Shown here: positions 1-64,000 of the stretch, piece after piece
Layout: every line of letters begins with the position of its first letter
Position numbering within the stretch: the stretch's first letter is position 1
Notes under the pieces: model-generated
The model's input: the letters and a program-made list of their open reading frames with translations, nothing else
The model's database searches: none
Told to the model about the DNA's origin: nothing
Position numbers and translations under genes: made by a program
NCBI GenBank assembly: GCA_016869975.1
Contig: VGCZ01000003.1
Coordinates: 62,001 to 126,000, forward strand
Direction of reading: 5' to 3'
Length of the DNA stretch: 64,000 nt
Source: Alphaproteobacteria bacterium
GTDB taxonomy: Bacteria; Pseudomonadota; Alphaproteobacteria; Reyranellales; Reyranellaceae

Positions 1-47
1 TCGGCAAGGACCTGGTCGGCGAGACCTGGGAAAAGGCGCTGGCGTGA
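1..47 (+). CDS. C-terminal end of an upstream gene (partial)
   Basis: An open frame enters from the left edge and ends at TGA 45-47; the last visible residues are GKDLVGETWEKALA. The stop overlaps the GTG start of the next gene (GTGA), which indicates translational coupling. Fourteen residues are too few to name a family. Confidence 0.6.
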   Translation, partial: GKDLVGETWEKALA

Positions 48-910
48 ACGCCGCCTTGCCGATGCTCGCCGCGGCGACCAACGGCTTGCTGATCGGCGCG
101 GCGATGGTCGCCAGCCGCTTCGCGCTCGAGCAGATGCCGCCGGCGACGCTCGCGCTCCTGCGCTACAGCGTCGGCGCGCTCTGCCTCCTGCCGCCGCTGC
201 TGCTGATCCGCCGCCAGCGCTTCGAGCGCCGCGATCTGTTGCCGGTGGCGCTGCTGGGCATCGCGCAGTTCGGCGTCCTGATCGCGCTGTTGAACTGGGG
301 TCTGCGGTTCATGCCAGCGGCGCGCGCGTCCCTAATTTTCGCGACATTTCCGCTGCTCACCATGCTGCTGGCCGCCGCCTTGCGGCTGGAGCGGATGACG
401 CTCCTCAGGACGGCGGGCGTGTCGCTGAGCTTCGCCGGCGTGGCTTTTGTGTTGGGCGACAAGGCCTTGGGTGGCGAAGCGGGATGGTGGGGCGAGGTGG
501 CGGTGTTCGCCTCGGCGCTGACCGGCGCGGTCTGTAGTGTATTCTACAAACCATATGTGTTGAAATATCCAGCGCTACAGGTGAGCTGGTTCGCCATGGT
601 GGCGTCGGTCGCCTTTCTCCTGCCGTTGGCGACCGGCGAAGGGTTGTTCAGCCAGGAGACGCGCTTCGACGCGGCGGCGTGGGGCGCGGTTCTGTTCGTC
701 GGCCTGGCCAGCGCCCTGGCCTATTTCCTCTGGCTCTACGCGCTGGCGCGTATCAGCCCGACGAGGGTGACCGTGTTCGTCTCCGTCAGCCCGCCGGCCG
801 CCGCCCTGCTCGGCTGGGCGCTGCTGGGCGAGACGCTGTCGCCGCTCTTCCTTCTCGCCGTGGCCTGCCTCGCCTTCGGCCTGTGGCTGGCGCAGCGACC
901 TACTTCCTGA
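44..910 (+). CDS. EamA/DMT-family permease
   Basis: This 288-residue integral membrane protein of the drug/metabolite transporter superfamily probably exports a small metabolite across the inner membrane. It shows about ten hydrophobic helices arranged as two EamA repeats, roughly residues 5-135 and 150-285, with the family-typical ALLRYSVGALCLLPPL stretch near residue 36 and a proline/glycine-rich last pair of helices. The GTG start at 44 overlaps the stop of the previous gene. Its 3' end overlaps the convergent gene at 900 by 11 bp. The substrate cannot be deduced. Confidence 0.85.
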   Translation: MNAALPMLAAATNGLLIGAAMVASRFALEQMPPATLALLRYSVGALCLLPPLLLIRRQRFERRDLLPVALLGIAQFGVLIALLNWGLRFMPAARASLIFATFPLLTMLLAAALRLERMTLLRTAGVSLSFAGVAFVLGDKALGGEAGWWGEVAVFASALTGAVCSVFYKPYVLKYPALQVSWFAMVASVAFLLPLATGEGLFSQETRFDAAAWGAVLFVGLASALAYFLWLYALARISPTRVTVFVSVSPPAAALLGWALLGETLSPLFLLAVACLAFGLWLAQRPTS

Positions 911-1394
911 AGCCGATATAGACCATGTACTCGCGCAGCGCGAGGTTCCACCACTCCATATACGCCCGGAAGCTCACGTCGACGTCGGCGCCCTTGGGGT
1001 TGACGTTCATCTTCAGGCGATAGCGGCCCTGCCCGTCGGTCGAGGCCTGCGCCAGCCGCTTGGTCTCGTTCCACTGGTTGAGCTGCTCCAAGGTCGGCCG
1101 CGGGTTCAGATCGTGGAAGCTGGCCCAGAACTGGTAGCTGCGGCAGCGTACCGGCTGCGCCTGCTTCTGGCAGTTGTAGAAAAAAATCAGGAAATTGATG
1201 TTCTGCGTCCTGCCCTCGATCTCCGGCTCGCCATCCTTGTCCGTCTGCACCTTGGCCGTGTTGCCCATCGACTGGAGGATGCGCACGAACTCCGCCGGAT
1301 CGACGTCGCCGCTGGTCGCCGGCGTGATCTGCGCCGGGGCGATGGACGGGATGAGCGCCAGCGCGGCGGCCGCGAGCAGGGATCGAACAGACAT
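900..1394 (-). CDS. YbjN-domain secreted protein
   Basis: This 164-residue protein begins with a Sec-type signal peptide (MSVRSLLAAAALALIPSIAPA, likely cut after APA). The mature part resembles the YbjN family: a FVRILQSMGNTAKV helix, then the INFLIFFYNCQ strand and a paired Cys in PVRCRSYQFW. I chose ATG 1394 because AGGAG lies 8 nt upstream and the signal peptide starts there; a longer frame has no such features. YbjN proteins have no settled biochemical role, so only family and periplasmic location are suggested. It converges on the EamA gene. Confidence 0.75.
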   Translation of the reverse strand: MSVRSLLAAAALALIPSIAPAQITPATSGDVDPAEFVRILQSMGNTAKVQTDKDGEPEIEGRTQNINFLIFFYNCQKQAQPVRCRSYQFWASFHDLNPRPTLEQLNQWNETKRLAQASTDGQGRYRLKMNVNPKGADVDVSFRAYMEWWNLALREYMVYIGFRK

Positions 1395-1543
1395 CACGCG
1401 TCTCCTGATGTGAGGCCGACACTGTAGTCGACGCGGTTGGTTCCGCGAAGCGGATGGTGGGCGCCCCCTGCGCGAAAATGACCGTTCATTCCACTGGCGA
1501 TTTGCGCCAGAGTCCGTGCAGCGCCGCACGAGGGGAGACCACG

Positions 1544-2767
<1,224 letters not shown>

Positions 2768-2787
2768 TCGCCGTCGCGCGTTCAGCT

Positions 2788-2818
2788 AAAGGCCGCCGAA
2801 AGGCGGCCTTTCTTTTTT
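2788..2818 (+). terminator. Rho-independent terminator
   Basis: Perfect 10-bp stem AAAGGCCGCC / GGCGGCCTTT (2788-2797, 2802-2811) with a GAAA tetraloop, followed by CTTTTTT. It lies 20 nt after the acyl-CoA dehydrogenase stop and should end that transcript. Confidence 0.93.
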
Positions 2819-2874
2819 CTTCTCCCCGCGAAGCTTAGGGGCCGTCCGCGGCCCCTAAGCTTCGCGGGGAGAAG
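2819..2874. repeat. Long perfect palindrome (26-bp arms)
   Basis: The arms 2819-2844 and 2849-2874 are exact reverse complements around the 4-nt loop TCCG. The outer part (CTCCCCGCG / CGCGGGGAG) resembles the small hairpins scattered through this window, but the inner AAGCTTAGGGGCCG part is not repeated elsewhere here. It is directly after the terminator and no gene covers it. Confidence 0.85.
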
Positions 2875-2913
2875 GAGTATCCGTCTAACTCATATGCGAT
2901 CGAACGGAACTCT

Positions 2914-2980
2914 CTGTCATCCCGAGCGCAGCGAGGGATCTAGTCCGGCACTAGATCCCTCGCTGCGCTCGGGATGACAG
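2914..2980. repeat. Dispersed palindromic repeat, copy 1 (31-bp arms)
   Basis: The arms 2914-2944 and 2950-2980 are exact reverse complements around CCGGC. Each arm contains the block CGAGCGCAGCGAGGGATC. A diverged second copy lies at 31063-31129. The 308-bp gap between the dehydrogenase and mmsA contains only the terminator, the previous palindrome and this element. Confidence 0.88.
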
Positions 2981-3075
2981 GCTGCCTAGATTGAACTGAA
3001 TGTGCCCAGGAGTGCCGCTTTGCCCCCGGGGTCTCGGATGCTAGAACGCGCCGAATTCCACACACGAGGGACAAG

Positions 3076-4572
3076 ATGGTCGCGCAGATCGGGCACTACA
3101 TCGGGAACAAGAGCGTCGCCGGCAGCAGCGGCCGCACCGGTGACATCACCAACCCGGCGACCGGCGAGGTCACGGCCAAGGTCGCCTTCGCCTCGGCGGG
3201 CGAGATCGACGCGGCGGTGCAGGTCGCGAAGAAGGCGCAGCTCGCCTGGGCCAACACGCCGCCGCTGCGCCGCCAGCGCGTGATGTTCAATCTCAAGGGC
3301 CTGATCGAGAAGCGCATCGACGATCTGGCGCGTCATCTGTCGCTGGAGCACGGCAAGACCTTCGACGACGCCAAGGGCGAGGTTGGCCGCGGGCTGGAGG
3401 TCGTGGAGTTCGCCTGCGGCATCGCCCACCACATGCGCGGCGATTTCACCGAGCAGGTCGCCTCGGACATGGACTCGTGGTCGATCCGCCAGCCGCTGGG
3501 CGTGGTCGCCGGCATCACGCCGTTCAACTTCCCGATCATGATTCCGTGCTGGATGGGCGCGATGGCGGTGGCTTGCGGCAACGCCTTCATCCTCAAGCCG
3601 TCGGAGAAGGATCCCAGCGCGCCGATGCTGCTGGCCGAGCTCTACGCCGAGGCCGGCGCGCCGGCCGGCATCTTCCAGGTGCTCAACGGCGACAAGGTCG
3701 CGGTCGACGCGCTGCTGGAGCATCCCGATGTGCCGGCGATCTCCTTCGTCGGTTCCACGGCGATCGGCGAGTACGTCTATCACAAGGGCACGGCGATGAA
3801 TAAGCGCGTGCAGGCGCTGTGTGGGGCGAAGAACCACATGGTGATCATGCCCGACGCCGATCTCGACCAGGCGACCGACGCGCTGATCGGCGCCGGCTAT
3901 GGCGCCGCCGGCGAGCGCTGCATGGCGATCTCCGTCGCCGTCGCCGTGGGCGGTGTCGGCGACAAGCTGATTGAGAAGCTGGCGCCGCGCGTGGCGGCGC
4001 TGAAGGTCGGGCCGGGGCTGGATCCGCAGTCGGAGATGGGCCCGCTGGTAACGCGCCAACACCGCGACAAGGTGATGGGCTATGTCGACCAGGGCGTGAA
4101 GGAAGGCGCCAAGCTGGTGGTCGATGGCCGCGGGCTGAAGCTGCAGGGCTACGAGAACGGCAACTTCATGGGCGGCTGCCTGTTCGACAACGTCAAGTCG
4201 GACATGACCATTTACAAGGACGAGATCTTCGGGCCGGTGCTGTCGATCGTGCGCACCGACGGCTTCGACGAGGCGATCAAGCTGGTCAACGACCACGCCT
4301 ATGGCAACGGCACGGCGATCTTCACCCGCGACGGCGACGCCGCGCGCACCTTCGCCAACAACGTCAAGATCGGCATGGTCGGAATCAACGTGCCGATCCC
4401 GGTGCCGGTCGCCTATCACAGCTTCGGCGGCTGGAAGGCCTCGGTGTTCGGCGACCACGGCATCTACGGCATGGAAGGCGTGCGCTTCTACACCAAGCTC
4501 AAGACCATCACCGCGCGCTGGCCCACCGGCATCCGCGCCGGCGCCGAGTTCAATTTCCGGGCACGGACGTAA
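3076..4572 (+). CDS. mmsA: CoA-acylating methylmalonate-semialdehyde dehydrogenase
   Basis: The 498-residue enzyme converts (methyl)malonate semialdehyde with NAD+ and CoA to propionyl-/acetyl-CoA and CO2, at the end of valine, thymine and inositol catabolism. It has the aldehyde-dehydrogenase fold with the NAD-binding GSTAIGEYVY motif and the catalytic Cys at residue 282 in AGERCMAIS; the GERCMA context is diagnostic of MmsA/IolA. N-terminal HYIGNKSVAG and the length also fit. ATG 3076 is preceded by GAGGGA. The valine-pathway partner mmsB is not adjacent. Confidence 0.95.
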   Translation: MVAQIGHYIGNKSVAGSSGRTGDITNPATGEVTAKVAFASAGEIDAAVQVAKKAQLAWANTPPLRRQRVMFNLKGLIEKRIDDLARHLSLEHGKTFDDAKGEVGRGLEVVEFACGIAHHMRGDFTEQVASDMDSWSIRQPLGVVAGITPFNFPIMIPCWMGAMAVACGNAFILKPSEKDPSAPMLLAELYAEAGAPAGIFQVLNGDKVAVDALLEHPDVPAISFVGSTAIGEYVYHKGTAMNKRVQALCGAKNHMVIMPDADLDQATDALIGAGYGAAGERCMAISVAVAVGGVGDKLIEKLAPRVAALKVGPGLDPQSEMGPLVTRQHRDKVMGYVDQGVKEGAKLVVDGRGLKLQGYENGNFMGGCLFDNVKSDMTIYKDEIFGPVLSIVRTDGFDEAIKLVNDHAYGNGTAIFTRDGDAARTFANNVKIGMVGINVPIPVPVAYHSFGGWKASVFGDHGIYGMEGVRFYTKLKTITARWPTGIRAGAEFNFRART

Positions 4573-4580
4573 GCCGTCAT

Positions 4581-4611
4581 TGGGACCGCCGGCGGGACGC
4601 CGGCGGTCCCA
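4581..4611. repeat. GC-rich hairpin after mmsA
   Basis: 14-bp perfect arms (4581-4594 and 4598-4611, TGGGACCGCCGGCG and its complement) around GGA. No T-run follows, so it is more likely a palindromic repeat or a transcript-end stabiliser than an intrinsic terminator. Confidence 0.75.
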
Positions 4612-4668
4612 GCAAGATCTCGGTTCTCGGCGTTCGAACAGCAGGTCCGTGGTGTAGAGGTGGCACGC

Positions 4669-5547
4669 GTGGATACGACGATCGAAGCGAAAGACCCGCC
4701 GCCGACCGAGCGGCGTTTCCGCATGGCTGACGGCATCGAGCTGGTCGCCGATACCTGGGGCTCACCCGATCATCAGCCGGCGGTCCTGCTGCATGGCGGC
4801 GGCCAGACGCGGCATGCCTGGAAGCGTACCGCGTCGGTGCTTGCGGGTCATGGCTACTACGCCATCGCCGCGGATCTGCGCGGCCATGGCGACAGCGGCT
4901 GGTCGCCGGATGGCGGTTACGCGATCGACAGATTCGCCGATGATGTACGCACCTTGGCCGCCAGCCTGCCGCGCAAGCCGATCCTGATCGGCGCGTCGCT
5001 CGGCGGTATCGCCAGCCTGATCGCGGCCGACGAAGCGCCCAGCCCGATCGCCGTCGCCCTGGTGCTGGTCGACATCACGCCGCGCGTCGATGCCGTTGGC
5101 GTCAGCCGGATCCGCGGCTTCATGGCGGCGCATATCGATGACGGCTTCGCAACCTTGGAAGACGCCGCCGACGCGATCGCGGCCTACCTGCCGCATCGCC
5201 CGCGACCGAAGAAGCTCGACGGGCTGCGCAAGAACCTACGGCTGGGTGCCGATGGCCGCTATCGCTGGCACTACGATCCGGCGTTCGTGCGCGACGACAG
5301 GCGTCGCGGCGACGCCAATCGCGAGGCGCGCCTGACGGCGGCGGCGCGGAACCTCGACGTGCCCGTGCTGCTGGTGCGCGGCGGATCGAGCGAGCTGGTG
5401 TCGGAGGAGATCGCCCGGGAGTTCGTGTCGCGCGTGCCCAATGCGCGCTACGTCGACGTGCAGGGCGCCGCGCACATGGTGGCCGGCGACGTCAACGATC
5501 CCTTCACCGAGCAGGTCGTCGGCTTCCTGGGTAGTCTGCGGTCGTAA
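4669..5547 (+). CDS. Alpha/beta-fold hydrolase
   Basis: An approximately 292-residue cytosolic hydrolase of unknown substrate. The alpha/beta-hydrolase signature is complete: an oxyanion-hole HGGGQTRH, the AADLRGHGDSGWSP strand, the nucleophile elbow GASLGG, and a C-terminal catalytic His in GAAHMVAGD. The start is uncertain: GTG 4669 has AGAGG about 8 nt upstream and is preferred, while GTG 4660 overlaps that sequence and ATG 4723 would still keep the fold. The protein resembles epoxide-hydrolase/haloperoxidase-like hydrolases, but no cap-domain feature identifies a reaction. Confidence 0.85.
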   Translation: MDTTIEAKDPPPTERRFRMADGIELVADTWGSPDHQPAVLLHGGGQTRHAWKRTASVLAGHGYYAIAADLRGHGDSGWSPDGGYAIDRFADDVRTLAASLPRKPILIGASLGGIASLIAADEAPSPIAVALVLVDITPRVDAVGVSRIRGFMAAHIDDGFATLEDAADAIAAYLPHRPRPKKLDGLRKNLRLGADGRYRWHYDPAFVRDDRRRGDANREARLTAAARNLDVPVLLVRGGSSELVSEEIAREFVSRVPNARYVDVQGAAHMVAGDVNDPFTEQVVGFLGSLRS

Positions 5548-5553
5548 ATCTGA

Positions 5554-5680
5554 TTCCCCCTCCCCGCCTGCGGGGAGAGGGTTAGGGTGAGGGGCTGATT
5601 CAAGTAACGCACCGCCGTCGTGCGCAACCTGTGGCTCCCCCTCACCCCGACCCTTTCCCCGCCTGCGGGGAGAGGGAGAA
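5554..5680. repeat. Composite palindromic repeat, copy 1
   Basis: Two hairpins (CCCCGCCTGCGGGG core at 5562-5575 and 5657-5670) flank inverted GGGTGAGGGG / CCCCTCACCC boxes and a central partly palindromic segment around ACGCACCGCC...GTGCGC. The same order and similar sequence occur at 51861-51988, with a decayed version at 37647-37770. It fills the space between the hydrolase and the next gene. Confidence 0.85.
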
Positions 5681-5700
5681 GAAACCACCTGCGACCTCAC

Positions 5701-5729
5701 CCGCCCCGATTTCTGCACAATCGGGGCGG
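5701..5729. other. Hairpin before lipoprotein gene
   Basis: 11-bp perfect stem (CCGCCCCGATT at 5701-5711, complement at 5719-5729) with loop TCTGCAC, ending 35 nt before the start codon at 5765. It could be a 5'-leader structure or an operator; there is no direct evidence for either. Confidence 0.5.
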
Positions 5730-5764
5730 AGCTTGGCGGCGACCGAAACACCGGGGAGGTCGCC

Positions 5765-6403
5765 ATGTCCGTCCGGTTCGTCGCGCTCGCGTCCATCCTC
5801 GTGCCATCAATGCTCGGCGTCGCCGGTTGCGCCGTCGTCGGCGCGGTGGGTGGCGCGGTGGGCAGCTCTATCGCCTCCACCATCGCCATCGACGGCGCCA
5901 AGCGCATGGTCATGGGCGATCCGGCGGAGCGCGAGCGCGCCAAGGCGGCTTACGCGCGCGCGCCGCGCTGCGCCGACATCGCGCGCCAGGGCACGCAGAA
6001 CGGTCTGCTCGCCACGATCGTGCACGACGCATCGTGGCTCGATGCGTACGAGGCGCCCGGCGGCCGGCGCGTGACGCCGGGGCGCGGCAACGCGCTGCTG
6101 CTGGTCGACTATGAGATCGTCAATCGCGCCGACGATGGCGTGCTGGTGACGCCGCGCCGATTGCTGGTGGCGCGCGCCGACGGCGAGACGACGCCCGAGA
6201 GCACCGACGAGCCGTCAGGCGACGCCAACGCCGCCGAGATCGACGAGCTGGCGCTCGAAGCCGGCGCTACCCGGCGCGCGATCGCACTGTTCGACGTACC
6301 GCGCGAGGAGCACGCGTTACTGGTGCCCAACGGCCGGAAGGCCGAGGATCCCGCGCCGACCTGGCTCGAAGGCTGCCGCCTGCCCGCGCCGGCGAAGCCG
6401 TAG
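5765..6403 (+). CDS. Predicted lipoprotein of unknown function
   Basis: The 212-residue product starts with a signal peptide ending in the lipobox VAGC (Cys about residue 21), so it should be lipid-anchored. A glycine/alanine-rich hydrophobic stretch follows the Cys. The central part, ALLLVDYEIVNRADDGVLV and later IALFDVPREEHALLVP, reads like the extracellular beta-sandwich of DUF4352-type proteins, but the match is only by pattern. GGGGAGG at 5753 sets the ATG. It is probably monocistronic: a hairpin follows, and the next gene is convergent. Confidence 0.8.
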   Translation: MSVRFVALASILVPSMLGVAGCAVVGAVGGAVGSSIASTIAIDGAKRMVMGDPAERERAKAAYARAPRCADIARQGTQNGLLATIVHDASWLDAYEAPGGRRVTPGRGNALLLVDYEIVNRADDGVLVTPRRLLVARADGETTPESTDEPSGDANAAEIDELALEAGATRRAIALFDVPREEHALLVPNGRKAEDPAPTWLEGCRLPAPAKP

Positions 6404-6440
6404 GTCAAGCTCCGCTGAGCAGGGCTATCGCATACGGGTT

Positions 6441-6476
6441 TTCCTCCCTCTCCCCGCGAGCGGGGAGAGGGAGGAA
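6441..6476. repeat. Palindromic hairpin between convergent genes
   Basis: 16-bp perfect arms (6441-6456 and 6461-6476, core CTCTCCCCG / CGGGGAGAG) around CGAG. It sits exactly between the convergent stops at 6403 and 6482 and may act as a bidirectional transcript end, although it lacks a T-run. It is a single-hairpin member of the repeat family at 5554. Confidence 0.85.
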
Positions 6477-6481
6477 GACCG

Positions 6482-8056
6482 CTACCGCTTCTTCTCGATG
6501 TTCCAGAACACCGTCACCGCCGATTCGATGTTGCCGCTGATCGAGGTGCGGCGCGCGATCGGCTGGTTCCACTGGCCGAGGAAGATGTGCGTCGGGTACT
6601 CGACGATGCGCATCTGGATCGCCTCGACGATCTCGCGCTGCTTGGCGAGGTCCGTCGCCCGCGCGAAGTCGGCGCGCAGCTCGACCAGCTTGGCATCGCA
6701 GGCCCAGCCGAACCAGGCGCCGTCGCAGGCCGCGTTGGTCATCGAGTTGACCAGCGGGTTGACGATGTCGACCGAGGCGGCCGCCGTCAGCAGCGCGTTC
6801 CAGCCGACCGGTGGCGGCTCCTTCTTGGCGCGTCGCGCCACCAGGGTCGACCAGTCCATCTGCTGCATGTCGACCTTCAGCCCGATGCGCTCCATCTGCG
6901 CCTTGGCGACCGGCGCCAGGTTGTTGAGCACGTAGAGATCGGTCGTGCCCAGCAGCACCACCGGCGTGCCGTCATAGCCGGCTTCCCGGACCAGCGCCCG
7001 GGCCTTCTCGATGTTCGACTGGAGCTTGTCCTCCCAGCCCTTGGTCGAGGCCAGCGGCGTGTCGCACATGAACATCGCCATGCAGGTGCGATAGTACTTG
7101 GGATCGCCGATCACGGCCTTCAGGTAGTCCTCCTGGTTGAAGCCGTAGAGCAGCGCCTGGCGGATCTTCGGGTTGTCGAACGGCTTGTGCAGCACGTTGA
7201 AGCGGAAGAGGTACTGCAGGCCCAGCGGATTGGCGGCGAACAGCTCGATGTTCTTGTCCTTGGCGAAGAGCGGGAACAGGTCGAACTGCGGCGATTCGAT
7301 CATGTCGATCTCGCCGTTGATCAACGCGTTGACCACCGTCTGCTGATCCGACATCGCTACCCATTCGACGCGGTCGACCTTGGCGACCTTGCCGCCGGCC
7401 AGGCCCGAAGGTGGCTCGGCGCGCGGCTTGTACTTCGGGTTCTTGACGTAGACCGTCTTGTCGCCCGGCTTCCACTCGTCACGCTTGAAGATGAACGGGC
7501 CCGAGCCGGTGGTGTCGGAGAGCTGGGTGAAGGGATCGGTCTCGGCCACGCGCTTGGGCATGATAAACAGCGTGCCCGAGGGCTTGGAGAGCGCCATCAT
7601 CAGTAGCGGCGAGGCCTCGGTGAGCACGACGCGGAAGGTCTTGGCGTCGACCTCGACCATCTCCTTGACGACCTTCATCATCAGCTGGCCAAGCGGATCG
7701 CGCGCCGCCCAGCGCTTGATCGAGGGGATGACGTCAGCCGACGTGACCGGCGGTCCGTCGTGCCACTCCAGCCCGTCGCGCAGCTTGAAGGTGTAGGTGA
7801 GCTTGTCGTCCGACACGGTCCAGGTGTCGACCATCTGCGGCTGGACCTGCAGCTTGCCGTCCACCGCGAACAGCGTGTCGTAGATCATGTAGCCGTGGTT
7901 GCGCACGATGTAGGCCGTCGTCCAGATCGGATCGATGACCTTGAGGTCCGAGTGGTTGACCACGCGCAAGGTGGTCTGCGCGCCGGCCATGCCGGCTCCA
8001 ATACTCAACGCCGACGCGAACGCGAACGCAGACGCCAACAAACGGATCGGTCGCAT
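6482..8056 (-). CDS. ABC transporter substrate-binding protein, family 5
   Basis: The 524-residue periplasmic binding protein has a signal peptide (LASAFAFASALSIGAGMAGA) and the family-5 (oligopeptide/dipeptide/nickel) layout: the early NHSDLKVIDPIWTTAYIVRN strand-helix, YTFKLRDGLEWHDGPPVTS about residue 93, and a FNVLHKPFDNPKIRQALLYG helix about residue 300. ATG 8056 has GGAGGA about 6-8 nt upstream. No permease or ATPase genes are next to it, so it is an orphan binding protein that must pair with components encoded elsewhere. The ligand is unknown. Confidence 0.9.
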   Translation of the reverse strand: MRPIRLLASAFAFASALSIGAGMAGAQTTLRVVNHSDLKVIDPIWTTAYIVRNHGYMIYDTLFAVDGKLQVQPQMVDTWTVSDDKLTYTFKLRDGLEWHDGPPVTSADVIPSIKRWAARDPLGQLMMKVVKEMVEVDAKTFRVVLTEASPLLMMALSKPSGTLFIMPKRVAETDPFTQLSDTTGSGPFIFKRDEWKPGDKTVYVKNPKYKPRAEPPSGLAGGKVAKVDRVEWVAMSDQQTVVNALINGEIDMIESPQFDLFPLFAKDKNIELFAANPLGLQYLFRFNVLHKPFDNPKIRQALLYGFNQEDYLKAVIGDPKYYRTCMAMFMCDTPLASTKGWEDKLQSNIEKARALVREAGYDGTPVVLLGTTDLYVLNNLAPVAKAQMERIGLKVDMQQMDWSTLVARRAKKEPPPVGWNALLTAAASVDIVNPLVNSMTNAACDGAWFGWACDAKLVELRADFARATDLAKQREIVEAIQMRIVEYPTHIFLGQWNQPIARRTSISGNIESAVTVFWNIEKKR

Positions 8057-8178
8057 ATGGAGTCCTCCCAATTCGTTCCATGGCGCGGCTTGCCGCCGCT
8101 GTTCGTGGAGGGGAACGTAGCGGCGCTATGATGGACATGCCGGGCGGGGCCGGGCAAGGGCCGATTCATGGCTCGGGC

Positions 8179-8320
8179 AGCGCCGCTCCAGCGGCGCTCA
8201 TGATGCGTCGTTGGAGCGACGCGGCCCAAAGATCATGAATGTCGCTGTTTTGGTCGGGGCGCGCCACTCCAGTGGCGCGCCTTCTCGACTGGCCATCGCA
8301 CCGCTGGAGTGGCGCGCCCC
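8179..8320. repeat. Cluster of hairpins with a CTCCAG-type loop
   Basis: Within the 375-bp gap between divergent genes are three perfect hairpins with different stems and a related six-base loop: AGCGCCG-CTCCAG-CGGCGCT (8179-8198), GCGTCG-TTGGAG-CGACGC (8205-8222) and GGCGCGCCA-CTCCAG-TGGCGCGCC (8258-8281). A 17-bp inverted copy of the last lies at 8304-8320. The third type recurs at 46544-46574. Nothing else is recognisable in the gap beyond the start signals of the flanking genes. Confidence 0.8.
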
Positions 8321-8431
8321 CAGCCTTGAAGGCCATATGCGATCGCCATGGGGCGACCCCGTGACGACAGGGTGCTGCCGATTTGCGGCGTGTTGCTCTA
8401 AAGTCAGTGGCGACATCGCCGGAGGAAACGC

Positions 8432-9595
8432 ATGACCATTGCCACCATCCTGACGCCGCGCGTCATCGTCATCGGCGGCGGTGCCGTGGCGCAGGTCGCC
8501 GACACCTTGAAGCAGGTCGGCGGCACGCGGCCGCTGGTGGTCACCGACAAGTTCATGGTCAAGAGCGGCAAGCTCGCGGCCTGCACCGACGCGCTGGCCA
8601 AGGCCGGCGTCCAGTTCGACGTGTTCTCCGACACGATCGAGGATCCGACCACCGACGTGATCGAGGCCGGCGTCGCGGCGCTGAAGGCCGGCAACTACGA
8701 CAGCCTGGTGGCCTTCGGCGGTGGCTCGCCGATCGATACGGCCAAGGCGATGAGCGTGCTGGCGGCCAATGGCGGCAAGATGCGCCAGTACAAGGTGCCC
8801 AACCCGATTCCCAAGCAAGGTCTGCCGCTGGTGGCGATCCCGACCACCGCCGGCACCGGCTCGGAGGTGACGCGCTTCACCGTGATCACCGACACGGAGA
8901 CCGACGAGAAGATGCTGATCGCCGGCGTGCCCTGCATGGCCGCCGCCGCCATCGTCGACTACGAGCTGACGCTCACCAAGCCGTATCGCCTGACCGCCGA
9001 CACCGGCATCGACTCGCTGACCCACGCCATCGAGGCCTATGTCAGCAAGCGCGCCAGCCCGCACGCCGACAGTATGGCGCGATCGGCGATGCGGTTGATC
9101 CACGACAATATCCGCATCGTCTGCGATCAGCCCGACAACCGCGCGGCGCGCGAGAAGATGATGCTGGCCGCCACGCAGGCCGGTATGGCGTTCTCCAACT
9201 CCTCGGTGGCGCTGGTGCACGGCATGAGCCGGCCAATCGGCGCCTTCTTCCACGTGCCACATGGCCTCTCCAACGCCATGCTGCTGCCGGCGATCACCGC
9301 CTTCTCGGCCAACGCCGCGCTCGACCGCTACGCCGACTGCGCGCGCGCCATGGGCGTGGCCGGCGAGGAGGTCTCCGACCAGACCGCGGTGGCGTTGCTG
9401 CTGGATTCGCTGACGAAGCTCAACACCGACCTCAAGGTGCCGACGCCCAAGGCCTACGGCATCGACGAGTCCAGGTATGTGTCACTGATGCCGACCATGG
9501 CCGAGCAAGCGCTGGCGTCGGGTTCGCCCAACAACAACCCGCGCGTGCCGACGAAGGACGAGATCGTCGAGCTGTACAAGCGGGTGTGGGCGTAG
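8432..9595 (+). CDS. Iron-containing (group III) alcohol dehydrogenase
   Basis: The 387-residue NAD(P)-dependent dehydrogenase acts on an unidentified alcohol/aldehyde pair. The Rossmann-like N-terminus carries AFGGGSPIDTAKAM (dinucleotide-binding GGGSxxD) and IPTTAGTGSEVT. The metal site is visible as D and H in DTGIDSLTHAIEAYVS, H in VHGMSRPIGAFFH and H in VPHGLSNAMLLP. Length and order are standard for the Fe-ADH family. GGAGG at 8421 fixes the ATG. No pathway partner is adjacent. Confidence 0.92.
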   Translation: MTIATILTPRVIVIGGGAVAQVADTLKQVGGTRPLVVTDKFMVKSGKLAACTDALAKAGVQFDVFSDTIEDPTTDVIEAGVAALKAGNYDSLVAFGGGSPIDTAKAMSVLAANGGKMRQYKVPNPIPKQGLPLVAIPTTAGTGSEVTRFTVITDTETDEKMLIAGVPCMAAAAIVDYELTLTKPYRLTADTGIDSLTHAIEAYVSKRASPHADSMARSAMRLIHDNIRIVCDQPDNRAAREKMMLAATQAGMAFSNSSVALVHGMSRPIGAFFHVPHGLSNAMLLPAITAFSANAALDRYADCARAMGVAGEEVSDQTAVALLLDSLTKLNTDLKVPTPKAYGIDESRYVSLMPTMAEQALASGSPNNNPRVPTKDEIVELYKRVWA

Positions 9596-9601
9596 GCAGA
9601 C

Positions 9602-10000
9602 ATGCGGCCGCTCGGACTCTGGAGCGATTCGCGCTGGACCTAGGGCCTCGGCGCCATTCCTGCCGCCTTCGCGGGCTGCACGCTCGGCATATTGTGGGCG
9701 ACCTCCCCTTGGGCTGGGGTGCCGATCGAGTGGGTTATCGTTATGGGCGTTCCAGCTGGTTTGGTCCTCAGCCTGTGCAGCGTGTTCGGCTACGACATGG
9801 TTGCGGCCAACCCTCGTCTGCATGTCGTTGTGCGCTGGATCGCGCTCTGCCCGCTGACCTGGCTGTTCCTGTCGATGTTCTTGATTCCTGTGTTCATCAC
9901 GAACGCCGACTACGGTTTGCTAGTTATCGCGCCGCTCGCCACGGCCCACGCGATCTGGGCGGCGTTGTTCCTCATCGGACGCCGAGCACCTGAAGACTGA
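9602..10000 (+). pseudogene. Small polytopic membrane protein with in-frame amber codon
   Basis: From ATG 9602 the frame reads MRPLGLWSDSRWT, meets TAG at 9641-9643, and continues in the same frame to TGA 9998-10000 as a hydrophobic product with about four predicted helices (for example GVPAGLVLSLCSVFGYDMV and LTWLFLSMFLIPVFIT). Without the amber codon it would be about 132 residues. Alternatively translation could start at TTG 9692 and give 102 residues. I read it as a recently interrupted gene. It lies just before a decayed toxin-antitoxin locus. Confidence 0.45.
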
Positions 10001-10003
10001 CGA

Positions 10004-10254
10004 TCAGATGGCGTCGACAGGGGAGGGCGGGTCGATCGGCCAGCGCTTGCGCTCGTGGGCCTCGATCAGGGTCGCGAGCACGTCAAAGCGATCGGCTTCC
10101 AGCGTGCCCCTCCGCCGCGGGTGATCGAAGTACTTCTCGATCGCGCGCAGCGCCGCGTCATAGTCGGCCTCCGTCCGGATCGGCTTGATCTTCACTGTAC
10201 GCGCTTCGCGTCGATCCTCTCGCACTCGGCATGCGCGTCGACATGTCGGAGGCC
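10004..10254 (-). pseudogene. Degraded higBA toxin-antitoxin locus
   Basis: From GTG 10195 a 63-residue frame matches the N-terminal half of HigA antitoxins: KPIRTEADYDAALRAIEKYF, then DRFDVLATLIEAHERKRWP and IDPPSPVDAI, where a stop replaces the HTH domain. Immediately upstream in another frame, residues VDAHAECERIDAKRVQ followed by TGA look like the C-terminus of a HigB toxin (typically THAEYDRIDAxTV). The toxin stop and antitoxin start overlap as GTGA, as in intact higBA operons. Both genes are truncated: the toxin lacks its body and the antitoxin lacks its DNA-binding domain. Confidence 0.65.
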
Positions 10255-10624
10255 ATCGCGGCGTGCGACACGGCCGGGGCTCGAGGAAGAACCTCTTGCG
10301 CATGGTAGCGCCGGCCCCCATGTCGGTTTGCCGGTGTGCGGCATTGGGTTGTTCGCGCAGCCACACTGAAGCTGCGCGAACTTCCAGGACAGGCCCGCGC
10401 GATTGTCGCCCGGGTGATGAACCAAAAATGGATGAACCGCTGATGGACGGCGATTTCCGCCCGTAGGGCGGTCGTGTCGTTTCGCGGGATATCGTCGTCG
10501 CGATCAACCAGCGTGCGTCGCCGCGCGCGTTGGCGCCTGCCCGATTCGCGTGGTGGTTCATTGGACCTGGCCCTTGGAAGCCCGTCGCCGGTTCTGTTGT
10601 CGAGTAGTCGACGGAGGCGCGGAC
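10255..10624. other. Gene-free interval with one hairpin
   Basis: No supported coding frame was found in this 370-bp interval. It contains an 11-bp inverted repeat (GTTCGCGCAGC at 10351-10361 and complement at 10371-10381) and, at the right end, GGAGG at 10613 serving the next gene. It may include remnants of the missing HigB body, but I could not recognise any. Confidence 0.5.
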
Positions 10625-12106
10625 ATGGCAGCGTTCTTCGGCCGTGTGGCCGCGTCCCTGCGCGCTTGGCATCTGCCCGCCTTGTTCGTTGTCTTCGCCG
10701 CCGCGCGCCTGGTCGCGCTGGCCGCTGGCGTCGAGCCGATCTCGCGGATGCCCGATCACTGGCAGTTCCAGAACCCGCAGATTCTGCGCGACGATCTTGT
10801 CGCCGGGCTTTGGTACATGCACAGCCAGCCGCCACTGTGGAACCTGCTCTACGGCCTGTCGCTGAAGCTGTTCGGCGACGCGGCGCTGCTCTACGCAACG
10901 GCCATGGCGTCGAACCTGCTGTCGGTCGTGCTCATCTATCGCCTTGTCACGCGGCTGAGCGGCGCGATCGGCTTGGGCTTCGTCGCCGCTGCGATCTTCG
11001 CGGTGATGCCGGCGGCGCTGCTCTACGAGAACTTCCCGCTGTCGACCAGCTTCGTCGCGGCCATGGTGCTGCTGGCGACATGGAGCGCGATCGAGCTCGA
11101 CGGACCACAGCGCCGTGCCGCCTTCCTGGGCTTCGTGCTGGCCATGTGGACCCTGACCTTGAGTCGCGCGACGTTCCACATCGCCATGGTGCCGCTGGCC
11201 TGTGCGCTGGCCTGCCTACCCTGGCGCGATGCGTGGCCGCGTCGCTTCCTGCCCTTGCTGGCAGCGTCGATCTCGCTGCCGCTGCTGGTCTACGCCAAGA
11301 ACCTGATGCTGTTCGACACGTTCGCCGCGAGCTCATGGGGACCGATGAACGCGGCGCGCATGGTGACCGTCGAGGTGCCTCGTCCGGCGCTACGCGAGGC
11401 GATGCAGCGCGGCGGCTGCGATCCAATTGTCGAGCTTGGCGCCTTCGCCTGGACCAAGGTCTATCGGCCGTACGTGCAGCACGACGCCCGGTTCGTCGAC
11501 ACCAGCCGGCGGTTGGACGACGCTCGGCCCTATCTGCGCGACTACAATTCGCTTGAGATCCTAAGCGCTGCCGATCGGTTCTCCAAGGCGGTGCCGTGCA
11601 TGATCGCGGCGGCGCCCGACATCTATCTCAAGAACGTACGTCGCGCGGTGCGCATCTTCCTCAGCGCCAGCCACCACTACATCTATATCGGCAGCGGTCA
11701 CGACGGGCCCTCGGCGAGCGGTGACAACGTCGGAAGCCTACGGTCCTATATCGACATGTTCGACCGCGCGCTGTGGCTACCGATCGGCGGCGGAGCCGAC
11801 AAGTCGCACGCGCCGTCGCTGACGGTGGTGCTGGTCGTCGCGGTTTGGCTGACCGCATGGGTGTTCGCGCGGCGCTGGATGTCGTGGCGCGGCCGCGACG
11901 AGACGCTGCGCTCGCGCGCCTTCGTCGTCGGCTCGCTGTTCTTCGCCATCGGGCTCGCGACCTGCCTGGTCGAGGTGCTGGAGAACAACCGCTTCCGCCA
12001 CGAGGTCGAGCCGCTGATGTTCGTCTTCGCCGCCTTGTCAGTGGCGCTGGCGGCGCGGAACCTTCGGCCTGTGCGCCTTCAGGAGAAGGCCTTGAAGGTG
12101 ATGTAG
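10625..12106 (+). CDS. Polytopic membrane protein, GT-C/PMT-like
   Basis: The 493-residue protein has about ten hydrophobic helices. After the first helix, an acidic/aromatic periplasmic loop (MPDHWQFQNPQ... then WYMHSQPPLWNLLYGLSLKL) resembles GT-C glycosyltransferases of the ArnT/PMT type, where a loop like QPPLWN follows the first helix. I infer a lipid-linked sugar transferase fold, without evidence for donor or acceptor. GGAGG at 10613 favours ATG 10625 over longer frames. The 3' end overlaps the convergent Lrp-type gene by 28 bp. Confidence 0.7.
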   Translation: MAAFFGRVAASLRAWHLPALFVVFAAARLVALAAGVEPISRMPDHWQFQNPQILRDDLVAGLWYMHSQPPLWNLLYGLSLKLFGDAALLYATAMASNLLSVVLIYRLVTRLSGAIGLGFVAAAIFAVMPAALLYENFPLSTSFVAAMVLLATWSAIELDGPQRRAAFLGFVLAMWTLTLSRATFHIAMVPLACALACLPWRDAWPRRFLPLLAASISLPLLVYAKNLMLFDTFAASSWGPMNAARMVTVEVPRPALREAMQRGGCDPIVELGAFAWTKVYRPYVQHDARFVDTSRRLDDARPYLRDYNSLEILSAADRFSKAVPCMIAAAPDIYLKNVRRAVRIFLSASHHYIYIGSGHDGPSASGDNVGSLRSYIDMFDRALWLPIGGGADKSHAPSLTVVLVVAVWLTAWVFARRWMSWRGRDETLRSRAFVVGSLFFAIGLATCLVEVLENNRFRHEVEPLMFVFAALSVALAARNLRPVRLQEKALKVM

Positions 12107-12320
12107 GTGTATGTGTCCTTGATGCCGGGCAGGGTCTGCACGCGGCTGGTGACGAAGTGGCCGATATCGGTGGCGTCGTCGAGATAGCATTTCATCAGCA
12201 GGTCGTAGGAGCCGGAGATCGAGTGGACCTCCGACACCTGTTCGACGCTCTGCACGGCGTTATCGGCGACGGCGTAGGCCTTGCCGAGCTCGCACTTCAC
12301 CAGGATGAAGATCGTCTGCA

Positions 12321-12321
<1 letters not shown>
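12079..12321 (-). CDS. Stand-alone Lrp/AsnC ligand-binding (RAM) domain protein
   Basis: This 80-residue protein is only the effector-binding, oligomerising half of an Lrp/AsnC regulator: MQTIFILVKCELGKA, VQSVEQVSEVHSISGSYDLL and a final DTYTYITFKAF strand in beta-alpha-beta-beta-alpha-beta order. There is no HTH domain. Such proteins bind amino acids or modulate full-length regulators; the actual role here is unknown. Its ATG overlaps the stop of the upstream DEAD-box helicase (TGATG), so the two are translationally coupled. Confidence 0.88.
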
Positions 12322-14081
<1,760 letters not shown>

Positions 14082-14331
14082 TGATATTCCGGAATAATCC
14101 GCCGTCTGCGGGCGCCTTGCCCGGGCTCGGCGGCAGGGCCTCCGTCTCTTTCGGACGTGTCGAGCCCATGGTTCTGAACGGACTGAATATCGGGGTTCGC
14201 GTTTCGCCTGTCAACGCGCATGCTGCGACGCAAAACGGTCATGCGGCCATTGCCGGTCAAGGGCTTACGGCGCGGCGTCGTTGCGCTCGCCCTTCGCCTC
14301 GTCGATGATCGCGCCGACGGGAGGAGGGCCG

Positions 14332-14931
14332 GTGGCTCATCGAGACGATCGCTTCGACATGGCCGCGAACCCGCCGTTTCGCGAGCGCGAGCGGATGTCG
14401 ATCGCCACCTCGCTGGCCGGTCTGGCGCTCGTTCTGGGCGCCATCGCGTCGATCCAGGTGCCCGCGGAAGACCAGGCGCTGCAGGGTCTCGTCTTCGGCT
14501 TCGTCCTGGGCGCCGCCTACGCCGTGACCGCGCTCGGCGGCCGCGTATTCGAGTTCCGCGTGCTGGCGCCCGGCCTCTGGCTCCTGCTCGCGACGAGCTC
14601 GGTCCTGTGGTTTGTCACGCTGAAGCATCAATTCGCCTTCGCCTCGATGACGGCGTTCGTGGTCGGTCAAGGTCTGTGCGCGGGCTTCGCGATCCTCCTG
14701 CGCGACAAGCCGTGGTGGACCGGCGTGCTGTTGCCGGCGTTCACAGGCCTGACCGTCGAATGGCTGCTGTTCGCCTACGCCGATCCGCGCATCGTGCTGC
14801 TCACCCGCATCGAGGGCACGGACGCCGACAGGTTGATGGGCAGCGAGACCACGCTCGCGGCGGCCCTCGCGGCGGCCGCGGCCACGGCAGTGCGGCTGAC
14901 GCGACAGGACGCCCGGTCGCGACCGTCATGA
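14332..14931 (+). CDS. Hypothetical membrane protein
   Basis: About 199 residues with six likely transmembrane segments (for example SLAGLALVLGAIASI, VFGFVLGAAYAVTAL, GLWLLLATSSVLWFV, GVLLPAFTGLTVEWLLFAYA and an alanine-rich C-terminal segment). I recognise no family. GTG 14332 is chosen because GGAGGAGG lies at 14320-14327. Its stop overlaps the start of the HAD gene (ATGA), so it heads the overlapping plus-strand cluster. Confidence 0.7.
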   Translation: MAHRDDRFDMAANPPFRERERMSIATSLAGLALVLGAIASIQVPAEDQALQGLVFGFVLGAAYAVTALGGRVFEFRVLAPGLWLLLATSSVLWFVTLKHQFAFASMTAFVVGQGLCAGFAILLRDKPWWTGVLLPAFTGLTVEWLLFAYADPRIVLLTRIEGTDADRLMGSETTLAAALAAAAATAVRLTRQDARSRPS

Positions 14932-15596
14932 GCGCCTGGCGGCCCAAATACATCACGTTCGACTGCTACGGCACGCTGATCGACTTCCGCATCGCCGACG
15001 CGACTCGCGAGCGGCTTGCGCACACGCTCGACGAGCCCGATATGGCGCGCCTCGTCGCCGATTTCGCCGCCTATCGACGCGACGAGGTACTGGGCGACTG
15101 GAAACCCTACGCCCAGGTCATCCACGACGCGCTGGAGCGCGCCTGCCGGCGCAACGCCGTCGACTTCCGGCCCGAGGACGCGCGCGCGATCTACGATCGC
15201 ATCCCGAGCTGGGGGCCGCATCCCGACGTGCCTAAGGCGCTCGCCGCGCTGTCCAGGGAGTTCCCGCTGGTGATCCTGTCGAACGCCGCCGATGCGCAGA
15301 TCGGCGCCAACGTCGCGACGCTCGGCGCGCCGTTCCACGCCGTCTTCACCGCCGAGCAGGCGCGTGCCTATAAGCCGCGCCTGCGCGCCTTCGAGTACAT
15401 GCTCGACCGGCTGGGCTGTGGGCCGCAGGACGTGTTGCATTGTTCCTCCTCGTTCCGCTACGACCTGATGCCGGCCCACGATCTCGGCATCTGCCACAAG
15501 GTCTGGGTCAATCGCGGCCACGAGCCGGCCAATCCGGGCTATGGCTACGTCGAGATCAAGGACGTTTCCGGGCTGCCCGCCGTGGTGGGCCTGTGA
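14928..15596 (+). CDS. HAD-superfamily hydrolase, haloacid dehalogenase type II-like
   Basis: The 222-residue protein has the HAD core: nucleophile Asp12 in ITFDCYGTLIDF, motif II Ser in PLVILSNAAD, and the motif III Lys in RAYKPRLRAFEYML. The FDCYGTLID form and the cap helix after it are typical of L-2-haloacid dehalogenase (type II) relatives. Many such proteins are phosphatases, so dehalogenation is only a possibility. Start ATG overlaps the previous stop. Confidence 0.88.
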   Translation: MSAWRPKYITFDCYGTLIDFRIADATRERLAHTLDEPDMARLVADFAAYRRDEVLGDWKPYAQVIHDALERACRRNAVDFRPEDARAIYDRIPSWGPHPDVPKALAALSREFPLVILSNAADAQIGANVATLGAPFHAVFTAEQARAYKPRLRAFEYMLDRLGCGPQDVLHCSSSFRYDLMPAHDLGICHKVWVNRGHEPANPGYGYVEIKDVSGLPAVVGL

Positions 15597-15639
15597 TGCG
15601 GCGCGCTGGGATTCTGGCTTTTGTCGGCGTGGTGACGTG

Positions 15640-16095
15640 ATGGCCCCCTTGCGGTACTGGGAAGACATCGAGATCGGGCACACCTACGCGCTCGGCAGCG
15701 TGACCCTGAGCGAAGCGGAGATCGTCGCCTTTGCGCGTCAGTTCGACCCGCAGCCCTTCCACATCGATCGCGCGGCGGCCGAGGCGTCGATGTTCGGCGG
15801 CATCATCGCCAGCGGCTGGCACACGTGTTCAGCGATGATGCGCCTGCTGGCCGACAATTTCCTGCATCCCGAGACCAGCCTAGGCTCGCCCGGCATCGAC
15901 GAGGTACGCTGGCCCAAGCCGGTGCGTGCCGGCGACACCATCACCGCCTCGCTCTCCGTGACCGGAAAGCGCGCCTCGGCGAGCAAGCCGTTCATGGGCC
16001 TGGCGTTCTACGACTGGACCGCCGTCAACCAGCGCGGCGAGACCGTCGCTGTGATGAAGGGTACCAACCTCATTCGTCGGCGACCGGCAAGCTGA
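15640..16095 (+). CDS. MaoC-family dehydratase (paralogue 1)
   Basis: A 151-residue single-hotdog MaoC-like protein. The hydratase-2 region is visible as FDPQPFHIDRAAAEASMFGG followed by IIASGWHTCSAMMRLL, with the His/Asp pair expected to activate water for enoyl-CoA hydration. It begins with RYWEDIEIGHTYALGSVT. The second MaoC protein at 16647 is closely related, so the pair probably arose by tandem duplication and may form heterodimers. The start lacks a strong Shine-Dalgarno sequence; ATG 15640 is chosen from alignment with the paralogue. Confidence 0.9.
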   Translation: MAPLRYWEDIEIGHTYALGSVTLSEAEIVAFARQFDPQPFHIDRAAAEASMFGGIIASGWHTCSAMMRLLADNFLHPETSLGSPGIDEVRWPKPVRAGDTITASLSVTGKRASASKPFMGLAFYDWTAVNQRGETVAVMKGTNLIRRRPAS

Positions 16096-16308
16096 TCGCT
16101 GTCCGCATCACGTCGGCGCGAGCTAGCCGTCGCGCGGACGTGACCCGTCGTGTTGTCCCTCTCCCGCGAGTGTGACGTCCATCACGCGTCCATTGCTCGT
16201 ATGCCTGATGCCAACGATGGATCGCGGTGCTCAATAGCCCTTCGCTATCGCGCTCCGTGATACCCAGGCGTTACAGGCGCGATGATGCGCTGAACGAGGG
16301 AGACGATC

Positions 16309-16479
16309 ATGAGCGAAGGACGTTTGATGACGATGGCGCGCGCGCTGCTGTGCGCCGGCATGATGGTGGCGATGGTGGCCCCGGCGACGCGCGCCGACGA
16401 CGGCGTGGCCGAGGAGGCGCGGATCGAGCGACCGGCGCCGGTCCTCGAGCAGTGCCCCTGCCCACCGCCGCCGCGCTGA
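16309..16479 (+). CDS. Small exported Cys/Pro-rich peptide
   Basis: A 56-residue product between the two MaoC genes. It has a clear signal peptide (ARALLCAGMMVAMVAPATRA, predicted cut before DDG) and a short mature part of about 27 residues, acidic and ending EQCPCPPPPR. GAGGGAG just upstream of ATG 16309 supports translation. The adjacent Cys pair could bind metal or form a disulfide. No family is recognised. It is short enough to be missed by automatic calling. Confidence 0.55.
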   Translation: MSEGRLMTMARALLCAGMMVAMVAPATRADDGVAEEARIERPAPVLEQCPCPPPPR

Positions 16480-16646
16480 TCAGCTCGCCGGCGTTCCGCA
16501 TCGCGCGCTTCCCCGGTCGCGCGATGCGGTTGCCGGTTGCGCTGGGTCGCGCGTCGCGCATGATGGTGCGATGTCGTCGTCCCTTCATGTCGCGAAGATG
16601 AAAGTCGCCCGCGCCCGCGATCCCTGGCGGTCGGCGGGCTGATCGC

Positions 16647-17966
16647 ATGCCCGGTCCCTTGCGCTATTGGGAAGACCTCGAGCTCGGCCGCGTCTATCCG
16701 ATCGGCGTCCACGACTTCACCGAGGAGGCGATCGTCGCCTTCGCCACGCGCTTCGATCCGCAAGGCTTCCACATTGATCGCGCCGCGGCCGAGGCCTCGA
16801 TGTTCGGCGGTATCATCGCCAGCGGCTGGCACATCTGCTCGGCGATGATGCGCCTGCTGGTCGACAATTTCGGCCATCCCGAGACCAGCATGGGCGGTGC
16901 CGGCCTGCACGATATACGCTGGCATTTGCCGGTGCGGCCCGGCGACCGGTTGACCGCCAGCGTCAAGATCGTCGAGAAGAAGCCCCTGTCGAGCCGCGCC
17001 GATGTCGGCCTCGTGTTCAAGAACTACGAGGCCTTCAACCAGCGCGGCGAGCTGGCCCTGACCATGCAGGGTCGCGAATTCATCCGCCGCAAGCCGGCGG
17101 GCGCGGGGGAGGATGGTATGGCTCAGGCGGTGAAGGGCATCGACCACGCGGTCGTCGTGGTCGACGACATCGACCAGGCCGAGCGGGCGTGGAAGCGCCT
17201 GGGCTTCGCCCTGCAGCCGCGCGGTTTCCACACCAGGCTGGGCACCGCCAACCACCTGATGATCTTCGCCGACAATTATTTCGAGCTGCTGGGCGTCGTC
17301 GAGCCCAACGAGTTCAACGCCGAACGACGCTCGATGCTGAAGAACAAAGGCGAGGGGCTGGCCAACGCCGCCCTGCGTACCGACGGCGCCGACATCGCGC
17401 ACAAGGCGTGGACCGAGGCCGGGCTGCAGCCCGACGCCGTGCTCGATTTCGACCGCGAGGTCGAGATCTCCGGCCGTAAGGAGCGCGCCGCCTTCCGCAC
17501 CGTGCGCCTGGGTACCAGGCGCGCCAAGCTGCTGGGCTATTTCGTTTGTGAGCACCGCACGCCGCAATTCGTCTACCGGCCGGAATGGGCCAGGCATCCC
17601 AACGGCGTGAAGGCGCTGGCCGGCGCCGTGGTGATCGCCGAAGACCCGTTCCTCGACGAGGACTACGTCACGCGCGTCTTCGGTGCGTCGTCGGTCAAGC
17701 GCGAGGATGGCGACCTGCTGGTCGAAAGCGGCGGCACGCCGATCCGGTTCATGACGCGGGCGCGCTTCGAGGCGCGCCATCCCGGCGTGACGCCGGGCCG
17801 CGGCGGCGACCATCCGGCGTTGCTGCGTTTCGCGGTGGCCGATCCGATGGCGACGGCGGCGCTGCTGTCGGCGAAAGGGCTCGCCTACGCCCGCCCGGCC
17901 GATGGCCGCGTCATCGTATCGGCCAAGGACGCGACCGGCGTCTGCGTCGAGTTCGTGAAGGGCTGA
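16647..17966 (+). CDS. MaoC dehydratase fused in frame to VOC/glyoxalase-like protein
   Basis: The single 439-residue frame has two parts. Residues 1-150 are a MaoC protein (FDPQGFHIDRAAAEASMFGG), closely similar to paralogue 1 but without its stop. Residues 158-439 are a VOC-superfamily protein of the large glyoxalase-like type, starting MAQAVKGIDHAVVVVDDIDQ and containing NHLMIFADNYFELLGVV and a second half-domain ending FRFAVADP-like strands. At the junction, GGGGGAGG (17105-17112) precedes an internal ATG at 17118, exactly what a separate VOC gene would have. So both a fusion and an internally initiated VOC protein are likely made. Neighbouring thioesterases suggest acyl-CoA substrates. 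Confidence 0.85.
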   Translation: MPGPLRYWEDLELGRVYPIGVHDFTEEAIVAFATRFDPQGFHIDRAAAEASMFGGIIASGWHICSAMMRLLVDNFGHPETSMGGAGLHDIRWHLPVRPGDRLTASVKIVEKKPLSSRADVGLVFKNYEAFNQRGELALTMQGREFIRRKPAGAGEDGMAQAVKGIDHAVVVVDDIDQAERAWKRLGFALQPRGFHTRLGTANHLMIFADNYFELLGVVEPNEFNAERRSMLKNKGEGLANAALRTDGADIAHKAWTEAGLQPDAVLDFDREVEISGRKERAAFRTVRLGTRRAKLLGYFVCEHRTPQFVYRPEWARHPNGVKALAGAVVIAEDPFLDEDYVTRVFGASSVKREDGDLLVESGGTPIRFMTRARFEARHPGVTPGRGGDHPALLRFAVADPMATAALLSAKGLAYARPADGRVIVSAKDATGVCVEFVKG

Positions 17967-17972
17967 TACCCG

Positions 17973-18437
17973 ATGAACCTCGCGGTCCCGCCGGCGATCG
18001 ACCTCGCCGACGTCAAGTCGTTCGGCTTCCTGACAACGGAGCATCTGCGCTTCGCCGATGTCGACGCCAATGGGCACATCAACAACGTGGCCTTCGTGAC
18101 CTTCTTCGAGAACGCGCGCATCCGCTATCTCCAGGAGCAGCTTAAGGGCCTGCGCGTGCTGACCGGCGCCGAGGTCGTCGTGGCGCATATCGAGCTCGAT
18201 CTGAAGCGGCAGATGTTCTACCCCGGCACGATCCGCGCCGGCGCGCGGCTGATCGAGCTGCGCCGTTCCTCGCTGGTGATCGGCCAGGCGATCTTCGACC
18301 AGGAGGGACGCTGCGCCGCCACGGGCCACGTCGTGCTGGTGTCGATCGACAAGTCGAGCGGCCGCGGCCGGCCGATCGTGGACGAGGCGCGCGCGACGAT
18401 GACGCGCCTGATGGAAGCCCCCGGAGGCGTGTTGTGA
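17973..18437 (+). CDS. 4HBT/YbgC-like acyl-CoA thioesterase
   Basis: A 154-residue hotdog-fold protein. RFADVDANGHINNVAFVTFF is the 4-hydroxybenzoyl-CoA thioesterase signature, with the catalytic Asp in DVDANGH followed by the long helix. VVVAHIELDLKRQMFYPG is the second conserved strand pair. It presumably hydrolyses an acyl-CoA made or used by the neighbouring MaoC proteins. The stop overlaps the next start (GTGA). Confidence 0.9.
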   Translation: MNLAVPPAIDLADVKSFGFLTTEHLRFADVDANGHINNVAFVTFFENARIRYLQEQLKGLRVLTGAEVVVAHIELDLKRQMFYPGTIRAGARLIELRRSSLVIGQAIFDQEGRCAATGHVVLVSIDKSSGRGRPIVDEARATMTRLMEAPGGVL

Positions 18438-18880
18438 AGAGCATCCCCGAGGGTTTCGTCGAGTTTCCGGTGCTCGATCGCTTCGTTCAGCTCTCCGGCC
18501 CGCTGATGATGAAGCCGGAGCCCGACGGCCTGCGCGTCGGATTGCTGCTCGACGACCGCCACGGCAATCCGATGGGCGTCGCGCATGGCGGGCTGCTGGT
18601 CACTGTCGCCGACATGGTGATGGGCGTCGGCAGCGGCTTCGCCACCGGCATGCACTGGCCGCACCCGACCATCACCTTGAACTGCGACTTCGTGCGCGGC
18701 GCCAAGCTCGGCCACTGGCTCGAGGGCAAGGCCATCGTCACGCGGCGCACGATCAATTTCTGCTTCTGCCGCACCGAGCTGGTGTGCGACGGCGAGATCG
18801 TGCTCAACGCGTCGGGCGTGTTCCGGGTGCCCGACCTCGATCGCGTTCCTGAGCAGTTCCGGCCGCCGCGATCGACATGA
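18434..18880 (+). CDS. PaaI-family acyl-CoA thioesterase
   Basis: A 148-residue hotdog thioesterase of the PaaI type: GNPMGVAHGGLLVTVADMVM holds the HGG motif and the catalytic Asp/Glu region on the central helix, followed by TITLNCDFVRGA. It differs from its upstream neighbour, which is of the 4HBT/YbgC type, so the operon carries two thioesterase types. GTG start overlaps the previous stop, and its own stop overlaps the aldo/keto reductase start. Confidence 0.88.
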   Translation: MKSIPEGFVEFPVLDRFVQLSGPLMMKPEPDGLRVGLLLDDRHGNPMGVAHGGLLVTVADMVMGVGSGFATGMHWPHPTITLNCDFVRGAKLGHWLEGKAIVTRRTINFCFCRTELVCDGEIVLNASGVFRVPDLDRVPEQFRPPRST

Positions 18881-19785
18881 GCATCACGCGTGCCGCCCTG
18901 CTGCGAACGGCCGCCGGTGGCGCGCTGGCGTCGGCGCTGGGCGGCCGTGCATCGGCGCAGGTGACGATGGCGCGCCGCCGCATCCCCTCGAGCGGCGAGA
19001 TGCTGCCGGTGATCGGGCTGGGCACCTGGCTCACCTTCGATCATCCGCCGCAGCGCCGCGCGCCTTTGGGCGAGGTGCTGCGCGCGTTGTTCGACAATGG
19101 CGGCTCGGTGATCGACAGCTCGCCGATGTATGGCCAATCCGAAGCGGCGGTCGGCGAGCTGCTGACGGCGGCGAACGCGCGCGACAAGGCCTTCATCGCC
19201 ACCAAGGTATGGACTCAAGGCCAGCAGGCGGGCATCGACCAGATGCGCCGCTCGATGGAATCGCTGCGCACCGGCCCCCGTATCGAGCTGATGCAGGTGC
19301 ACAATCTCGTGGATTGGCGCGCGCATCTGGCGACCTTGCGCGCCTGGAAGGCCGAGGGCCGCGTGCGCTATCTCGGCGTCACGCACTATCTGGCGTCGGC
19401 GCATGACGAGCTCGAGGCGGTGATGCGCGCCGAGGCGCTCGACTTCGTGCAGCTCAACTACGCGCTCAACGATCGCGCCGCCGAACGGCCCCTGCTGCCG
19501 CTGGCCGCCGAACGCGGCATCGCCGTGATCGTCAATCAGCCTTTCGGTGGCGGCGGGCTGATCCGGCAGATGTCGCAGAAGCCGCTCCCTGCCTGGGCGG
19601 CGGAGATCGACTGCGTGAGTTGGGCGCAGATCCTGCTGAAATTCGTGCTCGGCCATCCCGCCGTGACCTGCGCCATTCCCGGCACGGGCCGGCCCGAGCA
19701 CATGCGCGACAATGCACGCGCCGGCTTCGGTACGCTGCCTGATGCGGCGATGCGAACCCGCATGATCGCCACGCTCGACGGCTGA
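18877..19785 (+). CDS. Exported aldo/keto reductase
   Basis: The 302-residue NADPH-type oxidoreductase has a TIM-barrel AKR core: GLGTWLTFD, the catalytic Asp/Tyr stretch VIDSSPMYGQSE, Lys in FIATKVW, and His in MQVHNLVDW. It starts with an N-terminal export signal (RAALLRTAAGGALASALGGRASA) of the kind seen in periplasmic AKRs; a canonical twin-arginine is not obvious. It overlaps the PaaI thioesterase by ATGA and ends the overlapping run. The substrate is unknown. Confidence 0.88.
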   Translation: MSITRAALLRTAAGGALASALGGRASAQVTMARRRIPSSGEMLPVIGLGTWLTFDHPPQRRAPLGEVLRALFDNGGSVIDSSPMYGQSEAAVGELLTAANARDKAFIATKVWTQGQQAGIDQMRRSMESLRTGPRIELMQVHNLVDWRAHLATLRAWKAEGRVRYLGVTHYLASAHDELEAVMRAEALDFVQLNYALNDRAAERPLLPLAAERGIAVIVNQPFGGGGLIRQMSQKPLPAWAAEIDCVSWAQILLKFVLGHPAVTCAIPGTGRPEHMRDNARAGFGTLPDAAMRTRMIATLDG

Positions 19786-19853
19786 TAACAGGGCAGGGCC
19801 GCCCTGCGCTGCCGTCGCTTGCGTGGATCGCGCGTCTGTCCGTACATCGTCTA

Positions 19854-19876
19854 CCTTCCCCCGCCGCGGGGGAAGG
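19854..19876. repeat. Short palindromic hairpin
   Basis: Arms CCTTCCCCC (19854-19862) and complement (19868-19876). A member of the CCTTCCCC/GGGGAAGG hairpin family, 24 nt upstream of the CoA-transferase start. Confidence 0.75.
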
Positions 19877-19899
19877 CAAGGACAAGCGAAGGAGGAAAC

Positions 19900-21108
19900 A
19901 TGCCGGGGCCGTTGCACGGGGTGAGGATCGTCGACATGACGGCCGTTCTGCTCGGGCCGTTCGCGACACAGCATCTCGCCGACATGGGCGCCGACGTGAT
20001 CAAGATCGAGCCGCCGGAAGGGGACCTGCTACGCGTATCGGGGAAGGGTCGCTCGCCCGACATGGGTCCGATCTACATGGCCGCCGGTCGCAACAAGCGC
20101 TCGGTCTGCCTCGACCTGAAGAAGCCCGCCGCGCTCGCGGTCGTGAAGAAGATGATCGAGAGCGCCGACATCTTCATCCACAACAGCCGACCGCAGGCGA
20201 TCGAGCGCCTGGGCCTGGGCTACGAGGATCTGAAGAAGATCAACCCCCGCATCATCTACGCCTACTCGCTGGGCTACAAACGCAAGGGTCCTTACGGCCA
20301 CAAGCCGGCCTTCGACGACCTCGTGCAGGGCGCGAGCGGCGCCGCCTCGCTGCAGGCGCGCATCGACGGGCTCAGGCCCAAATTCATGCCCAGTCTGATC
20401 GCCGACAAGACCACCGGCCTGCATCTCGCCGTCGCCGTGCTCGGCGCGCTCTACCACCGCACGCAAAGCGGCGAGGGGCAGATGATCGAGGTGCCGATGC
20501 TCGAGACGCTGGTGTCGTTCTTCCTCACCGATCATTTGTTCGGCCGTACTTTCGATCCGCCGACCGGCACGATGGGCTACGACCGCATCATCAACAAATA
20601 CCGTCACCCGTTCCCGACTAAGGACGGCTACATCTGCGCGCTGCCCTACACCGACAAGCACTGGGAGCGCTTCTTCGAGATGGCCAACCGGCCCGATCTC
20701 GCCAAGGAGCCGAAGTTCGTCGATAAGCGCCAGCGCGCGGCGCATTTCGACGAACTCTATCAGGTGCTCGATTCGATCCTGAAAATCCGCACGACCAAGG
20801 AATGGCTCGACCTGTTCGACGAGGCCGATATCCCGGCCATGCCGGTCAACACCCTGGAAGGGCTGCTCAAGGACGAGCATCTCACCGCCACCGGCTTCTT
20901 CACCGAGCGCCAGCATCCCACCGAGGGCAAGATCACCACCTTCGCCTCGCCGCTCGATTTCGAGAAGACCAAGACTGAATACCGCCGCCACGCCCCGCGC
21001 GTCGGCGCCGACGGTCTGGAGGTGATGAAGGAGTTTGGCTACAGCGACGCGGATATCGCGAAGCTCAAGCACGAGAAGGCACTGCTGTTCCCCGCTTCAG
21101 CCGCGTAG
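19900..21108 (+). CDS. CaiB/BaiF-type class III CoA transferase
   Basis: The 402-residue enzyme transfers CoA between a CoA-thioester donor and a carboxylic acid. It shows the family N-terminus GVRIVDMTAVLLGPFATQHL, the ADMGADVIKIEPPEGD segment, and the catalytic Asp139 in KPAFDDLVQGASG that forms the acyl-aspartyl intermediate. GGAGG just upstream sets ATG 19900. Its position between the thioesterase/MaoC cluster and the acyl-CoA dehydrogenases suggests it activates the acid degraded by those enzymes, but the acid is not identifiable. Confidence 0.93.
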   Translation: MPGPLHGVRIVDMTAVLLGPFATQHLADMGADVIKIEPPEGDLLRVSGKGRSPDMGPIYMAAGRNKRSVCLDLKKPAALAVVKKMIESADIFIHNSRPQAIERLGLGYEDLKKINPRIIYAYSLGYKRKGPYGHKPAFDDLVQGASGAASLQARIDGLRPKFMPSLIADKTTGLHLAVAVLGALYHRTQSGEGQMIEVPMLETLVSFFLTDHLFGRTFDPPTGTMGYDRIINKYRHPFPTKDGYICALPYTDKHWERFFEMANRPDLAKEPKFVDKRQRAAHFDELYQVLDSILKIRTTKEWLDLFDEADIPAMPVNTLEGLLKDEHLTATGFFTERQHPTEGKITTFASPLDFEKTKTEYRRHAPRVGADGLEVMKEFGYSDADIAKLKHEKALLFPASAA

Positions 21109-21150
21109 TTCTTCGTTCTCCCCACCTTCGCGGGGAGAAGGCCATGCGCG

Positions 21151-22365
21151 TCAGATCAGCGGCAGTTCGGGCAGTCCGTCGTCGCCGATCGGGAAGGTCG
21201 CGAACCAGTCGCGCCGCGTGCCCGAGAGCATGGTGAGCATCGCGCGGCGCGTCGGCGGGAAGGCGCAGGCCGGGCCGAAGGTCAGGTCGCGCAGCCAGCC
21301 GACAGGCCGCGCGTCGCCCTGGTAGAACGGCGTCAGCCAACGGCTGACGAAACTGTAGAGCGAGAGCGTGTGTCGGCGTGTCGTTTCGAAAAGCTTTAGT
21401 GCGTCGTCGAGCGAGGCGGTGCACGCCAGCGCGCCGGCCAGGGTCGCGGCGTCGGCCAGCGCGAGATTGGCGCCCATGCCGAGTTGCGGCGACATGCCGT
21501 GTGCGCAATCGCCGAGGAACAGCACGCGCTCGCGGCGGAAGCCCGACATCACCACGTCGCGATAGGTCGCCTCGGCGAACTGGTCGAACGACGTCAGCGA
21601 CACCAGCAGCGGTTCGAGCTCGGGCCAGATGTCGAGCAGCTCGATCTTGAGCGCGGGCAAGCCGCGGGCGCGCACGGCTTTCATCTCGGCGACGCGCAGG
21701 CTCCAGAACAAGGTGACGTCGTCGTTGTCGTCGCCGCCCGGCGCCACGCCCACGGGCAGCACGCCGGCCATATGGCGATTGCCGCGGAAGCGCTGGCGCA
21801 GCAGGCCGGCGAAACGCCGCTCGGGGTCGGGCAGGGTCGCCCAGAAACAACCCCAGGCGTAGAGCGTCGCGCGATGTGTCGGCGCCAGGCTTTCGCGCAG
21901 CCTGGAGTGCGCGCCGTCGCAGACCAGCACCAGGTCGAACGGCCCCGCCTTGCGGCCGTCGGCGGTGGCGATAGTGGTGCCATCGATCGCGGCGACGTCG
22001 AAGCCGGTGATCAAGGTCGCCGGCGCGCGCTTGAGCCGCTCGAACAGCAGGGTGAACAGCGCGCCGCGATGTAGTCCGAGGCCATGCAGGCGCTGATCGA
22101 GATCGCCGTAGCGCAGGTCGAGCACGCTGTGGCCGAGGTCGGAACGGCCGTCGATGCCGTCGACCCGCGCGCCGGCTTTCAAGGCGTCGTCGTACAGGCC
22201 CAGCCGTCGCAACACGCGCAAGCCGGTGGGCTGGATCAGCAGCCCGACACCCAGCGGCTGCGGCCGCTCGAAGCGCTCCAGCACGGTGACCGTATGGCCG
22301 GCCTCCGACAGCAGGATCGCCGCCGTCATGCCCGCGACGCCGCAGCCAACGATTCCGATGTGCAA
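21151..22365 (-). CDS. FAD-dependent monooxygenase
   Basis: A 404-residue group-A flavin monooxygenase (UbiH/salicylate-hydroxylase-like). The N-terminal GIVGCGVAGMTAAILL is the FAD-binding GxGxxG, DLVLVCDGAHSRLRE is the conserved DG motif, and FLGDCAHGMSPQLGMGANLA is the second FAD motif. It should hydroxylate an aromatic or similar substrate with NAD(P)H and O2. It is divergent from the acyl-CoA dehydrogenase gene at 22508, sharing a 142-bp control region, so it may act in the same pathway. Confidence 0.88.
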   Translation of the reverse strand: MHIGIVGCGVAGMTAAILLSEAGHTVTVLERFERPQPLGVGLLIQPTGLRVLRRLGLYDDALKAGARVDGIDGRSDLGHSVLDLRYGDLDQRLHGLGLHRGALFTLLFERLKRAPATLITGFDVAAIDGTTIATADGRKAGPFDLVLVCDGAHSRLRESLAPTHRATLYAWGCFWATLPDPERRFAGLLRQRFRGNRHMAGVLPVGVAPGGDDNDDVTLFWSLRVAEMKAVRARGLPALKIELLDIWPELEPLLVSLTSFDQFAEATYRDVVMSGFRRERVLFLGDCAHGMSPQLGMGANLALADAATLAGALACTASLDDALKLFETTRRHTLSLYSFVSRWLTPFYQGDARPVGWLRDLTFGPACAFPPTRRAMLTMLSGTRRDWFATFPIGDDGLPELPLI

Positions 22366-22507
22366 GGGTCTCTTCCGTCTGGCGAACTACCGTTTCGCGG
22401 CCGGCTTGCCCGTCGCGGCTCGACGGATAGTATGCCCGCGATCTAACTGAACAGGGCGTCATTTCACCGCCGGCGTGCGGTGTGCGCCCGCATGCGGAGG
22501 ACGACCG

Positions 22508-23707
22508 ATGGATCTGGCGTTCACCAAGGAAGACATCGCGTTTCGCGACGAGGTGCGCGACTTCGTCGCCAAGAACCTGCCCAAGGACATCGCCGACAAA
22601 GTGGCCGGCGGCAAGCATCTCGAGCGCGACGACTACATGCGCTGGCAGCAGGCGCTGGGGCGCCAGGGCTGGCTTGTCTACACCTGGCCGAAGAAGCATG
22701 GCGGGCCGGGCTGGACGATCACCCAGCGCTACATCTTCGAGAACACCTGCGCCGAGATGAACGCGCCGAGTATCATCCCTTTCGGCAGCAAGATGGTCGG
22801 GCCGGTGATCTACACCTTCGGCAACGACGAGCAGAAGCAGCGCTTCCTGCCTGATATCCGCGAGTCGAGCGTGTGGTGGTGCCAGGGCTATTCGGAGCCC
22901 GGCTCCGGATCGGATCTCGCCTCGCTGCGCACCAAGGCGGTGCGCGAGGGCGACCACTACATCGTCAATGGCTCGAAGACCTGGAACACAATGGGCCACT
23001 GGGCCGACTGGATTTTCTGCCTCGTGCGCACCAACCCCGAGGCCAAGCAGCAGGAGGGCATCTCCTTCCTGCTGATCGACATGAAGACGCCGGGCATCAC
23101 TGTTAAGCCGATCATCATGGCCGATGGTGGCCACGAGGTGAACGAGGTGTTCTTCGATAATGTCCGGGTGCCGGCGGAGAATCTCGTCGGCAAGGAAGGC
23201 GAGGGCTGGACGTATGCGAAGTTCCTGCTCGCCAACGAGCGGCTGGGCATCGCGGCGATCCCGCAATCCAAGCGCGGCGTCGAGGGGCTGAAGCAGATGG
23301 CGAAGTCCGAGCGGGACGGCGCCGGCAAGACGTTGATCGATGACGCCTCGTTCCGCGAGAAGATCGCCGATCTGGAGATCCAGGTGACGGCGCTGGAGTA
23401 CACCGAGCTGCGCGCGCTCTCGGCGATGGCCGCCGGCGGCGCGCCGGGGCCGGAGGTGTCCTTCCTCAAGATCCGCGGCTCGGAGATTCAGCAGCGCATC
23501 ACTGAACTCGCCGTCGAGGCGGTGGGCTACTACGCCATGCCGTACCAGCCGGCGCTGCTGTGGCACGGCGCGAACGAGGAGCCGATCGGCCCCGACTACG
23601 CCCATTTGGCCGCACCACGTTATTTCAACGTGCGGAAGACGAGCATTTACGGCGGCTCCAACGAGATCCAGAAGAACGTCATCTCCAAGATGGTGCTGGG
23701 GCTGTAG
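22508..23707 (+). CDS. Acyl-CoA dehydrogenase, pimeloyl-CoA dehydrogenase large-subunit-like (paralogue 1)
   Basis: The 399-residue FAD enzyme resembles PimC-type large subunits: MDLAFTKEDIAFRDEVRDF, the FAD/acyl region CQGYSEPGSGSDLASLRT, and KTSIYGGSNEIQKNVISK near the C-terminus. In that last motif Gly occupies the position where medium-chain enzymes carry the catalytic Glu (YEG). With the small-subunit-like gene at 25005 it may form a heteromeric dehydrogenase for dicarboxylic or ring-derived acyl-CoAs. GGAGG precedes ATG 22508. The following gene is a close tandem paralogue. Confidence 0.92.
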   Translation: MDLAFTKEDIAFRDEVRDFVAKNLPKDIADKVAGGKHLERDDYMRWQQALGRQGWLVYTWPKKHGGPGWTITQRYIFENTCAEMNAPSIIPFGSKMVGPVIYTFGNDEQKQRFLPDIRESSVWWCQGYSEPGSGSDLASLRTKAVREGDHYIVNGSKTWNTMGHWADWIFCLVRTNPEAKQQEGISFLLIDMKTPGITVKPIIMADGGHEVNEVFFDNVRVPAENLVGKEGEGWTYAKFLLANERLGIAAIPQSKRGVEGLKQMAKSERDGAGKTLIDDASFREKIADLEIQVTALEYTELRALSAMAAGGAPGPEVSFLKIRGSEIQQRITELAVEAVGYYAMPYQPALLWHGANEEPIGPDYAHLAAPRYFNVRKTSIYGGSNEIQKNVISKMVLGL

Positions 23708-23715
23708 GAGACGGC

Positions 23716-23744
23716 TTACCTTCCCCCCCTCCGGGGGAAGGTAA
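23716..23744. repeat. Palindromic hairpin between paralogous dehydrogenases
   Basis: 12-bp perfect arms TTACCTTCCCCC (23716-23727) and complement (23733-23744) around CCTCC. The same 12-bp arms are found at 49028-49054. Its right arm lies 17 nt before ATG 23762. Confidence 0.85.
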
Positions 23745-23761
23745 AAAGAGGGATCGACACG

Positions 23762-24961
23762 ATGGATCTGGCTCTTTCCGCCGAGGATCGCGCTTTCGCC
23801 GACGAGGTGCGGGCCTTCGCGCGCGCGAACCTGTCGCCGGCGACGATCGCCAAGACGCGCAGCGGTCGCCACTATGATCGCGACGACCATCTCGCCTGGC
23901 AACGCGCGCTCGGCAAGCGCGGCTGGCACGTTTACACGTGGCCAAAGAAGTATGGCGGGCCGGGCTGGAGCGTCACGCAACGCTTCCTGTTCGAGAACGT
24001 GCTGGCCGAGGAGGGCGCGCCACGCATCCTGCCGTTCGGGCCGAAGATGGTTGGGCCGGTGATCTACACCTTCGGCAACGAGGAGCAGAAGCGGCGCTTC
24101 CTGCCGGATATCGTCACGTCGAACATCCTGTGGTGCCAGGGATATTCCGAGCCGGGCTCGGGCTCGGACCTCGCCTCGTTGCGCACGCGCGCGGTGCGCG
24201 ACGGCGACCACTACGTCGTCAACGGCCAGAAGACCTGGACCTCGGCAGCGCATTGGGCCGACTGGATCTTCTGTCTCGTGCGCACCGATACGGATGCCAA
24301 GCCGCAGGAGGGCATCTCCTTCCTGCTGATCGACATGAAGAGCCCGGGCATCACGGTGAAGCCGATCATCATGCTCGACGGCGCGCACCACGTGAACGAC
24401 GTGTTCTTCGACAATGTGCGCGTGCCGGCCGTCAATCTGATCGGCAAGGAAGGCGAGGGCTGGACCTACGCCAAGTTCCTGCTTGCCAACGAGCGCCTGG
24501 GCATCGCCGAGGTCGCGGCCTCCAAGCGCGGCGTGCAGGGCCTGCGCGATATCGCGCGCGCCGAGCTGGCCGACGACGGCGGCAAGCTGATCGACGACAT
24601 GGGCTTCCGCGAGAAGATCGCCGATCTCGACCTGCAGCTTTCGGCGCTGGAGATGAGCGAGCTGCGCGCGCTGTCGACCATGCAGCTTGGCGGCGCGCCG
24701 GGGCCGGAGGTCTCGATCCTCAAGATCCGCGGTTCGGAAATCCAGCAGCGCATCGCCGAGCTGGCCTGCGAGGCGGTCGGCAACTACGCGATGCCGTATC
24801 AGCCCGAGCTGCTGTTCCGTGACAGCAACGAATCGCCGATCGGGCCGGCCCACGCCGTGCCCGCCGCCGCGCGTTATCTCAACATGCGCAAGACCTCGAT
24901 CTACGGCGGCACGAACGAGATCCAGAAGAACGTGATTTCCAAGATGGTGCTGGGGCTGTAA
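23762..24961 (+). CDS. Acyl-CoA dehydrogenase, pimeloyl-CoA dehydrogenase large-subunit-like (paralogue 2)
   Basis: A 399-residue protein, collinear with the preceding gene and about 70% identical by eye, with long identical blocks such as CQGYSEPGSGSDLASLRT, EGEGWTYAKFLLANERLGIA and the C-terminal NEIQKNVISKMVLGL. The N-terminal 60 residues have diverged most, suggesting a different substrate. It also has IYGGTNEIQ, so Gly replaces the usual catalytic Glu. It results from tandem duplication and lies in one transcription unit with paralogue 1 and the small subunit. Confidence 0.92.
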   Translation: MDLALSAEDRAFADEVRAFARANLSPATIAKTRSGRHYDRDDHLAWQRALGKRGWHVYTWPKKYGGPGWSVTQRFLFENVLAEEGAPRILPFGPKMVGPVIYTFGNEEQKRRFLPDIVTSNILWCQGYSEPGSGSDLASLRTRAVRDGDHYVVNGQKTWTSAAHWADWIFCLVRTDTDAKPQEGISFLLIDMKSPGITVKPIIMLDGAHHVNDVFFDNVRVPAVNLIGKEGEGWTYAKFLLANERLGIAEVAASKRGVQGLRDIARAELADDGGKLIDDMGFREKIADLDLQLSALEMSELRALSTMQLGGAPGPEVSILKIRGSEIQQRIAELACEAVGNYAMPYQPELLFRDSNESPIGPAHAVPAAARYLNMRKTSIYGGTNEIQKNVISKMVLGL

Positions 24962-25004
24962 GCAGCAAGGAACGCGCGTCGCCGCGGCCGGAGGGAGCTG
25001 AGCA

Positions 25005-26147
25005 ATGGACCTGTCGTATTCCGACGAGCAAAAGCAGATCAAGGAAGGCGTCGAGCGCTTCGTGCGCGAGCAGTACGCGTTCGACACCCGCCGCAAGATC
25101 GCGGGGAGCGAGAAGGGCTGGCTGCCGGAGAACTGGGCGAAGTTCGCCGAGCTCGGCTGGCTGGGCATGAGCTTCTCCGAGGCCGATGGCGGCTTCGGCG
25201 GCGGCGCGATCGAGACCATGATCGCCATGGAGGCCTTCGGCTCCGGCCTGGTGCTCGAGCCCTACCTGCCGACCGTGGTGATGGGCGGTGGCCTGCTGGC
25301 GGCCGGCGGCAGCGCGGCGCAGAAAGAAGCGCTCCTGGCGCCGATGATCGCCGGCGAGAAGCAGTTCGCCGTGGCCTATGTCGAGAAGCAGGCGCGCTTC
25401 AACCTGGCCGACGTCGCCGTCGTGGCGAAGAAGGACGGCGCCGGCTACGCCATCAGCGGCCACAAGGGCGTGGTCTACAACGCCGCCTCGGCCGACACGA
25501 TCTTCGTCACCGCGCGCACGTCGGGCGGCCAGCGTGACGAGAAGGGCATCACCGTCTTCGCCGTCGACGCCAAGTCGGCCGGCATCACGCGCCGCGACTA
25601 CCCGACCCAGGACGCGCTGCGCGCCTCGGAGCTGACCTTCGACAACGTCAAGGTCGGCGCCGATTCCGTGGTCGGCAAGGTCGACGACGGCCACGCGCTC
25701 TTCGAGGGCGTGATCGACCGCTCGATCGTCGCGCTGTGCGCCGAGGCGGTGGGCTGCATGGACGCCATCAACAAGGCGACCTTGGAGTACATCAAGACCC
25801 GCAAGCAGTTCGGCGTGCCGATCGGCAAGTTCCAGGTGCTGCAGCACCGCATGGTCGATTGCTTCACCAACGCCCAGGAAGCGCGCTCGATGACGCTCAT
25901 GGCGGCGCTGAAGATCGACGACGCCGACGCCACGGTGCGCAAGAAGGCGGCCTCGGGCGCCAAGGTGCAGATCGGCAAGTCGGGCAAGTTCTGCGGCCAG
26001 AGCGCGGTGCAGATGCACGGCGGCATGGGCGTCACCGACGAGCTCTCGGTCAGCCACTACTTCAAGCGGCTGACCATGATCGAGACCCTGTTCGGCAACC
26101 AGCAGCACCACCTCAGCCGCTACGCCAACCTCTCGGTCGCGGCGTAA
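25005..26147 (+). CDS. Acyl-CoA dehydrogenase, pimeloyl-CoA dehydrogenase small-subunit-like
   Basis: The 380-residue protein resembles PimD-type small subunits: MDLSYSDEQKQIKEGVERFV, the GMSFSEADGGFGGGAIETM helix, GHKGVVYNAASAD, and the C-terminal CGQSAVQMHGGMGVTDELSV. Small subunits of this kind pair with large subunits like the two preceding genes. GGAGGGAG upstream supports ATG 25005. It ends the dehydrogenase run; a hairpin terminator follows. Confidence 0.9.
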   Translation: MDLSYSDEQKQIKEGVERFVREQYAFDTRRKIAGSEKGWLPENWAKFAELGWLGMSFSEADGGFGGGAIETMIAMEAFGSGLVLEPYLPTVVMGGGLLAAGGSAAQKEALLAPMIAGEKQFAVAYVEKQARFNLADVAVVAKKDGAGYAISGHKGVVYNAASADTIFVTARTSGGQRDEKGITVFAVDAKSAGITRRDYPTQDALRASELTFDNVKVGADSVVGKVDDGHALFEGVIDRSIVALCAEAVGCMDAINKATLEYIKTRKQFGVPIGKFQVLQHRMVDCFTNAQEARSMTLMAALKIDDADATVRKKAASGAKVQIGKSGKFCGQSAVQMHGGMGVTDELSVSHYFKRLTMIETLFGNQQHHLSRYANLSVAA

Positions 26148-26173
26148 GGCGCCAAGAGCGCTCCACCTCGCGC

Positions 26174-26202
26174 GAAGCCCCGGCCATTGGCCGGGGCTTC
26201 TT
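26174..26202. terminator. Hairpin terminator between convergent genes
   Basis: 12-bp perfect stem GAAGCCCCGGCC / GGCCGGGGCTTC (26174-26185, 26189-26200) with loop ATT and a short TTC tail. It lies between the convergent stops at 26147 and 26212. The T-run is weak, so it may end transcription in both directions less efficiently than the one at 2788. Confidence 0.7.
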
Positions 26203-26211
26203 CGCTGGTGG

Positions 26212-27180
26212 CTACTCGTCCGGCTTCGGGCCGATCTCGAGGTTGCGGCCCTTGAGGCTGGGGTAACGGTCGTGAATCCAGGGGCGTATCCACTTGTGGT
26301 CGCCCTCGGGTTGCGATTTGTACTCCGCGATGAAGGCGCGGTAGTCGGCGTCGATGGCACCGTTGCCGCCGGGTTGGAAGGTCGAGCCGAAGCTGACGCA
26401 GCCTAAGCCGTCGCCCAGTGCGTAGAGGTCGTGCGCGGCGTATATGTACCCGGCGATCGGTCGCGCCTCGACGCCGAACGACGGCATGAAGGTCGCGCTG
26501 CGTCTCGAACACGAGAATATCGCCGCCAGCACGCGCTTCGCCCGCATCATCCCGCCGTAGTCGCCGGCGCCGAGCCCGGAGCGACGGAAGCACTGAAGCA
26601 GTTTGGTCGTCGTCAGCCAGCCGCGCGCGACACGGCGCATTTTCGGCGTCGGCTTGCCGTCCTTGTCGCGAAGTCCGCCGTAATTGTGCAGCAGCTGCTC
26701 GAGATTGGCGTCGGGGTGTCGCTTGCGTTGGTGCAGGAGTGCGTGCCACGTCAGGTGGATCGCCCGCCGAGTATCGCCCAACACATAGGCGTCGACGTCG
26801 CGCCACCAACCCTTGGGAAGCTGGTCGACCGGTTGGCCGGCGAGGGGCGTGCCGTCGAAGAACCCCTTGAGCGTGCCGGTCTTGCCGACCTGCGTCTGCA
26901 TCAGGATGATGGTCTCGCGCTCGACCTGGCCGAAGCCGACGGCATGGTTGCCCCGGCTCTCGGTCTCGGTCGATGGCCCCTTCAGCCAGTCCGCGTGGTT
27001 GAACTTGGTCTGCCGGATGTTCGAGAACTGGGTCTCCTCCCAGAAGATCGCGGCCACCGTCTCCCACGGCACGAAGCCCACCAGATCCTTGTCGTAGCAC
27101 TCCTCCTCGTAGTGCTTGCGGATCAGCCCGGCCATCGCGAAGTAGTCTTGTTGCTTGTTGTCCGGATCGCCGATGCCCAT
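26212..27180 (-). CDS. Unknown protein with lysozyme-fold-like N-terminal half
   Basis: A 322-residue protein with no signal peptide. Residues about 38-90 read like a soluble lytic transglycosylase/lysozyme-fold core: a helix PWETVAAIFWEETQFSN with candidate catalytic Glu48/49, then NHAVGFGQVERETI, matching the 'E-S-x-F ... A-x-G-x-x-Q' spacing of that fold. LEQLLHNYGG later could be the third conserved helix. The last ~130 residues resemble nothing I know. ATG 27180 has GGAG upstream, a TTGACA-like -35 (27218-27223, minus strand) and a palindrome over the -10 position. It interrupts the acyl-CoA gene cluster. The function is inferred only from this pattern. Confidence 0.7.
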   Translation of the reverse strand: MGIGDPDNKQQDYFAMAGLIRKHYEEECYDKDLVGFVPWETVAAIFWEETQFSNIRQTKFNHADWLKGPSTETESRGNHAVGFGQVERETIILMQTQVGKTGTLKGFFDGTPLAGQPVDQLPKGWWRDVDAYVLGDTRRAIHLTWHALLHQRKRHPDANLEQLLHNYGGLRDKDGKPTPKMRRVARGWLTTTKLLQCFRRSGLGAGDYGGMMRAKRVLAAIFSCSRRSATFMPSFGVEARPIAGYIYAAHDLYALGDGLGCVSFGSTFQPGGNGAIDADYRAFIAEYKSQPEGDHKWIRPWIHDRYPSLKGRNLEIGPKPDE

Positions 27181-27192
27181 GGATATCTCCGA

Positions 27193-27207
27193 GAGTGAGC
27201 GTACACT
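27193..27207 (-). promoter_or_regulatory. Palindromic operator-like site (AGTG-N6-CACT)
   Basis: Read on the minus strand this is AGTGTACGCTCACTC, 13 nt before the start of the gene at 27180 and over its -10 position. The sequence AGTGTACATTCACTC at 42340-42354, in the promoter of the C39-like peptidase, matches it at 13 of 15 positions and keeps the AGTG...CACT symmetry. Confidence 0.5.
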
Positions 27208-27335
27208 CGCATCCTTTTGTCAAACGCGACCGAGGTCAACTGTTTCGAGATCCTTTCGCGACACGAAAGGCATGGCAGGTACGTGCCGCTGTGCCTCAAA
27301 TTCACAGTCGCCTATAGCCGGGCGCACGAGTAATC

Positions 27336-27349
27336 TGAACCAACGTTCA
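27336..27349. promoter_or_regulatory. Perfect inverted repeat TGAAC-N4-GTTCA
   Basis: TGAACCAACGTTCA lies 31 nt before the start of the HMG-CoA-synthase-like gene. Short palindromes of this form are typical TetR-family operators, which often control acyl-CoA catabolism. No TetR gene is present in the window, so the regulator is unknown. Confidence 0.45.
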
Positions 27350-27380
27350 CAAACAAGCGTTCGACAAGAGGGAACTCCGC

Positions 27381-28823
27381 ATGGTCGGCATCACCGGGTA
27401 TGGCGCCTACGTCCCCAGGCTGCGGCTCAGCCGGCAGGCCGTGTACGACGCCAACAAGTGGTTCGCGCCGGGCCTGCGCGGTCAGGCCAAGGGCGAGCGC
27501 GCGATGGCCAACTGGGACGAGGATTCCGTCACGATGGGTGTCGAGGCGGCGCGCGACTGCCTCAACGGTACCGACCCGAAGTCCTTGCGCAACCTGTTTT
27601 TCGCCTCGACGACCTTGCCCTTCAAGGATCGCCAGAACGCGGGGGTGATCGGCACGGCGCTGACCGTCGAGCAGGGGCTGATGGCCTCCGATGTCGCGGG
27701 CTCGCAGAAGGCGGGCACCTCGGCGCTGATCGCCGGGCTCACCGCCGCGCAGAGCGGCGCGCCCACCTTGGTCGTCGCCGCCGAGAAGCGCATGGCACGC
27801 GTCGCCTCGGCCAACGAACTGCAGTTCGGCGACGGCGCGGCGGCGATGCTGTGCGGCACCGACAAGGTGATCGCCAAGCTGCTCGCGCACCACTCCGTGT
27901 CGATGGATTTCGTCGATCACTTCCGCGGCGACGAGAGCGACTTCGACTACACCTGGGAAGAGCGCTGGATCCGCGACGAAGGCTACGTGAAGATCGTGCC
28001 GCCGGCAGTCAAGGCGGCGCTGGCGGCCGCCAAGCTCAAGGGCGCCGACATCAACCACTTCGTCATGCCCGCCCTGATGGCGGCGATTCCCAAGCAGATG
28101 GCCAAGATGTGCGGCGTCGCCGAGACGGCGGTGCGCGACAATCTCGGCGCCAATCTCGGCGACACCGGCGCCGCGCATTCGCTGATGGTGCTGGCGCACA
28201 CCTTGGAGAGCGCCAAGCCGGGCGAGCGCATCATGGTGCTGGCCTTCGGCCAGGGTCTCGACGTGGTGATCCTCGAGGTCACCGAGGAGATCGCCAAGCT
28301 CAGCAAGCGCCGCGGCGTGTCGGGCTGGCTGGCGCGCGGCAAGGTCGAGACGAATTACATGAAGTTCCTCGCCTTCAACGACATGCTGCCGATCGACAAG
28401 GGCATGCGCGCGGAGTTCGACAAGAAGACCGCGCTTTCCGTGCTGTGGCGCAAGCGCGACATGATCTACGGCCTGGTCGGCGGCAAGTGCCGGGTGTGTG
28501 GCACGGTGCAGTTCCCCAAGAGCCAGGTCTGCGTCAATCCGAACTGCCACGCGATGGACAGCCAGGACGACTACAGCATGCAGGGCCTTGAGGCCGCGGT
28601 GATGTCGTTCACCGCCGATTCGCTCACCTACTCGCCGGATCCGCCGGCCTATTACGGCATGATCACCTTCCCCGAGGGCGGCCGCTTCATGGCCGACTTC
28701 ACCGACTCGGACAAGGAACAGGTCAAGGTCGGCGCCAAGATGCGCATGACCTTCCGCATCCGCGATAACGATCAGATGCGCGGCGGCTTCAAGCGATATT
28801 TCTGGAAGGCGGCGCCGGCCTGA
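27381..28823 (+). CDS. HMG-CoA-synthase-like thiolase-fold protein fused to a DUF35 OB-fold
   Basis: The 480-residue protein has a thiolase-superfamily domain (about 1-345; GITGYGAYVPRLRLS at the N-terminus, like archaeal HMG-CoA synthase) and a C-terminal DUF35 module. The latter has a rubredoxin-like zinc ribbon with Cys370, 373, 384 and 389 (C-x2-C-x10-C-x4-C), then an OB-fold. At the usual nucleophile position (C-K-A-G-T in archaeal enzymes) the sequence is SQKAGTSAL, so Gln109 replaces Cys and Claisen chemistry by this subunit is unlikely. DUF35 proteins pair with SCP2-type thiolases, and one is encoded next, so it is probably its partner. Confidence 0.87.
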   Translation: MVGITGYGAYVPRLRLSRQAVYDANKWFAPGLRGQAKGERAMANWDEDSVTMGVEAARDCLNGTDPKSLRNLFFASTTLPFKDRQNAGVIGTALTVEQGLMASDVAGSQKAGTSALIAGLTAAQSGAPTLVVAAEKRMARVASANELQFGDGAAAMLCGTDKVIAKLLAHHSVSMDFVDHFRGDESDFDYTWEERWIRDEGYVKIVPPAVKAALAAAKLKGADINHFVMPALMAAIPKQMAKMCGVAETAVRDNLGANLGDTGAAHSLMVLAHTLESAKPGERIMVLAFGQGLDVVILEVTEEIAKLSKRRGVSGWLARGKVETNYMKFLAFNDMLPIDKGMRAEFDKKTALSVLWRKRDMIYGLVGGKCRVCGTVQFPKSQVCVNPNCHAMDSQDDYSMQGLEAAVMSFTADSLTYSPDPPAYYGMITFPEGGRFMADFTDSDKEQVKVGAKMRMTFRIRDNDQMRGGFKRYFWKAAPA

Positions 28824-28884
28824 TCGGCGCGATTGTATCTAGGGCTACCGGGTAAAGCGCACGACAACAAACAGGAGACGTGCC

Positions 28885-30084
28885 ATGGCCAAGGGTATCA
28901 AGGACAAAGTCGCCATTCTCGGCATGGGTTGCTCCAAGTTCGGCGAGCGCTGGGAAAGCGGCGCCGAGGAGCTGATGCTGGAGGCGTTCAAGGAATGCCT
29001 GTCCGATTCCGGCATCGACAAGAAGCAGCTTCAGGCGGCGTGGTTCTCGACCGCGATCGACGAGGTGCATGTCGGCAAGTCGGGCATTCCGCTCAGCACC
29101 ACGCTGCGCCTGCCCAACATCCCGGTGACGCATGTCGAGAACATGTGCGCGTCGGGCACCGAGGCCTTCCGCGGCGCCTGCTACGCGGTGGCGTCGGGCG
29201 CGGTCGACTTCGCCCTGGCGCTGGGCGTCGAGAAGCTCAAGGACACCGGCTACGGCGGTCTGCCCGGCGGACGCGGTGGCCCGCTGCAGGCGCTGTGGAG
29301 CGCCAACGGCACGGCGCCGGGCAACTTCGCCCAGCTCGCCACCGCCTATCAGACGGCGCATGGCGTGGCGGATGCCGATCTCAAGCGCGCCATCGGCCAC
29401 GTGTCGTGGAAGAGCCACCAGAACGGCGCCAAGAACCCCAAGGCCCACCTCCAGAAGGCGGTGGACATGGACACGATCCTCAACGCGCCGATGATCGCCT
29501 CGCCGCTCGGCCTGTTCGATTGCTGCGGCGTGTCGGATGGCGCGGCGGCGGCGATCGTCACCACGCCGGAGATCGCCAAGTCGCTCGGCAAGCACGACAT
29601 CGTCAGCGTCAAGGCGCTGCAGCTCTCGGTCTCCAACGGCTCGGAGTCGGGCCACAACTCGTGGGACGGCAGCTACTTCCACACCACGCGCATCGCCTCG
29701 AAGAAGGCCTATGAGGAGGCCGGCATCAAGGATCCGCGCAAGGAAGTCTCGATGTTCGAGGTGCACGACTGCTTCTCGGTCACCGAGCTGGTGACCATGG
29801 AGGACCTGCACATCTCCGAGACCGGCAAGGGCTGGAAGGACGTGCTCGACGGCTTCTACGACGCCGACGGCAAGATCCCCTGCCAGATCGATGGCGGCCT
29901 GAAGTGCTTCGGCCACCCGATCGGCGCCTCGGGCCTGCGCATGCTCTATGAGATGTACCTGCAGTTCCAGGGCCGCGCCGGCGCGCGCCAGCTCAAGGAT
30001 CCGCGCATCGGCATGACGCACAACCTCGGCGGCGCGCCGCGCGAGAACGTCTCGTCGATCTCGATCGTCGGCCGCTACGAGTAG
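28885..30084 (+). CDS. SCP2/SCP-x-type thiolase
   Basis: The 399-residue enzyme should cleave a 3-ketoacyl-CoA with CoA. The nucleophile Cys88 is in VENMCASGTEAFRG and the acid/base region is CFGHPIGASGLRM (His344); EVHDCFSVTE gives the family-specific NEAF-equivalent loop. It follows the DUF35/HMGCS-like gene by 61 bp, the arrangement seen for thiolase/OB-fold pairs such as BbsAB. A strong terminator follows, so transcription of the pair likely ends here. Confidence 0.93.
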   Translation: MAKGIKDKVAILGMGCSKFGERWESGAEELMLEAFKECLSDSGIDKKQLQAAWFSTAIDEVHVGKSGIPLSTTLRLPNIPVTHVENMCASGTEAFRGACYAVASGAVDFALALGVEKLKDTGYGGLPGGRGGPLQALWSANGTAPGNFAQLATAYQTAHGVADADLKRAIGHVSWKSHQNGAKNPKAHLQKAVDMDTILNAPMIASPLGLFDCCGVSDGAAAAIVTTPEIAKSLGKHDIVSVKALQLSVSNGSESGHNSWDGSYFHTTRIASKKAYEEAGIKDPRKEVSMFEVHDCFSVTELVTMEDLHISETGKGWKDVLDGFYDADGKIPCQIDGGLKCFGHPIGASGLRMLYEMYLQFQGRAGARQLKDPRIGMTHNLGGAPRENVSSISIVGRYE

Positions 30085-30100
30085 GCATCGAAGGAAGACG

Positions 30101-30137
30101 AACCACAGAGGCACCGGGTGCCTCTGTGGTTTTCTTT
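30101..30137 (+). terminator. Rho-independent terminator
   Basis: 14-bp perfect stem AACCACAGAGGCAC / GTGCCTCTGTGGTT (30101-30114, 30118-30131) with a CGG loop and the tail TTCTTTT. It lies 17 nt after the thiolase stop and just before the Shine-Dalgarno sequence of the next gene, so the MaoC pair needs readthrough or its own promoter. Confidence 0.88.
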
Positions 30138-30155
30138 TGTGGGAGGACGCCAGGC

Positions 30156-30617
30156 ATGCTCGACAAGAAACACATCGGCCACAAGTTCAACGCCTTCACC
30201 GCCACGGTCGAGGCCGGCAAGATCCGCCTCTTCTGCAAGGCCATCGGCGAAGACAATCCGATCTACAGCGACGAGAAGGCCGCCAAGGCCGCGGGCTATC
30301 GCGCGATCCCTGCGCCGCCGACCTTCCTGACCGCGCTGACCAACGACGACCCCGACAAGGGCGGGCTGTTGCGCCTGCTCAACGTCGATATCGGCCTGAT
30401 CCTGCATGGCGAGCAGCACTACGAGTACCTGGCGCCGGTGCATGTCGGCGACCGCGTCACCTGCCAGAGCCAGGTCATGGACATCTACGACAAGAAGGGC
30501 GGCGCGCTCTGGTTCGTGGTGTCGGAGGCCGAGCTCAAGGACGAGGCGACGGGCAAGCTGGTCGCCAAGGCGCGCGGCGTGACCGTCGTGCGCAATCCGA
30601 ACGCGGGCAAGAGCTGA
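30156..30617 (+). CDS. MaoC-like N-terminal (FAS1-type) half-dehydratase
   Basis: A 153-residue hotdog protein of the FAS1-like dehydratase type: MLDKKHIGHKFNAFTATVEA, then AIGEDNPIYSDEKAAKAAGY and RAIPAPPTFLTALTN. It lacks the full hydratase-2 His/Asp motif, as expected for the structural half of a two-subunit (R)-enoyl-CoA hydratase. The next gene, 13 bp downstream, encodes the catalytic-type half. GGAGG upstream of ATG 30156 supports the start. Confidence 0.9.
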   Translation: MLDKKHIGHKFNAFTATVEAGKIRLFCKAIGEDNPIYSDEKAAKAAGYRAIPAPPTFLTALTNDDPDKGGLLRLLNVDIGLILHGEQHYEYLAPVHVGDRVTCQSQVMDIYDKKGGALWFVVSEAELKDEATGKLVAKARGVTVVRNPNAGKS

Positions 30618-30630
30618 GGAGGGACGATCC

Positions 30631-31053
30631 ATGGCAAACGCGCCGAAATTCGCCGACGTGAAGGTGGGCGACGAGATTCCCAAGCTCGTGCTGCCGCCGA
30701 TCAGCCGCCACCAGCTCGCGCTCTATTGCGGCGGCTCGGGCGACCACAACCCGATCCACGTCGACATCGACTTCGCCAAGAAGTTCGGATTCAAGGACGT
30801 CTTCGCCCACGGCATGCTGTCGATGGCCTTTCTCGGCCGCGTCGTCACCGGCTGGGTGCCGCAGAAGCAGGTGCGCGGCCTGGGCACGCGTTTCACCTCG
30901 ATCACCTGGGTCGGCGACGTCATCACGGTGAGCGGCAAGGTGACCGGCAAGCGCGAGGCCAACGGCGAGAAGGTCGTCGACCTCGAGGTGCGCTGCACCA
31001 ACCAGAACGGCCAGGACACGCTGCAGGGCCACGCGACGGTCGCGCTGGTGTAA
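30631..31053 (+). CDS. MaoC-type (R)-enoyl-CoA hydratase, catalytic half
   Basis: The 140-residue hotdog protein carries the hydratase-2 motif YCGGSGDHNPIHVDIDFAKK, whose Asp/His pair hydrates a 2-enoyl-CoA to the (3R)-hydroxyacyl-CoA. FAHGMLSMAFLGRVVTGW is the second conserved segment. With the preceding N-type half it should form a heterodimeric hydratase. GAGGAGGG precedes ATG 30631. Confidence 0.92.
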   Translation: MANAPKFADVKVGDEIPKLVLPPISRHQLALYCGGSGDHNPIHVDIDFAKKFGFKDVFAHGMLSMAFLGRVVTGWVPQKQVRGLGTRFTSITWVGDVITVSGKVTGKREANGEKVVDLEVRCTNQNGQDTLQGHATVALV

Positions 31054-31062
31054 CGGCAACGA

Positions 31063-31129
31063 CTGTCCTCCCGAGCGCGGCGAGGGATCCAGGGTAATCC
31101 TAGATCCCTCGCTGCGCTCGGGATGACAG
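31063..31129. repeat. Dispersed palindromic repeat, copy 2
   Basis: The same element as 2914-2980. The right arm, TAGATCCCTCGCTGCGCTCG and following, is identical, while the left arm carries a few substitutions, so this copy is decaying. It sits between the hydratase stop and the SDR start. Confidence 0.88.
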
Positions 31130-31152
31130 CATCACCGAAGAAGGATCGAACT

Positions 31153-31977
31153 ATGGGTCAGGTTGACGGCCGCGTGGCCATTGTCACGGGTTCGGGCCGC
31201 GGCATCGGCCGCGAAATCGCGCTGCGCCTGGTGCGCGACGGCGCCAAGGTCGTGGTCAACGATCTCGACGAGGGTCCCGCCAAGGAGACGGTGGACCTGA
31301 TCACCAAGATGGGCGGCAAGGCCGTCGCCTGTAACGGCGACGTCTCGGCCAAGGATTTCGGCGACCGCATCGTCAAGACCGCGATCGACGCCTTCGGCGA
31401 CTGCCACATCGTGGTGAACAACGCCGGCTACACTTGGGACAGCGTCATCCAGAAGATGACCGACGAGCAGTGGTACGCCATCCTCGACGTGCATCTGACC
31501 GCTCCGTTTCGCGTGCTGCGCGCCTTCCAGCAACATTTCCGCGCCGCTGTCGACAAGGAGCGCGCCGAGGGCAAGCGCGTCGTGCGCAAGGTGGTCAACA
31601 TCTCCTCGACCTCGGGCGTCAACGGCAACGCCGGCCAGTCGAACTACTCCGCCGGCAAGGCCGGCATCGTCGGGCTGACCAAGACCTTGGCCAAGGAGTT
31701 CGGACGCTACGACGTGACGGTCAACGCCGTGGCCTTCGGCTACATCCAGACGCGCCTGACCAAGCCGCTCAGCGCCGGCGAGGACGGCACCATCGAGGTG
31801 CAGGGCCGCCAGGTGAAGGTCGGCGTGCAGGGCGGCCGCATCGCCGCCATGAACCAGATGATCCCGCTGGGCCGCGGCGGCCTGCCCGAGGAGGCGGCCG
31901 GGTCGGTCTACCTCTTCTGCAGCCCCGACAGCGACTATGTCAGCGGCCAGTGCCTGGTGGTGAACGGCGGGCTGTAG
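31153..31977 (+). CDS. SDR-family 3-hydroxyacyl-CoA/ACP dehydrogenase
   Basis: A 274-residue classical short-chain dehydrogenase: cofactor motif VTGSGRGIGREIA, NNAGYTWDS, the catalytic Ser in NISSTSG and Tyr165/Lys169 in YSAGKAG. Asp in NDLDEG after strand 2 favours NAD(H). By context (R-hydratase, thiolase) it should oxidise (3R)-hydroxyacyl-CoA, like the dehydrogenase part of peroxisomal MFE-2. ATG 31153 is chosen because of AAGGA upstream and the family start GQVDGRVAIVTG. Confidence 0.92.
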   Translation: MGQVDGRVAIVTGSGRGIGREIALRLVRDGAKVVVNDLDEGPAKETVDLITKMGGKAVACNGDVSAKDFGDRIVKTAIDAFGDCHIVVNNAGYTWDSVIQKMTDEQWYAILDVHLTAPFRVLRAFQQHFRAAVDKERAEGKRVVRKVVNISSTSGVNGNAGQSNYSAGKAGIVGLTKTLAKEFGRYDVTVNAVAFGYIQTRLTKPLSAGEDGTIEVQGRQVKVGVQGGRIAAMNQMIPLGRGGLPEEAAGSVYLFCSPDSDYVSGQCLVVNGGL

Positions 31978-31989
31978 TTCGCACGACGT

Positions 31990-32017
31990 ACCTTCCCTCT
32001 CCTGGGGAAGGGAAGGT
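31990..32017. repeat. Short palindromic hairpin
   Basis: Arms ACCTTCCC (31990-31997) and GGGAAGGT (32010-32017). A diverged member of the CCTTCCC/GGGAAGG family between the SDR and patatin genes. Confidence 0.65.
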
Positions 32018-32048
32018 GAACTTGTCGCCGTAACGAGGCGGTGCGAGG

Positions 32049-33884
32049 ATGGCGACGAACATGTCCATCGCCACCTTTCCGTTCGACGGCGCGCAGGATC
32101 TGAGGCTCGAGATCCTGCGCCGCGCGCCGCTGTTCTCCGGCCTCGACGACACCGCCCTGATGGCCGTGGCCGACCGCATGGACTCGGTGATGGTCGAGGG
32201 CGGCAAGCCGCTGTTCTCCGCCGGCGATCCGGGCGACTCGCTGTACGTCGTGGCCAGCGGCTACCTCGCGGTGTTCGATCCGCCCGGCCCCGACGGCATC
32301 CCCCGCATCATCGCCGAGATTCCGGCCGGCGACATCGTCGGCGAGTTGGCGCTGATCGGCCATCGCCGGCGCTCGCACACCGTCGCCGCCATCCGCGATA
32401 GCGAGGCGTTCAGGCTGAGCCGGGCCGATTTCGAGCGCCTGATCAGCGCGCATCCCGAGGCGTTGGTCGGCCTGGTGCACAAGCTGGTCGAGCGCTACGG
32501 CTCGCCGCCGCGCCTGGTGAAGCGTCCGCCGCGCACCATCGCGCTGATCCCGCACGGCCCCGGCGCGCCCTGCGAGCGCTTCGCCAAGGAGCTGTCGGAG
32601 GCGTTCTGCCGTCTGCATGGCGGGCCCAAGGTCGAGATCATCGGCCCCGAGGCCGCCGGCGCGCCGCTCGATCGCCTGCAACGCGCCGAGGCCGAAGCGA
32701 CCTTCGTCGTCTATCGTGCCGATCCCACGGAATCCGACTGGACGCATCGTTGCCTGCGTCAGGCCGACCTGATGCTGGTGGTCGCCGCCGCCGGGCCGCC
32801 ACCGGAGGAGCCGCAGCTCATCGACCGGCTCGACAGGTCTGGTGCGCTGCGCGAGGGCCCGTATCGTCCCCGGCGCGAACTGGTGCTGGTGCGCGAGAAG
32901 CCGCTGATCCGGCCGGGCACGACCTCGCCCTGGCTCGGCCACAACGATTACGCGCTGCACCATCACGTGCGGTTGGGCTCGACGCAGGAGTTCGACCGGC
33001 TGGCGCGCGTCGTCGTCAACCGCGCGATCGGCATCGTCATGGCCGGCGGCGGCGCGCGCGGCTTCGCCCATATCGGCGTGGTGCGCGCGCTGCGCGAGGC
33101 GGGCGTGCCGATCGACATGGCCGGCGGCAGCAGCATGGGCGCGATCGTGGCGGCGGCCACGGCGGCGGGCTGGGACTACCGCGAGATGAACGCGCGCTTC
33201 CATCGCGCCTTCGTCCAGAAAAATCCACTGGGCGACTACACCGTGCCGTTCGTCTCGCTCTACGCCGGCAAGCGTGTCGACAGCCTGCTGCACCTCGCCT
33301 TCGGCTCGGTCGACATCGAGGATCTGCCGGCGCCGTTCTACTGCGTCACCGCCAACCTCACCCTGCAGGGCCGCGACGTGCAGCGCCGCGGACCGCTGGC
33401 GCACTGGCTGCGCGCCTCGGTGTCGATCCCCGGCGTGCTGCCGCCCGTCGTGCATCGCGGCGAGGTCCATGTCGACGGCGGCGTGATCGACAACTTCCCG
33501 GTTTCGCCAATGCGCGCCATGGGCCGCGGCCCGGTGATCGGCATCGACATCGACACCGGCGGCGCGATGTCGGCCGGCGAGAGCGTCGGCGATTCCTGGT
33601 CGGCCAGCGAGTTCATACGCCGTCTGGTGTGGAAACGCGGCGAGACCCTGCCGATCCCTTCGATCGTGCGCATCATGCTGCGCTCCGCCCTGATCGGCAG
33701 TACCGAACGCTCGCTGCTCGACCGCGAACGCGTCGATCTGCTGGTGACGCCGCCGATGATCGATTTCGACCTGCTCGACTGGACCGGCTTCGAACGCGCC
33801 GTCGAGATCGGCTACCGCCACACGCAAAGCATGCTCGACAAGATCGAGGGCGGGCAGCTCACCGACAGATTGCTGGCGGCCTGA
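32049..33884 (+). CDS. Patatin-like phospholipase with cyclic-nucleotide-binding domain
   Basis: The 611-residue protein has the NTE-type arrangement: a cNMP-binding domain (about 20-140; LFSAGDPGDSLYVVASGYLA, GDIVGELALIGHRRRS), a linker, and a C-terminal patatin domain. The latter shows the oxyanion motif GGGARGFAHIG (from residue 333), the nucleophile Ser362 in GSSMG, and the dyad Asp476 in DGGVIDN. It should be a serine lysophospholipase on the cytosolic membrane face, possibly gated by a nucleotide. It stands alone, with no cyclase or nucleotidyltransferase neighbour. Confidence 0.93.
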   Translation: MATNMSIATFPFDGAQDLRLEILRRAPLFSGLDDTALMAVADRMDSVMVEGGKPLFSAGDPGDSLYVVASGYLAVFDPPGPDGIPRIIAEIPAGDIVGELALIGHRRRSHTVAAIRDSEAFRLSRADFERLISAHPEALVGLVHKLVERYGSPPRLVKRPPRTIALIPHGPGAPCERFAKELSEAFCRLHGGPKVEIIGPEAAGAPLDRLQRAEAEATFVVYRADPTESDWTHRCLRQADLMLVVAAAGPPPEEPQLIDRLDRSGALREGPYRPRRELVLVREKPLIRPGTTSPWLGHNDYALHHHVRLGSTQEFDRLARVVVNRAIGIVMAGGGARGFAHIGVVRALREAGVPIDMAGGSSMGAIVAAATAAGWDYREMNARFHRAFVQKNPLGDYTVPFVSLYAGKRVDSLLHLAFGSVDIEDLPAPFYCVTANLTLQGRDVQRRGPLAHWLRASVSIPGVLPPVVHRGEVHVDGGVIDNFPVSPMRAMGRGPVIGIDIDTGGAMSAGESVGDSWSASEFIRRLVWKRGETLPIPSIVRIMLRSALIGSTERSLLDRERVDLLVTPPMIDFDLLDWTGFERAVEIGYRHTQSMLDKIEGGQLTDRLLAA

Positions 33885-33900
33885 CCGAGGCGACCTTCTT

Positions 33901-33923
33901 CCTTCCCCCCCGCAGGGGGAAGG
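33901..33923. repeat. Short palindromic hairpin
   Basis: Arms CCTTCCCCC (33901-33909) and GGGGGAAGG (33915-33923), between the convergent stops at 33884 and 33930. Confidence 0.75.
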
Positions 33924-33929
33924 CAGGCT

Positions 33930-34532
33930 CTATAGCCACGGCGCTTTCGCCCATTCAAGCGCCTGATCCAACCGGTCGTGGCCCCAGAAGAGCTCGTCAT
34001 CGACGGTGAAGGCGGGGGCGCCGTAGATGCCGCGGGCGATGGCGTCTTCGGTCTGGGTTTTCAGGCGGGCTTTGTTCTCGGGGCTCGTCGCGCGCTCGAG
34101 GACGGAGGCGGGCAGGCAGAGGCGTTGGACGATGTCGGCCACCACCGCCGGATCGCCGATGTCGCGGTCCTCGACGAAATTTGCGCGGAAGACGGCGCGC
34201 GAGAAATTGGCGATCCAGCCGTCCTCGGCGCCGATCAGGGCGACGCGCGCGGCGTGCAGGCCGTTGCGTGGCAGCACGGTGGGCTTGTTCCACAGCAGCA
34301 GGTACTTCGCCGCCTGGCGCTGCATGTCGCGCCACATATTGGTGCCCTTGGCCGGGTAGAGGTTGAAGGGCGAGGTCGCCCAGCCCTGCGCGGCGAAGAT
34401 CGGCCCTAGCAGGAAGGGGCGCCAGCGCACCGTGACGCCGGCAACCCGTGCGGCGCCCTCGATGCGCTCGGCAGCGAGGTAGGAATAGGTGCTGGCGAAC
34501 TCGTACCAGAAATCAACCGCCGGCGCGGACAT
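33930..34532 (-). CDS. 2-hydroxychromene-2-carboxylate isomerase family protein
   Basis: A 200-residue DsbA-fold, kappa-GST-like protein. It starts VDFWYEFASTYSYLAAERIE, with Ser replacing the DsbA CxxC, and ends with the cis-Pro loop GIYGAPAFTVDDELFWGHDR. Family members isomerise 2-hydroxychromene-2-carboxylate in naphthalene breakdown with glutathione, but many homologues have other, unknown roles. It lies 5 bp downstream of the RND permease gene and may be co-transcribed with it. Confidence 0.88.
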   Translation of the reverse strand: MSAPAVDFWYEFASTYSYLAAERIEGAARVAGVTVRWRPFLLGPIFAAQGWATSPFNLYPAKGTNMWRDMQRQAAKYLLLWNKPTVLPRNGLHAARVALIGAEDGWIANFSRAVFRANFVEDRDIGDPAVVADIVQRLCLPASVLERATSPENKARLKTQTEDAIARGIYGAPAFTVDDELFWGHDRLDQALEWAKAPWL

Positions 34533-34537
34533 CGGCG

Positions 34538-37500
34538 CTACTCCGCCGGGTGCGGCGTGGCGGTGGCCGGTGTGGCGTGCGCTTCGCGCCGGCGGGCGAG
34601 GTAGGTGTAGGCGGTGGGCACGACGAAGAGGGTGAACACGGTGCCGAAGGTCAGGCCGCCGACGATCACCCAGCCGATCGCCTGGCGGCTCTCGCCACCG
34701 GCGCCGGTCGCGTAGGCCAAGGGCAGCGCGCCCAGCACCATCGCGCCCGTCGTCATCAGGATCGGGCGCAGGCGCAAGGTGGCGGCTTCCTTCACCGCCT
34801 CGACCTTGGCCATTCCCTGCTCCTGGAGCTGGTTGGCGAACTCGACGATCAGGATGCCATGCTTGGTGATCAGTCCTATGAGCGTGACGAGTCCGATCTG
34901 GCTGTAGACGTTGAGCGTGTTACCGGTGAAGTACAGCGCCAGCAGCGCCCCGGTCATGGTCAGCGGCACGGTGAGCATGATGATCAGCGGATCGATGAAG
35001 CTCTCGAACTGCGCTGCCAGCACCAGGAAGATGAAGACCAACGCCATCAGGAAGGTCTCGTACAGGCCGCGCGAGGACTGCTTGAACTCGCGACTCGTGC
35101 CGTTGTAGTCGATGCGGATGGTGCCGGGCAGCTGCTTGGCCGCCTCGTCCATGAACTCCAGCGCGTCGCCCAGCGCGCAGCCGCCGACCAGGTTGGCCGA
35201 CACTGTCGAGGCGCGCAGCTTGTTGAAGTGGTTGAGCTCCTTGGGTGCCACCGTCTCGTTGTAGGTGATCAGGGTCGATAGCGGGATCATCTGGCCCGAT
35301 CGCGCGCGCACGAAGATCTCGTTGAGCTGGCTGGGCGCCACGCGGTCGGCGTCGGCGACCTGGACCATGACGTCGTACTGCTTGCCCTCGCGCTTGAAGC
35401 GCGTGACCTGGCGGCCGCCCATCATGGTCTCGAGCGTGCGCCCGATGGTCTCGACCTCGACGCCCAGCAGCGCCGCCTTCTCGCGGTCGGGCCGCACGCG
35501 TAGATCGGGCTTGTTGAGCTTGAGGTCGGAATCGAGCGCGGTCAGGCAGGGATTGGTGCGCGCGATCGCCATCATCTGGCTGGTCGCCTGATCGAGCACC
35601 GCATAGGGCTGCGTCGTCAGCAGCACGACCTGCACCGGCTTATCCGACGTGCGCAGGCCGAAGGAGGGTGGGTTGATCGGGAAGGCGACGATGCCGGTGA
35701 TGCGCTGCGCCAGAGGGCGGGCCAGCTCGGTGATCCGCTGCTGCTTGACGGTGCGCTCCTCCCACGGCTTCAGGCGGGCGAAGGCGAGCAGGCGGGTGAC
35801 ATCGGGGAAGCCGACGATGACCAGCAGCTTCTCGACGTTCTCGCTGATCTCCGGCCGGCCCATCGCGGCGCTGCGAAGGTAGATGTCCTCGAGGCGATGG
35901 CCATAGGCCATGGTGAAGTCGATGGTCGAGCCTTCCGGCGCGAAGCCGATATTGGAGACGAAGCCGCGGTCCTCGCTGGGCGCCAGCTCGGCGGGGATCT
36001 TGGTGAACAGCCAGCCGGCGGCGCCGGCGGCGACGAGGCCGATCACGATCACCAGCGGCCGCGCGCTGAAGGTCCAGCCCAGCAGCCGGCGATAGCTGTT
36101 GTTCATGCCCTCCAGCAAGCGCTCGCCCACGCGGTAGAACAGGTTGGGCTTGGCCTCGTGCTTGAGCATCTTCGAGCACATCATCGGCGAGAGCGTCAGC
36201 GCTACGAAGCCGGAAACGATCACCGATCCCGCCAAGGTCAGCGCGAACTCGATGAACAGGCGGCCGGTGCGGCCGGTCTGGAAGGCCACCGGCGCGTACA
36301 CCGCGGCCAGCGTGATGGTCATGGCGATGACGGCGAAGGCGATCTCGCGGCTGCCCTTGAGCGCCGCCTCGAAGGGCTTCATGCCCTGCTCGACATAGCG
36401 CGAGATGTTCTCGAGCATGACGATGGCGTCGTCGACCACCAGGCCGATCGCCAGCACCATGGCCAGCAGGGTCAGCGTGTTGATCGAGAATCCCAGCAGC
36501 ATCATCATGGTGAAGGTGCCGATCAGCGACACCGGGATGGTCACCAGCGGCACCAAGGTGGCGCGGAACGAGCGCAGGAAGAGGAAAATCACCAGCACGA
36601 CCAGGACCACGGCTTCGCCAATGGTGCGGAAGACGTTGTCGATCGAGCGCTCGATGAAGACGGTGCTGTCGAAGGCGATATCGGCGGAGATGCCCGGCGG
36701 CAGCTCGGCGAGGATCTGCGGCAGGCGGCGCTTGGCCTCGGTAGCGACGGAGAGCGGATTGGCCGTCGACTGCTTGATGATGCCGACATTGACCGCCGGC
36801 CTGCCGTTGAAGCGGGTCAGCACGCGCTGGTCGCGCGGTCCGAGTTCGGCGCGGCCGACGTCGCGCAGCCGCACCAGATAGCCCTCGTTGTCGCGCAGGA
36901 TCAGGTTCTCGAACTGCGCAGGCGTGCGCAGGTCGGTCTCGGCGAGAATGGTGAACTCGCGCTGGGTGCTCTCGATCCGGCCGGAGGGGATCTCGACGTT
37001 CTGCCGGCGCAGCGCGTTCTCGACGTCCTGCGCGGTGACGCGGTAGGCGGCCATGCGCACGCGGTCAAGCCAGATGCGCATGGCGAAGGTGCGCTCGCCG
37101 AAGATGCGCAGCTGTGAGACGCCGTCGATGGTCTGCAGCTGATCCTTCACGAAGCGGTCGATGTAGTCGGTGATCTCGAGCTGGGAGATGGTATCGCTGT
37201 TGAAGGCGATGAACAGCACCGGGAAGGCGTCGGCCTCGACCTTGGCGATCACCGGCTCGTCGATCTCGGCCGGCAGGCGCGAGCGCACGCGGCTGACCCG
37301 ATCGCGCACGTCGGCGGCGGCCGAATCGACGTTGCGCGTCAGGCGGAACTTCACCGTGATCTGGCTGCGCTCGGCGCGGCTGAACGAGGTCATCAGCTCG
37401 ATGCCGTCGATGCCGTAGAGCGATTCCTCGAGCGGCTGCGTGACCTGGCTCTCGACGATCTCGGCCGAAGCGCCGCGATAGGTGACGTCGACCGTCAAGG

Positions 37501-37630
37501 TCGGCTCGTCGATGTTGGGATACTCGCGGATGGTCAGGCGCTGCCAGCTGACCAGGCCCAGCAGCACCAGCGTCAAGCTCAGCACGGTAGCGAAGACCGG
37601 CCGGCGGATCGAGATGTCGGACAGGGTCAT
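34538..37630 (-). CDS. RND efflux permease (AcrB/MdtB-like, HAE1 family)
   Basis: The 1030-residue inner-membrane proton/drug antiporter has twelve helices in two repeats with two large periplasmic domains. N-terminal SDISIRRPVFATVLSLTLVL, the TM4 proton-relay pair in GLVVDDAIVMLENI, and SINTLTLLAMVLAIG are hallmarks. The second repeat has GIIVEFANQL-like ILIVEFANQLQEQG. It follows its adaptor gene in an operon; no outer-membrane TolC-like gene is in the window, so a chromosomal TolC elsewhere is presumed. The substrate range is unknown. Confidence 0.95.
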   Translation of the reverse strand: MTLSDISIRRPVFATVLSLTLVLLGLVSWQRLTIREYPNIDEPTLTVDVTYRGASAEIVESQVTQPLEESLYGIDGIELMTSFSRAERSQITVKFRLTRNVDSAAADVRDRVSRVRSRLPAEIDEPVIAKVEADAFPVLFIAFNSDTISQLEITDYIDRFVKDQLQTIDGVSQLRIFGERTFAMRIWLDRVRMAAYRVTAQDVENALRRQNVEIPSGRIESTQREFTILAETDLRTPAQFENLILRDNEGYLVRLRDVGRAELGPRDQRVLTRFNGRPAVNVGIIKQSTANPLSVATEAKRRLPQILAELPPGISADIAFDSTVFIERSIDNVFRTIGEAVVLVVLVIFLFLRSFRATLVPLVTIPVSLIGTFTMMMLLGFSINTLTLLAMVLAIGLVVDDAIVMLENISRYVEQGMKPFEAALKGSREIAFAVIAMTITLAAVYAPVAFQTGRTGRLFIEFALTLAGSVIVSGFVALTLSPMMCSKMLKHEAKPNLFYRVGERLLEGMNNSYRRLLGWTFSARPLVIVIGLVAAGAAGWLFTKIPAELAPSEDRGFVSNIGFAPEGSTIDFTMAYGHRLEDIYLRSAAMGRPEISENVEKLLVIVGFPDVTRLLAFARLKPWEERTVKQQRITELARPLAQRITGIVAFPINPPSFGLRTSDKPVQVVLLTTQPYAVLDQATSQMMAIARTNPCLTALDSDLKLNKPDLRVRPDREKAALLGVEVETIGRTLETMMGGRQVTRFKREGKQYDVMVQVADADRVAPSQLNEIFVRARSGQMIPLSTLITYNETVAPKELNHFNKLRASTVSANLVGGCALGDALEFMDEAAKQLPGTIRIDYNGTSREFKQSSRGLYETFLMALVFIFLVLAAQFESFIDPLIIMLTVPLTMTGALLALYFTGNTLNVYSQIGLVTLIGLITKHGILIVEFANQLQEQGMAKVEAVKEAATLRLRPILMTTGAMVLGALPLAYATGAGGESRQAIGWVIVGGLTFGTVFTLFVVPTAYTYLARRREAHATPATATPHPAE

Positions 37631-37646
37631 GGCGAGGCCGGTGTGT

Positions 37647-37770
37647 CTCCCTCACCCCGCGGGCGGGGAGAGGGTTGGGGTGAGGGGGGCGTACGACGGC
37701 CTCGGTCGACGTCAGATGAACGCCAGCCCCTCAGCCCGATCCTCTCCGCGCAGGCGGGCAGCGGGGGTGA
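37647..37770. repeat. Composite palindromic repeat, degenerate copy
   Basis: The order of boxes seen at 5554 and 51861 (hairpin, GGGTGAGGGG-like box, spacer, inverted box, hairpin) is recognisable but both hairpins and the spacer have diverged. It separates the adaptor stop from the permease start and would lie inside their transcript. Confidence 0.6.
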
Positions 37771-37796
37771 AGAGATGTCGATCATCGTCATCGCGC

Positions 37797-39041
37797 TCAC
37801 CCGCCCTTGCCGGGTGGGTTGGGAGTGGTGGCGGTCGATGGCGCGCCGCCGGGCGTCGGGGCGGAAGCGCCGCTGGCCGGTTTGGGCGCGCCAGCGGGAG
37901 GCGGGCCGGGTGGGCGCTGACCGCCTGGTGGCACGATGGTCACCGGCATGCCCGGGCGCGGCAGCTTCAGGTGGCCGGCGGTGATCACCATATCGTTGGG
38001 CGTCAGCCCCTCCACGATCTCGACCTGGCCCTTCTCGCGTTGGCCGGCGCGCACGAATGTCGGCACCGACTTGCCGTCAACGACGCGGTAGACCTGCACG
38101 CGATCGCCTACCGGCACGATCGCCTGCTCGGGCACGAACATCGCGTTCTCGCGCGTGGCGAGCGTGACGGCGACACGCCCGAAGACGCCGGGGCGCAGCG
38201 TATCGCCCGGGTTGTCGACGATGGCGCGGATGACGATCGAGCGGCCGGCCTCGTCGACCAGCGGATCGATGGCGTAGACCTTGCCGGGAAACTCGCGCCC
38301 GGCGAAGGCGTCGACTGTCACGGCGATCGGCTGGCCGACGCGCACCGCCGGCAGGAAGGATTCGGGGATGCGGAAGTCGACCTTCAGCGGATCGATCTGC
38401 TCGAGATTCACGACGTCCGCGCCGGCGACGAGGTAGCTGCCGACCGAGACGCGGCGCAGGCCGACCACGCCGTCGAAGGGCGCGATCAGCGTGTACTTCT
38501 CGACCCGCGCCTTGGCGAGCTGCACGGCGGCTTCGTCGCGGCGAAGCGCGGCGCGCGCCTCGTCGACCGCCTTCTCGGTGCCGGCCTGACGCGCCACCAG
38601 CGATGTCGCGCGCTCGAAATTGGCCCGCGACAGCGCCAGCGACGCTTCGGCCTGCGCCAGTGCCGCCTCGTCGAGCGTGGCGTCGAGGCGCACCAGCACC
38701 TGGCCCTTGGTGACCTTCTCGCCTTCCCGGAAATTGAACTCCTTGACCCGGCTGGCGAGCTCCGGCCGCACCATCACCGCTTCGTTGGAGCGGAAGGTGC
38801 CGACGGCCAGCACACTCTGGCGCGCGGTGCCGATGGTGACCTTCACCGCTTCGACGCCCACGGCCGGCGGCGGCGTACCCGGCTTGGCCGCACCACCGGG
38901 CGGTGGCGCCCCTGGCTTGGCCGGCGCCGACGCGGTGAAATCGGGCGGTTTGGCGCCCGGACCCATATTGTACCACCACCACGCCCCGCCGCCGGCGGCC
39001 GCGAGCAGGATGGAGGCGGCGATCGCCACCTTGTGTCGCAT
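37797..39041 (-). CDS. RND periplasmic adaptor (membrane fusion protein)
   Basis: The 414-residue adaptor has one N-terminal transmembrane anchor (VAIAASILLAAAGGGAWWWY), a Pro/Gly/Ala linker, a lipoyl half-motif (EGEKVTKGQVLVRLD), an alpha-hairpin (ALAQAEASLALSRANFERA onward), the second lipoyl half (LIAPFDGVVGLRRVSVG), and beta-barrel and membrane-proximal domains. The last ~50 residues are a Pro/Gly/Ala-rich tail. It precedes the RND permease in the same operon and links it to an outer-membrane channel. Confidence 0.94.
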   Translation of the reverse strand: MRHKVAIAASILLAAAGGGAWWWYNMGPGAKPPDFTASAPAKPGAPPPGGAAKPGTPPPAVGVEAVKVTIGTARQSVLAVGTFRSNEAVMVRPELASRVKEFNFREGEKVTKGQVLVRLDATLDEAALAQAEASLALSRANFERATSLVARQAGTEKAVDEARAALRRDEAAVQLAKARVEKYTLIAPFDGVVGLRRVSVGSYLVAGADVVNLEQIDPLKVDFRIPESFLPAVRVGQPIAVTVDAFAGREFPGKVYAIDPLVDEAGRSIVIRAIVDNPGDTLRPGVFGRVAVTLATRENAMFVPEQAIVPVGDRVQVYRVVDGKSVPTFVRAGQREKGQVEIVEGLTPNDMVITAGHLKLPRPGMPVTIVPPGGQRPPGPPPAGAPKPASGASAPTPGGAPSTATTPNPPGKGG

Positions 39042-39303
39042 GAAGCCGATGTCTCCAGCCTTGCCGGCGCCGCCGCGTCTCGTGCGCGACTATGCCGGGA
39101 CCCGTCCCCGGTCGTAGCCGGCAGTTTACCGCCAATCCGCTGCGGGAGGGATGCGAAATCCGGACCAGGACGCCCGGGAGACGCATGGTCACAGGCCGTT
39201 ACAGGATGCTGACCGGGCGTGCTATGGCGTGGCGGATGAATGATTTGTCTCACCTACATCGCCCGGCGCCGGGCGCATGGCGGCGCCCGCGGGGGGAAGG
39301 GAC

Positions 39304-39885
39304 ATGATCCGCCGTCTCTACGACTGGGTGATCGGCCTGGCCGGCCATCGCCACGCCATTCCGGCGATGGGGACGGTGTCGTTCCTCGAGAGCTCTTTCT
39401 TCCCCATCCCGCCCGACGTCATGCTGGTACCCATGGTGCTGGCGCGGCGCGACAAGGCGTGGACCATCGCCACGGTCTGCACCGTGACCTCGGTGCTGGG
39501 CGGCCTCTTTGGCTATGCCATCGGCTATTACCTGTTCGAGACCATTGGCGCCTGGGTAGTGAAGCTCTACAGCCTGCAGGGCGCGCTCGACAATTTCCGC
39601 GCCGGCTTCGAGCGCTACGGCGTCTGGATCATCCTGATCAAGGGCCTGACACCGATCCCCTACAAGCTGGTGACCATCGCCAGCGGCGCTGCACACTTCG
39701 ACCTTTTCACCTTCGTCTGGGCCTCAATCCTCACCCGGGGCGCGCGCTTCTTCCTGGTGGCCGCCCTGCTGTGGAAGTTCGGCGAGCCGATCCGCGCCTT
39801 CATCGAGAAGCGGCTGACTTTGCTGACTTGGCTGTTCCTGATCGCCCTGATCGGCGGCTTCGTCGCGTTCCGCTATCTGTTCTGA
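39304..39885 (+). CDS. DedA/YqaA-family membrane protein
   Basis: A 193-residue VTT-domain (SNARE-associated) protein. FLESSFFPIPPDVMLVPMVL holds the acidic-Pro motif of the reentrant loop, and FGYAIGYYLFETIGAW and IILIKGLTPIPYKLVTIASG are the other conserved segments. DedA-type proteins are implicated in lipid scrambling and proton-coupled membrane homeostasis. GGGAAGGG precedes ATG 39304. Confidence 0.88.
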   Translation: MIRRLYDWVIGLAGHRHAIPAMGTVSFLESSFFPIPPDVMLVPMVLARRDKAWTIATVCTVTSVLGGLFGYAIGYYLFETIGAWVVKLYSLQGALDNFRAGFERYGVWIILIKGLTPIPYKLVTIASGAAHFDLFTFVWASILTRGARFFLVAALLWKFGEPIRAFIEKRLTLLTWLFLIALIGGFVAFRYLF

Positions 39886-39887
39886 CG

Positions 39888-40198
39888 ATGATCGTCACGT
39901 CTCGACACACCAACGCGCTGCGCTGCGCTTCGGGATCGTGGCGCATCTGGTCGCTGTCCGACGGCTATGTTGAGCTGCCGGCCGAGCTGCTCAAGGAGCC
40001 CGACGGCCGCGAAGCCTTCGCCAATCTCGCCAGGATCGTGATCGCCCGGGACGCGGCGGCGAAGTCCCTGGCCGAGAGGCATCTGCGGCGACGTGATCCA
40101 TGTGCACGCCGCGCAATTCGCTCGCCCGGAGTTGACCTGGACCTACGGGGCAAGGATATGCGTTCCGACCTTTGCCATAATCGTGGTCTGACATCCGC
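39888..40198 (+). pseudogene. Remnant of an MBL-fold metallo-hydrolase
   Basis: From ATG 39888 the first ~60 residues (WRIWSLSDGYVELPAELLKE) look like the N-terminus of an MBL-fold hydrolase of the type with WxxxxLSDGxxxxP. About 150 nt on, in the +1 frame, GDVIHVHAAQFARPELTWTY (from 40087) matches the segment that follows the active-site region in the same family (GDxxHxxxxQFAxPxL). The metal-binding HxHxDH core between them is absent, so roughly half the gene is deleted and the ends are out of frame. It lies between intact genes. Confidence 0.6.
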
Positions 40199-40201
40199 GC
40201 C

Positions 40202-40711
40202 ATGACCCTGAGCGCCGCCCTGTCGATGCCGACCGCTGGCCCGACCATTCGCCCGGCATTGCTGGTCCTGGTCGGCAGCGGCGGGCTGCTGCTGGGCGCG
40301 CTGGCCTTCCAGCATGTCGGCAAGATGCCGCCTTGCGCGCTGTGCTATTGGCAGCGCTACGGCCATATCGCCGCCCTCGGTATCGCCTGGCTGGCGCTGT
40401 GGCCTTTGCCGCGGCCGGCGCGGCTGGGGGTGCTGACGCTGGCCGGCCTGGCGCTGCTGGTGACCGCCGGCATCGCCGCCTATCACGTCGGCGTCGAATG
40501 GAAATGGTGGCCCGGGCCGCAGACCTGCGCGCCAGCCAGTGGCGGTTTTGCCGGCACCATCGACGAGATCAAGCGGCGCATCATGGGCACGCCGATGGTG
40601 CGCTGCGATTCGATCCCGTGGTCGATGCTGGGCCTGTCGATGGCCGGCTGGAACGGCGTGGCCTCGCTGCTGCTGGGCGTCGGCGCGCTGTCGCTGACCT
40701 GGAGGCGATGA
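40202..40711 (+). CDS. dsbB: DsbB-family disulfide bond formation protein
   Basis: A 169-residue inner-membrane protein with four helices that should reoxidise DsbA using ubiquinone. The first redox pair is Cys45/Cys48 in KMPPCALCYWQR and the second is Cys109 (PGPQTCAP) and Cys135 (PMVRCDSIP), all four conserved. The stop overlaps the coq7 start region (TGATG), coupling a quinone-using enzyme to a ubiquinone-biosynthesis gene. No strong Shine-Dalgarno precedes the ATG. Confidence 0.9.
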   Translation: MTLSAALSMPTAGPTIRPALLVLVGSGGLLLGALAFQHVGKMPPCALCYWQRYGHIAALGIAWLALWPLPRPARLGVLTLAGLALLVTAGIAAYHVGVEWKWWPGPQTCAPASGGFAGTIDEIKRRIMGTPMVRCDSIPWSMLGLSMAGWNGVASLLLGVGALSLTWRR

Positions 40712-41280
40712 TGACCAGGCGCACCGGCGAGGGCGCGATGCCCGGCGATCCTACCGCGCGCGACATCGTCGAGCGCGTGATCCGCGTCGACCAGGCCGGC
40801 GAGTACGGCGCCATCCGCATCTACGAGGGCCAGCTCGCCGCGTTGCGCGCCACCGGGCGCGCCAATGGCGAAACGGCGCGCAAGATCGAGCACATGCTGC
40901 GCCAGGAGCGTCGGCACAACGAGGTCTTCGACAAGCTGCTGGTCGAGCGCCGCGTACGGCCGACGGCGCTGCAGCCGCTGTGGTCGGTGGCCGGCTTCGC
41001 GCTCGGCGCCGCCACCGCCTTGCTCGGCGACCAGGCGGCGATGGCCTGCACCGTGGCGGTCGAGGAGACGATCGATCAGCACTACGCCGCCCAGCGCGAC
41101 CAGCTCGGCGACGACGAGGCCAGCTTGCGCGAGACGGTCGAGAGTTTCCGCAAAGACGAGCTGGCGCACCGCGACGAAGCGCTGGCGTCGGGCGCCGAGC
41201 AGGCCCCGGCCTATGAGGCATTGAGCGCCGCCATCCGTGCCGGCTCGCGCCTCGCCATCTGGCTCAGCACGCGCATCTGA
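40711..41280 (+). CDS. coq7: Coq7-type demethoxyubiquinone hydroxylase
   Basis: The 189-residue di-iron monooxygenase adds the C6 hydroxyl in ubiquinone synthesis. The four-helix di-iron ligands are visible: Glu31 in QAGEYGAIRIYEGQ, ExxH in RQERRHNEV (Glu66, His69), Glu in VEETIDQHY and ExxH in KDELAHRDEA. Coq7 rather than UbiF is usual in alphaproteobacteria. ATG 40711 gives a 5-nt spacing to GGAGG at 40701, whereas ATG 40708 is too close. Coupled to dsbB. Confidence 0.95.
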   Translation: MTRRTGEGAMPGDPTARDIVERVIRVDQAGEYGAIRIYEGQLAALRATGRANGETARKIEHMLRQERRHNEVFDKLLVERRVRPTALQPLWSVAGFALGAATALLGDQAAMACTVAVEETIDQHYAAQRDQLGDDEASLRETVESFRKDELAHRDEALASGAEQAPAYEALSAAIRAGSRLAIWLSTRI

Positions 41281-41399
41281 TTCCTGACGCCACGGGGTTC
41301 CAGGGCCGACAGGCGCGTGGACAGCCCGCGGTTGCGTCGTTACCAATGGGTTCCGGCCGCACGATGATCGTGCCACGGCGCCGGGTCGAGGCGGCGAAC

Positions 41400-41924
41400 A
41401 TGGCTATTCTGAAAAAGGGCATGGTGGGCGAGCCGGTCAAGCGGATGCAGGCGAAGCTCGGCGTGACGGCGGATGGCGATTTCGGCCCCGGCACGGAGAA
41501 GGCGCTGCGCGACTATCAGGCGGCCAACGGGTTGGCGGTCGATGGTGTCGCCGGACCGGACACCTTCATGCACATGAAGCTCTACGAGTTGGTGCTGCTG
41601 ATGAACGGCTCGCGCGGCGAGACGGTGAAGAAGGTTCAGGCCGAGCTGGGCGTCACCGCCGATGGCATCTACGGCCCGGCAACCGCCAAGGTCGTGCAGG
41701 CGTTCCAGGCCAAGAACGGCCTGGTCGCCGACGGCCTGGTCGGCCCCGACACCTTGGAGAAGATGACCGCTTTCGCCGAGTTCACGCCCGACGTGGTGGC
41801 GCGATCGGTCGCCAGCGAGGATAGCGCCGAGGCCCCCAAGGCGCCGGAAAGCGAAGCGCCCGGTGCCGCGCCGGCCCCCGAACGGCGCAGCCTGTGGGCG
41901 CGCGTGAAGGGGCTGTTCTCCTGA
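41400..41924 (+). CDS. Peptidoglycan-binding-domain protein (two PG_binding_1 repeats)
   Basis: A 174-residue protein without a recognisable signal peptide. It carries two PG_binding_1 modules: GEPVKRMQAKLGVTADGDFG with TEKALRDYQAANGLAVDGVAG, then GETVKKVQAELGVTADGIYG with AKVVQAFQAKNGLVADGLVG. An Ala/Pro/Glu-rich linker and a basic end (RRSLWARVKGLFS) follow. There is no attached hydrolase domain, so it may be a binding or scaffold protein. How it reaches the periplasm is unclear. GAGG at 41388 supports ATG 41400. Confidence 0.85.
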   Translation: MAILKKGMVGEPVKRMQAKLGVTADGDFGPGTEKALRDYQAANGLAVDGVAGPDTFMHMKLYELVLLMNGSRGETVKKVQAELGVTADGIYGPATAKVVQAFQAKNGLVADGLVGPDTLEKMTAFAEFTPDVVARSVASEDSAEAPKAPESEAPGAAPAPERRSLWARVKGLFS

Positions 41925-41999
41925 CAAGCGGGCCTGCGGGCCCGGTCATCGCCACTTCGGTCAAGGCGCGAAGCCCAAGCGCAGCGTCTTGACCTATAG

Positions 42000-42030
42000 C
42001 TTCCCCACCCCCCTTTAGGGGGTGGGGAAG
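42000..42030. repeat. Hairpin at the left edge of a tandem-repeat island
   Basis: 13-bp perfect arms CTTCCCCACCCCC (42000-42012) and complement (42018-42030) around CTTTA. The 459-bp gene-free interval 41925-42383 contains this hairpin, the tandem array at 42039, and an AT-rich promoter region. Confidence 0.85.
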
Positions 42031-42038
42031 CTGGGGAC

Positions 42039-42150
42039 GTTGGCACCCCGTCGGAAGGGGGTTGGCACCCCGTCGGAAGCCCCCGTCGGCACCCCGTTGG
42101 AAGACGTCGGCACCCCGTTGGTACCCCGTCGGAAGACCGTTGGAAGGCAC
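42039..42150 (+). repeat. Degenerate ~21-bp tandem repeat array
   Basis: About five imperfect direct copies of a unit close to GTYGGCACCCCGTYGGAAG, starting at 42039, 42061, 42085 and 42106, then shortened pieces (TACCCCGTCGGAAG at 42122 and GTTGGAAGGCAC at 42139). Unit spacing is 21-24 bp with C/T wobble at fixed positions. There are no unique spacers of constant length, so it is not a CRISPR. No gene covers it. Confidence 0.8.
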
Positions 42151-42321
42151 GGCATCGGCGCTCACTCCTCGGCGTTTCCGATGGCGACGTCGCCTGGCAG
42201 CCGCTCCTATGCGGTAACGATTCTGGGGAAATCTCTGGCGACATGGTGCGGTGGACGATGCTGTGTTTTGAGTAATTTGTAAATTATCAATTTATAGAAA
42301 TTTAAGATACTGCGCCGCGCG

Positions 42322-42354
42322 TTGAAATCTTTCAAGAAAAGTGTACATTCACTC
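42322..42354 (+). promoter_or_regulatory. Promoter with overlapping palindromic operator
   Basis: TTGAAA (42322-42327) and TACATT (42344-42349) separated by 16 bp form a plausible sigma-70-type promoter inside a strikingly AT-rich stretch (42265-42345). AGTGTACATTCACTC (42340-42354) covers the -10 and nearly matches the site upstream of the gene at 27180. The downstream gene begins at 42384. Confidence 0.55.
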
Positions 42355-42383
42355 ACTTGCGTTGATGAGGGGGAGGCGATCGC

Positions 42384-42917
42384 GTGACCAAGACGACCAA
42401 GGTGAAGGATTCCAAGAACCGAGAGTTCCGTACCGTGACGCAGAAGACCCAGGTCACCTGCGGGCCGGCCTGCTGCCTGATCATGTGGGCGAACGTCTAC
42501 GACGCCGATCCCCAAGCCGACGAGGGCGGGGTGATTGCGCTCAGCAAGGCATTTCCCAAGCCGTGGAACGCTGTCACCGGCGCGGAGATCAACAACCTCT
42601 CGAGCGTGCTGCGCCAGATGGGCGTGCGCACCAAGGTCGAGACCTATACGAACAACGGCGAGTTGAAGAAGGCGCTGACCACCAAGATCAAGCCCAAGAA
42701 GCCGGCGCTGGTATTCGTCGAATGGGAGGTGGATGCCAACGTGAAAGGCCACTTCGCCGTCTGCTCCGCGACGACAGCGTCGGAGGACAGATATACCGTC
42801 CTCGACCCGATGTACGGGCTGCAGGAGATGGTCGGCCTGCCATTCTACTATCCCTACACGAGCGGTGACGAAGTGATCTCGCTGAAGTTCACCGGCGCCG
42901 TGGCCTTCGTCGAGTAG
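42384..42917 (+). CDS. C39-like papain-fold cysteine peptidase
   Basis: The 177-residue protein is a single papain-like domain with no signal peptide, transporter or leader-peptide partner. VTQKTQVTCGPACCLIMWAN gives the oxyanion Gln20 and nucleophile Cys26; VKGHFAVCSAT gives His123 and YTVLDPMYGL gives Asp141, so the Cys-His-Asp triad is complete in C39 order. GGGAGG at 42371 fixes the GTG start. It has its own AT-rich promoter. Substrate and cellular role are unknown; peptide maturation, deubiquitinase-like or effector roles are all possible. Confidence 0.8.
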   Translation: MTKTTKVKDSKNREFRTVTQKTQVTCGPACCLIMWANVYDADPQADEGGVIALSKAFPKPWNAVTGAEINNLSSVLRQMGVRTKVETYTNNGELKKALTTKIKPKKPALVFVEWEVDANVKGHFAVCSATTASEDRYTVLDPMYGLQEMVGLPFYYPYTSGDEVISLKFTGAVAFVE

Positions 42918-42930
42918 GCGGGGCGAGACA

Positions 42931-45228
42931 TCACCCGCGTGCGTTCCGGATCGCACGCCAGACGCGCTCGGGCGTTGCCGGCATCTCGATATGCTCGACG
43001 CCGAGATCGCCCAGCGCGTCGACGATGGCGTTGACGATCACGCCCAGCGCCGGGGTGATGCCGCCTTCGCCGCCGCCGCGCAGGCCCAGCGGATGCGTCG
43101 TCGAGGGCACCTCGCTGATCTCGGTGGTGAAGAACGGCAGATCGAGGGCGCGCGGCATGGCGTAGTCCATGAACGAAGCGCTCAGCATCTGGCCTTCATC
43201 GTCGTAGACGCAATGCTCCATCAGCGCCTGGCCGGCGCCCTGGGCGATGCCGCCATGGGTCTGGCCGTGCAGGATCAAGGGATTGACCGCGCGGCCGACA
43301 TCGTCGATCGCGTGATAGGCGACGATGCGCGTCGTGCCGGTCTCGGCGTCGACCTCGACCTCGCAGGCATGCCAGCCATAGGGATAGGCGCCGACGCGGC
43401 TGTCGACCTCGCCGGTGCCGGCGATCGGGCCGTGCCGCTCGGCCAGCGTCAACAGGCCGACGCCGCGGTCCGTGCCCTTCACGGTGAAGCGACCTTCGGC
43501 GAAGGCGATGTCGGCGGGATCGGCTTCGAGCGCCTCCGCCGCCAGCTCGGTCGCGCGCGCGATGATCGCGCCGGAGGCGTGGTGGATCGTGGTCGCGGCC
43601 ATGCGCATCGAGCGGCCGGAATGGGAGCCGCCGCCGGCCCGCACGCGTTGCGTGTCGCCGGCCACCAGGCGAACGCGCGACGCCGCGATGCCAAGCCACT
43701 CGGCGATCAGCTGCGCGAAGCTGGTGGCGTGTCCCTGGCCGGCCGACAGCGTGCCGATCACCACCTCGACGACGCCCTCGGGCAGCACGGTGACCTCGGC
43801 GCGTTCCTGCGGCGCGCCGCTTTGCGATTCGACGTAGCCACCCAGGCCGATGCCGCGCCGCAGCCCGCGCGCCGCCGCCTCCGCGCGCCGCGCGGCGAAG
43901 CCGTCCCAGTCCGAAAGCTTCAGGATGCGCTCGAGCGTGCCGGCGTAATCGCCGCTGTCGTAGGTCACGCCGAAGGCGTTGGTGTAGGGCATCGCCGTCG
44001 GCGGCACGAGATTGCGCCGGCGCAGCGCCACGCGATCGAAGCCGTGCCGCCGCGCGGCGAGATCGATCAGCCGCTCGATCATGAACATGGTCTCCGGCCG
44101 CCCGGCGCTGCGATAGGGCGCGGTCGGCGGCGTGTTGCTCATCACGGCACGGGCGCGCGCCGTAGCGGGCAGGCGATACAGGCTGGTCATCACCTGCGTG
44201 CCCTTGGTCAGCGGGATGAACGAGGCGGTGTAGGCGCCGACATTCGACAGGCCCGACGCCTGGAGCGCGAGGAAGGTTCCCTCGGCGTCGAGCGCCAGCG
44301 CGGCTTCGGCGCGCAGGTCGCGGCCCTGGTAGTCGCTGACGAAGCCCTCCTGGCGCGTCGCCGTCCACTTCACCGGCCGCCCGATCCGCCGCGCCGCCCA
44401 CGCCACCAGCGCGAACTCCGGATAGAAGAAATTGCGGGTGCCGAAATTGCCGCCGGTATCCTCGGCGATCGCCCGCACGCGCTCGGGCTCGACGCCCAGG
44501 ATCATCGCCAGCTCGCGCTTGGGCCGCACCACGCCGCCGCCGCCGGCGTAGAGCGCGTACGTGCCGTCCGTGGCGTCGTAGGCCGCCAGCGCCGCGCGCG
44601 GTTCCATCGGCACGCCGGTGACGCGCTGGATCAGGCTGTCGAGGCGCACGATGTGTGTCGCGCGCGCGAAGGCCGCGGCGACGGCGTCGCGTGCGCCTAC
44701 CTCGGCGTCGACGGCGAGGTTGTCGGGCCGGTCGTCCCACAGCGCCGGCGCGTCGGGCGCGATGGCGCGGGCGCTGTCGCTCACCGCCGGCAGCGGATGG
44801 TAGTCGACCTCGACCAGCTCGGCGGCGTCGTGGGCGATCGCCAGGGTCTCCGCGACGACGAAGGCCACCGCCTCGCCGACATGGCGGGCCGCGTCGATCG
44901 CCAGCACCGGCTGGCGCACCACGCGATGCGGCGAGCCGTCGGTGTTGGGCAGCTTGATGTCGGGCGGGCTCATCGCCGTGGGGATATGCGGGATCGGACG
45001 CAGGCCGTCGGCGAGCAGCTCGGCGCCGGTCAGCACCGCCAGCACGCCCGGCAGCGCGCGCGCCCGCGTCGTGTCGATGCCGACGATCCTGGCATGCGCA
45101 TGCGGCGAGCGCAGCACGACGGCGTGGGTTTGCCCCGGCAGGTTGAAATCGTCGCTATACCGACCGCGCCCCGTCAGCAGCCGGACATCCTCGAACCGCG
45201 GCAACGACGCGCCGATGCCGTCTTTCAT
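42931..45228 (-). CDS. Xanthine-dehydrogenase-family molybdopterin-binding subunit
   Basis: A 765-residue large subunit of a molybdenum hydroxylase (CoxL/aldehyde-oxidase type). The N-terminal a/b domain has RGRYSDDFNLPG and HAHARI. The cofactor region shows the family's loop as PYRSAGRPE rather than the CODH Cys loop, the GTLSAGQGHATSF motif and the catalytic Glu721 in RGGGEGGITPA. The FAD and 2Fe-2S subunits normally encoded alongside are not in the window, so it is an orphan large subunit. The start's GGGAAGG is supplied by a palindromic hairpin. Confidence 0.92.
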   Translation of the reverse strand: MKDGIGASLPRFEDVRLLTGRGRYSDDFNLPGQTHAVVLRSPHAHARIVGIDTTRARALPGVLAVLTGAELLADGLRPIPHIPTAMSPPDIKLPNTDGSPHRVVRQPVLAIDAARHVGEAVAFVVAETLAIAHDAAELVEVDYHPLPAVSDSARAIAPDAPALWDDRPDNLAVDAEVGARDAVAAAFARATHIVRLDSLIQRVTGVPMEPRAALAAYDATDGTYALYAGGGGVVRPKRELAMILGVEPERVRAIAEDTGGNFGTRNFFYPEFALVAWAARRIGRPVKWTATRQEGFVSDYQGRDLRAEAALALDAEGTFLALQASGLSNVGAYTASFIPLTKGTQVMTSLYRLPATARARAVMSNTPPTAPYRSAGRPETMFMIERLIDLAARRHGFDRVALRRRNLVPPTAMPYTNAFGVTYDSGDYAGTLERILKLSDWDGFAARRAEAAARGLRRGIGLGGYVESQSGAPQERAEVTVLPEGVVEVVIGTLSAGQGHATSFAQLIAEWLGIAASRVRLVAGDTQRVRAGGGSHSGRSMRMAATTIHHASGAIIARATELAAEALEADPADIAFAEGRFTVKGTDRGVGLLTLAERHGPIAGTGEVDSRVGAYPYGWHACEVEVDAETGTTRIVAYHAIDDVGRAVNPLILHGQTHGGIAQGAGQALMEHCVYDDEGQMLSASFMDYAMPRALDLPFFTTEISEVPSTTHPLGLRGGGEGGITPALGVIVNAIVDALGDLGVEHIEMPATPERVWRAIRNARG

Positions 45229-45231
45229 CTA

Positions 45232-45255
45232 CCTTCCCTCGCGAGCGGGGGAAGG
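45232..45255. repeat. Short palindromic hairpin overlapping a Shine-Dalgarno
   Basis: Arms CCTTCCC (45232-45238) and GGGAAGG (45249-45255). On the minus strand the GGGAAGG copy at 45238-45232 lies 4 nt before the start codon at 45228 and can serve as its ribosome-binding site. Confidence 0.7.
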
Positions 45256-45268
45256 CAAGAGCTCGTCA

Positions 45269-45829
45269 TCACGGCCGGCGCAGCAGTACGTCGTCCGGCA
45301 CGCCCGCTTCGTAACGCCGCACCATCTCGTCCGGATCGAAAGCGACCCCGATCGGGTTCTTCAGGAACGCCTCGGTTTGCAGATACGCCGCCGCGGCTTC
45401 TTTCGTGGGATACGCGTCGACCTGCAGCTCGATCGAGGTACCATCGGGGTCGTGATAGTACATCGACACGGTGGGGCCGTGATTGATCGGCCGGTAGGGC
45501 ACGATGCCCTGCGCCTTCAGCCGCTTGTACGTCGACAGCAGATCGCCCAGGCTGCGATAGCCATAGGCGAAATGCGCCAGGCCCCAGGCCTTTGCGTCCG
45601 GCGCGTGCAGATCGGGCACGTTGACGATGGCCAGCCGATGATGCTCGTCGTCGTAGGTCAGGAAGCAGATACGGCCGTCGTCGAACACCGTGCGCGCGTT
45701 GAGCACGGTCTCGTACCAGCGCCGCATGGCGTCGTATTTGGTGGTGCGCACGACGAAATGCGCGAAGATCGCCGGCGACACCGGCTTGCCGTCGAGCGGG
45801 CGCTTCAGATTGTCGGCGGTCGAGTCCAT
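45269..45829 (-). CDS. VOC-family protein, extradiol-dioxygenase-like
   Basis: A 186-residue vicinal-oxygen-chelate protein. FAHFVVRTTKYDAMRRWYET gives the first metal His, WGLAHFAYGYRSLGDLL the second, and HDPDGTSIELQVD the Glu, so the 2-His-1-carboxylate set of extradiol dioxygenases/glyoxalases is present. The C-terminal helix is extended. The reaction is not determinable. It lies upstream of the molybdenum subunit on the same strand. Confidence 0.87.
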   Translation of the reverse strand: MDSTADNLKRPLDGKPVSPAIFAHFVVRTTKYDAMRRWYETVLNARTVFDDGRICFLTYDDEHHRLAIVNVPDLHAPDAKAWGLAHFAYGYRSLGDLLSTYKRLKAQGIVPYRPINHGPTVSMYYHDPDGTSIELQVDAYPTKEAAAAYLQTEAFLKNPIGVAFDPDEMVRRYEAGVPDDVLLRRP

Positions 45830-45909
45830 GGGTCACCTCGCGGCGGCTGAAACGGCTGGCCGACAATACTCCCTTCCCCCTCCGGAGGAAGGTGGATCAT
45901 AGTCGCGGC

Positions 45910-46527
45910 ATGACTCCCGAATTCCTCATCACCACCTTCATCGTCGTCGCCTCGCCCGGCACCGGCGTGCTCTACACCCTGGCCGCCGGGTTGACGCGCG
46001 GCGCGCGCGCCAGCGTCGTTGCCGCCTTCGGCTGCACCTTGGGCATCGTGCCGCACATGGCGGCGGCGATCCTCGGGCTGGCGGCACTCCTGCACACCAG
46101 CGCGCTCGCCTTCGAGATCTTCAAGTATGTCGGCGTCGCCTATCTGCTGTGGATGGCGTGGAGCACGCTGAAGGAACGCGGCGCGCTCGCGGTCGACGAG
46201 CGCGCGGTGACGGGCGATCGCGGATTCCTGCGGGTGACCATCGAGGCCATCCTGATCAACATTCTCAATCCCAAGCTCTCGATCTTCTTCCTCGCCTTCC
46301 TGCCGCAGTTTGTCAGTACAGGGCAGGAGCGGCCGCTCGCCGGCATGCTGAGCCTGAGCGCCGTCTTCATGCTGATGACCTTCGCCGTCTTCGTCGTCTA
46401 CGGCCTGCTCGCCGCCGCGATCCGCGACCACGTGATCTCACGCCCACGCGTACTCACCTGGATGCGCCGCACCTTCGCCGCGGCGTTCGTGGCGCTGGGC
46501 GCGAAGCTGGCGTTGGCGGATCGGTAA
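45910..46527 (+). CDS. LysE-family amino-acid/metabolite exporter
   Basis: A 205-residue inner-membrane exporter with six helices: TPEFLITTFIVVASPGTGVL carries the LysE/RhtB PGP-type loop, followed by GLTRGARASVVAAFGCTLGI and the NILNPKLSIFFLAFLPQFV motif. The substrate is probably an amino acid or analogue. ATG 45910 is preferred for the family start; GTG 45892 has a better ribosome site (GGAGG in a hairpin) but adds six residues. Confidence 0.88.
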   Translation: MTPEFLITTFIVVASPGTGVLYTLAAGLTRGARASVVAAFGCTLGIVPHMAAAILGLAALLHTSALAFEIFKYVGVAYLLWMAWSTLKERGALAVDERAVTGDRGFLRVTIEAILINILNPKLSIFFLAFLPQFVSTGQERPLAGMLSLSAVFMLMTFAVFVVYGLLAAAIRDHVISRPRVLTWMRRTFAAAFVALGAKLALADR

Positions 46528-46543
46528 TCGACAGCGTTTTGGA

Positions 46544-46574
46544 TGGTCGGGGCGCGCCAATGCAGTGGCGCGCC
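46544..46574. repeat. Hairpin with same stem as 8258-8281
   Basis: TGGTCGGGGCGCGCCA leads into stem GGCGCGCCA / TGGCGCGCC around ATGCAG. Stem and flank (TGGTCGG) match 8251-8281 with a changed loop (ATGCAG for CTCCAG). It lies between the convergent stops of lysE and the HNH gene. Confidence 0.8.
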
Positions 46575-46581
46575 CTCAGCG

Positions 46582-47142
46582 TTACGACTCCAGCTCGCTG
46601 TCCCAGTACAGGAAATCCCGCCAGCTCTGGTGCAGGTGGTTGGGCGGGAACGCCCGGCCGTTCTCCTGCAGCTCGGCGGTCGAGGGCTCGTAGGGCGCGC
46701 GCACCGGGTACATGCCGGCCTGCTTGGGCAGCTTGTCGCCCTTCAGCAAGTTGCACGGGCTGCAGGCGGTGACGACGTTGCGCCACGAGGTGATGCCGCC
46801 GCGCGAGCGCGGCACGACGTGGTCGAAGGTCAGATCGGGCGCGTTGAACGGCTCGGCGCAGTACTGGCAGGTGAAACTGTCGCGCAGGAAGACGTTGAAG
46901 CGCGTGAAGGCCGGGCGGCGCTCGGCTGGCACGAATTCCTTCAGCGCGATGACGCTGGGCAGGCGCATTTCCAGGCTCGGGCTGCGCACGCGGCGGTCAT
47001 ATTCGGCGACGACGTTGACACGATCGAGGAACACCGCCTTGACGGCGTCCTGCCAGCTCCACAGCGACAAGGGAAAGTAGGACAACGGCCGAAAATCGGC
47101 GTTCAGCACCAGAGCGGGACAAGCCTCAGGCGCCGTATACAT
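46582..47142 (-). CDS. HNH endonuclease
   Basis: The 186-residue protein has the HNH core preceded by a zinc-type Cys pair: SFTCQYCAEPF, then DLTFDHVVPRSRGG and the Asn/His and Cys pair in NVVTACSPCNLLKG. The N-terminal ALVLNADFRPLSYFPLSLWS is characteristic of a chromosomally conserved alphaproteobacterial HNH family rather than of homing or restriction enzymes. Its target is unknown. ATG 47142 fits the family start MYTAPEACPAL. Confidence 0.9.
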   Translation of the reverse strand: MYTAPEACPALVLNADFRPLSYFPLSLWSWQDAVKAVFLDRVNVVAEYDRRVRSPSLEMRLPSVIALKEFVPAERRPAFTRFNVFLRDSFTCQYCAEPFNAPDLTFDHVVPRSRGGITSWRNVVTACSPCNLLKGDKLPKQAGMYPVRAPYEPSTAELQENGRAFPPNHLHQSWRDFLYWDSELES

Positions 47143-47298
47143 GGCTATCGACTCTGCGCGACGAAGCGCGCGCGGTGTGCTTCGTACGTCATGGCGCGCG
47201 CATAGTGGCCGATGGCTTTCGAAAACACAACGGGTTGAATCGGCGCAGGTGTGACGGGCGTGTGAAGTGTCTGTGGCACAAAGGGTGCGGCCGCTTTC

Positions 47299-47326
47299 TC
47301 CCTCTCCCCGTGTACGGGGAGAGGGA
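47299..47326. repeat. Palindromic hairpin
   Basis: 12-bp perfect arms TCCCTCTCCCCG (47299-47310) and complement (47315-47326) around TGTA, 5 bp after the stop of the nitronate monooxygenase gene. Confidence 0.85.
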
Positions 47327-47330
47327 AGCA

Positions 47331-48332
47331 CTACTCTGCCGCCGCCTTCAGGCTCGTCGGCACCGGCTGGCCGGCGAAGAGCGCGGCGCGGGCGGCTTCG
47401 TACTCGCGCGTCAGGCGGTCGACGATCTCGGCCGCCGGCGGGATGTCGACGATCTGGCCGACGCCCTGGCCGGCGCCCCAGATGTCGCGCCAAGCCTTGG
47501 TCTTCATGTTGCCGCCCGAGCCGAAGTTCATCTTGCTCTTGTCGGCGGTCGGCAGGTTGTCGGGGTCGAGACCCGCGGCGGCGATCGAACGCTTGAGGTA
47601 GTTGCCGTGCACGCCGGTGAAGAGGTTGGTGTAGACGATCTCCTCGCCCGAGCTCTCGACGATGCACTGCTTGTTGCCCTCGGAGGCGTTGGCCTCCTTC
47701 GACGCCGTGAAGCGCGTGCCGATATAGGCGAGGTCGGCGCCCACGGCCTGCGCCGCCAGGACGGACGCGCCGTTGGCGATCGAGCCGGAGAGCAGGATGC
47801 AGCCGTCGTAGAACTGGCGCACCTCGGGGACCAGCGCGAAGGGTGACAGCGCGCCGGCATGGCCGCCGGCGCCGGCACAGACCAGGATCAGGCCGTCGAC
47901 GCCGGCCTGTAGCGCGCGCTTGGCGTGCTTGGTGTTGATGACGTCGTGGAACACCAGGCAGCCATAGCGATGCGCCGACTTCACCACATCGTCGGGTGCG
48001 CGCAGCGAGGTGATCTGGATCGGCACCTGGTACTTCTCGCAGAGATCGACGTCATGCTGCAGGCGATCGTTGGAGCTGTGCACGATCTGGTTGACCGCGA
48101 AGGGCGCCACGATCTTCTCGGGATGCTTGGCCTTGTACTCGGCGAGCTCGCCGGTGATGCGCTTGAGCCACTCCTCGAGCAGCTCCTTGGGCCGCGCGTT
48201 GAGCGCCGGGAAGGAGCCAACGATGCCCGCCTTGCACTGCTCGATGACGAGGTCGGGATTGGACTGGATGAACAGCGGCGCGCCGACCACGGGGATGCGC
48301 AGCTTGCCGTGCAGCTTGGCGGGGAGAGCCAT
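47331..48332 (-). CDS. NAD(P)H-dependent flavin oxidoreductase/nitronate monooxygenase-like
   Basis: A 333-residue FMN TIM-barrel protein. KLRIPVVGAPLF is the N-terminal strand, GLILVCAGAGGHAG holds the conserved His of the nitronate monooxygenase family, and ILLSGSIANGASVLAAQAVGA binds the FMN phosphate. Members oxidise nitronates or reduce enoyl compounds; the long insertion around residues 60-100 suggests the class common in fatty-acid gene neighbourhoods. It is followed on the minus strand by a hairpin. Confidence 0.9.
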   Translation of the reverse strand: MALPAKLHGKLRIPVVGAPLFIQSNPDLVIEQCKAGIVGSFPALNARPKELLEEWLKRITGELAEYKAKHPEKIVAPFAVNQIVHSSNDRLQHDVDLCEKYQVPIQITSLRAPDDVVKSAHRYGCLVFHDVINTKHAKRALQAGVDGLILVCAGAGGHAGALSPFALVPEVRQFYDGCILLSGSIANGASVLAAQAVGADLAYIGTRFTASKEANASEGNKQCIVESSGEEIVYTNLFTGVHGNYLKRSIAAAGLDPDNLPTADKSKMNFGSGGNMKTKAWRDIWGAGQGVGQIVDIPPAAEIVDRLTREYEAARAALFAGQPVPTSLKAAAE

Positions 48333-48349
48333 CGGTCAATCTTCTCCTG

Positions 48350-49015
48350 TCACTTGATCAGTTCGTAGGGCCCGCCCTTCTCGAGGGCGCGTTTGTAGGC
48401 GGGTCGCGCCTGGATGCGCTGGACGAAGGCCGAGAGCTTGGGCAGCTGCTTGAACAGCGGCGAGCGCGCGGCTGAGGCCTCAAGCGGGAAGCTCATCTGG
48501 ATGTCGGCGGCGGAGAACGCCGCGCCGGCGAACCACTCGCTCTTCTGCAGCTCGCCTTCCAGGAACATGAAATGCGTACCGAGCTGCGGGTTGAGCAGCG
48601 CTTTGTCCGCGCCGGCGGAGATTGCTTTGGCAACCGGCCGCATCAGAAACGGCACGCGCGAGGGCAGGCGGCCGAACACCAGCTTCATGAACAGAAGCGG
48701 CATCAGCGAGCCTTCGGCGTAGTGCAGGAAGTAGCGGTAGCGCAGATGCTCCGGCGTGCCCGCCGCCGGCTTGAGCTTCCCGTCACCATAGGTCTCGGCG
48801 AGGTACTCGAGGATCGCGCCCGACTCGGCGAGCGTCTTGTCGCCGTCGGTGATCACCGGCGACTTTCCCAGCGGATGCACGGCGCGCAGCGAGGCCGGCG
48901 CCTGCATCGACGGCTCGCGCTCGTAGCGCTTGACCTGGTAGTCGAGCCCAAGCTCCTCCAACGCCCACAGGATACGCTGCGAACGCGAGTTGTTGAGGTG
49001 ATGGACGACGATCAT
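48350..49015 (-). CDS. Glutathione S-transferase
   Basis: The 221-residue protein has the thioredoxin-like N-terminal domain (VVHHLNNSRSQRILWALEEL with a candidate catalytic Ser; NPLGKSPV-like HPLGKSPVITDGD; glutathione-binding ESGAILEYLAETY) and an all-helical C-terminal domain (AAFSAADIQMSFPLEAS). It likely conjugates or isomerises a glutathione adduct. It is 17 bp upstream of the nitronate monooxygenase-like gene on the same strand. Confidence 0.92.
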   Translation of the reverse strand: MIVVHHLNNSRSQRILWALEELGLDYQVKRYEREPSMQAPASLRAVHPLGKSPVITDGDKTLAESGAILEYLAETYGDGKLKPAAGTPEHLRYRYFLHYAEGSLMPLLFMKLVFGRLPSRVPFLMRPVAKAISAGADKALLNPQLGTHFMFLEGELQKSEWFAGAAFSAADIQMSFPLEASAARSPLFKQLPKLSAFVQRIQARPAYKRALEKGGPYELIK

Positions 49016-49027
49016 GGCGTGGGCCTC

Positions 49028-49054
49028 TTACCTTCCCCCTCCGGGGGAAGGTAA
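49028..49054. repeat. Palindromic hairpin
   Basis: 12-bp perfect arms TTACCTTCCCCC (49028-49039) and GGGGGAAGGTAA (49043-49054) around TCC. The arms are identical to those at 23716-23744. Confidence 0.88.
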
Positions 49055-49058
49055 TGAT

Positions 49059-50477
49059 TCAAAGCGTCCCTGGCCGCCAGTTGCCGTGGAAGCCGGCGGG
49101 CACGCGATGGGACAGATGGGCCAGCGCGATGGGGCCCTTGTCAACGCCGGAGGCGTCGAACACCGCGAGATCGCTGCGGTTTTCCGCTCCGCGATAGATC
49201 GTCGTCACCAGCCAGCCATCGCCCTCGGCCGCCGCCTCGCCGCGCGGCACGAAAATCGGCTCGCCGCAGTAGTCGCCGTTGGGCGGTTGCCAGTGCAGGA
49301 CCTTGCGCGTGGCGAGGTCGATATGCGCCAGGCCCGAGCGCTTCTCGCGCTCGCCGTCGGTCTCAGTTGGCACGCCGGCCTGGAAATAGCCGTGACGGTT
49401 GGGCAGGCAGGCGAAGCGTTCGTCGAGCCGGGGAAATTCACCGGGATGATTGTCGATCTGCTCCTCGCGGTAGGCGTTGCTGTTGCCGGCGGGATCGAAG
49501 ATCCAGCGCACCAAGGTCGCTTGCGGCGAATGCTTGGTCGGCATCGAGCCGTCGGGCAGCGGGAAGAGTGGCGCGACCGGATACTTCATCATGTCGCAGA
49601 CGATCTTGCCGTCGGCCGAGTCGTAGGCGTTGAGCGGGTGGAACACGTAGCAGGCATCGCCAGTGATCCACTTCACGTCGGCCACCGTGCCGTCGCGCGG
49701 GATCAGCGCGACATGCGTGCCCTTGTCCGGCTCCCAGGCGAAGGCCGGCTGGCCCTTCATGGCGCGCTCCATGGAGCCGGTGAGCGGGAAGACCGGCAGG
49801 ATGATCCAGCGCTCGGTGACGACGAAGTCGTGGATCATGCTGGAATACGGCGCGTTGAAGCGCTCCTTGCGCTTGAGCGCACCGTCGGCGCCGACGATGA
49901 TGATGTCGATCTCCGACGTGAAGCGGCCGGCCGCCGAGTAGGCGAAGGCCACCATGTCGCCGGTGTGCGGATCGATCTTGGGATGCGCGGTGAAGCGGCC
50001 GACCTTGCCATCCCAGTCGCGATAGCCTTTGGGCATGAGCGTCTTGGCGTCGACCTCGAACGGCGCGTGCGCTTCCTCCAGCGCCAGCAGGCGATCGCCA
50101 TGCCAGACGACGTTGGTATTGGCGATGGTCGAGTCAAAGCCCCAGTGCTTCTGGTCGGTCCACATCGGGTTGCCAAAGGCGCCGATCAGCGCCTCACCGG
50201 CCTTGTTCTCGAGCTCCCATTTCGGCGTGCGCACCCAGCGATTGCGGTAGGAGACGCGGCCGTCCTCGACGTGGAAGGCGTGCAGCATGCCGTCGCCGGC
50301 GAACCAGTGATAGAAACCGCGCGGCGCGAATTGCGGGTTCGGCCCGTTGCGATAGAGGGTGCCGCATAGTTCCTTCGGCATCTCGCCGGTTATCGGCAGA
50401 TGATCCGCGTCACACTCCATGTGCAGCGGCGCGTAGTAGCCGCGCAGGAAGGGATGGTCGGGGAAAGCCTTGGCCAT
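49059..50477 (-). CDS. Carotenoid cleavage oxygenase family protein
   Basis: A 472-residue seven-bladed beta-propeller non-haem iron oxygenase (RPE65/CCO family). The four iron-ligating His are visible: FTAHPKID, SSMIHDFVVTE, CYVFHPLNAYD and the C-terminal PAGFHGNW. The N-terminal GTLYRNGPNPQF and HWFAGDGMLHAFHV are family hallmarks. It cleaves a double bond of a carotenoid, stilbene or lignin-derived substrate; which one is unknown. Upstream lie two direct repeats that may be an operator. Confidence 0.93.
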   Translation of the reverse strand: MAKAFPDHPFLRGYYAPLHMECDADHLPITGEMPKELCGTLYRNGPNPQFAPRGFYHWFAGDGMLHAFHVEDGRVSYRNRWVRTPKWELENKAGEALIGAFGNPMWTDQKHWGFDSTIANTNVVWHGDRLLALEEAHAPFEVDAKTLMPKGYRDWDGKVGRFTAHPKIDPHTGDMVAFAYSAAGRFTSEIDIIIVGADGALKRKERFNAPYSSMIHDFVVTERWIILPVFPLTGSMERAMKGQPAFAWEPDKGTHVALIPRDGTVADVKWITGDACYVFHPLNAYDSADGKIVCDMMKYPVAPLFPLPDGSMPTKHSPQATLVRWIFDPAGNSNAYREEQIDNHPGEFPRLDERFACLPNRHGYFQAGVPTETDGEREKRSGLAHIDLATRKVLHWQPPNGDYCGEPIFVPRGEAAAEGDGWLVTTIYRGAENRSDLAVFDASGVDKGPIALAHLSHRVPAGFHGNWRPGTL

Positions 50478-50508
50478 GAGCGCGCCTCCACAGGGGAGAA
50501 TTTTAAGG

Positions 50509-50542
50509 GTAACGCTGTGAATTTATAGAACGTAACGCCGTG
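50509..50542 (-). promoter_or_regulatory. Direct-repeat pair upstream of carotenoid oxygenase
   Basis: GTAACGCTGTG (50509-50519) and GTAACGCCGTG (50532-50542) are direct repeats with a 23-bp period, about two helical turns, flanking the AT-rich TTCTATAAATT (minus strand). This is the pattern of a tandem activator site around a -10 element. Confidence 0.45.
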
Positions 50543-50564
50543 GTGTCGTTTACGCAAGTGGCGA

Positions 50565-51851
50565 CTATTCGGATGCGGGCGGCTCCTGGGGCGGCACGAA
50601 CATGCGGCCGAAGTAGAAGCTGCCGGCCAGGCCGATGCCGAGGATGAACAGGCCGCTGCCCAGCACGGTCGAGGTCACGCCGAAGCTCTCGAACAACACC
50701 GTGGCGCCGAGGCTGGCGATCAGTTGGACACCGGCCATCAGCGCCAGGCGGATGCGGAAGACGCGCGCGATATCGGCGCCGCGGAACACCGTCTGCAGCC
50801 GCGTGATCATCGGGATGAAGAAGAACGGCCCGCCGATGCCGGCGATCAGGGCCGTCAGCACCATCGCCGGCAGCAGCCAGCCGGGCTGCACCGCCCAGGT
50901 CGCCAGCGCCATCAGCACGAAGCCGCCGCCCATGGCTATGTAGCCGAAGTACATCACCTGCAGCGGCCGGCGGAAACGCACCGAGCCGACATAGAGGTTG
51001 GCGAGGAGATCGCCCACGCCATAGGCGCCCATGATCACGCCATAGGCGGCGAGGTCCTCGATGCCGAGGAAGCGCGGATCGTAGGTCTTCACCAGCAGCG
51101 CCACGCCGAGCATGAGCGTGACCATCCACGGTCCGTTCACCATGGCGTTGCTCAGCATCAGGATCGTCATCACCCGGTCGCGGAACAGCACCAGGCGATA
51201 GCCGATCGCCATGCTCGAGAGCAGGCCGCGCCAGCCCGGGTCGATCTTGGGAATGTCGGCCGGATCGCGCTGGATACGGGCGCGGATCGAGAACACCGCC
51301 GCCGCCGCCGCCAGCATGCCCAGCGCCGTGACGCTGAGGAAATGGATGACGGGGATCAGCGCCGAGAGCAGTGCGGCGATCGCCGGACCGAGCAGTCGCG
51401 CGAGACGCCACGTCGTGTCGAGCAGGCCGTTGACCGCCTGCAGCCACGCCTTGTCGCGCACCAGCGTGGGCACGACCGACTGCAACGCCGGCGCGTAGAA
51501 GGTGCGCAGGATCGCCAGGCCGACCACCGTCGTGATCAACAGCCCCAAGGTCACGCTATAGAACGTGCCCAGCAGCACCGGCATCATCACGATCGCCGCC
51601 GACAGCAGGCTCACCGCCACCATGGTGCGGTCGGGCTTCCAGCGCTCGGCGATGGCGCCGGCGGTCAGCCCGACGACCAGCATCGTCGCGTTCTGCGCCG
51701 CGGTGACCAGCGGCGCCTGATTGCCGGCGATCTCGACCGCGAGCCAGACGATGGCGACGCGAAAGACATCCTCGCCGGTGGTCGAGGCCGCCATGCCGAG
51801 CCAGAGGATGGCGATGGCGCGATCCTTGAACGGCCGCAGGATGGGCAGCAT
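50565..51851 (-). CDS. MFS transporter
   Basis: A 428-residue major-facilitator protein with about twelve helices: RAIAILWLGMAASTTGEDVF in helix 1, AGAIAERWKPDRTMV as the loop 2-3 motif, and a second half beginning near VMTILMLSNAMVNGPW. The MFS_3-like layout suggests an exporter. I start at ATG 51851. A longer frame to 51938 would translate the palindromic repeat (PHPDPLPASGERE) and is rejected. The substrate is unknown. Confidence 0.88.
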   Translation of the reverse strand: MLPILRPFKDRAIAILWLGMAASTTGEDVFRVAIVWLAVEIAGNQAPLVTAAQNATMLVVGLTAGAIAERWKPDRTMVAVSLLSAAIVMMPVLLGTFYSVTLGLLITTVVGLAILRTFYAPALQSVVPTLVRDKAWLQAVNGLLDTTWRLARLLGPAIAALLSALIPVIHFLSVTALGMLAAAAAVFSIRARIQRDPADIPKIDPGWRGLLSSMAIGYRLVLFRDRVMTILMLSNAMVNGPWMVTLMLGVALLVKTYDPRFLGIEDLAAYGVIMGAYGVGDLLANLYVGSVRFRRPLQVMYFGYIAMGGGFVLMALATWAVQPGWLLPAMVLTALIAGIGGPFFFIPMITRLQTVFRGADIARVFRIRLALMAGVQLIASLGATVLFESFGVTSTVLGSGLFILGIGLAGSFYFGRMFVPPQEPPASE

Positions 51852-51860
51852 CAGCGCGTT

Positions 51861-51988
51861 TTCCTCCCTCTCCCCGCTTGCGGGGAGAGGGTCGGGGTGA
51901 GGGGCTGCGTCAGGTAGCGCACCACTGCCCTGCGCCACCTGCGAGTCCCCCTCACCCTAATCCTCTCCCCGCGAGCGGGGAGAGGGAA
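51861..51988. repeat. Composite palindromic repeat, copy 2
   Basis: Hairpin (CTCCCCGCTTGCGGGGAG core), GGGTGAGGGG-type box, a spacer containing TAGCGCACC...TGCGCCACCTG, an inverted CCCCTCACCC box and a second hairpin. Order, length (~128 bp) and spacer resemble 5554-5680. It lies between the MFS start and the GNAT stop. Confidence 0.88.
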
Positions 51989-52011
51989 TCCAAGATCTAG
52001 GTGAGTCTTCA

Positions 52012-52500
52012 TCACAGCCGCTTCTCGAGCACCACTTCGTAGTCGCCGAAGCCGGCCTTGCGGTAAGCGCGGATCGCCTGGTCGTTGTTGGCCAGCGAGC
52101 CCAGGCGCAGGCGCGTCACCCCGTGCGGGCGCACGCGCCGCTCGGCCTCGGCGACGAGCAACGCGGCGATGTCACGGCCGCGCAGCGCCGGCACGACGAA
52201 GACGTCGGAAATGTAGCCGAAGACGTTGGAGTCGGCGGTCTCCGCCGGGGCGTCGTCGGTCTCGATACGGCAGGCCATGTAGCCGACGCGTTGATCGCCG
52301 TCGAAGGCGACGACGATGCAGCCGTGATCGGTCGCGATCTTGCCGTGGATCTTGTTGAAATAGGCCTCGGCGATCTCGGCGCCGGGCAGGCGCGTGTCGT
52401 GCAGCGCGCGTTCGTGGTCGTTGAGCGCGGCGATGGCGTCGAGCAGAAACGGACGGTCCTCGAGCGTAGCGTCGCGCAGGACGATACTCAGCGCGCCCAT
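52012..52500 (-). CDS. GNAT-family N-acetyltransferase
   Basis: A 162-residue GCN5-type acetyltransferase. YISDVFVVPALRGRDIAALL is the beta4/motif A segment with the acetyl-CoA pyrophosphate loop (R-G-R-D-I-A), and NNDQAIRAYRKAGFGDYEVV is motif B. The acceptor is unknown. ATG 52500 overlaps the 3' end of the beta-lactamase-like gene by 13 bp. It is the last gene of the minus-strand operon running from 55206. Confidence 0.9.
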   Translation of the reverse strand: MGALSIVLRDATLEDRPFLLDAIAALNDHERALHDTRLPGAEIAEAYFNKIHGKIATDHGCIVVAFDGDQRVGYMACRIETDDAPAETADSNVFGYISDVFVVPALRGRDIAALLVAEAERRVRPHGVTRLRLGSLANNDQAIRAYRKAGFGDYEVVLEKRL

Positions 52501-53744
52501 ATTCCGGCGTCCTTCGAGGCGAAGCCCAGCGCGCGATAGGTCGCGTCGACCAACGACTGGCCGCGCTCGTTCATCAGCAGGCCGGGGCCCATGCGGTTCA
52601 TGCTGTAGCCGAAGCTCAGCCCGTTGGCCGGATCGGCGAAGCCCAGCGAGCCACCGGCGCCGACATGGCCGAACGCAGTGGGACCCATGATCACGCTGTC
52701 GCACGCCTCGCCCCAGATCTGGGGCGCCAGGCTGCGCTTGCGGTTGTCCATCGACTTCATGAAGCCCAGCGCGAAGCGCGTGGGGATGCGCAGGGTGGCG
52801 TCATCGTGCGTCGCCATCGACACCTCGCTCATGCGTGCGAGCGTCGCCTTGTCGACCAGCGCGCCGCCGCCATTGGCCAGCGGCGCGTACATGCCGGCGA
52901 GACCGCGTGCGTTGGTGACGCCGTTGGCGGCGCCGATCTCGGCGGCGCGGCCCTCGCGGGTGTTGGCACCACCCGAGCGCCATCTGCCGTTGTTGAAATA
53001 GAACAGCGCGGGGATCGACTGGGGTTCCTTGGCCAGGGCGATCATGAACGGCGTGCGCGCGTCCTTCGCCGCGTAGACGAAGGGGATGATCGGCGCGACG
53101 CGCGGCTCGATCGCCTCCGGCAGGCCGATCCAGAAATCGACACCCAACGGCCGGGCGATCTCGTCCTGGAAGAACGTGCCGAGCGACTTGCCGGATACGC
53201 GTCGCACCATCTCGCCGACCGTCCAGCCGAAGGTGAAGCCGTGATAGCCGTTGCGCGTGCCCGGCTCCCAGAATGGCGCCTCGGCCGCCAGCCGACTGGT
53301 CCAGTGGTGCCAGTCGTAGGACGATTCCTTGTCGACGGGATCGCGCAGCGCCGGCACCGCCGCGGAATGATCGAGCATCATGCGCGTGGTGACGCGCTCC
53401 TTGCCCCGGGCGGCGAATTCCGGCCAGCGCTCTTTCACCGGCGCGTCGATGTCGAGCTGGCCGCGGCTCGAGAGCACATGTGCGCAGATCGCGGTCGCGC
53501 CTTTGGTGCAGGAGAACACGACGCTGACCGTGTCGCGCGTCCACGGCGCGCTGGTCTTGGGATTGGCCAGCCCGCCCCATAGATCGACCTTGGTCTCGCC
53601 GCCCAGCGTGACGCAGACCGAGGCGCCGACCTCGCCGTTGACGCGGAAATTGTCGATAAAGGCCCGCGCCACGCCATCGAAGCCCGGCGCGACTTTTCCT
53701 TCGACGATCGACGTGTCGCCGACTTTCTCTTTCAGCGCGCTCAT
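52488..53744 (-). CDS. Serine hydrolase, class C beta-lactamase/esterase-like
   Basis: A 418-residue penicillin-binding-like hydrolase with no signal peptide. The SxxK nucleophile motif is Ser78-Cys-Thr-Lys81 in VVFSCTKGAT, the Tyr motif is in RNGYHGFTFG, and the C-terminal HVGAGGSLGFAD provides the KTG-equivalent. The cytosolic location and the GYHG context favour EstB-type esterase activity rather than beta-lactam resistance. It overlaps its upstream neighbour by ATGA. Confidence 0.9.
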   Translation of the reverse strand: MSALKEKVGDTSIVEGKVAPGFDGVARAFIDNFRVNGEVGASVCVTLGGETKVDLWGGLANPKTSAPWTRDTVSVVFSCTKGATAICAHVLSSRGQLDIDAPVKERWPEFAARGKERVTTRMMLDHSAAVPALRDPVDKESSYDWHHWTSRLAAEAPFWEPGTRNGYHGFTFGWTVGEMVRRVSGKSLGTFFQDEIARPLGVDFWIGLPEAIEPRVAPIIPFVYAAKDARTPFMIALAKEPQSIPALFYFNNGRWRSGGANTREGRAAEIGAANGVTNARGLAGMYAPLANGGGALVDKATLARMSEVSMATHDDATLRIPTRFALGFMKSMDNRKRSLAPQIWGEACDSVIMGPTAFGHVGAGGSLGFADPANGLSFGYSMNRMGPGLLMNERGQSLVDATYRALGFASKDAGIWAR

Positions 53745-54403
53745 GTCGTTTTCACCCCGAAGGCGCGCAGCAGGAAGCGCGCGCATTGTTCCAGGCCATG
53801 GCCGTCGATCGAATGGCCGACGCCCTTGGCGGCGTAGCTGCCGACCCGCACGCCCACCGTCTTCAGCGCCGTCTCGGCGCGATCCATCATCTCGAACGGC
53901 ACCATGGGATCGGCGTCACCGTGGATCAGCAGCACCGGCGGCTTCGACTTGATCTCGGCCGCCAAGGTGTCGATGCCAGGCAGCAGGCCGGAGAAGCCGA
54001 CGATGCCGGCGAGCTCCTTCTCGCGCCGCAACCCGACATGCAGCGCCATCATCGTGCCCTGAGAGAACCCGACCAACGCGGTGTCGGCCTCGGTCAGCCC
54101 GTACTCGGCCAGCAGGGTTTCGAGGAAGGTCTCGACGAAGGGCGCCGCGCCGCGCACCCCGGCCAGCATCAAATGCGGATCCAGGCTGGAGATGCCGAAC
54201 CACTGATAGCCGAAGGGATTGCCCTCGCAGGGGTAGGGCGCGTTGGGTGCGTGAAAGGCGACGTCGGGCATCAGCGGCGCCAATGGCTCGGCCAGGCCGA
54301 TCAGGTCGTTGCCGTCGGCGCCGTAGCCGTGCAGCAAGACCACCAGCTTCTTGGGCTTGCCGCCGCTCAAGGGGTCGTGCACCGCGCCTTCGAGCTCGAA
54401 CAT
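53741..54403 (-). CDS. Carboxylesterase/phospholipase-type alpha/beta hydrolase
   Basis: A 220-residue acyl-protein-thioesterase/YpfH-like hydrolase: VLLHGYGADGNDLIGLAEPL, nucleophile Ser114 in ALVGFSQGTMMALH, Asp in LLIHGDADPMVP and His in GVGHSIDGHG, giving a complete triad. Substrates are small esters or lysophospholipids. The start overlaps the AlkA-type stop (TGATG). Confidence 0.9.
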   Translation of the reverse strand: MFELEGAVHDPLSGGKPKKLVVLLHGYGADGNDLIGLAEPLAPLMPDVAFHAPNAPYPCEGNPFGYQWFGISSLDPHLMLAGVRGAAPFVETFLETLLAEYGLTEADTALVGFSQGTMMALHVGLRREKELAGIVGFSGLLPGIDTLAAEIKSKPPVLLIHGDADPMVPFEMMDRAETALKTVGVRVGSYAAKGVGHSIDGHGLEQCARFLLRAFGVKTT

Positions 54404-55206
54404 CAGGACCTCCGACGCGCCGCGGTCTTTTTCTTCGCCGCTTTCTTCTTAGCAATCTTCTTCTTCGCCGCGGGCTTCTTCGGCGCGGCCGCGCGCGCGG
54501 CCTTGCGTTCTTGCTTCGCCAGACGTTCGGCCTCGCGGCGCGCGACGGCGGCCGGGCTGTCGCTGAAATCCGGCATGTTGTGGCGGTAGTGCCAGAGGAA
54601 CAGCGACGCCACCGTGCGCCATGGCCGCCAGGCCTCGGCCATCTTCAGGAGCTTCTTCGGGTCGGGACGTCGGCGCAGGCCGAAGAAATGCTGCGCGGCG
54701 ACGATGATGCCGAGATCGTTGGCCGGCATGACATCGGGGCGGCCGAGAGCGAACATCATGTAGATCTCGGCGGTCCAACGGCCGATGCCCTTGGCCTGCG
54801 TCAGCATGGCGATCACGGCTTCGTCGTCGAGTTCGGGCAGCGCCTCGAAGACGATGCGCTTCTCCGCCGTGTCGAGCGCCAGCGAGCGTGCGAACTTCAC
54901 CTTGTTGTTGCTGAGGCCGCAGGCGCGCAGCTGCTCGTCGCTGAACCCCAGCAGGCGCTCGGGCGTCATCGGATTCACCAGGGCCGCGACGCGATCCCAG
55001 ATGCTGCGCGCGGCGTAGACCGAGACCTGCTGGCCGACGATGGCGCGCAGCAGCGCGGCGTAGCCTTCATCGGCGCGGCGCAAAGGCGGCGGGCCGTAGG
55101 TCGCGAGTCCGGCGGCGAAGCGCTGATCAATCGTGCCCAGCGCGGCCATGCCTTCCAGCACATGCTGGTCGGTGAGACGAAACGGAATCGACATGGCCGG
55201 CGACAT
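54403..55206 (-). CDS. DNA-3-methyladenine glycosylase, AlkA/HhH-GPD
   Basis: A 267-residue base-excision glycosylase for alkylated purines. The HhH-GPD motif is LTQAKGIGRWTAEIYMMFAL, followed by PANDLGI with the catalytic Asp; AIVGQQVSVYAARSIW is the typical helix before it. It lacks AlkA's N-terminal beta domain. The last ~45 residues are an Ala/Lys repeat tail (AAKKKIAKKKAAKKK) that probably adds non-specific DNA affinity. The start is ATG 55206 or 55194. First gene of a four-gene overlapping operon, divergent from gluQ (36-bp gap). Confidence 0.92.
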   Translation of the reverse strand: MSPAMSIPFRLTDQHVLEGMAALGTIDQRFAAGLATYGPPPLRRADEGYAALLRAIVGQQVSVYAARSIWDRVAALVNPMTPERLLGFSDEQLRACGLSNNKVKFARSLALDTAEKRIVFEALPELDDEAVIAMLTQAKGIGRWTAEIYMMFALGRPDVMPANDLGIIVAAQHFFGLRRRPDPKKLLKMAEAWRPWRTVASLFLWHYRHNMPDFSDSPAAVARREAERLAKQERKAARAAAPKKPAAKKKIAKKKAAKKKTAARRRS

Positions 55207-55242
55207 AGCACGGCGTTCCGAAGCGCGCTAACGTCGCGGGCC

Positions 55243-56073
55243 ATGTCCTCCGTGGTCACCCGCTTCGCGCCCAGCCCGACCGGCTATCTCCATCTCGGCC
55301 ACGCCTTCTCGGCGCTCACCGCGTGGCACGCCGCGCGCGACGTTGGCGGCCGCTTTCTGCTGCGTATCGAGGACATCGACATCCGCCGCTGCAAGGCGGA
55401 ATTCACCGAGGCGATCCTGGTCGATCTCGCCTGGCTCGGTCTCGACTGGGATGGCGAAGTGCGCCGCCAGTCCAGGCACTTCGATGATTACGGCGCCGCG
55501 CTCGACCGGCTCGGCGGCATGGGCCTGGTCTATCCCTGCTTCTGCACCCGCGCCGACATCGCCGCCGCGCAGAGCGCGCCGCATGGTCCCGACGGCCCGC
55601 TCTATCCCGGCACGTGCCGCCATCGTACTCCAGAGGAACGCCGTCAGTTGATGCAAGCCGGCACCGAGTTCGCGCTCCGCCTCGACGTCGAGAAGGCGGC
55701 GGCCGCCGCCGGGCCCTACCGCTTCCACGATGCGCTGTGCGGCGACGTCGAGGGCGATCCGCTACTGTTCGGCGACGTGGTGATCGCGCGCAAGGACACG
55801 CCGACCAGCTACCACCTCGCCGTCACCGTCGACGACCATCTGCAGGGCGTCACCCTGGTGACGCGCGGCGAGGACCTCTATCCCGCCACGCATGTCCATG
55901 TGCTGCTGCAACGCCTGCTGGACTACGCCACGCCGCGTTACGCCCATCACCGGCTGCTGACCGACGCCGACGGCCGCCGCTTCGCCAAGCGCGACCGCTC
56001 GCTGACGCTGCGCGCGATGCGCGAGTCGGGCGTCTCGGCCGCCGAGGTCCGCCGCCAGGCAGGCTTCGTCTAG
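55243..56073 (+). CDS. gluQ: Glutamyl-Q tRNA(Asp) synthetase
   Basis: The 276-residue truncated GluRS paralogue attaches glutamate to queuosine in tRNA(Asp). The HIGH-type motif is H-L-G-H at 17-20 in SPTGYLHLGH, the zinc ligands are in PCFCTRAD and YPGTCRHR, and the degenerate KMSKS region is RRFAKRDRS. It lacks an anticodon-binding domain, as the family does. The frame is open far upstream, but only ATG 55243 begins the conserved N-terminus. Its stop shares the CTAG with the convergent gene. Confidence 0.95.
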   Translation: MSSVVTRFAPSPTGYLHLGHAFSALTAWHAARDVGGRFLLRIEDIDIRRCKAEFTEAILVDLAWLGLDWDGEVRRQSRHFDDYGAALDRLGGMGLVYPCFCTRADIAAAQSAPHGPDGPLYPGTCRHRTPEERRQLMQAGTEFALRLDVEKAAAAAGPYRFHDALCGDVEGDPLLFGDVVIARKDTPTSYHLAVTVDDHLQGVTLVTRGEDLYPATHVHVLLQRLLDYATPRYAHHRLLTDADGRRFAKRDRSLTLRAMRESGVSAAEVRRQAGFV

Positions 56074-56771
56074 GCGGCCTTCTTCTTCGGCTTCTTCATG
56101 CCGACGGCAACCTCCGCCGCGCTACCAAACAACTGAGAGAGCACCGGCATGCCATTTTGGTAGTCCCTGGCTTTGCTCTCCACCTCGTCTTTCGTCATGA
56201 AGGGAAAGCGCGCCCAGATGTCGGAGTTCGACTTGATCAGCTTCGTCCAGGCGTAGAACAGCGGGCTCGCGGGATTGATCAGGTGGGCGTCGACGTCCGG
56301 CGCGAAGGGATAGCGCGTAACGTAGGGGTTCGTGTTGCCATGCCCCGAGCAACTATGTCCCCAGAACGTGACGGTACCGCCGAGCATCCCGGCGAGCTTC
56401 TCGCAGAAGCCGCTTCGGCCGCCGAGTTGGCAGGCGTAGAAGATCACCTGACAGCCCGGAGCGGCGGCCGTCCTGATGGCATCCGACAGTCGTTTGAGAT
56501 CGCCCATGCCAATGTTGGCGGAGCCGATCCTGTTGCGATCGCCGTGGCCGAAATAGGCGATCACGTCGAGCATGGTCGACTTTTCGATGGCCTTGAGCAT
56601 CTTGTTGCGGTCGTCGACGTCGTCGAGCAGGACTGGCTTGTCGAGGCCCCACAAGTTCGAGAAGTACTTCGCGCCGGGAACGAAGACGCCGGTGGCGTCC
56701 TTGTAGCCGATGCCGTTTTCGGGATTGATGCCTGCCTTGTTGACGCTCTGAGCCAGAACCAGACCGCGCAT
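56070..56771 (-). CDS. Predicted caspase-like (clan CD/CHAT-like) protein
   Basis: A 233-residue protein, no signal peptide. Two segments have the spacing and form of a clan-CD peptidase core: LDVIAYFGHGDRNRIGSANI (His76 after a hydrophobic strand, H-G motif) and CQVIFYACQLGG (Cys114 at the end of the next strand), as in CHAT and caspase-fold proteins. The rest, including VLLDDVDDRNKMLKAIEKS before and a Lys-rich end (KKPKKKAA), gives no further match. GGGGGAG lies 7 nt before the ATG. The gene upstream encodes a three-repeat protein with the same 20-nt upstream motif, so the two are probably co-regulated. Protease activity is inferred. Confidence 0.72.
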   Translation of the reverse strand: MRGLVLAQSVNKAGINPENGIGYKDATGVFVPGAKYFSNLWGLDKPVLLDDVDDRNKMLKAIEKSTMLDVIAYFGHGDRNRIGSANIGMGDLKRLSDAIRTAAAPGCQVIFYACQLGGRSGFCEKLAGMLGGTVTFWGHSCSGHGNTNPYVTRYPFAPDVDAHLINPASPLFYAWTKLIKSNSDIWARFPFMTKDEVESKARDYQNGMPVLSQLFGSAAEVAVGMKKPKKKAA

Positions 56772-56828
56772 TGATCGTCTCCCCCTTCGTCTTGGGTCAT
56801 CCTCTTATCGCCGCTCCAAGCCTCTTGC

Positions 56829-56848
56829 GCTGTTCCCTGCGGCACACT
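56829..56848 (-). promoter_or_regulatory. 20-nt motif upstream of caspase-like gene
   Basis: Minus-strand sequence AGTGTGCCGCAGGGAACAGC directly follows the stop of the repeat-protein gene. It matches the motif at 57258-57277 at 17 of 20 positions. It may be a promoter/operator or a duplicated intergenic segment. Confidence 0.55.
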
Positions 56849-57208
56849 TCATTGCGCGACGTCGCGATCGTGCCTGGGCGCGTTGCGGCGAGCCCAGGCG
56901 TCAAGCAGCGGGCCATAGGCCGGCGCCAGCGGCGGGTTGACCATCTTCAGGATCGCGGCCAGGGCGTAGCCATTGGCCGGACGCGTGGACCACGAGTCGA
57001 GCATCGGTCCGTAGAGCTCGGCGACCGGCGGGTTCACGCGCTTGAGGATGCCCGCCAGCACGCGCTGGCAGCCCAGTCCCGGCGCGCAGCCGGCCAGGCG
57101 CAGCCAGTCGTCGAGCGGCGCGTCACAGACCGGCGCCTGGCCGGGGTTGATCTGGCGGATAATGCGGACCAGCTCTTCGCGGCTGGCGGCTGAAAGGAAA
57201 GCGGACAT
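56849..57208 (-). CDS. Small protein of three 25-residue repeats
   Basis: A 119-residue protein of unknown family. Three copies of an (L/I)-x-x-I-(L/I)-(K/R)-x-(I/V)-N-P ... P-(L/M)-(L/D)-D-x-W unit are visible: residues 11-35 (RIIRQINPGQAP...LDDW), 49-73 (GILKRVNPPVAELYGPMLDSW without the first L) and 81-105 (AILKMVNPPLAPAYGPLLDAW). The first is most diverged and has Cys in place of Tyr. Such short helical repeats suggest a binding or oligomerisation module. GGAGG lies 4 nt before ATG 57208. It is encoded 77 bp upstream of the caspase-like gene. Confidence 0.7.
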   Translation of the reverse strand: MSAFLSAASREELVRIIRQINPGQAPVCDAPLDDWLRLAGCAPGLGCQRVLAGILKRVNPPVAELYGPMLDSWSTRPANGYALAAILKMVNPPLAPAYGPLLDAWARRNAPRHDRDVAQ

Positions 57209-57257
57209 GGTGGCCTCCGGCGCGGGAGGATCACCATGTCGCCATCCGTGGCCAACG

Positions 57258-57277
57258 GCTGTTCCCTAGGTCACACT
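57258..57277 (-). promoter_or_regulatory. 20-nt motif upstream of repeat-protein gene
   Basis: Minus-strand AGTGTGACCTAGGGAACAGC, overlapping the last codon and stop of the CoA transferase gene. Shared with 56829-56848 (consensus AGTGTGNCNNAGGGAACAGC). Confidence 0.55.
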
Positions 57278-58461
57278 GCCTTGCGCGCGCGCAGATCGGC
57301 GATGGCGGCCTGGTCGTAGCCCAACTCGGCGAGGATCTCGTCTGTATGCTCTCCGGCCTCCGGCGCACCATGGTGCTCGTCGAGCGCCGTACGGCTCATG
57401 CCGATGGGCTGGTTCACCAGGTGGATCTCGCCCAGCGTCTTGTGCTGGACCGCGACTTCCATCTTGTTGTGGATCACCTGCTCGTCGGCGAAGACCTGGT
57501 CCATCGAGTAGATGTGGCCGCAAGGCACGCCGCCCTTGTTCAACGCGTCGACCCAGTGCTGGCTGGTCTTGCCCTTGGTGATCGCGTTGATCTGCGCGTT
57601 CATCTCGACGCGGTTCTTCGAGCGATCCGCGGGCGTCTTGAACAGCGGATCGGTCTTCCAGTCGTCGCGCCCCATGATGGCGCAGAAGCGCTCCCAGATC
57701 GCGCCGGGCGAGGTGGCGATGTTGATATGGCCGTCGCTGGTGACGAACACGCCCGTGGGAATGCCGGTGGGGTGATCGTTGCCGGCCTGCGGCGCCACCT
57801 TGCGATCCATAGTCCAGCGCGCCGCTTGGAAGTCGCACAGCGCCAGCAACGCCTGCAAGAGCGAGGTGTGTACCCACTGGCCCTCGCCCGAGGTCTCGCG
57901 CTCCAGCAACGCGGCGAGGATGCCGAAGGAGAGGTAGATGCCGGCGCTCGAATCGGCCACGGCGATGCCGGCGCGCACCGGCCCCTGGCCGGGAATACCG
58001 GTGACCGACATCAGGCCGCTCATGCCCTGGGCGATCTGGTCGTAGCCGGGTCGGTTCGCATACGGCCCGCTCTGGCCGAAGCCGGAGATGCTGCCCAGCA
58101 CGATGCGCTTGTTGATCGAGCGCAGGGTCTCGTAGTCGAGCCCGAGCCGCTTCTTCACATCGGGCCGGTAATTCTCGACCACGACGTCCGAGACCTTCAC
58201 CAGCTTGTGCAGCACGGCGCGGCCTTCCTCGGTCTTGAGGTTGAGCGTGATCGAGCGCCGGTTGCGCTGCAGGTTCTGGAAGTCGCTGCCATGGCGGCCG
58301 CCGCCCAGGATCTCGACCGTGCCCGAATCTTCGATCTTGATGACGTCGGCGCCCCAATCGGCGAGCTGGCGCGCCGCGGTGGGGCCGGCTCGGGCACGGG
58401 TGAGGTCGAGGACCTTGAAGCGGGCCAGCGGTCCGGTGCGGCGAGTACGCGTGTCGGGCAT
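57271..58461 (-). CDS. CaiB/BaiF-type class III CoA transferase (second)
   Basis: A 396-residue enzyme of the same family as the 19900 gene but clearly not a recent duplicate. It has LARFKVLDLTRARAGPTAAR, WGADVIKIEDSG, the catalytic Asp in NRPGYDQIAQGMSGLMSVTG and the GEGQWVHTSLLQALLAL helix. The ...ARAGPTAARQLADWGAD form resembles formyl-CoA transferase-like proteins. Divergent from the HIT gene with a 75-bp gap. Confidence 0.92.
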   Translation of the reverse strand: MPDTRTRRTGPLARFKVLDLTRARAGPTAARQLADWGADVIKIEDSGTVEILGGGRHGSDFQNLQRNRRSITLNLKTEEGRAVLHKLVKVSDVVVENYRPDVKKRLGLDYETLRSINKRIVLGSISGFGQSGPYANRPGYDQIAQGMSGLMSVTGIPGQGPVRAGIAVADSSAGIYLSFGILAALLERETSGEGQWVHTSLLQALLALCDFQAARWTMDRKVAPQAGNDHPTGIPTGVFVTSDGHINIATSPGAIWERFCAIMGRDDWKTDPLFKTPADRSKNRVEMNAQINAITKGKTSQHWVDALNKGGVPCGHIYSMDQVFADEQVIHNKMEVAVQHKTLGEIHLVNQPIGMSRTALDEHHGAPEAGEHTDEILAELGYDQAAIADLRARKAV

Positions 58462-58536
58462 CGGTCGAATGTCTCGTTGTTTGAGCCAACTCTGCTAGCA
58501 TCGCGCGGAACGAACACCGCTGTCGAGGAGCCGGCT

Positions 58537-58965
58537 ATGGCGCTTCCGTCCGATCCGAATTGCGTCTTCTGCAAGATCGTCGCCGGTACGATCCCGTGCT
58601 TCCGCCTCTACGACGATGAGACGACCATCGCCTTCATGGATATCAACCCGGCCAACGAGGGCCACGCCCTCGCCGTCGCCAAGGGCCACTGGCCGACCGT
58701 GCACGACATCCCCGCCGACGTGCTGGGTGCCGTCGCGCGCACGGCGCAACGCGTTGCGAAGGCGGTGCACAAGACCCTGAATCCCGACGGCATCAACCTG
58801 ATCCAGGCCAACGGCCCGGGCGCGGCGCAAAGCGTGCCGCACCTGCACATCCACATCCTGCCGCGCTGGAACAACGACGGCCTGGCGATCAACTGGCATC
58901 CGAAGCCGGGCGACATGGCGAAGATCAAGGCTCTCCACGAGCGTATCCTCGCCAACATGGCATGA
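58537..58965 (+). CDS. HIT-family nucleotide hydrolase
   Basis: The 142-residue histidine-triad protein has the His102-x-His104-x-His106 motif in VPHLHIHILPRW and an N-terminal CxxC-type site (Cys9/Cys12 in NCVFCKIVAG). It likely hydrolyses nucleoside phosphoramidates or AMP-linked substrates (HinT/Fhit-like). GAGGAG precedes ATG 58537. Confidence 0.93.
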   Translation: MALPSDPNCVFCKIVAGTIPCFRLYDDETTIAFMDINPANEGHALAVAKGHWPTVHDIPADVLGAVARTAQRVAKAVHKTLNPDGINLIQANGPGAAQSVPHLHIHILPRWNNDGLAINWHPKPGDMAKIKALHERILANMA

Positions 58966-59077
58966 CGTGTCTTTTCCTGCCCCTTCCCGGTGAAGGGATA
59001 AGAACACGTGTCCTCGCCAACACGGGCCGAGACGTGCTTAGATCGAGTCAGGAAGATATGTCGTTGGGGAGGATCTT

Positions 59078-60109
59078 ATGCGCGCGTTCCGCGCCGCCGG
59101 GCTGATCGCTGGCCTGACCATCACAGTACTCGCGTCGCCCGCGTTCGCGCAGGGCAAGCTCAACATGTACTGCACCGCCAACGAGGAGTGGTGCAAGGTC
59201 ATGGCCAACGAGTTCAACAAGAAGACCGGCATCGACATCGCCTTCACGCGCCGCGGCACCGGCGAGACCTACGCGATGCTCAAGGCCGAGAAGGACAACC
59301 CCAAGGGCGACATCTGGTGGGGTGGCACCGGCGATCCGCATCTGCAGGCCGCCGAGGAGAAGCTCACCGTCAAGTACGAGCCGGCGATCCTCAAGGAGCT
59401 ACATCCCTGGGCCAAGGCGCAGTGGGACCGCAGCGGCGGTCGCACGGTCGGCATCTACATGGGCGCCATCGGCTTCGTCTACAACAAGGAAGTCGCGGCC
59501 AAGAAGGGCGTGACGCCACCGGCCTGCTGGGCCGATCTGCTGAAGCCGGAATTCAAGGGCGAGATCCAGATGCCCAACCCGCACTCGTCGGGCACCGCCT
59601 ACACGACGATCGCCACGCTCGTGCAGCTCTGGGGCGAGGACAAGGCCTTCGAGTACCTGAAGCAGCTGCACGCCAGTATCAACCAGTACACCAAGCAGGG
59701 CCCGGCGCCGGGCCAGGCGGCGGCGCGTGGTGAGACCATGATCGCGATCACGTTCCTGCACGACGGCGCCATGAGCAAGCGGCGCGGCTTCCCGGTCGAA
59801 GGCGTGGCGCCGTGCGAGGGCACGGGCTACGAGATCGGCTCGATGTCGATCATCGACGGCGCGCGCAATCTCGCCAACGCCAAGCGCTACTACGACTTCG
59901 CGCTGTCGGTCGACGGCCAGAGGCTGGCCGACGCCGGCGAGAGCTACCAGGCGCCGTCGAACCGGGGCACGCCGCCGTCGCCGTACTCGCCGGATCTCTC
60001 GAAGATCAAGCTGATCGACTACGACTTCGCCAAGTACGGCTCGAGCGCCGAGCGTCGCCGCCTGCTGGCGCGCTGGGACGCCGAGCTGAAGGTCGGCGCG
60101 CCGAAGTAG
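59078..60109 (+). CDS. Fe(III)-type ABC transporter substrate-binding protein
   Basis: A 343-residue periplasmic binding protein of the AfuA/FbpA/ThiB family with a signal peptide ending SPAFA-QG. LNMYCTANEEWCKVMANEFN, FTRRGTGETYAMLKAEKDN and GDIWWGGTGDPHLQAAEE form the first lobe; EGEGTGYEIG-like CEGTGYEIGSMSI is the hinge region. The specific metal or ligand is not certain. First gene of a three-gene importer operon. GGGGAGG precedes the ATG. Confidence 0.92.
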   Translation: MRAFRAAGLIAGLTITVLASPAFAQGKLNMYCTANEEWCKVMANEFNKKTGIDIAFTRRGTGETYAMLKAEKDNPKGDIWWGGTGDPHLQAAEEKLTVKYEPAILKELHPWAKAQWDRSGGRTVGIYMGAIGFVYNKEVAAKKGVTPPACWADLLKPEFKGEIQMPNPHSSGTAYTTIATLVQLWGEDKAFEYLKQLHASINQYTKQGPAPGQAAARGETMIAITFLHDGAMSKRRGFPVEGVAPCEGTGYEIGSMSIIDGARNLANAKRYYDFALSVDGQRLADAGESYQAPSNRGTPPSPYSPDLSKIKLIDYDFAKYGSSAERRRLLARWDAELKVGAPK

Positions 60110-60127
60110 CGCCGGCCTCGCTCCTTC

Positions 60128-62311
60128 ATGTCGCGTGCCGCACGCTGGTGGCTCGCCGTCGGCTGGGCGGCGATGCTGCTGCTGCCGTGGTACGCGCTCG
60201 AGGACGGGCTCTTCTCGTTCGTCTGGCTGCGCGATCCCTGGGGCGAGGACGCCGCGCCTCTGATCGTGCAGGTGCTGCGCCATGGCCGCATCTGGCTCGC
60301 GCCGCTGCTGCTGGCGTTCGCCGTGCCGTTGCTCTTCGCCTTCGTTCTTCCCCCGGAGGGGGAAGCACGAAGGCGGCGAGCGGCAATCATCCTGATGCTG
60401 TGCGGCGCGCTGGGGCTGGTCTGGCTGTTCGGCCAGGGCTTCGCCATCGGCGCGCGCGGCCTGAGCTGGGGCTGGGCGAAGGATCTCTACGGCGATTTCG
60501 AGGGCCGCCAGTTTGGCCTCGGCTATGGCGGCATGATCGTCGCCGTCGCACTGCTCTTCCTGCTTACCGAGGGCTGGGCGCGGCGCGGCGCCTTGCGCGG
60601 CGACGCCTTCGTACTGGGCTCGATCGGCATCGTCGTGGCCACCACGATCCTCTTCGTCTTTCTGCCCGTCGGCCTCGTGCTGGTTGGTGCGGCGCGCGTC
60701 GAGGACGGCTGGTCGCTGCTCGCGGTGGCCAAGCGTGTCACGTCGTCGGATATCTGGTCGCTGGGCTGCTTCGTTGGCGCCACCTGCGGCACGTTCTGGA
60801 AGACCCTGCTGCTCGCCGTCGTGGTCGGCGCATTATCGACGGCGCTGGGCACCGCCTTCGCGCTGCTTGCGGTGCGCATGGGTTTCCGCTGGCAGGGCGC
60901 GCTGCGGCTCTTCGCGCTGCTGCCGATCATCACGCCGCCCTTCGTCGTCGGCCTCGCCATCATCCTGCTGGTCGGCCGCACCGGCGCGTTGACGGTGCTG
61001 ATGGACGACTGGTTCGGCATCCCGCCGACGCGCTGGATCTACGGCTTCCCTGGCATGGCGCTGGCGCAGACGCTGAGCTTCACGCCCATCGCCTTCCTGA
61101 TCATGATCGGCGTGGTGCAGGGCATCAGCCCGACCATGGAGGAGGCGGCGCTGACCTTGCGCGCCTCGCCTGCGCGGCTGTTTCGCACCATCACCCTGCC
61201 GCTGATGCGGCCCGGCCTCGCCAACGCCTTCCTGGTCGGCGTGCTGGAGAGCATCTCCGATCTCGGCAACCCGGTGATCCTCGCCGGCAATTACGACGTG
61301 CTGTCGGTGCAGATCTATTTCGCGCTGGTCGGCGCGCAGGTCGATGGCGGCCGCGCCGCCGGCCTCGCCATCGTGCTGCTCGGCCTGGCGCTCGCGGTCT
61401 TCGTGCTGCAGGCCTTCTGGCTCGGCGACCGCTCCTACACCACAGTCGCCGGCAAGGGCGACACCGGTACGCACGCACCGCTGCCGCCGGCGGTCCGCCA
61501 CGCCGTCTACTGGACCGCGCTGCCGTGGATCGGGATCACCATCGCGGTATACGCCACCATCGCGTTCGGTGGCTTCGTCACCAATGTCGGGCGCGACCAC
61601 TCCTTCACCCTGAGCCACTTCGTCGATCTGTTCTCGATCGAATCCGGCGCCGGCGGCCTGGCGTGGACCGGTGGCGCCTGGAAGTCGCTGGGCACGACGC
61701 TCGAGACCGCGCTGATCGCCGCGCCGTTGACCGCGCTGCTCGGCTTGCTCATCGCCTACGTGCTGTCGCGTCAGGTCTTCGCCGGCAAGGGCGCCTTCGA
61801 GTTCATCACCATGCTGAGCTTCGCCATTCCCGGCACGGTGATCGGGCTGAGCTACATCGTCGCCTTCAACACGCCGCCGGTCGAGCTTACCGGCACCATG
61901 GCGATCCTGGTGATCTGCTTCATCTTCCGCGACATGCCTGTCGGTATCCGCGCCGGCGTCGCGGCGCTCAGTCAGATCGACCGCAGTCTCGACGAGAGCT
62001 CGCTCACCCTCAGGCATGGCGGCTTCGCCACGGTGCGCCGCGTGATCCTGCCGCTGATCCGCCCGGCCATCGTCGCCGCCTTGGTGTTCGGCCTGGTACG
62101 CGCCATGACCTCGCTGTCGGCGGTGATCTTCCTCGCGACCGCGCGGCACAATTTGTCGACGACGTACATCGTGGCGCAGATCGAGACGGCGCGCTTCGGC
62201 ACCGCCATCGCCTATTCGGCAGCGCTGATCGCCATCATGGCCGCGCTGATTCTCGCCATCCAATGGCTGGTGGGCGAGCGGCGCCTGGGCCGCCGCGCGC
62301 TCCAGACATGA
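60128..62311 (+). CDS. ABC importer permease, double BPD domain (FbpB/ThiP-like)
   Basis: A 727-residue fused permease with about twelve helices and two binding-protein-dependent transport domains. Each has the EAA loop contacting the ATPase: MEEAALTLRASPARLFRTI (about residue 337) and LDESSLTLRHGGFATVRRV (about 620). A dispersed hairpin repeat is inserted in frame near residues 72-82 (FVLPPEGEARR), between two helices. It follows the binding-protein gene by 18 bp. Confidence 0.93.
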   Translation: MSRAARWWLAVGWAAMLLLPWYALEDGLFSFVWLRDPWGEDAAPLIVQVLRHGRIWLAPLLLAFAVPLLFAFVLPPEGEARRRRAAIILMLCGALGLVWLFGQGFAIGARGLSWGWAKDLYGDFEGRQFGLGYGGMIVAVALLFLLTEGWARRGALRGDAFVLGSIGIVVATTILFVFLPVGLVLVGAARVEDGWSLLAVAKRVTSSDIWSLGCFVGATCGTFWKTLLLAVVVGALSTALGTAFALLAVRMGFRWQGALRLFALLPIITPPFVVGLAIILLVGRTGALTVLMDDWFGIPPTRWIYGFPGMALAQTLSFTPIAFLIMIGVVQGISPTMEEAALTLRASPARLFRTITLPLMRPGLANAFLVGVLESISDLGNPVILAGNYDVLSVQIYFALVGAQVDGGRAAGLAIVLLGLALAVFVLQAFWLGDRSYTTVAGKGDTGTHAPLPPAVRHAVYWTALPWIGITIAVYATIAFGGFVTNVGRDHSFTLSHFVDLFSIESGAGGLAWTGGAWKSLGTTLETALIAAPLTALLGLLIAYVLSRQVFAGKGAFEFITMLSFAIPGTVIGLSYIVAFNTPPVELTGTMAILVICFIFRDMPVGIRAGVAALSQIDRSLDESSLTLRHGGFATVRRVILPLIRPAIVAALVFGLVRAMTSLSAVIFLATARHNLSTTYIVAQIETARFGTAIAYSAALIAIMAALILAIQWLVGERRLGRRALQT
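60341..60371. repeat. Palindromic hairpin inside the permease gene
   Basis: TTCGT-T-CTTCCCCC-GGA-GGGGGAAG-C-ACGAA: 8-bp inner and 5-bp outer arms, perfect except for a T/C pair. It has the CTTCCCCC/GGGGGAAG core of the intergenic hairpins but is in a coding region, in frame. Confidence 0.8.
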
Positions 62312-62324
62312 CCTGGACGGACCC

Positions 62325-63380
62325 ATGAGCACGCCCGCCGCCGTCGAGTTCACCAATGTTAGCCGCCGCTTCGGGCCGGTGGTCGCCGTCGACTCGATCT
62401 CCTTCCGCGTCGAGCCCGGTACCCTGGTGACCTTGCTCGGACCCTCGGGCTGCGGCAAGACCACGACCTTGCGCATGATCGCCGGACTGGAGATGCCGAG
62501 CGATGGCGCCATCCGCATCGGCGAGCGCGACGTCACGCGCGTCTCAGCCGCCGAGCGCGACGTGTCGATGGTGTTCCAGTCCTACGCGCTCTTCCCGCAC
62601 ATGAACGTGCTGGAGAATGTCGGCTATGGGCTGGCCGTCTCGCCCATGACCGCCGCGCAGCGCGACGAGAAGGCGCGCGCCTTTCTGCGCAAGGTCGGGC
62701 TGGAGGGCTACGAGAAGCGCCAGATCGGTGCGCTGTCGGGCGGTCAGCAACAGCGCGTGGCGCTGGCGCGCGCCTTGGTGCTCGAGCCGCAGGTGCTGCT
62801 GTTCGACGAGCCACTCAGCAACCTCGACGCCAAGCTGCGCCGGCGCATGCGCGACGAGATCCGTGACCTCCAGCGCGAGCTTGGCATCACCGCCGTCTAC
62901 GTCACCCATGACCAGGAGGAGGCGATGGCCGTCTCCGACAAGATCGTGGTGATGAAGGATGGCCATATCGCGCAGATGGGCACGCCCGACGAGCTCTACG
63001 AGGCGCCGGTCGATCGATTCGTCGCCGATTTCATCGGCGGCGCGAACCTGATCGATTGCGAGATCGCCGGCGTGGAGGGCGATACGGCCCGCGTCGCCGT
63101 CGGCGGCACGACCCTCTCTCAGCCGGCGCGTGGTCTTCGCTCCGGTCCCGCGACGCTCGCCATCCGCTACGCCGCCGTGCGCTTGCAAGCGGGCGGAGCC
63201 GGCGCGCTGACCGGCACCGTGCGCAAAGCCACCTATCTCGGCTCGCACCGGGAGTTCACCATCGACTCGCCGATCGGCGAGTTGTTCGTGATCGAGCCCG
63301 ACCTCTCGAACAGCCTCACCGTCGGCGCCCCCGTCGCCATCACCTTCCGCGACCGCGGCCTGGCGCTGGTGGCGCGTTGA
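62325..63380 (+). CDS. ABC importer ATP-binding protein (FbpC/PotA-like)
   Basis: The 351-residue ATPase has Walker A G39-PSGCGKTT, signature IGALSGGQQQRVALARAL, Walker B VLLFDEPLSNLD and the switch His in YVTHDQEEAMAVSD. Residues from about 240 form a TOBE-type regulatory domain, as in Fe(III) and polyamine importers. It completes the importer operon. A short hairpin follows. Confidence 0.95.
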   Translation: MSTPAAVEFTNVSRRFGPVVAVDSISFRVEPGTLVTLLGPSGCGKTTTLRMIAGLEMPSDGAIRIGERDVTRVSAAERDVSMVFQSYALFPHMNVLENVGYGLAVSPMTAAQRDEKARAFLRKVGLEGYEKRQIGALSGGQQQRVALARALVLEPQVLLFDEPLSNLDAKLRRRMRDEIRDLQRELGITAVYVTHDQEEAMAVSDKIVVMKDGHIAQMGTPDELYEAPVDRFVADFIGGANLIDCEIAGVEGDTARVAVGGTTLSQPARGLRSGPATLAIRYAAVRLQAGGAGALTGTVRKATYLGSHREFTIDSPIGELFVIEPDLSNSLTVGAPVAITFRDRGLALVAR

Positions 63381-63382
63381 AC

Positions 63383-63412
63383 TCCCTTCTCCCCGCCTTT
63401 GCGGGGGGAAGG
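63383..63412. repeat. Palindromic hairpin between convergent genes
   Basis: Imperfect arms CCCTTCTCCCCGC (63383-63395) and GCGGGGGGAAGG (63401-63412), with one mismatch, around CTTT, between the ATPase stop and the convergent DUF1028 stop. Confidence 0.65.
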
Positions 63413-63416
63413 AGAA

Positions 63417-64000
63417 TCACTGCTTTTCCGCCGCCTTCATCGCCTCGACGCGACGCGCGATCTCGTCGAAGTCGAGCAGGCCGACGGGATTGTCTCGGCG
63501 CGGGCTGAAGAAGCGGGCGTAGGCGAAGCGCTCGCGGCTGACTTCCTCCAGGCGCTTTAGCTCATCGAGCGGCTCGATGTGGTCGTCGACCCGCCAGTCG
63601 AAGTCGGCATAGTCCTCGGTCGAGACGATCTTCAGCGCCGCCGATTGCTTGCCGCGCTTGTCACCGCCCACTGCTTCGCCGGCGCGCAGCGACTCGATCA
63701 GGCGGCGCGGGAAGGAAAGCTGCGCGTTGGCCTCGTAGAAGCGCGCCGTCTCCTCGATCACCTGCGGCCCGGCCAGCATGTTGCCCGCGACCGAGAAGGT
63801 CTCGCGCACGAGATGGCCGCACCAGTCCACGCACTTGGCGCCGGTATGCGCGGCGATGCCGCCGCGGGCGTCCTGGATGTGCAGCTGGCGATGGTCGCGG
63901 CCATCGTCGGCCGAGGTCAGCAGACGCACCGCGTCGGCGGCACCTACGTCCTCGCGCAGCAGGCGGATGCCGCGCGTGCCGTACATCGCGTTGGTGTTGG
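63417..64000 (-). CDS. DUF1028 family protein (partial, N-terminus beyond window)
   Basis: The visible C-terminal ~194 residues carry DUF1028 landmarks: TNTNAMYGTRGIRLLRE at the edge, RQLHIQDARGGIAAHTGAKC, the Asn in SVAGNMLAGPQVIEE and the GG-D-K-RGKQSAAL segment. The family (Ntn-hydrolase-like) has no agreed reaction; relatives occur near peptide and amide catabolism. The true start lies to the right of 64000. Confidence 0.88.
   Translation of the reverse strand, partial: NTNAMYGTRGIRLLREDVGAADAVRLLTSADDGRDHRQLHIQDARGGIAAHTGAKCVDWCGHLVRETFSVAGNMLAGPQVIEETARFYEANAQLSFPRRLIESLRAGEAVGGDKRGKQSAALKIVSTEDYADFDWRVDDHIEPLDELKRLEEVSRERFAYARFFSPRRDNPVGLLDFDEIARRVEAMKAAEKQ

Follow-up and report, generated by a model that had tools for sequence, protein, structure and literature searches.

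A MaoC-VOC gene fusion in Reyranellaceae that appears to retain the start site of the absorbed VOC gene

Results

A stop-free MaoC-VOC gene with a candidate internal start

In the window, a 64,000-nucleotide stretch of DNA from a member of the Reyranellaceae, a MaoC hydratase-type gene reads without interruption into a VOC gene. Comparison with related genomes indicates that this gene, MaoC2-VOC, is a real, derived and conserved fusion. We consider it rather probable that the fusion is lineage-specific and has retained the VOC start, its mRNA most likely yielding both a 439-residue fusion protein and a free 282-residue VOC protein. The features of the locus are listed in Table 1.

Table 1. Features of the MaoC2-VOC locus (window coordinates)
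Feature	Position	Strand	Remarks
MaoC1, unfused MaoC paralogue, 151 aa	15640..16095	+	PF01575, E 1.5e-22; ends RRRPAS*, matching the fusion linker position
MaoC2-VOC fusion gene	16647..17966	+	Open, stop-free frame of 439 codons (439 aa); orthologues in G001-G004 full length
MaoC2 hydratase-type hot-dog domain	16647..17099 (residues 1-151)	+	Pfam; Asp37/His42 putative dyad; 3exz fold match
Linker GAGEDG	17100..17117 (residues 152-157)	+	Six residues; predicted disordered
Internal Shine-Dalgarno GGGGGAGG	17105..17112	+	In the core, the Gly154 codon is GGR in 5/5 orthologues
Internal in-frame ATG, Met158	17118..17120	+	In relatives, the true start of VOC aligns here; spacer 5 nt
VOC part	17118..17966	+	282 aa if translated alone; predicted four-module HPPD-like fold; His167, Glu213, His303 and His389 conserved
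4HBT_2 thioesterase	17973..18437	+	Pfam; found behind VOC in a Vineibacter-type relative as well
4HBT hot-dog thioesterase	18434..18880	+	Pfam

A preliminary description of this DNA had noted that no stop separates the two parts, that the linker is only about seven residues long, that a Shine-Dalgarno (SD) sequence and an ATG mark the VOC start, and that products of 439 and 282 residues could result. All of this is borne out by the frame, with a linker of six residues. The MaoC part ends RRKPA at residue 151, Met158 follows the six linker residues, and the joint reads AAG CCG GCG (MaoC end), GGC GCG GGG GAG GAT GGT (linker), ATG GCT (VOC). The same description had the tandem paralogue MaoC1 ending at the corresponding position; it ends one residue past the matching point.

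Pfam matches were found in both parts: PF01575 (MaoC_dehydratas) at residues 24-115 (E 7.6e-16, 58.3 bits against a cut-off of 27) and PF13468 (Glyoxalase_3) at residues 165-334 (E 2.4e-30, 106.3 bits against a cut-off of 25.1). An AlphaFold model of the fusion (mean pLDDT 85.8) has two confident domains joined by a disordered linker, residues 152-160, where the pLDDT falls below 50. The nearest solved structure to the MaoC half is 3exz (E 4.4e-25), which also matches structurally with a Z score of 19.7. The modelled VOC half (residues 158-439) consists of paired beta-alpha-beta3 modules and matches HPPD (1t47, Z 21.6) and 3p8a (Z 21.4) with at most 17% identity on structural alignment; HPPD was absent from the matches of a PDB sequence search. 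Folded alone and without an alignment, the VOC half gave an uninformative model (pLDDT 43).

Asp37 and His42 are invariant in 16/16 aligned MaoC sequences, fused and free. They form an Asp-x4-His pair, which we take to be the catalytic dyad of the hydratase-2 type. His167, Glu213, His303 and His389 are likewise invariant in all 12 aligned VOC sequences. The conserved His and Glu residues of the VOC part lie mostly in its N-terminal half, whereas the metal site of HPPD lies in the C-terminal module pair. We do not classify the VOC part as an HPPD. The VOC half had dN/dS values of 0.10-0.31, compared with 0.13-0.43 in the MaoC2 half and 0.11-0.43 in MaoC1. These values and residues indicate that both fused halves are under purifying selection, with catalytic-type residues kept. 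The MaoC half would hydrate an enoyl-CoA-type thioester, and the VOC half would carry out an isomerase, epimerase or lyase step.

The fusion is found in two genera and probably followed a tandem duplication

The full-length, stop-free fusion is present in all four genomes of the same genus that we examined (identities of 100, 95, 89 and 87%, the window's own included), and the one genome examined from a neighbouring genus has the same unbroken fusion at 70% identity. In the rest of the Reyranellaceae that have the locus, MaoC and VOC are separate adjacent matches, nearly always with a visible MaoC stop, and the VOC protein is 51-69% identical to that of the window. The comparison of orthologous loci for a stop near position 17097, proposed in the preliminary description, thus found none in the five fused assemblies and a MaoC stop in nearly all relatives with separate genes. 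Outside this lineage, no full-length match to the fusion was found in 385 genomes across the class when four candidates per genome were scored. Two metagenome bins, filed under the names Caenispirillum bisanense and Asaia bogorensis (L051 and L063), also carry a Reyranellaceae-type locus; the former falls among genomes of the window's family, and the labels are probably wrong.

All five fusion genomes have two MaoC genes, the unfused MaoC1 lying upstream, and the others have one at the locus. In a maximum-likelihood tree, all Reyranellales MaoC copies formed one clade (99/96), within which MaoC1 (98/90) and the fused MaoC2 (100/99) formed clades that each hold both genera. Both the duplication and the fusion are therefore older than the separation of the two genera, and the fused MaoC represents the second copy produced by a tandem duplication particular to this lineage. 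The tree does not fix how MaoC1, MaoC2 and Reyranella branch relative to one another. Simple inheritance of the pair from MaoC genes arranged in tandem in other alphaproteobacteria was considered and rejected, since those pairs fall outside the Reyranellales clade.

The junctions of the unfused relatives bear on how the genes were joined. A typical Reyranella junction reads GGAGGCCGGC ATG A; most members of this genus have the TGA stop of MaoC overlapping the start codon of VOC, with the VOC SD sequence inside the MaoC codons for RRRPA. In two Vineibacter-type loci, 10 and 46 nt separate the MaoC stop from the VOC start, both out of frame. As the MaoC stop and the VOC start of these relatives are in different frames, stop loss would probably have had to be accompanied by a frame-changing indel or by a recombination joint, unless the direct ancestor had in-frame spacing. 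The earlier proposal of two genes fused by stop loss is supported in two respects, a real fusion and an internal start that seems to have been kept in usable form, but stop loss alone is not obviously enough.

Between MaoC1 and the fusion, about 550 bases (16096-16640) are inserted in the window's genome and in one other fusion genome only (G001; 80% identical, single copy). The remaining three fusion genomes lack the insert, and there MaoC1 and the fusion nearly touch. The sequence GCTGATCGC stands at both edges of the insert in the window, resembling a target duplication, and is not clean in G001. Within the insert, a 56-codon ORF (16309-16479) is preceded by GAGGGAG and has a signal-peptide-like start and a CPCPPPPR tail. 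The ORF has the same length and a similar sequence in G001, and no PHROG match was found.

The VOC start signal is conserved inside the fused genes

An in-frame start preceded by an SD sequence at a spacing of about 5-8 nt is conserved in all five orthologues. For each Met codon, we computed how strongly the preceding 20 nt pair with the anti-SD tail of 16S rRNA (CACCUCCU). At Met158 the pairing was -10.8 (window), -8.6, -7.1, -6.8 and -7.4 kcal/mol, the strongest of any internal Met in each gene; the 45 other internal Mets of the five genes had a mean of -2.8 and a minimum of -6.5 kcal/mol. The fused genes' own starts pair more weakly (-5.5, -5.3, -5.5, -1.7 and -6.2 kcal/mol). The long ORFs of the window, which served as a local background, contain 391 internal ATGs, of which 0.5% reached -10.8 and 3.8% reached -7 kcal/mol. 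The starts of 36 free VOC genes of relatives had a mean of -8.4 kcal/mol, compared with -2.4 for the internal Mets of those genes. From these data the internal start is probably used, giving free VOC by internal initiation, a comparison made on five orthologues that share ancestry and with tests chosen after the site was seen. Counting against such use, the predicted local mRNA fold partly pairs the SD sequence and is no weaker than shuffles; the partial pairing fits coupling to upstream translation but is no proof of it.

An alternative is that the 439-residue bifunctional protein is the gene's sole product, with the internal SD sequence and ATG as relics of the once separate VOC gene. The conservation of the fusion and the constraint on both halves agree with this. 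So does synonymous resampling with the linker residues fixed, in which an equally strong site arose with P = 0.016, 0.075, 0.147, 0.54 and 0.38; the result is non-significant in three to four of the five genes, and the window's own gene alone is unusual, so part of the signal could come from the linker amino acids. However, with a dS of about 0.6-1.1 between the genera, a variable linker should lose relics, and yet the ATG and the GGR core persist in 5/5 genes while the other linker positions change, and the pairing remains comparable to that at functional VOC starts. We therefore regard relics as the less likely reading, if one worth keeping in mind.

It is also conceivable that selection acted on the protein, for a flexible linker rich in Gly and Glu, with the SD-like string as a by-product and the ATG encoding an ordinary Met. 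Gly-Glu and Gly-Val linkers do favour SD-like DNA, and the linker amino acids with random synonymous codons give a mean pairing of -4.6 to -7.8. Against this, the five linkers (GAGEDG, GAGESE, GAGENG, GEGVRS and TEGVAT) have only Gly154 invariant, followed by an invariant ATG that coincides with the VOC start of relatives. Gly154 with the next base is encoded as GGGG or GGAG in every orthologue, thereby avoiding GGC, which accounts for 83% of Gly codons (GGA and GGG together, 10%); among 35 invariant Gly columns, Gly154 is the sole one that is GGR in all five genes. These observations make a by-product improbable. Loss of a stop or a shift of the frame through faulty sequencing or assembly, the caveat of the preliminary description, is possible for any single genome with nothing further in its favour, and is excluded for practical purposes by an unbroken architecture in five assemblies, that is, in four besides the window's own, one of them at 70% identity.

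Discussion

The favoured reading, a fusion with a retained VOC start, implies the following history. In the common ancestor of the two Reyranellaceae genera, a single MaoC gene before VOC would have duplicated. The downstream copy would then have lost its stop and come into the VOC frame. The result would be a bifunctional protein, MaoC2-VOC, whose halves are joined by a short flexible linker, with the former ribosome-binding site and ATG of VOC kept inside the fused gene. One mRNA would thus most likely be read twice, from 16647 and from 17118, and internal initiation would probably be helped by ribosomes crossing and unfolding the region. Whether selection keeps the start of the absorbed gene is, in our judgement, evenly balanced; if it does, the cell would have a tethered hydratase-VOC enzyme plus surplus free VOC, tuned by the stronger internal ribosome-binding site.

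If the internal start is used, MaoC2-VOC would work like known internal-start genes. CcmM, CheA (CheA-L/CheA-S), IF2 and ClpA each give two products from one gene via an in-frame internal start (PMC11005335), the second being an N-terminally truncated form of the long protein, as would be the case here. The products of those genes have been demonstrated, whereas those of MaoC2-VOC are predicted from sequence; its internal start, unlike theirs, can be traced to a once separate gene. Similarly, Cas11 is made from an internal start in cas8 and cas10d genes (PMC11899642), where a large protein is accompanied by its C-terminal part, translated from an internal ATG behind an SD-like site, but those products are subunits of CRISPR complexes and not metabolic enzymes. 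PaaZ (PDB 6jql) also has a MaoC-type hydratase as half of a bifunctional protein; its partner is an aldehyde dehydrogenase and its MaoC lies on the C-terminal side. The closest counterpart is the separate MaoC-VOC pair of Reyranella and Vineibacter, with orthologous domains in the same order and a thioesterase gene after them, but as two genes in differing frames with one MaoC copy. We found no relevant report of a MaoC-VOC fusion or of such an operon in the literature.

Dual products, if real, would add a neat example, though one with precedents, of a single gene yielding two proteins. Internal starts that give a C-terminal domain are known, but their origin is seldom clear. Here the unfused relatives, a fusion placed in a phylogeny and five orthologues together point to a start signal surviving gene fusion. 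The locus allows one to ask whether continued production of the single protein buffers gene fusions.

The surroundings of the fusion are those of a locus that likely belongs to a CoA-thioester pathway. In a Vineibacter-type relative, VOC is followed by the two 4HBT thioesterase types found behind the window's fusion, and these thioesterases may release the product after the MaoC and VOC steps. The gene upstream of MaoC varies across loci (HAD, FAD oxidoreductase or alpha/beta hydrolase). A scan of the + strand upstream of the fusion, limited to the sigma-70 consensus, found no promoter-like site. In other alphaproteobacteria (L087-L092 and L101), MaoC genes, often in tandem pairs, lie near an opposite-strand VOC homologue, which suggests a functional link between MaoC and VOC beyond this lineage.
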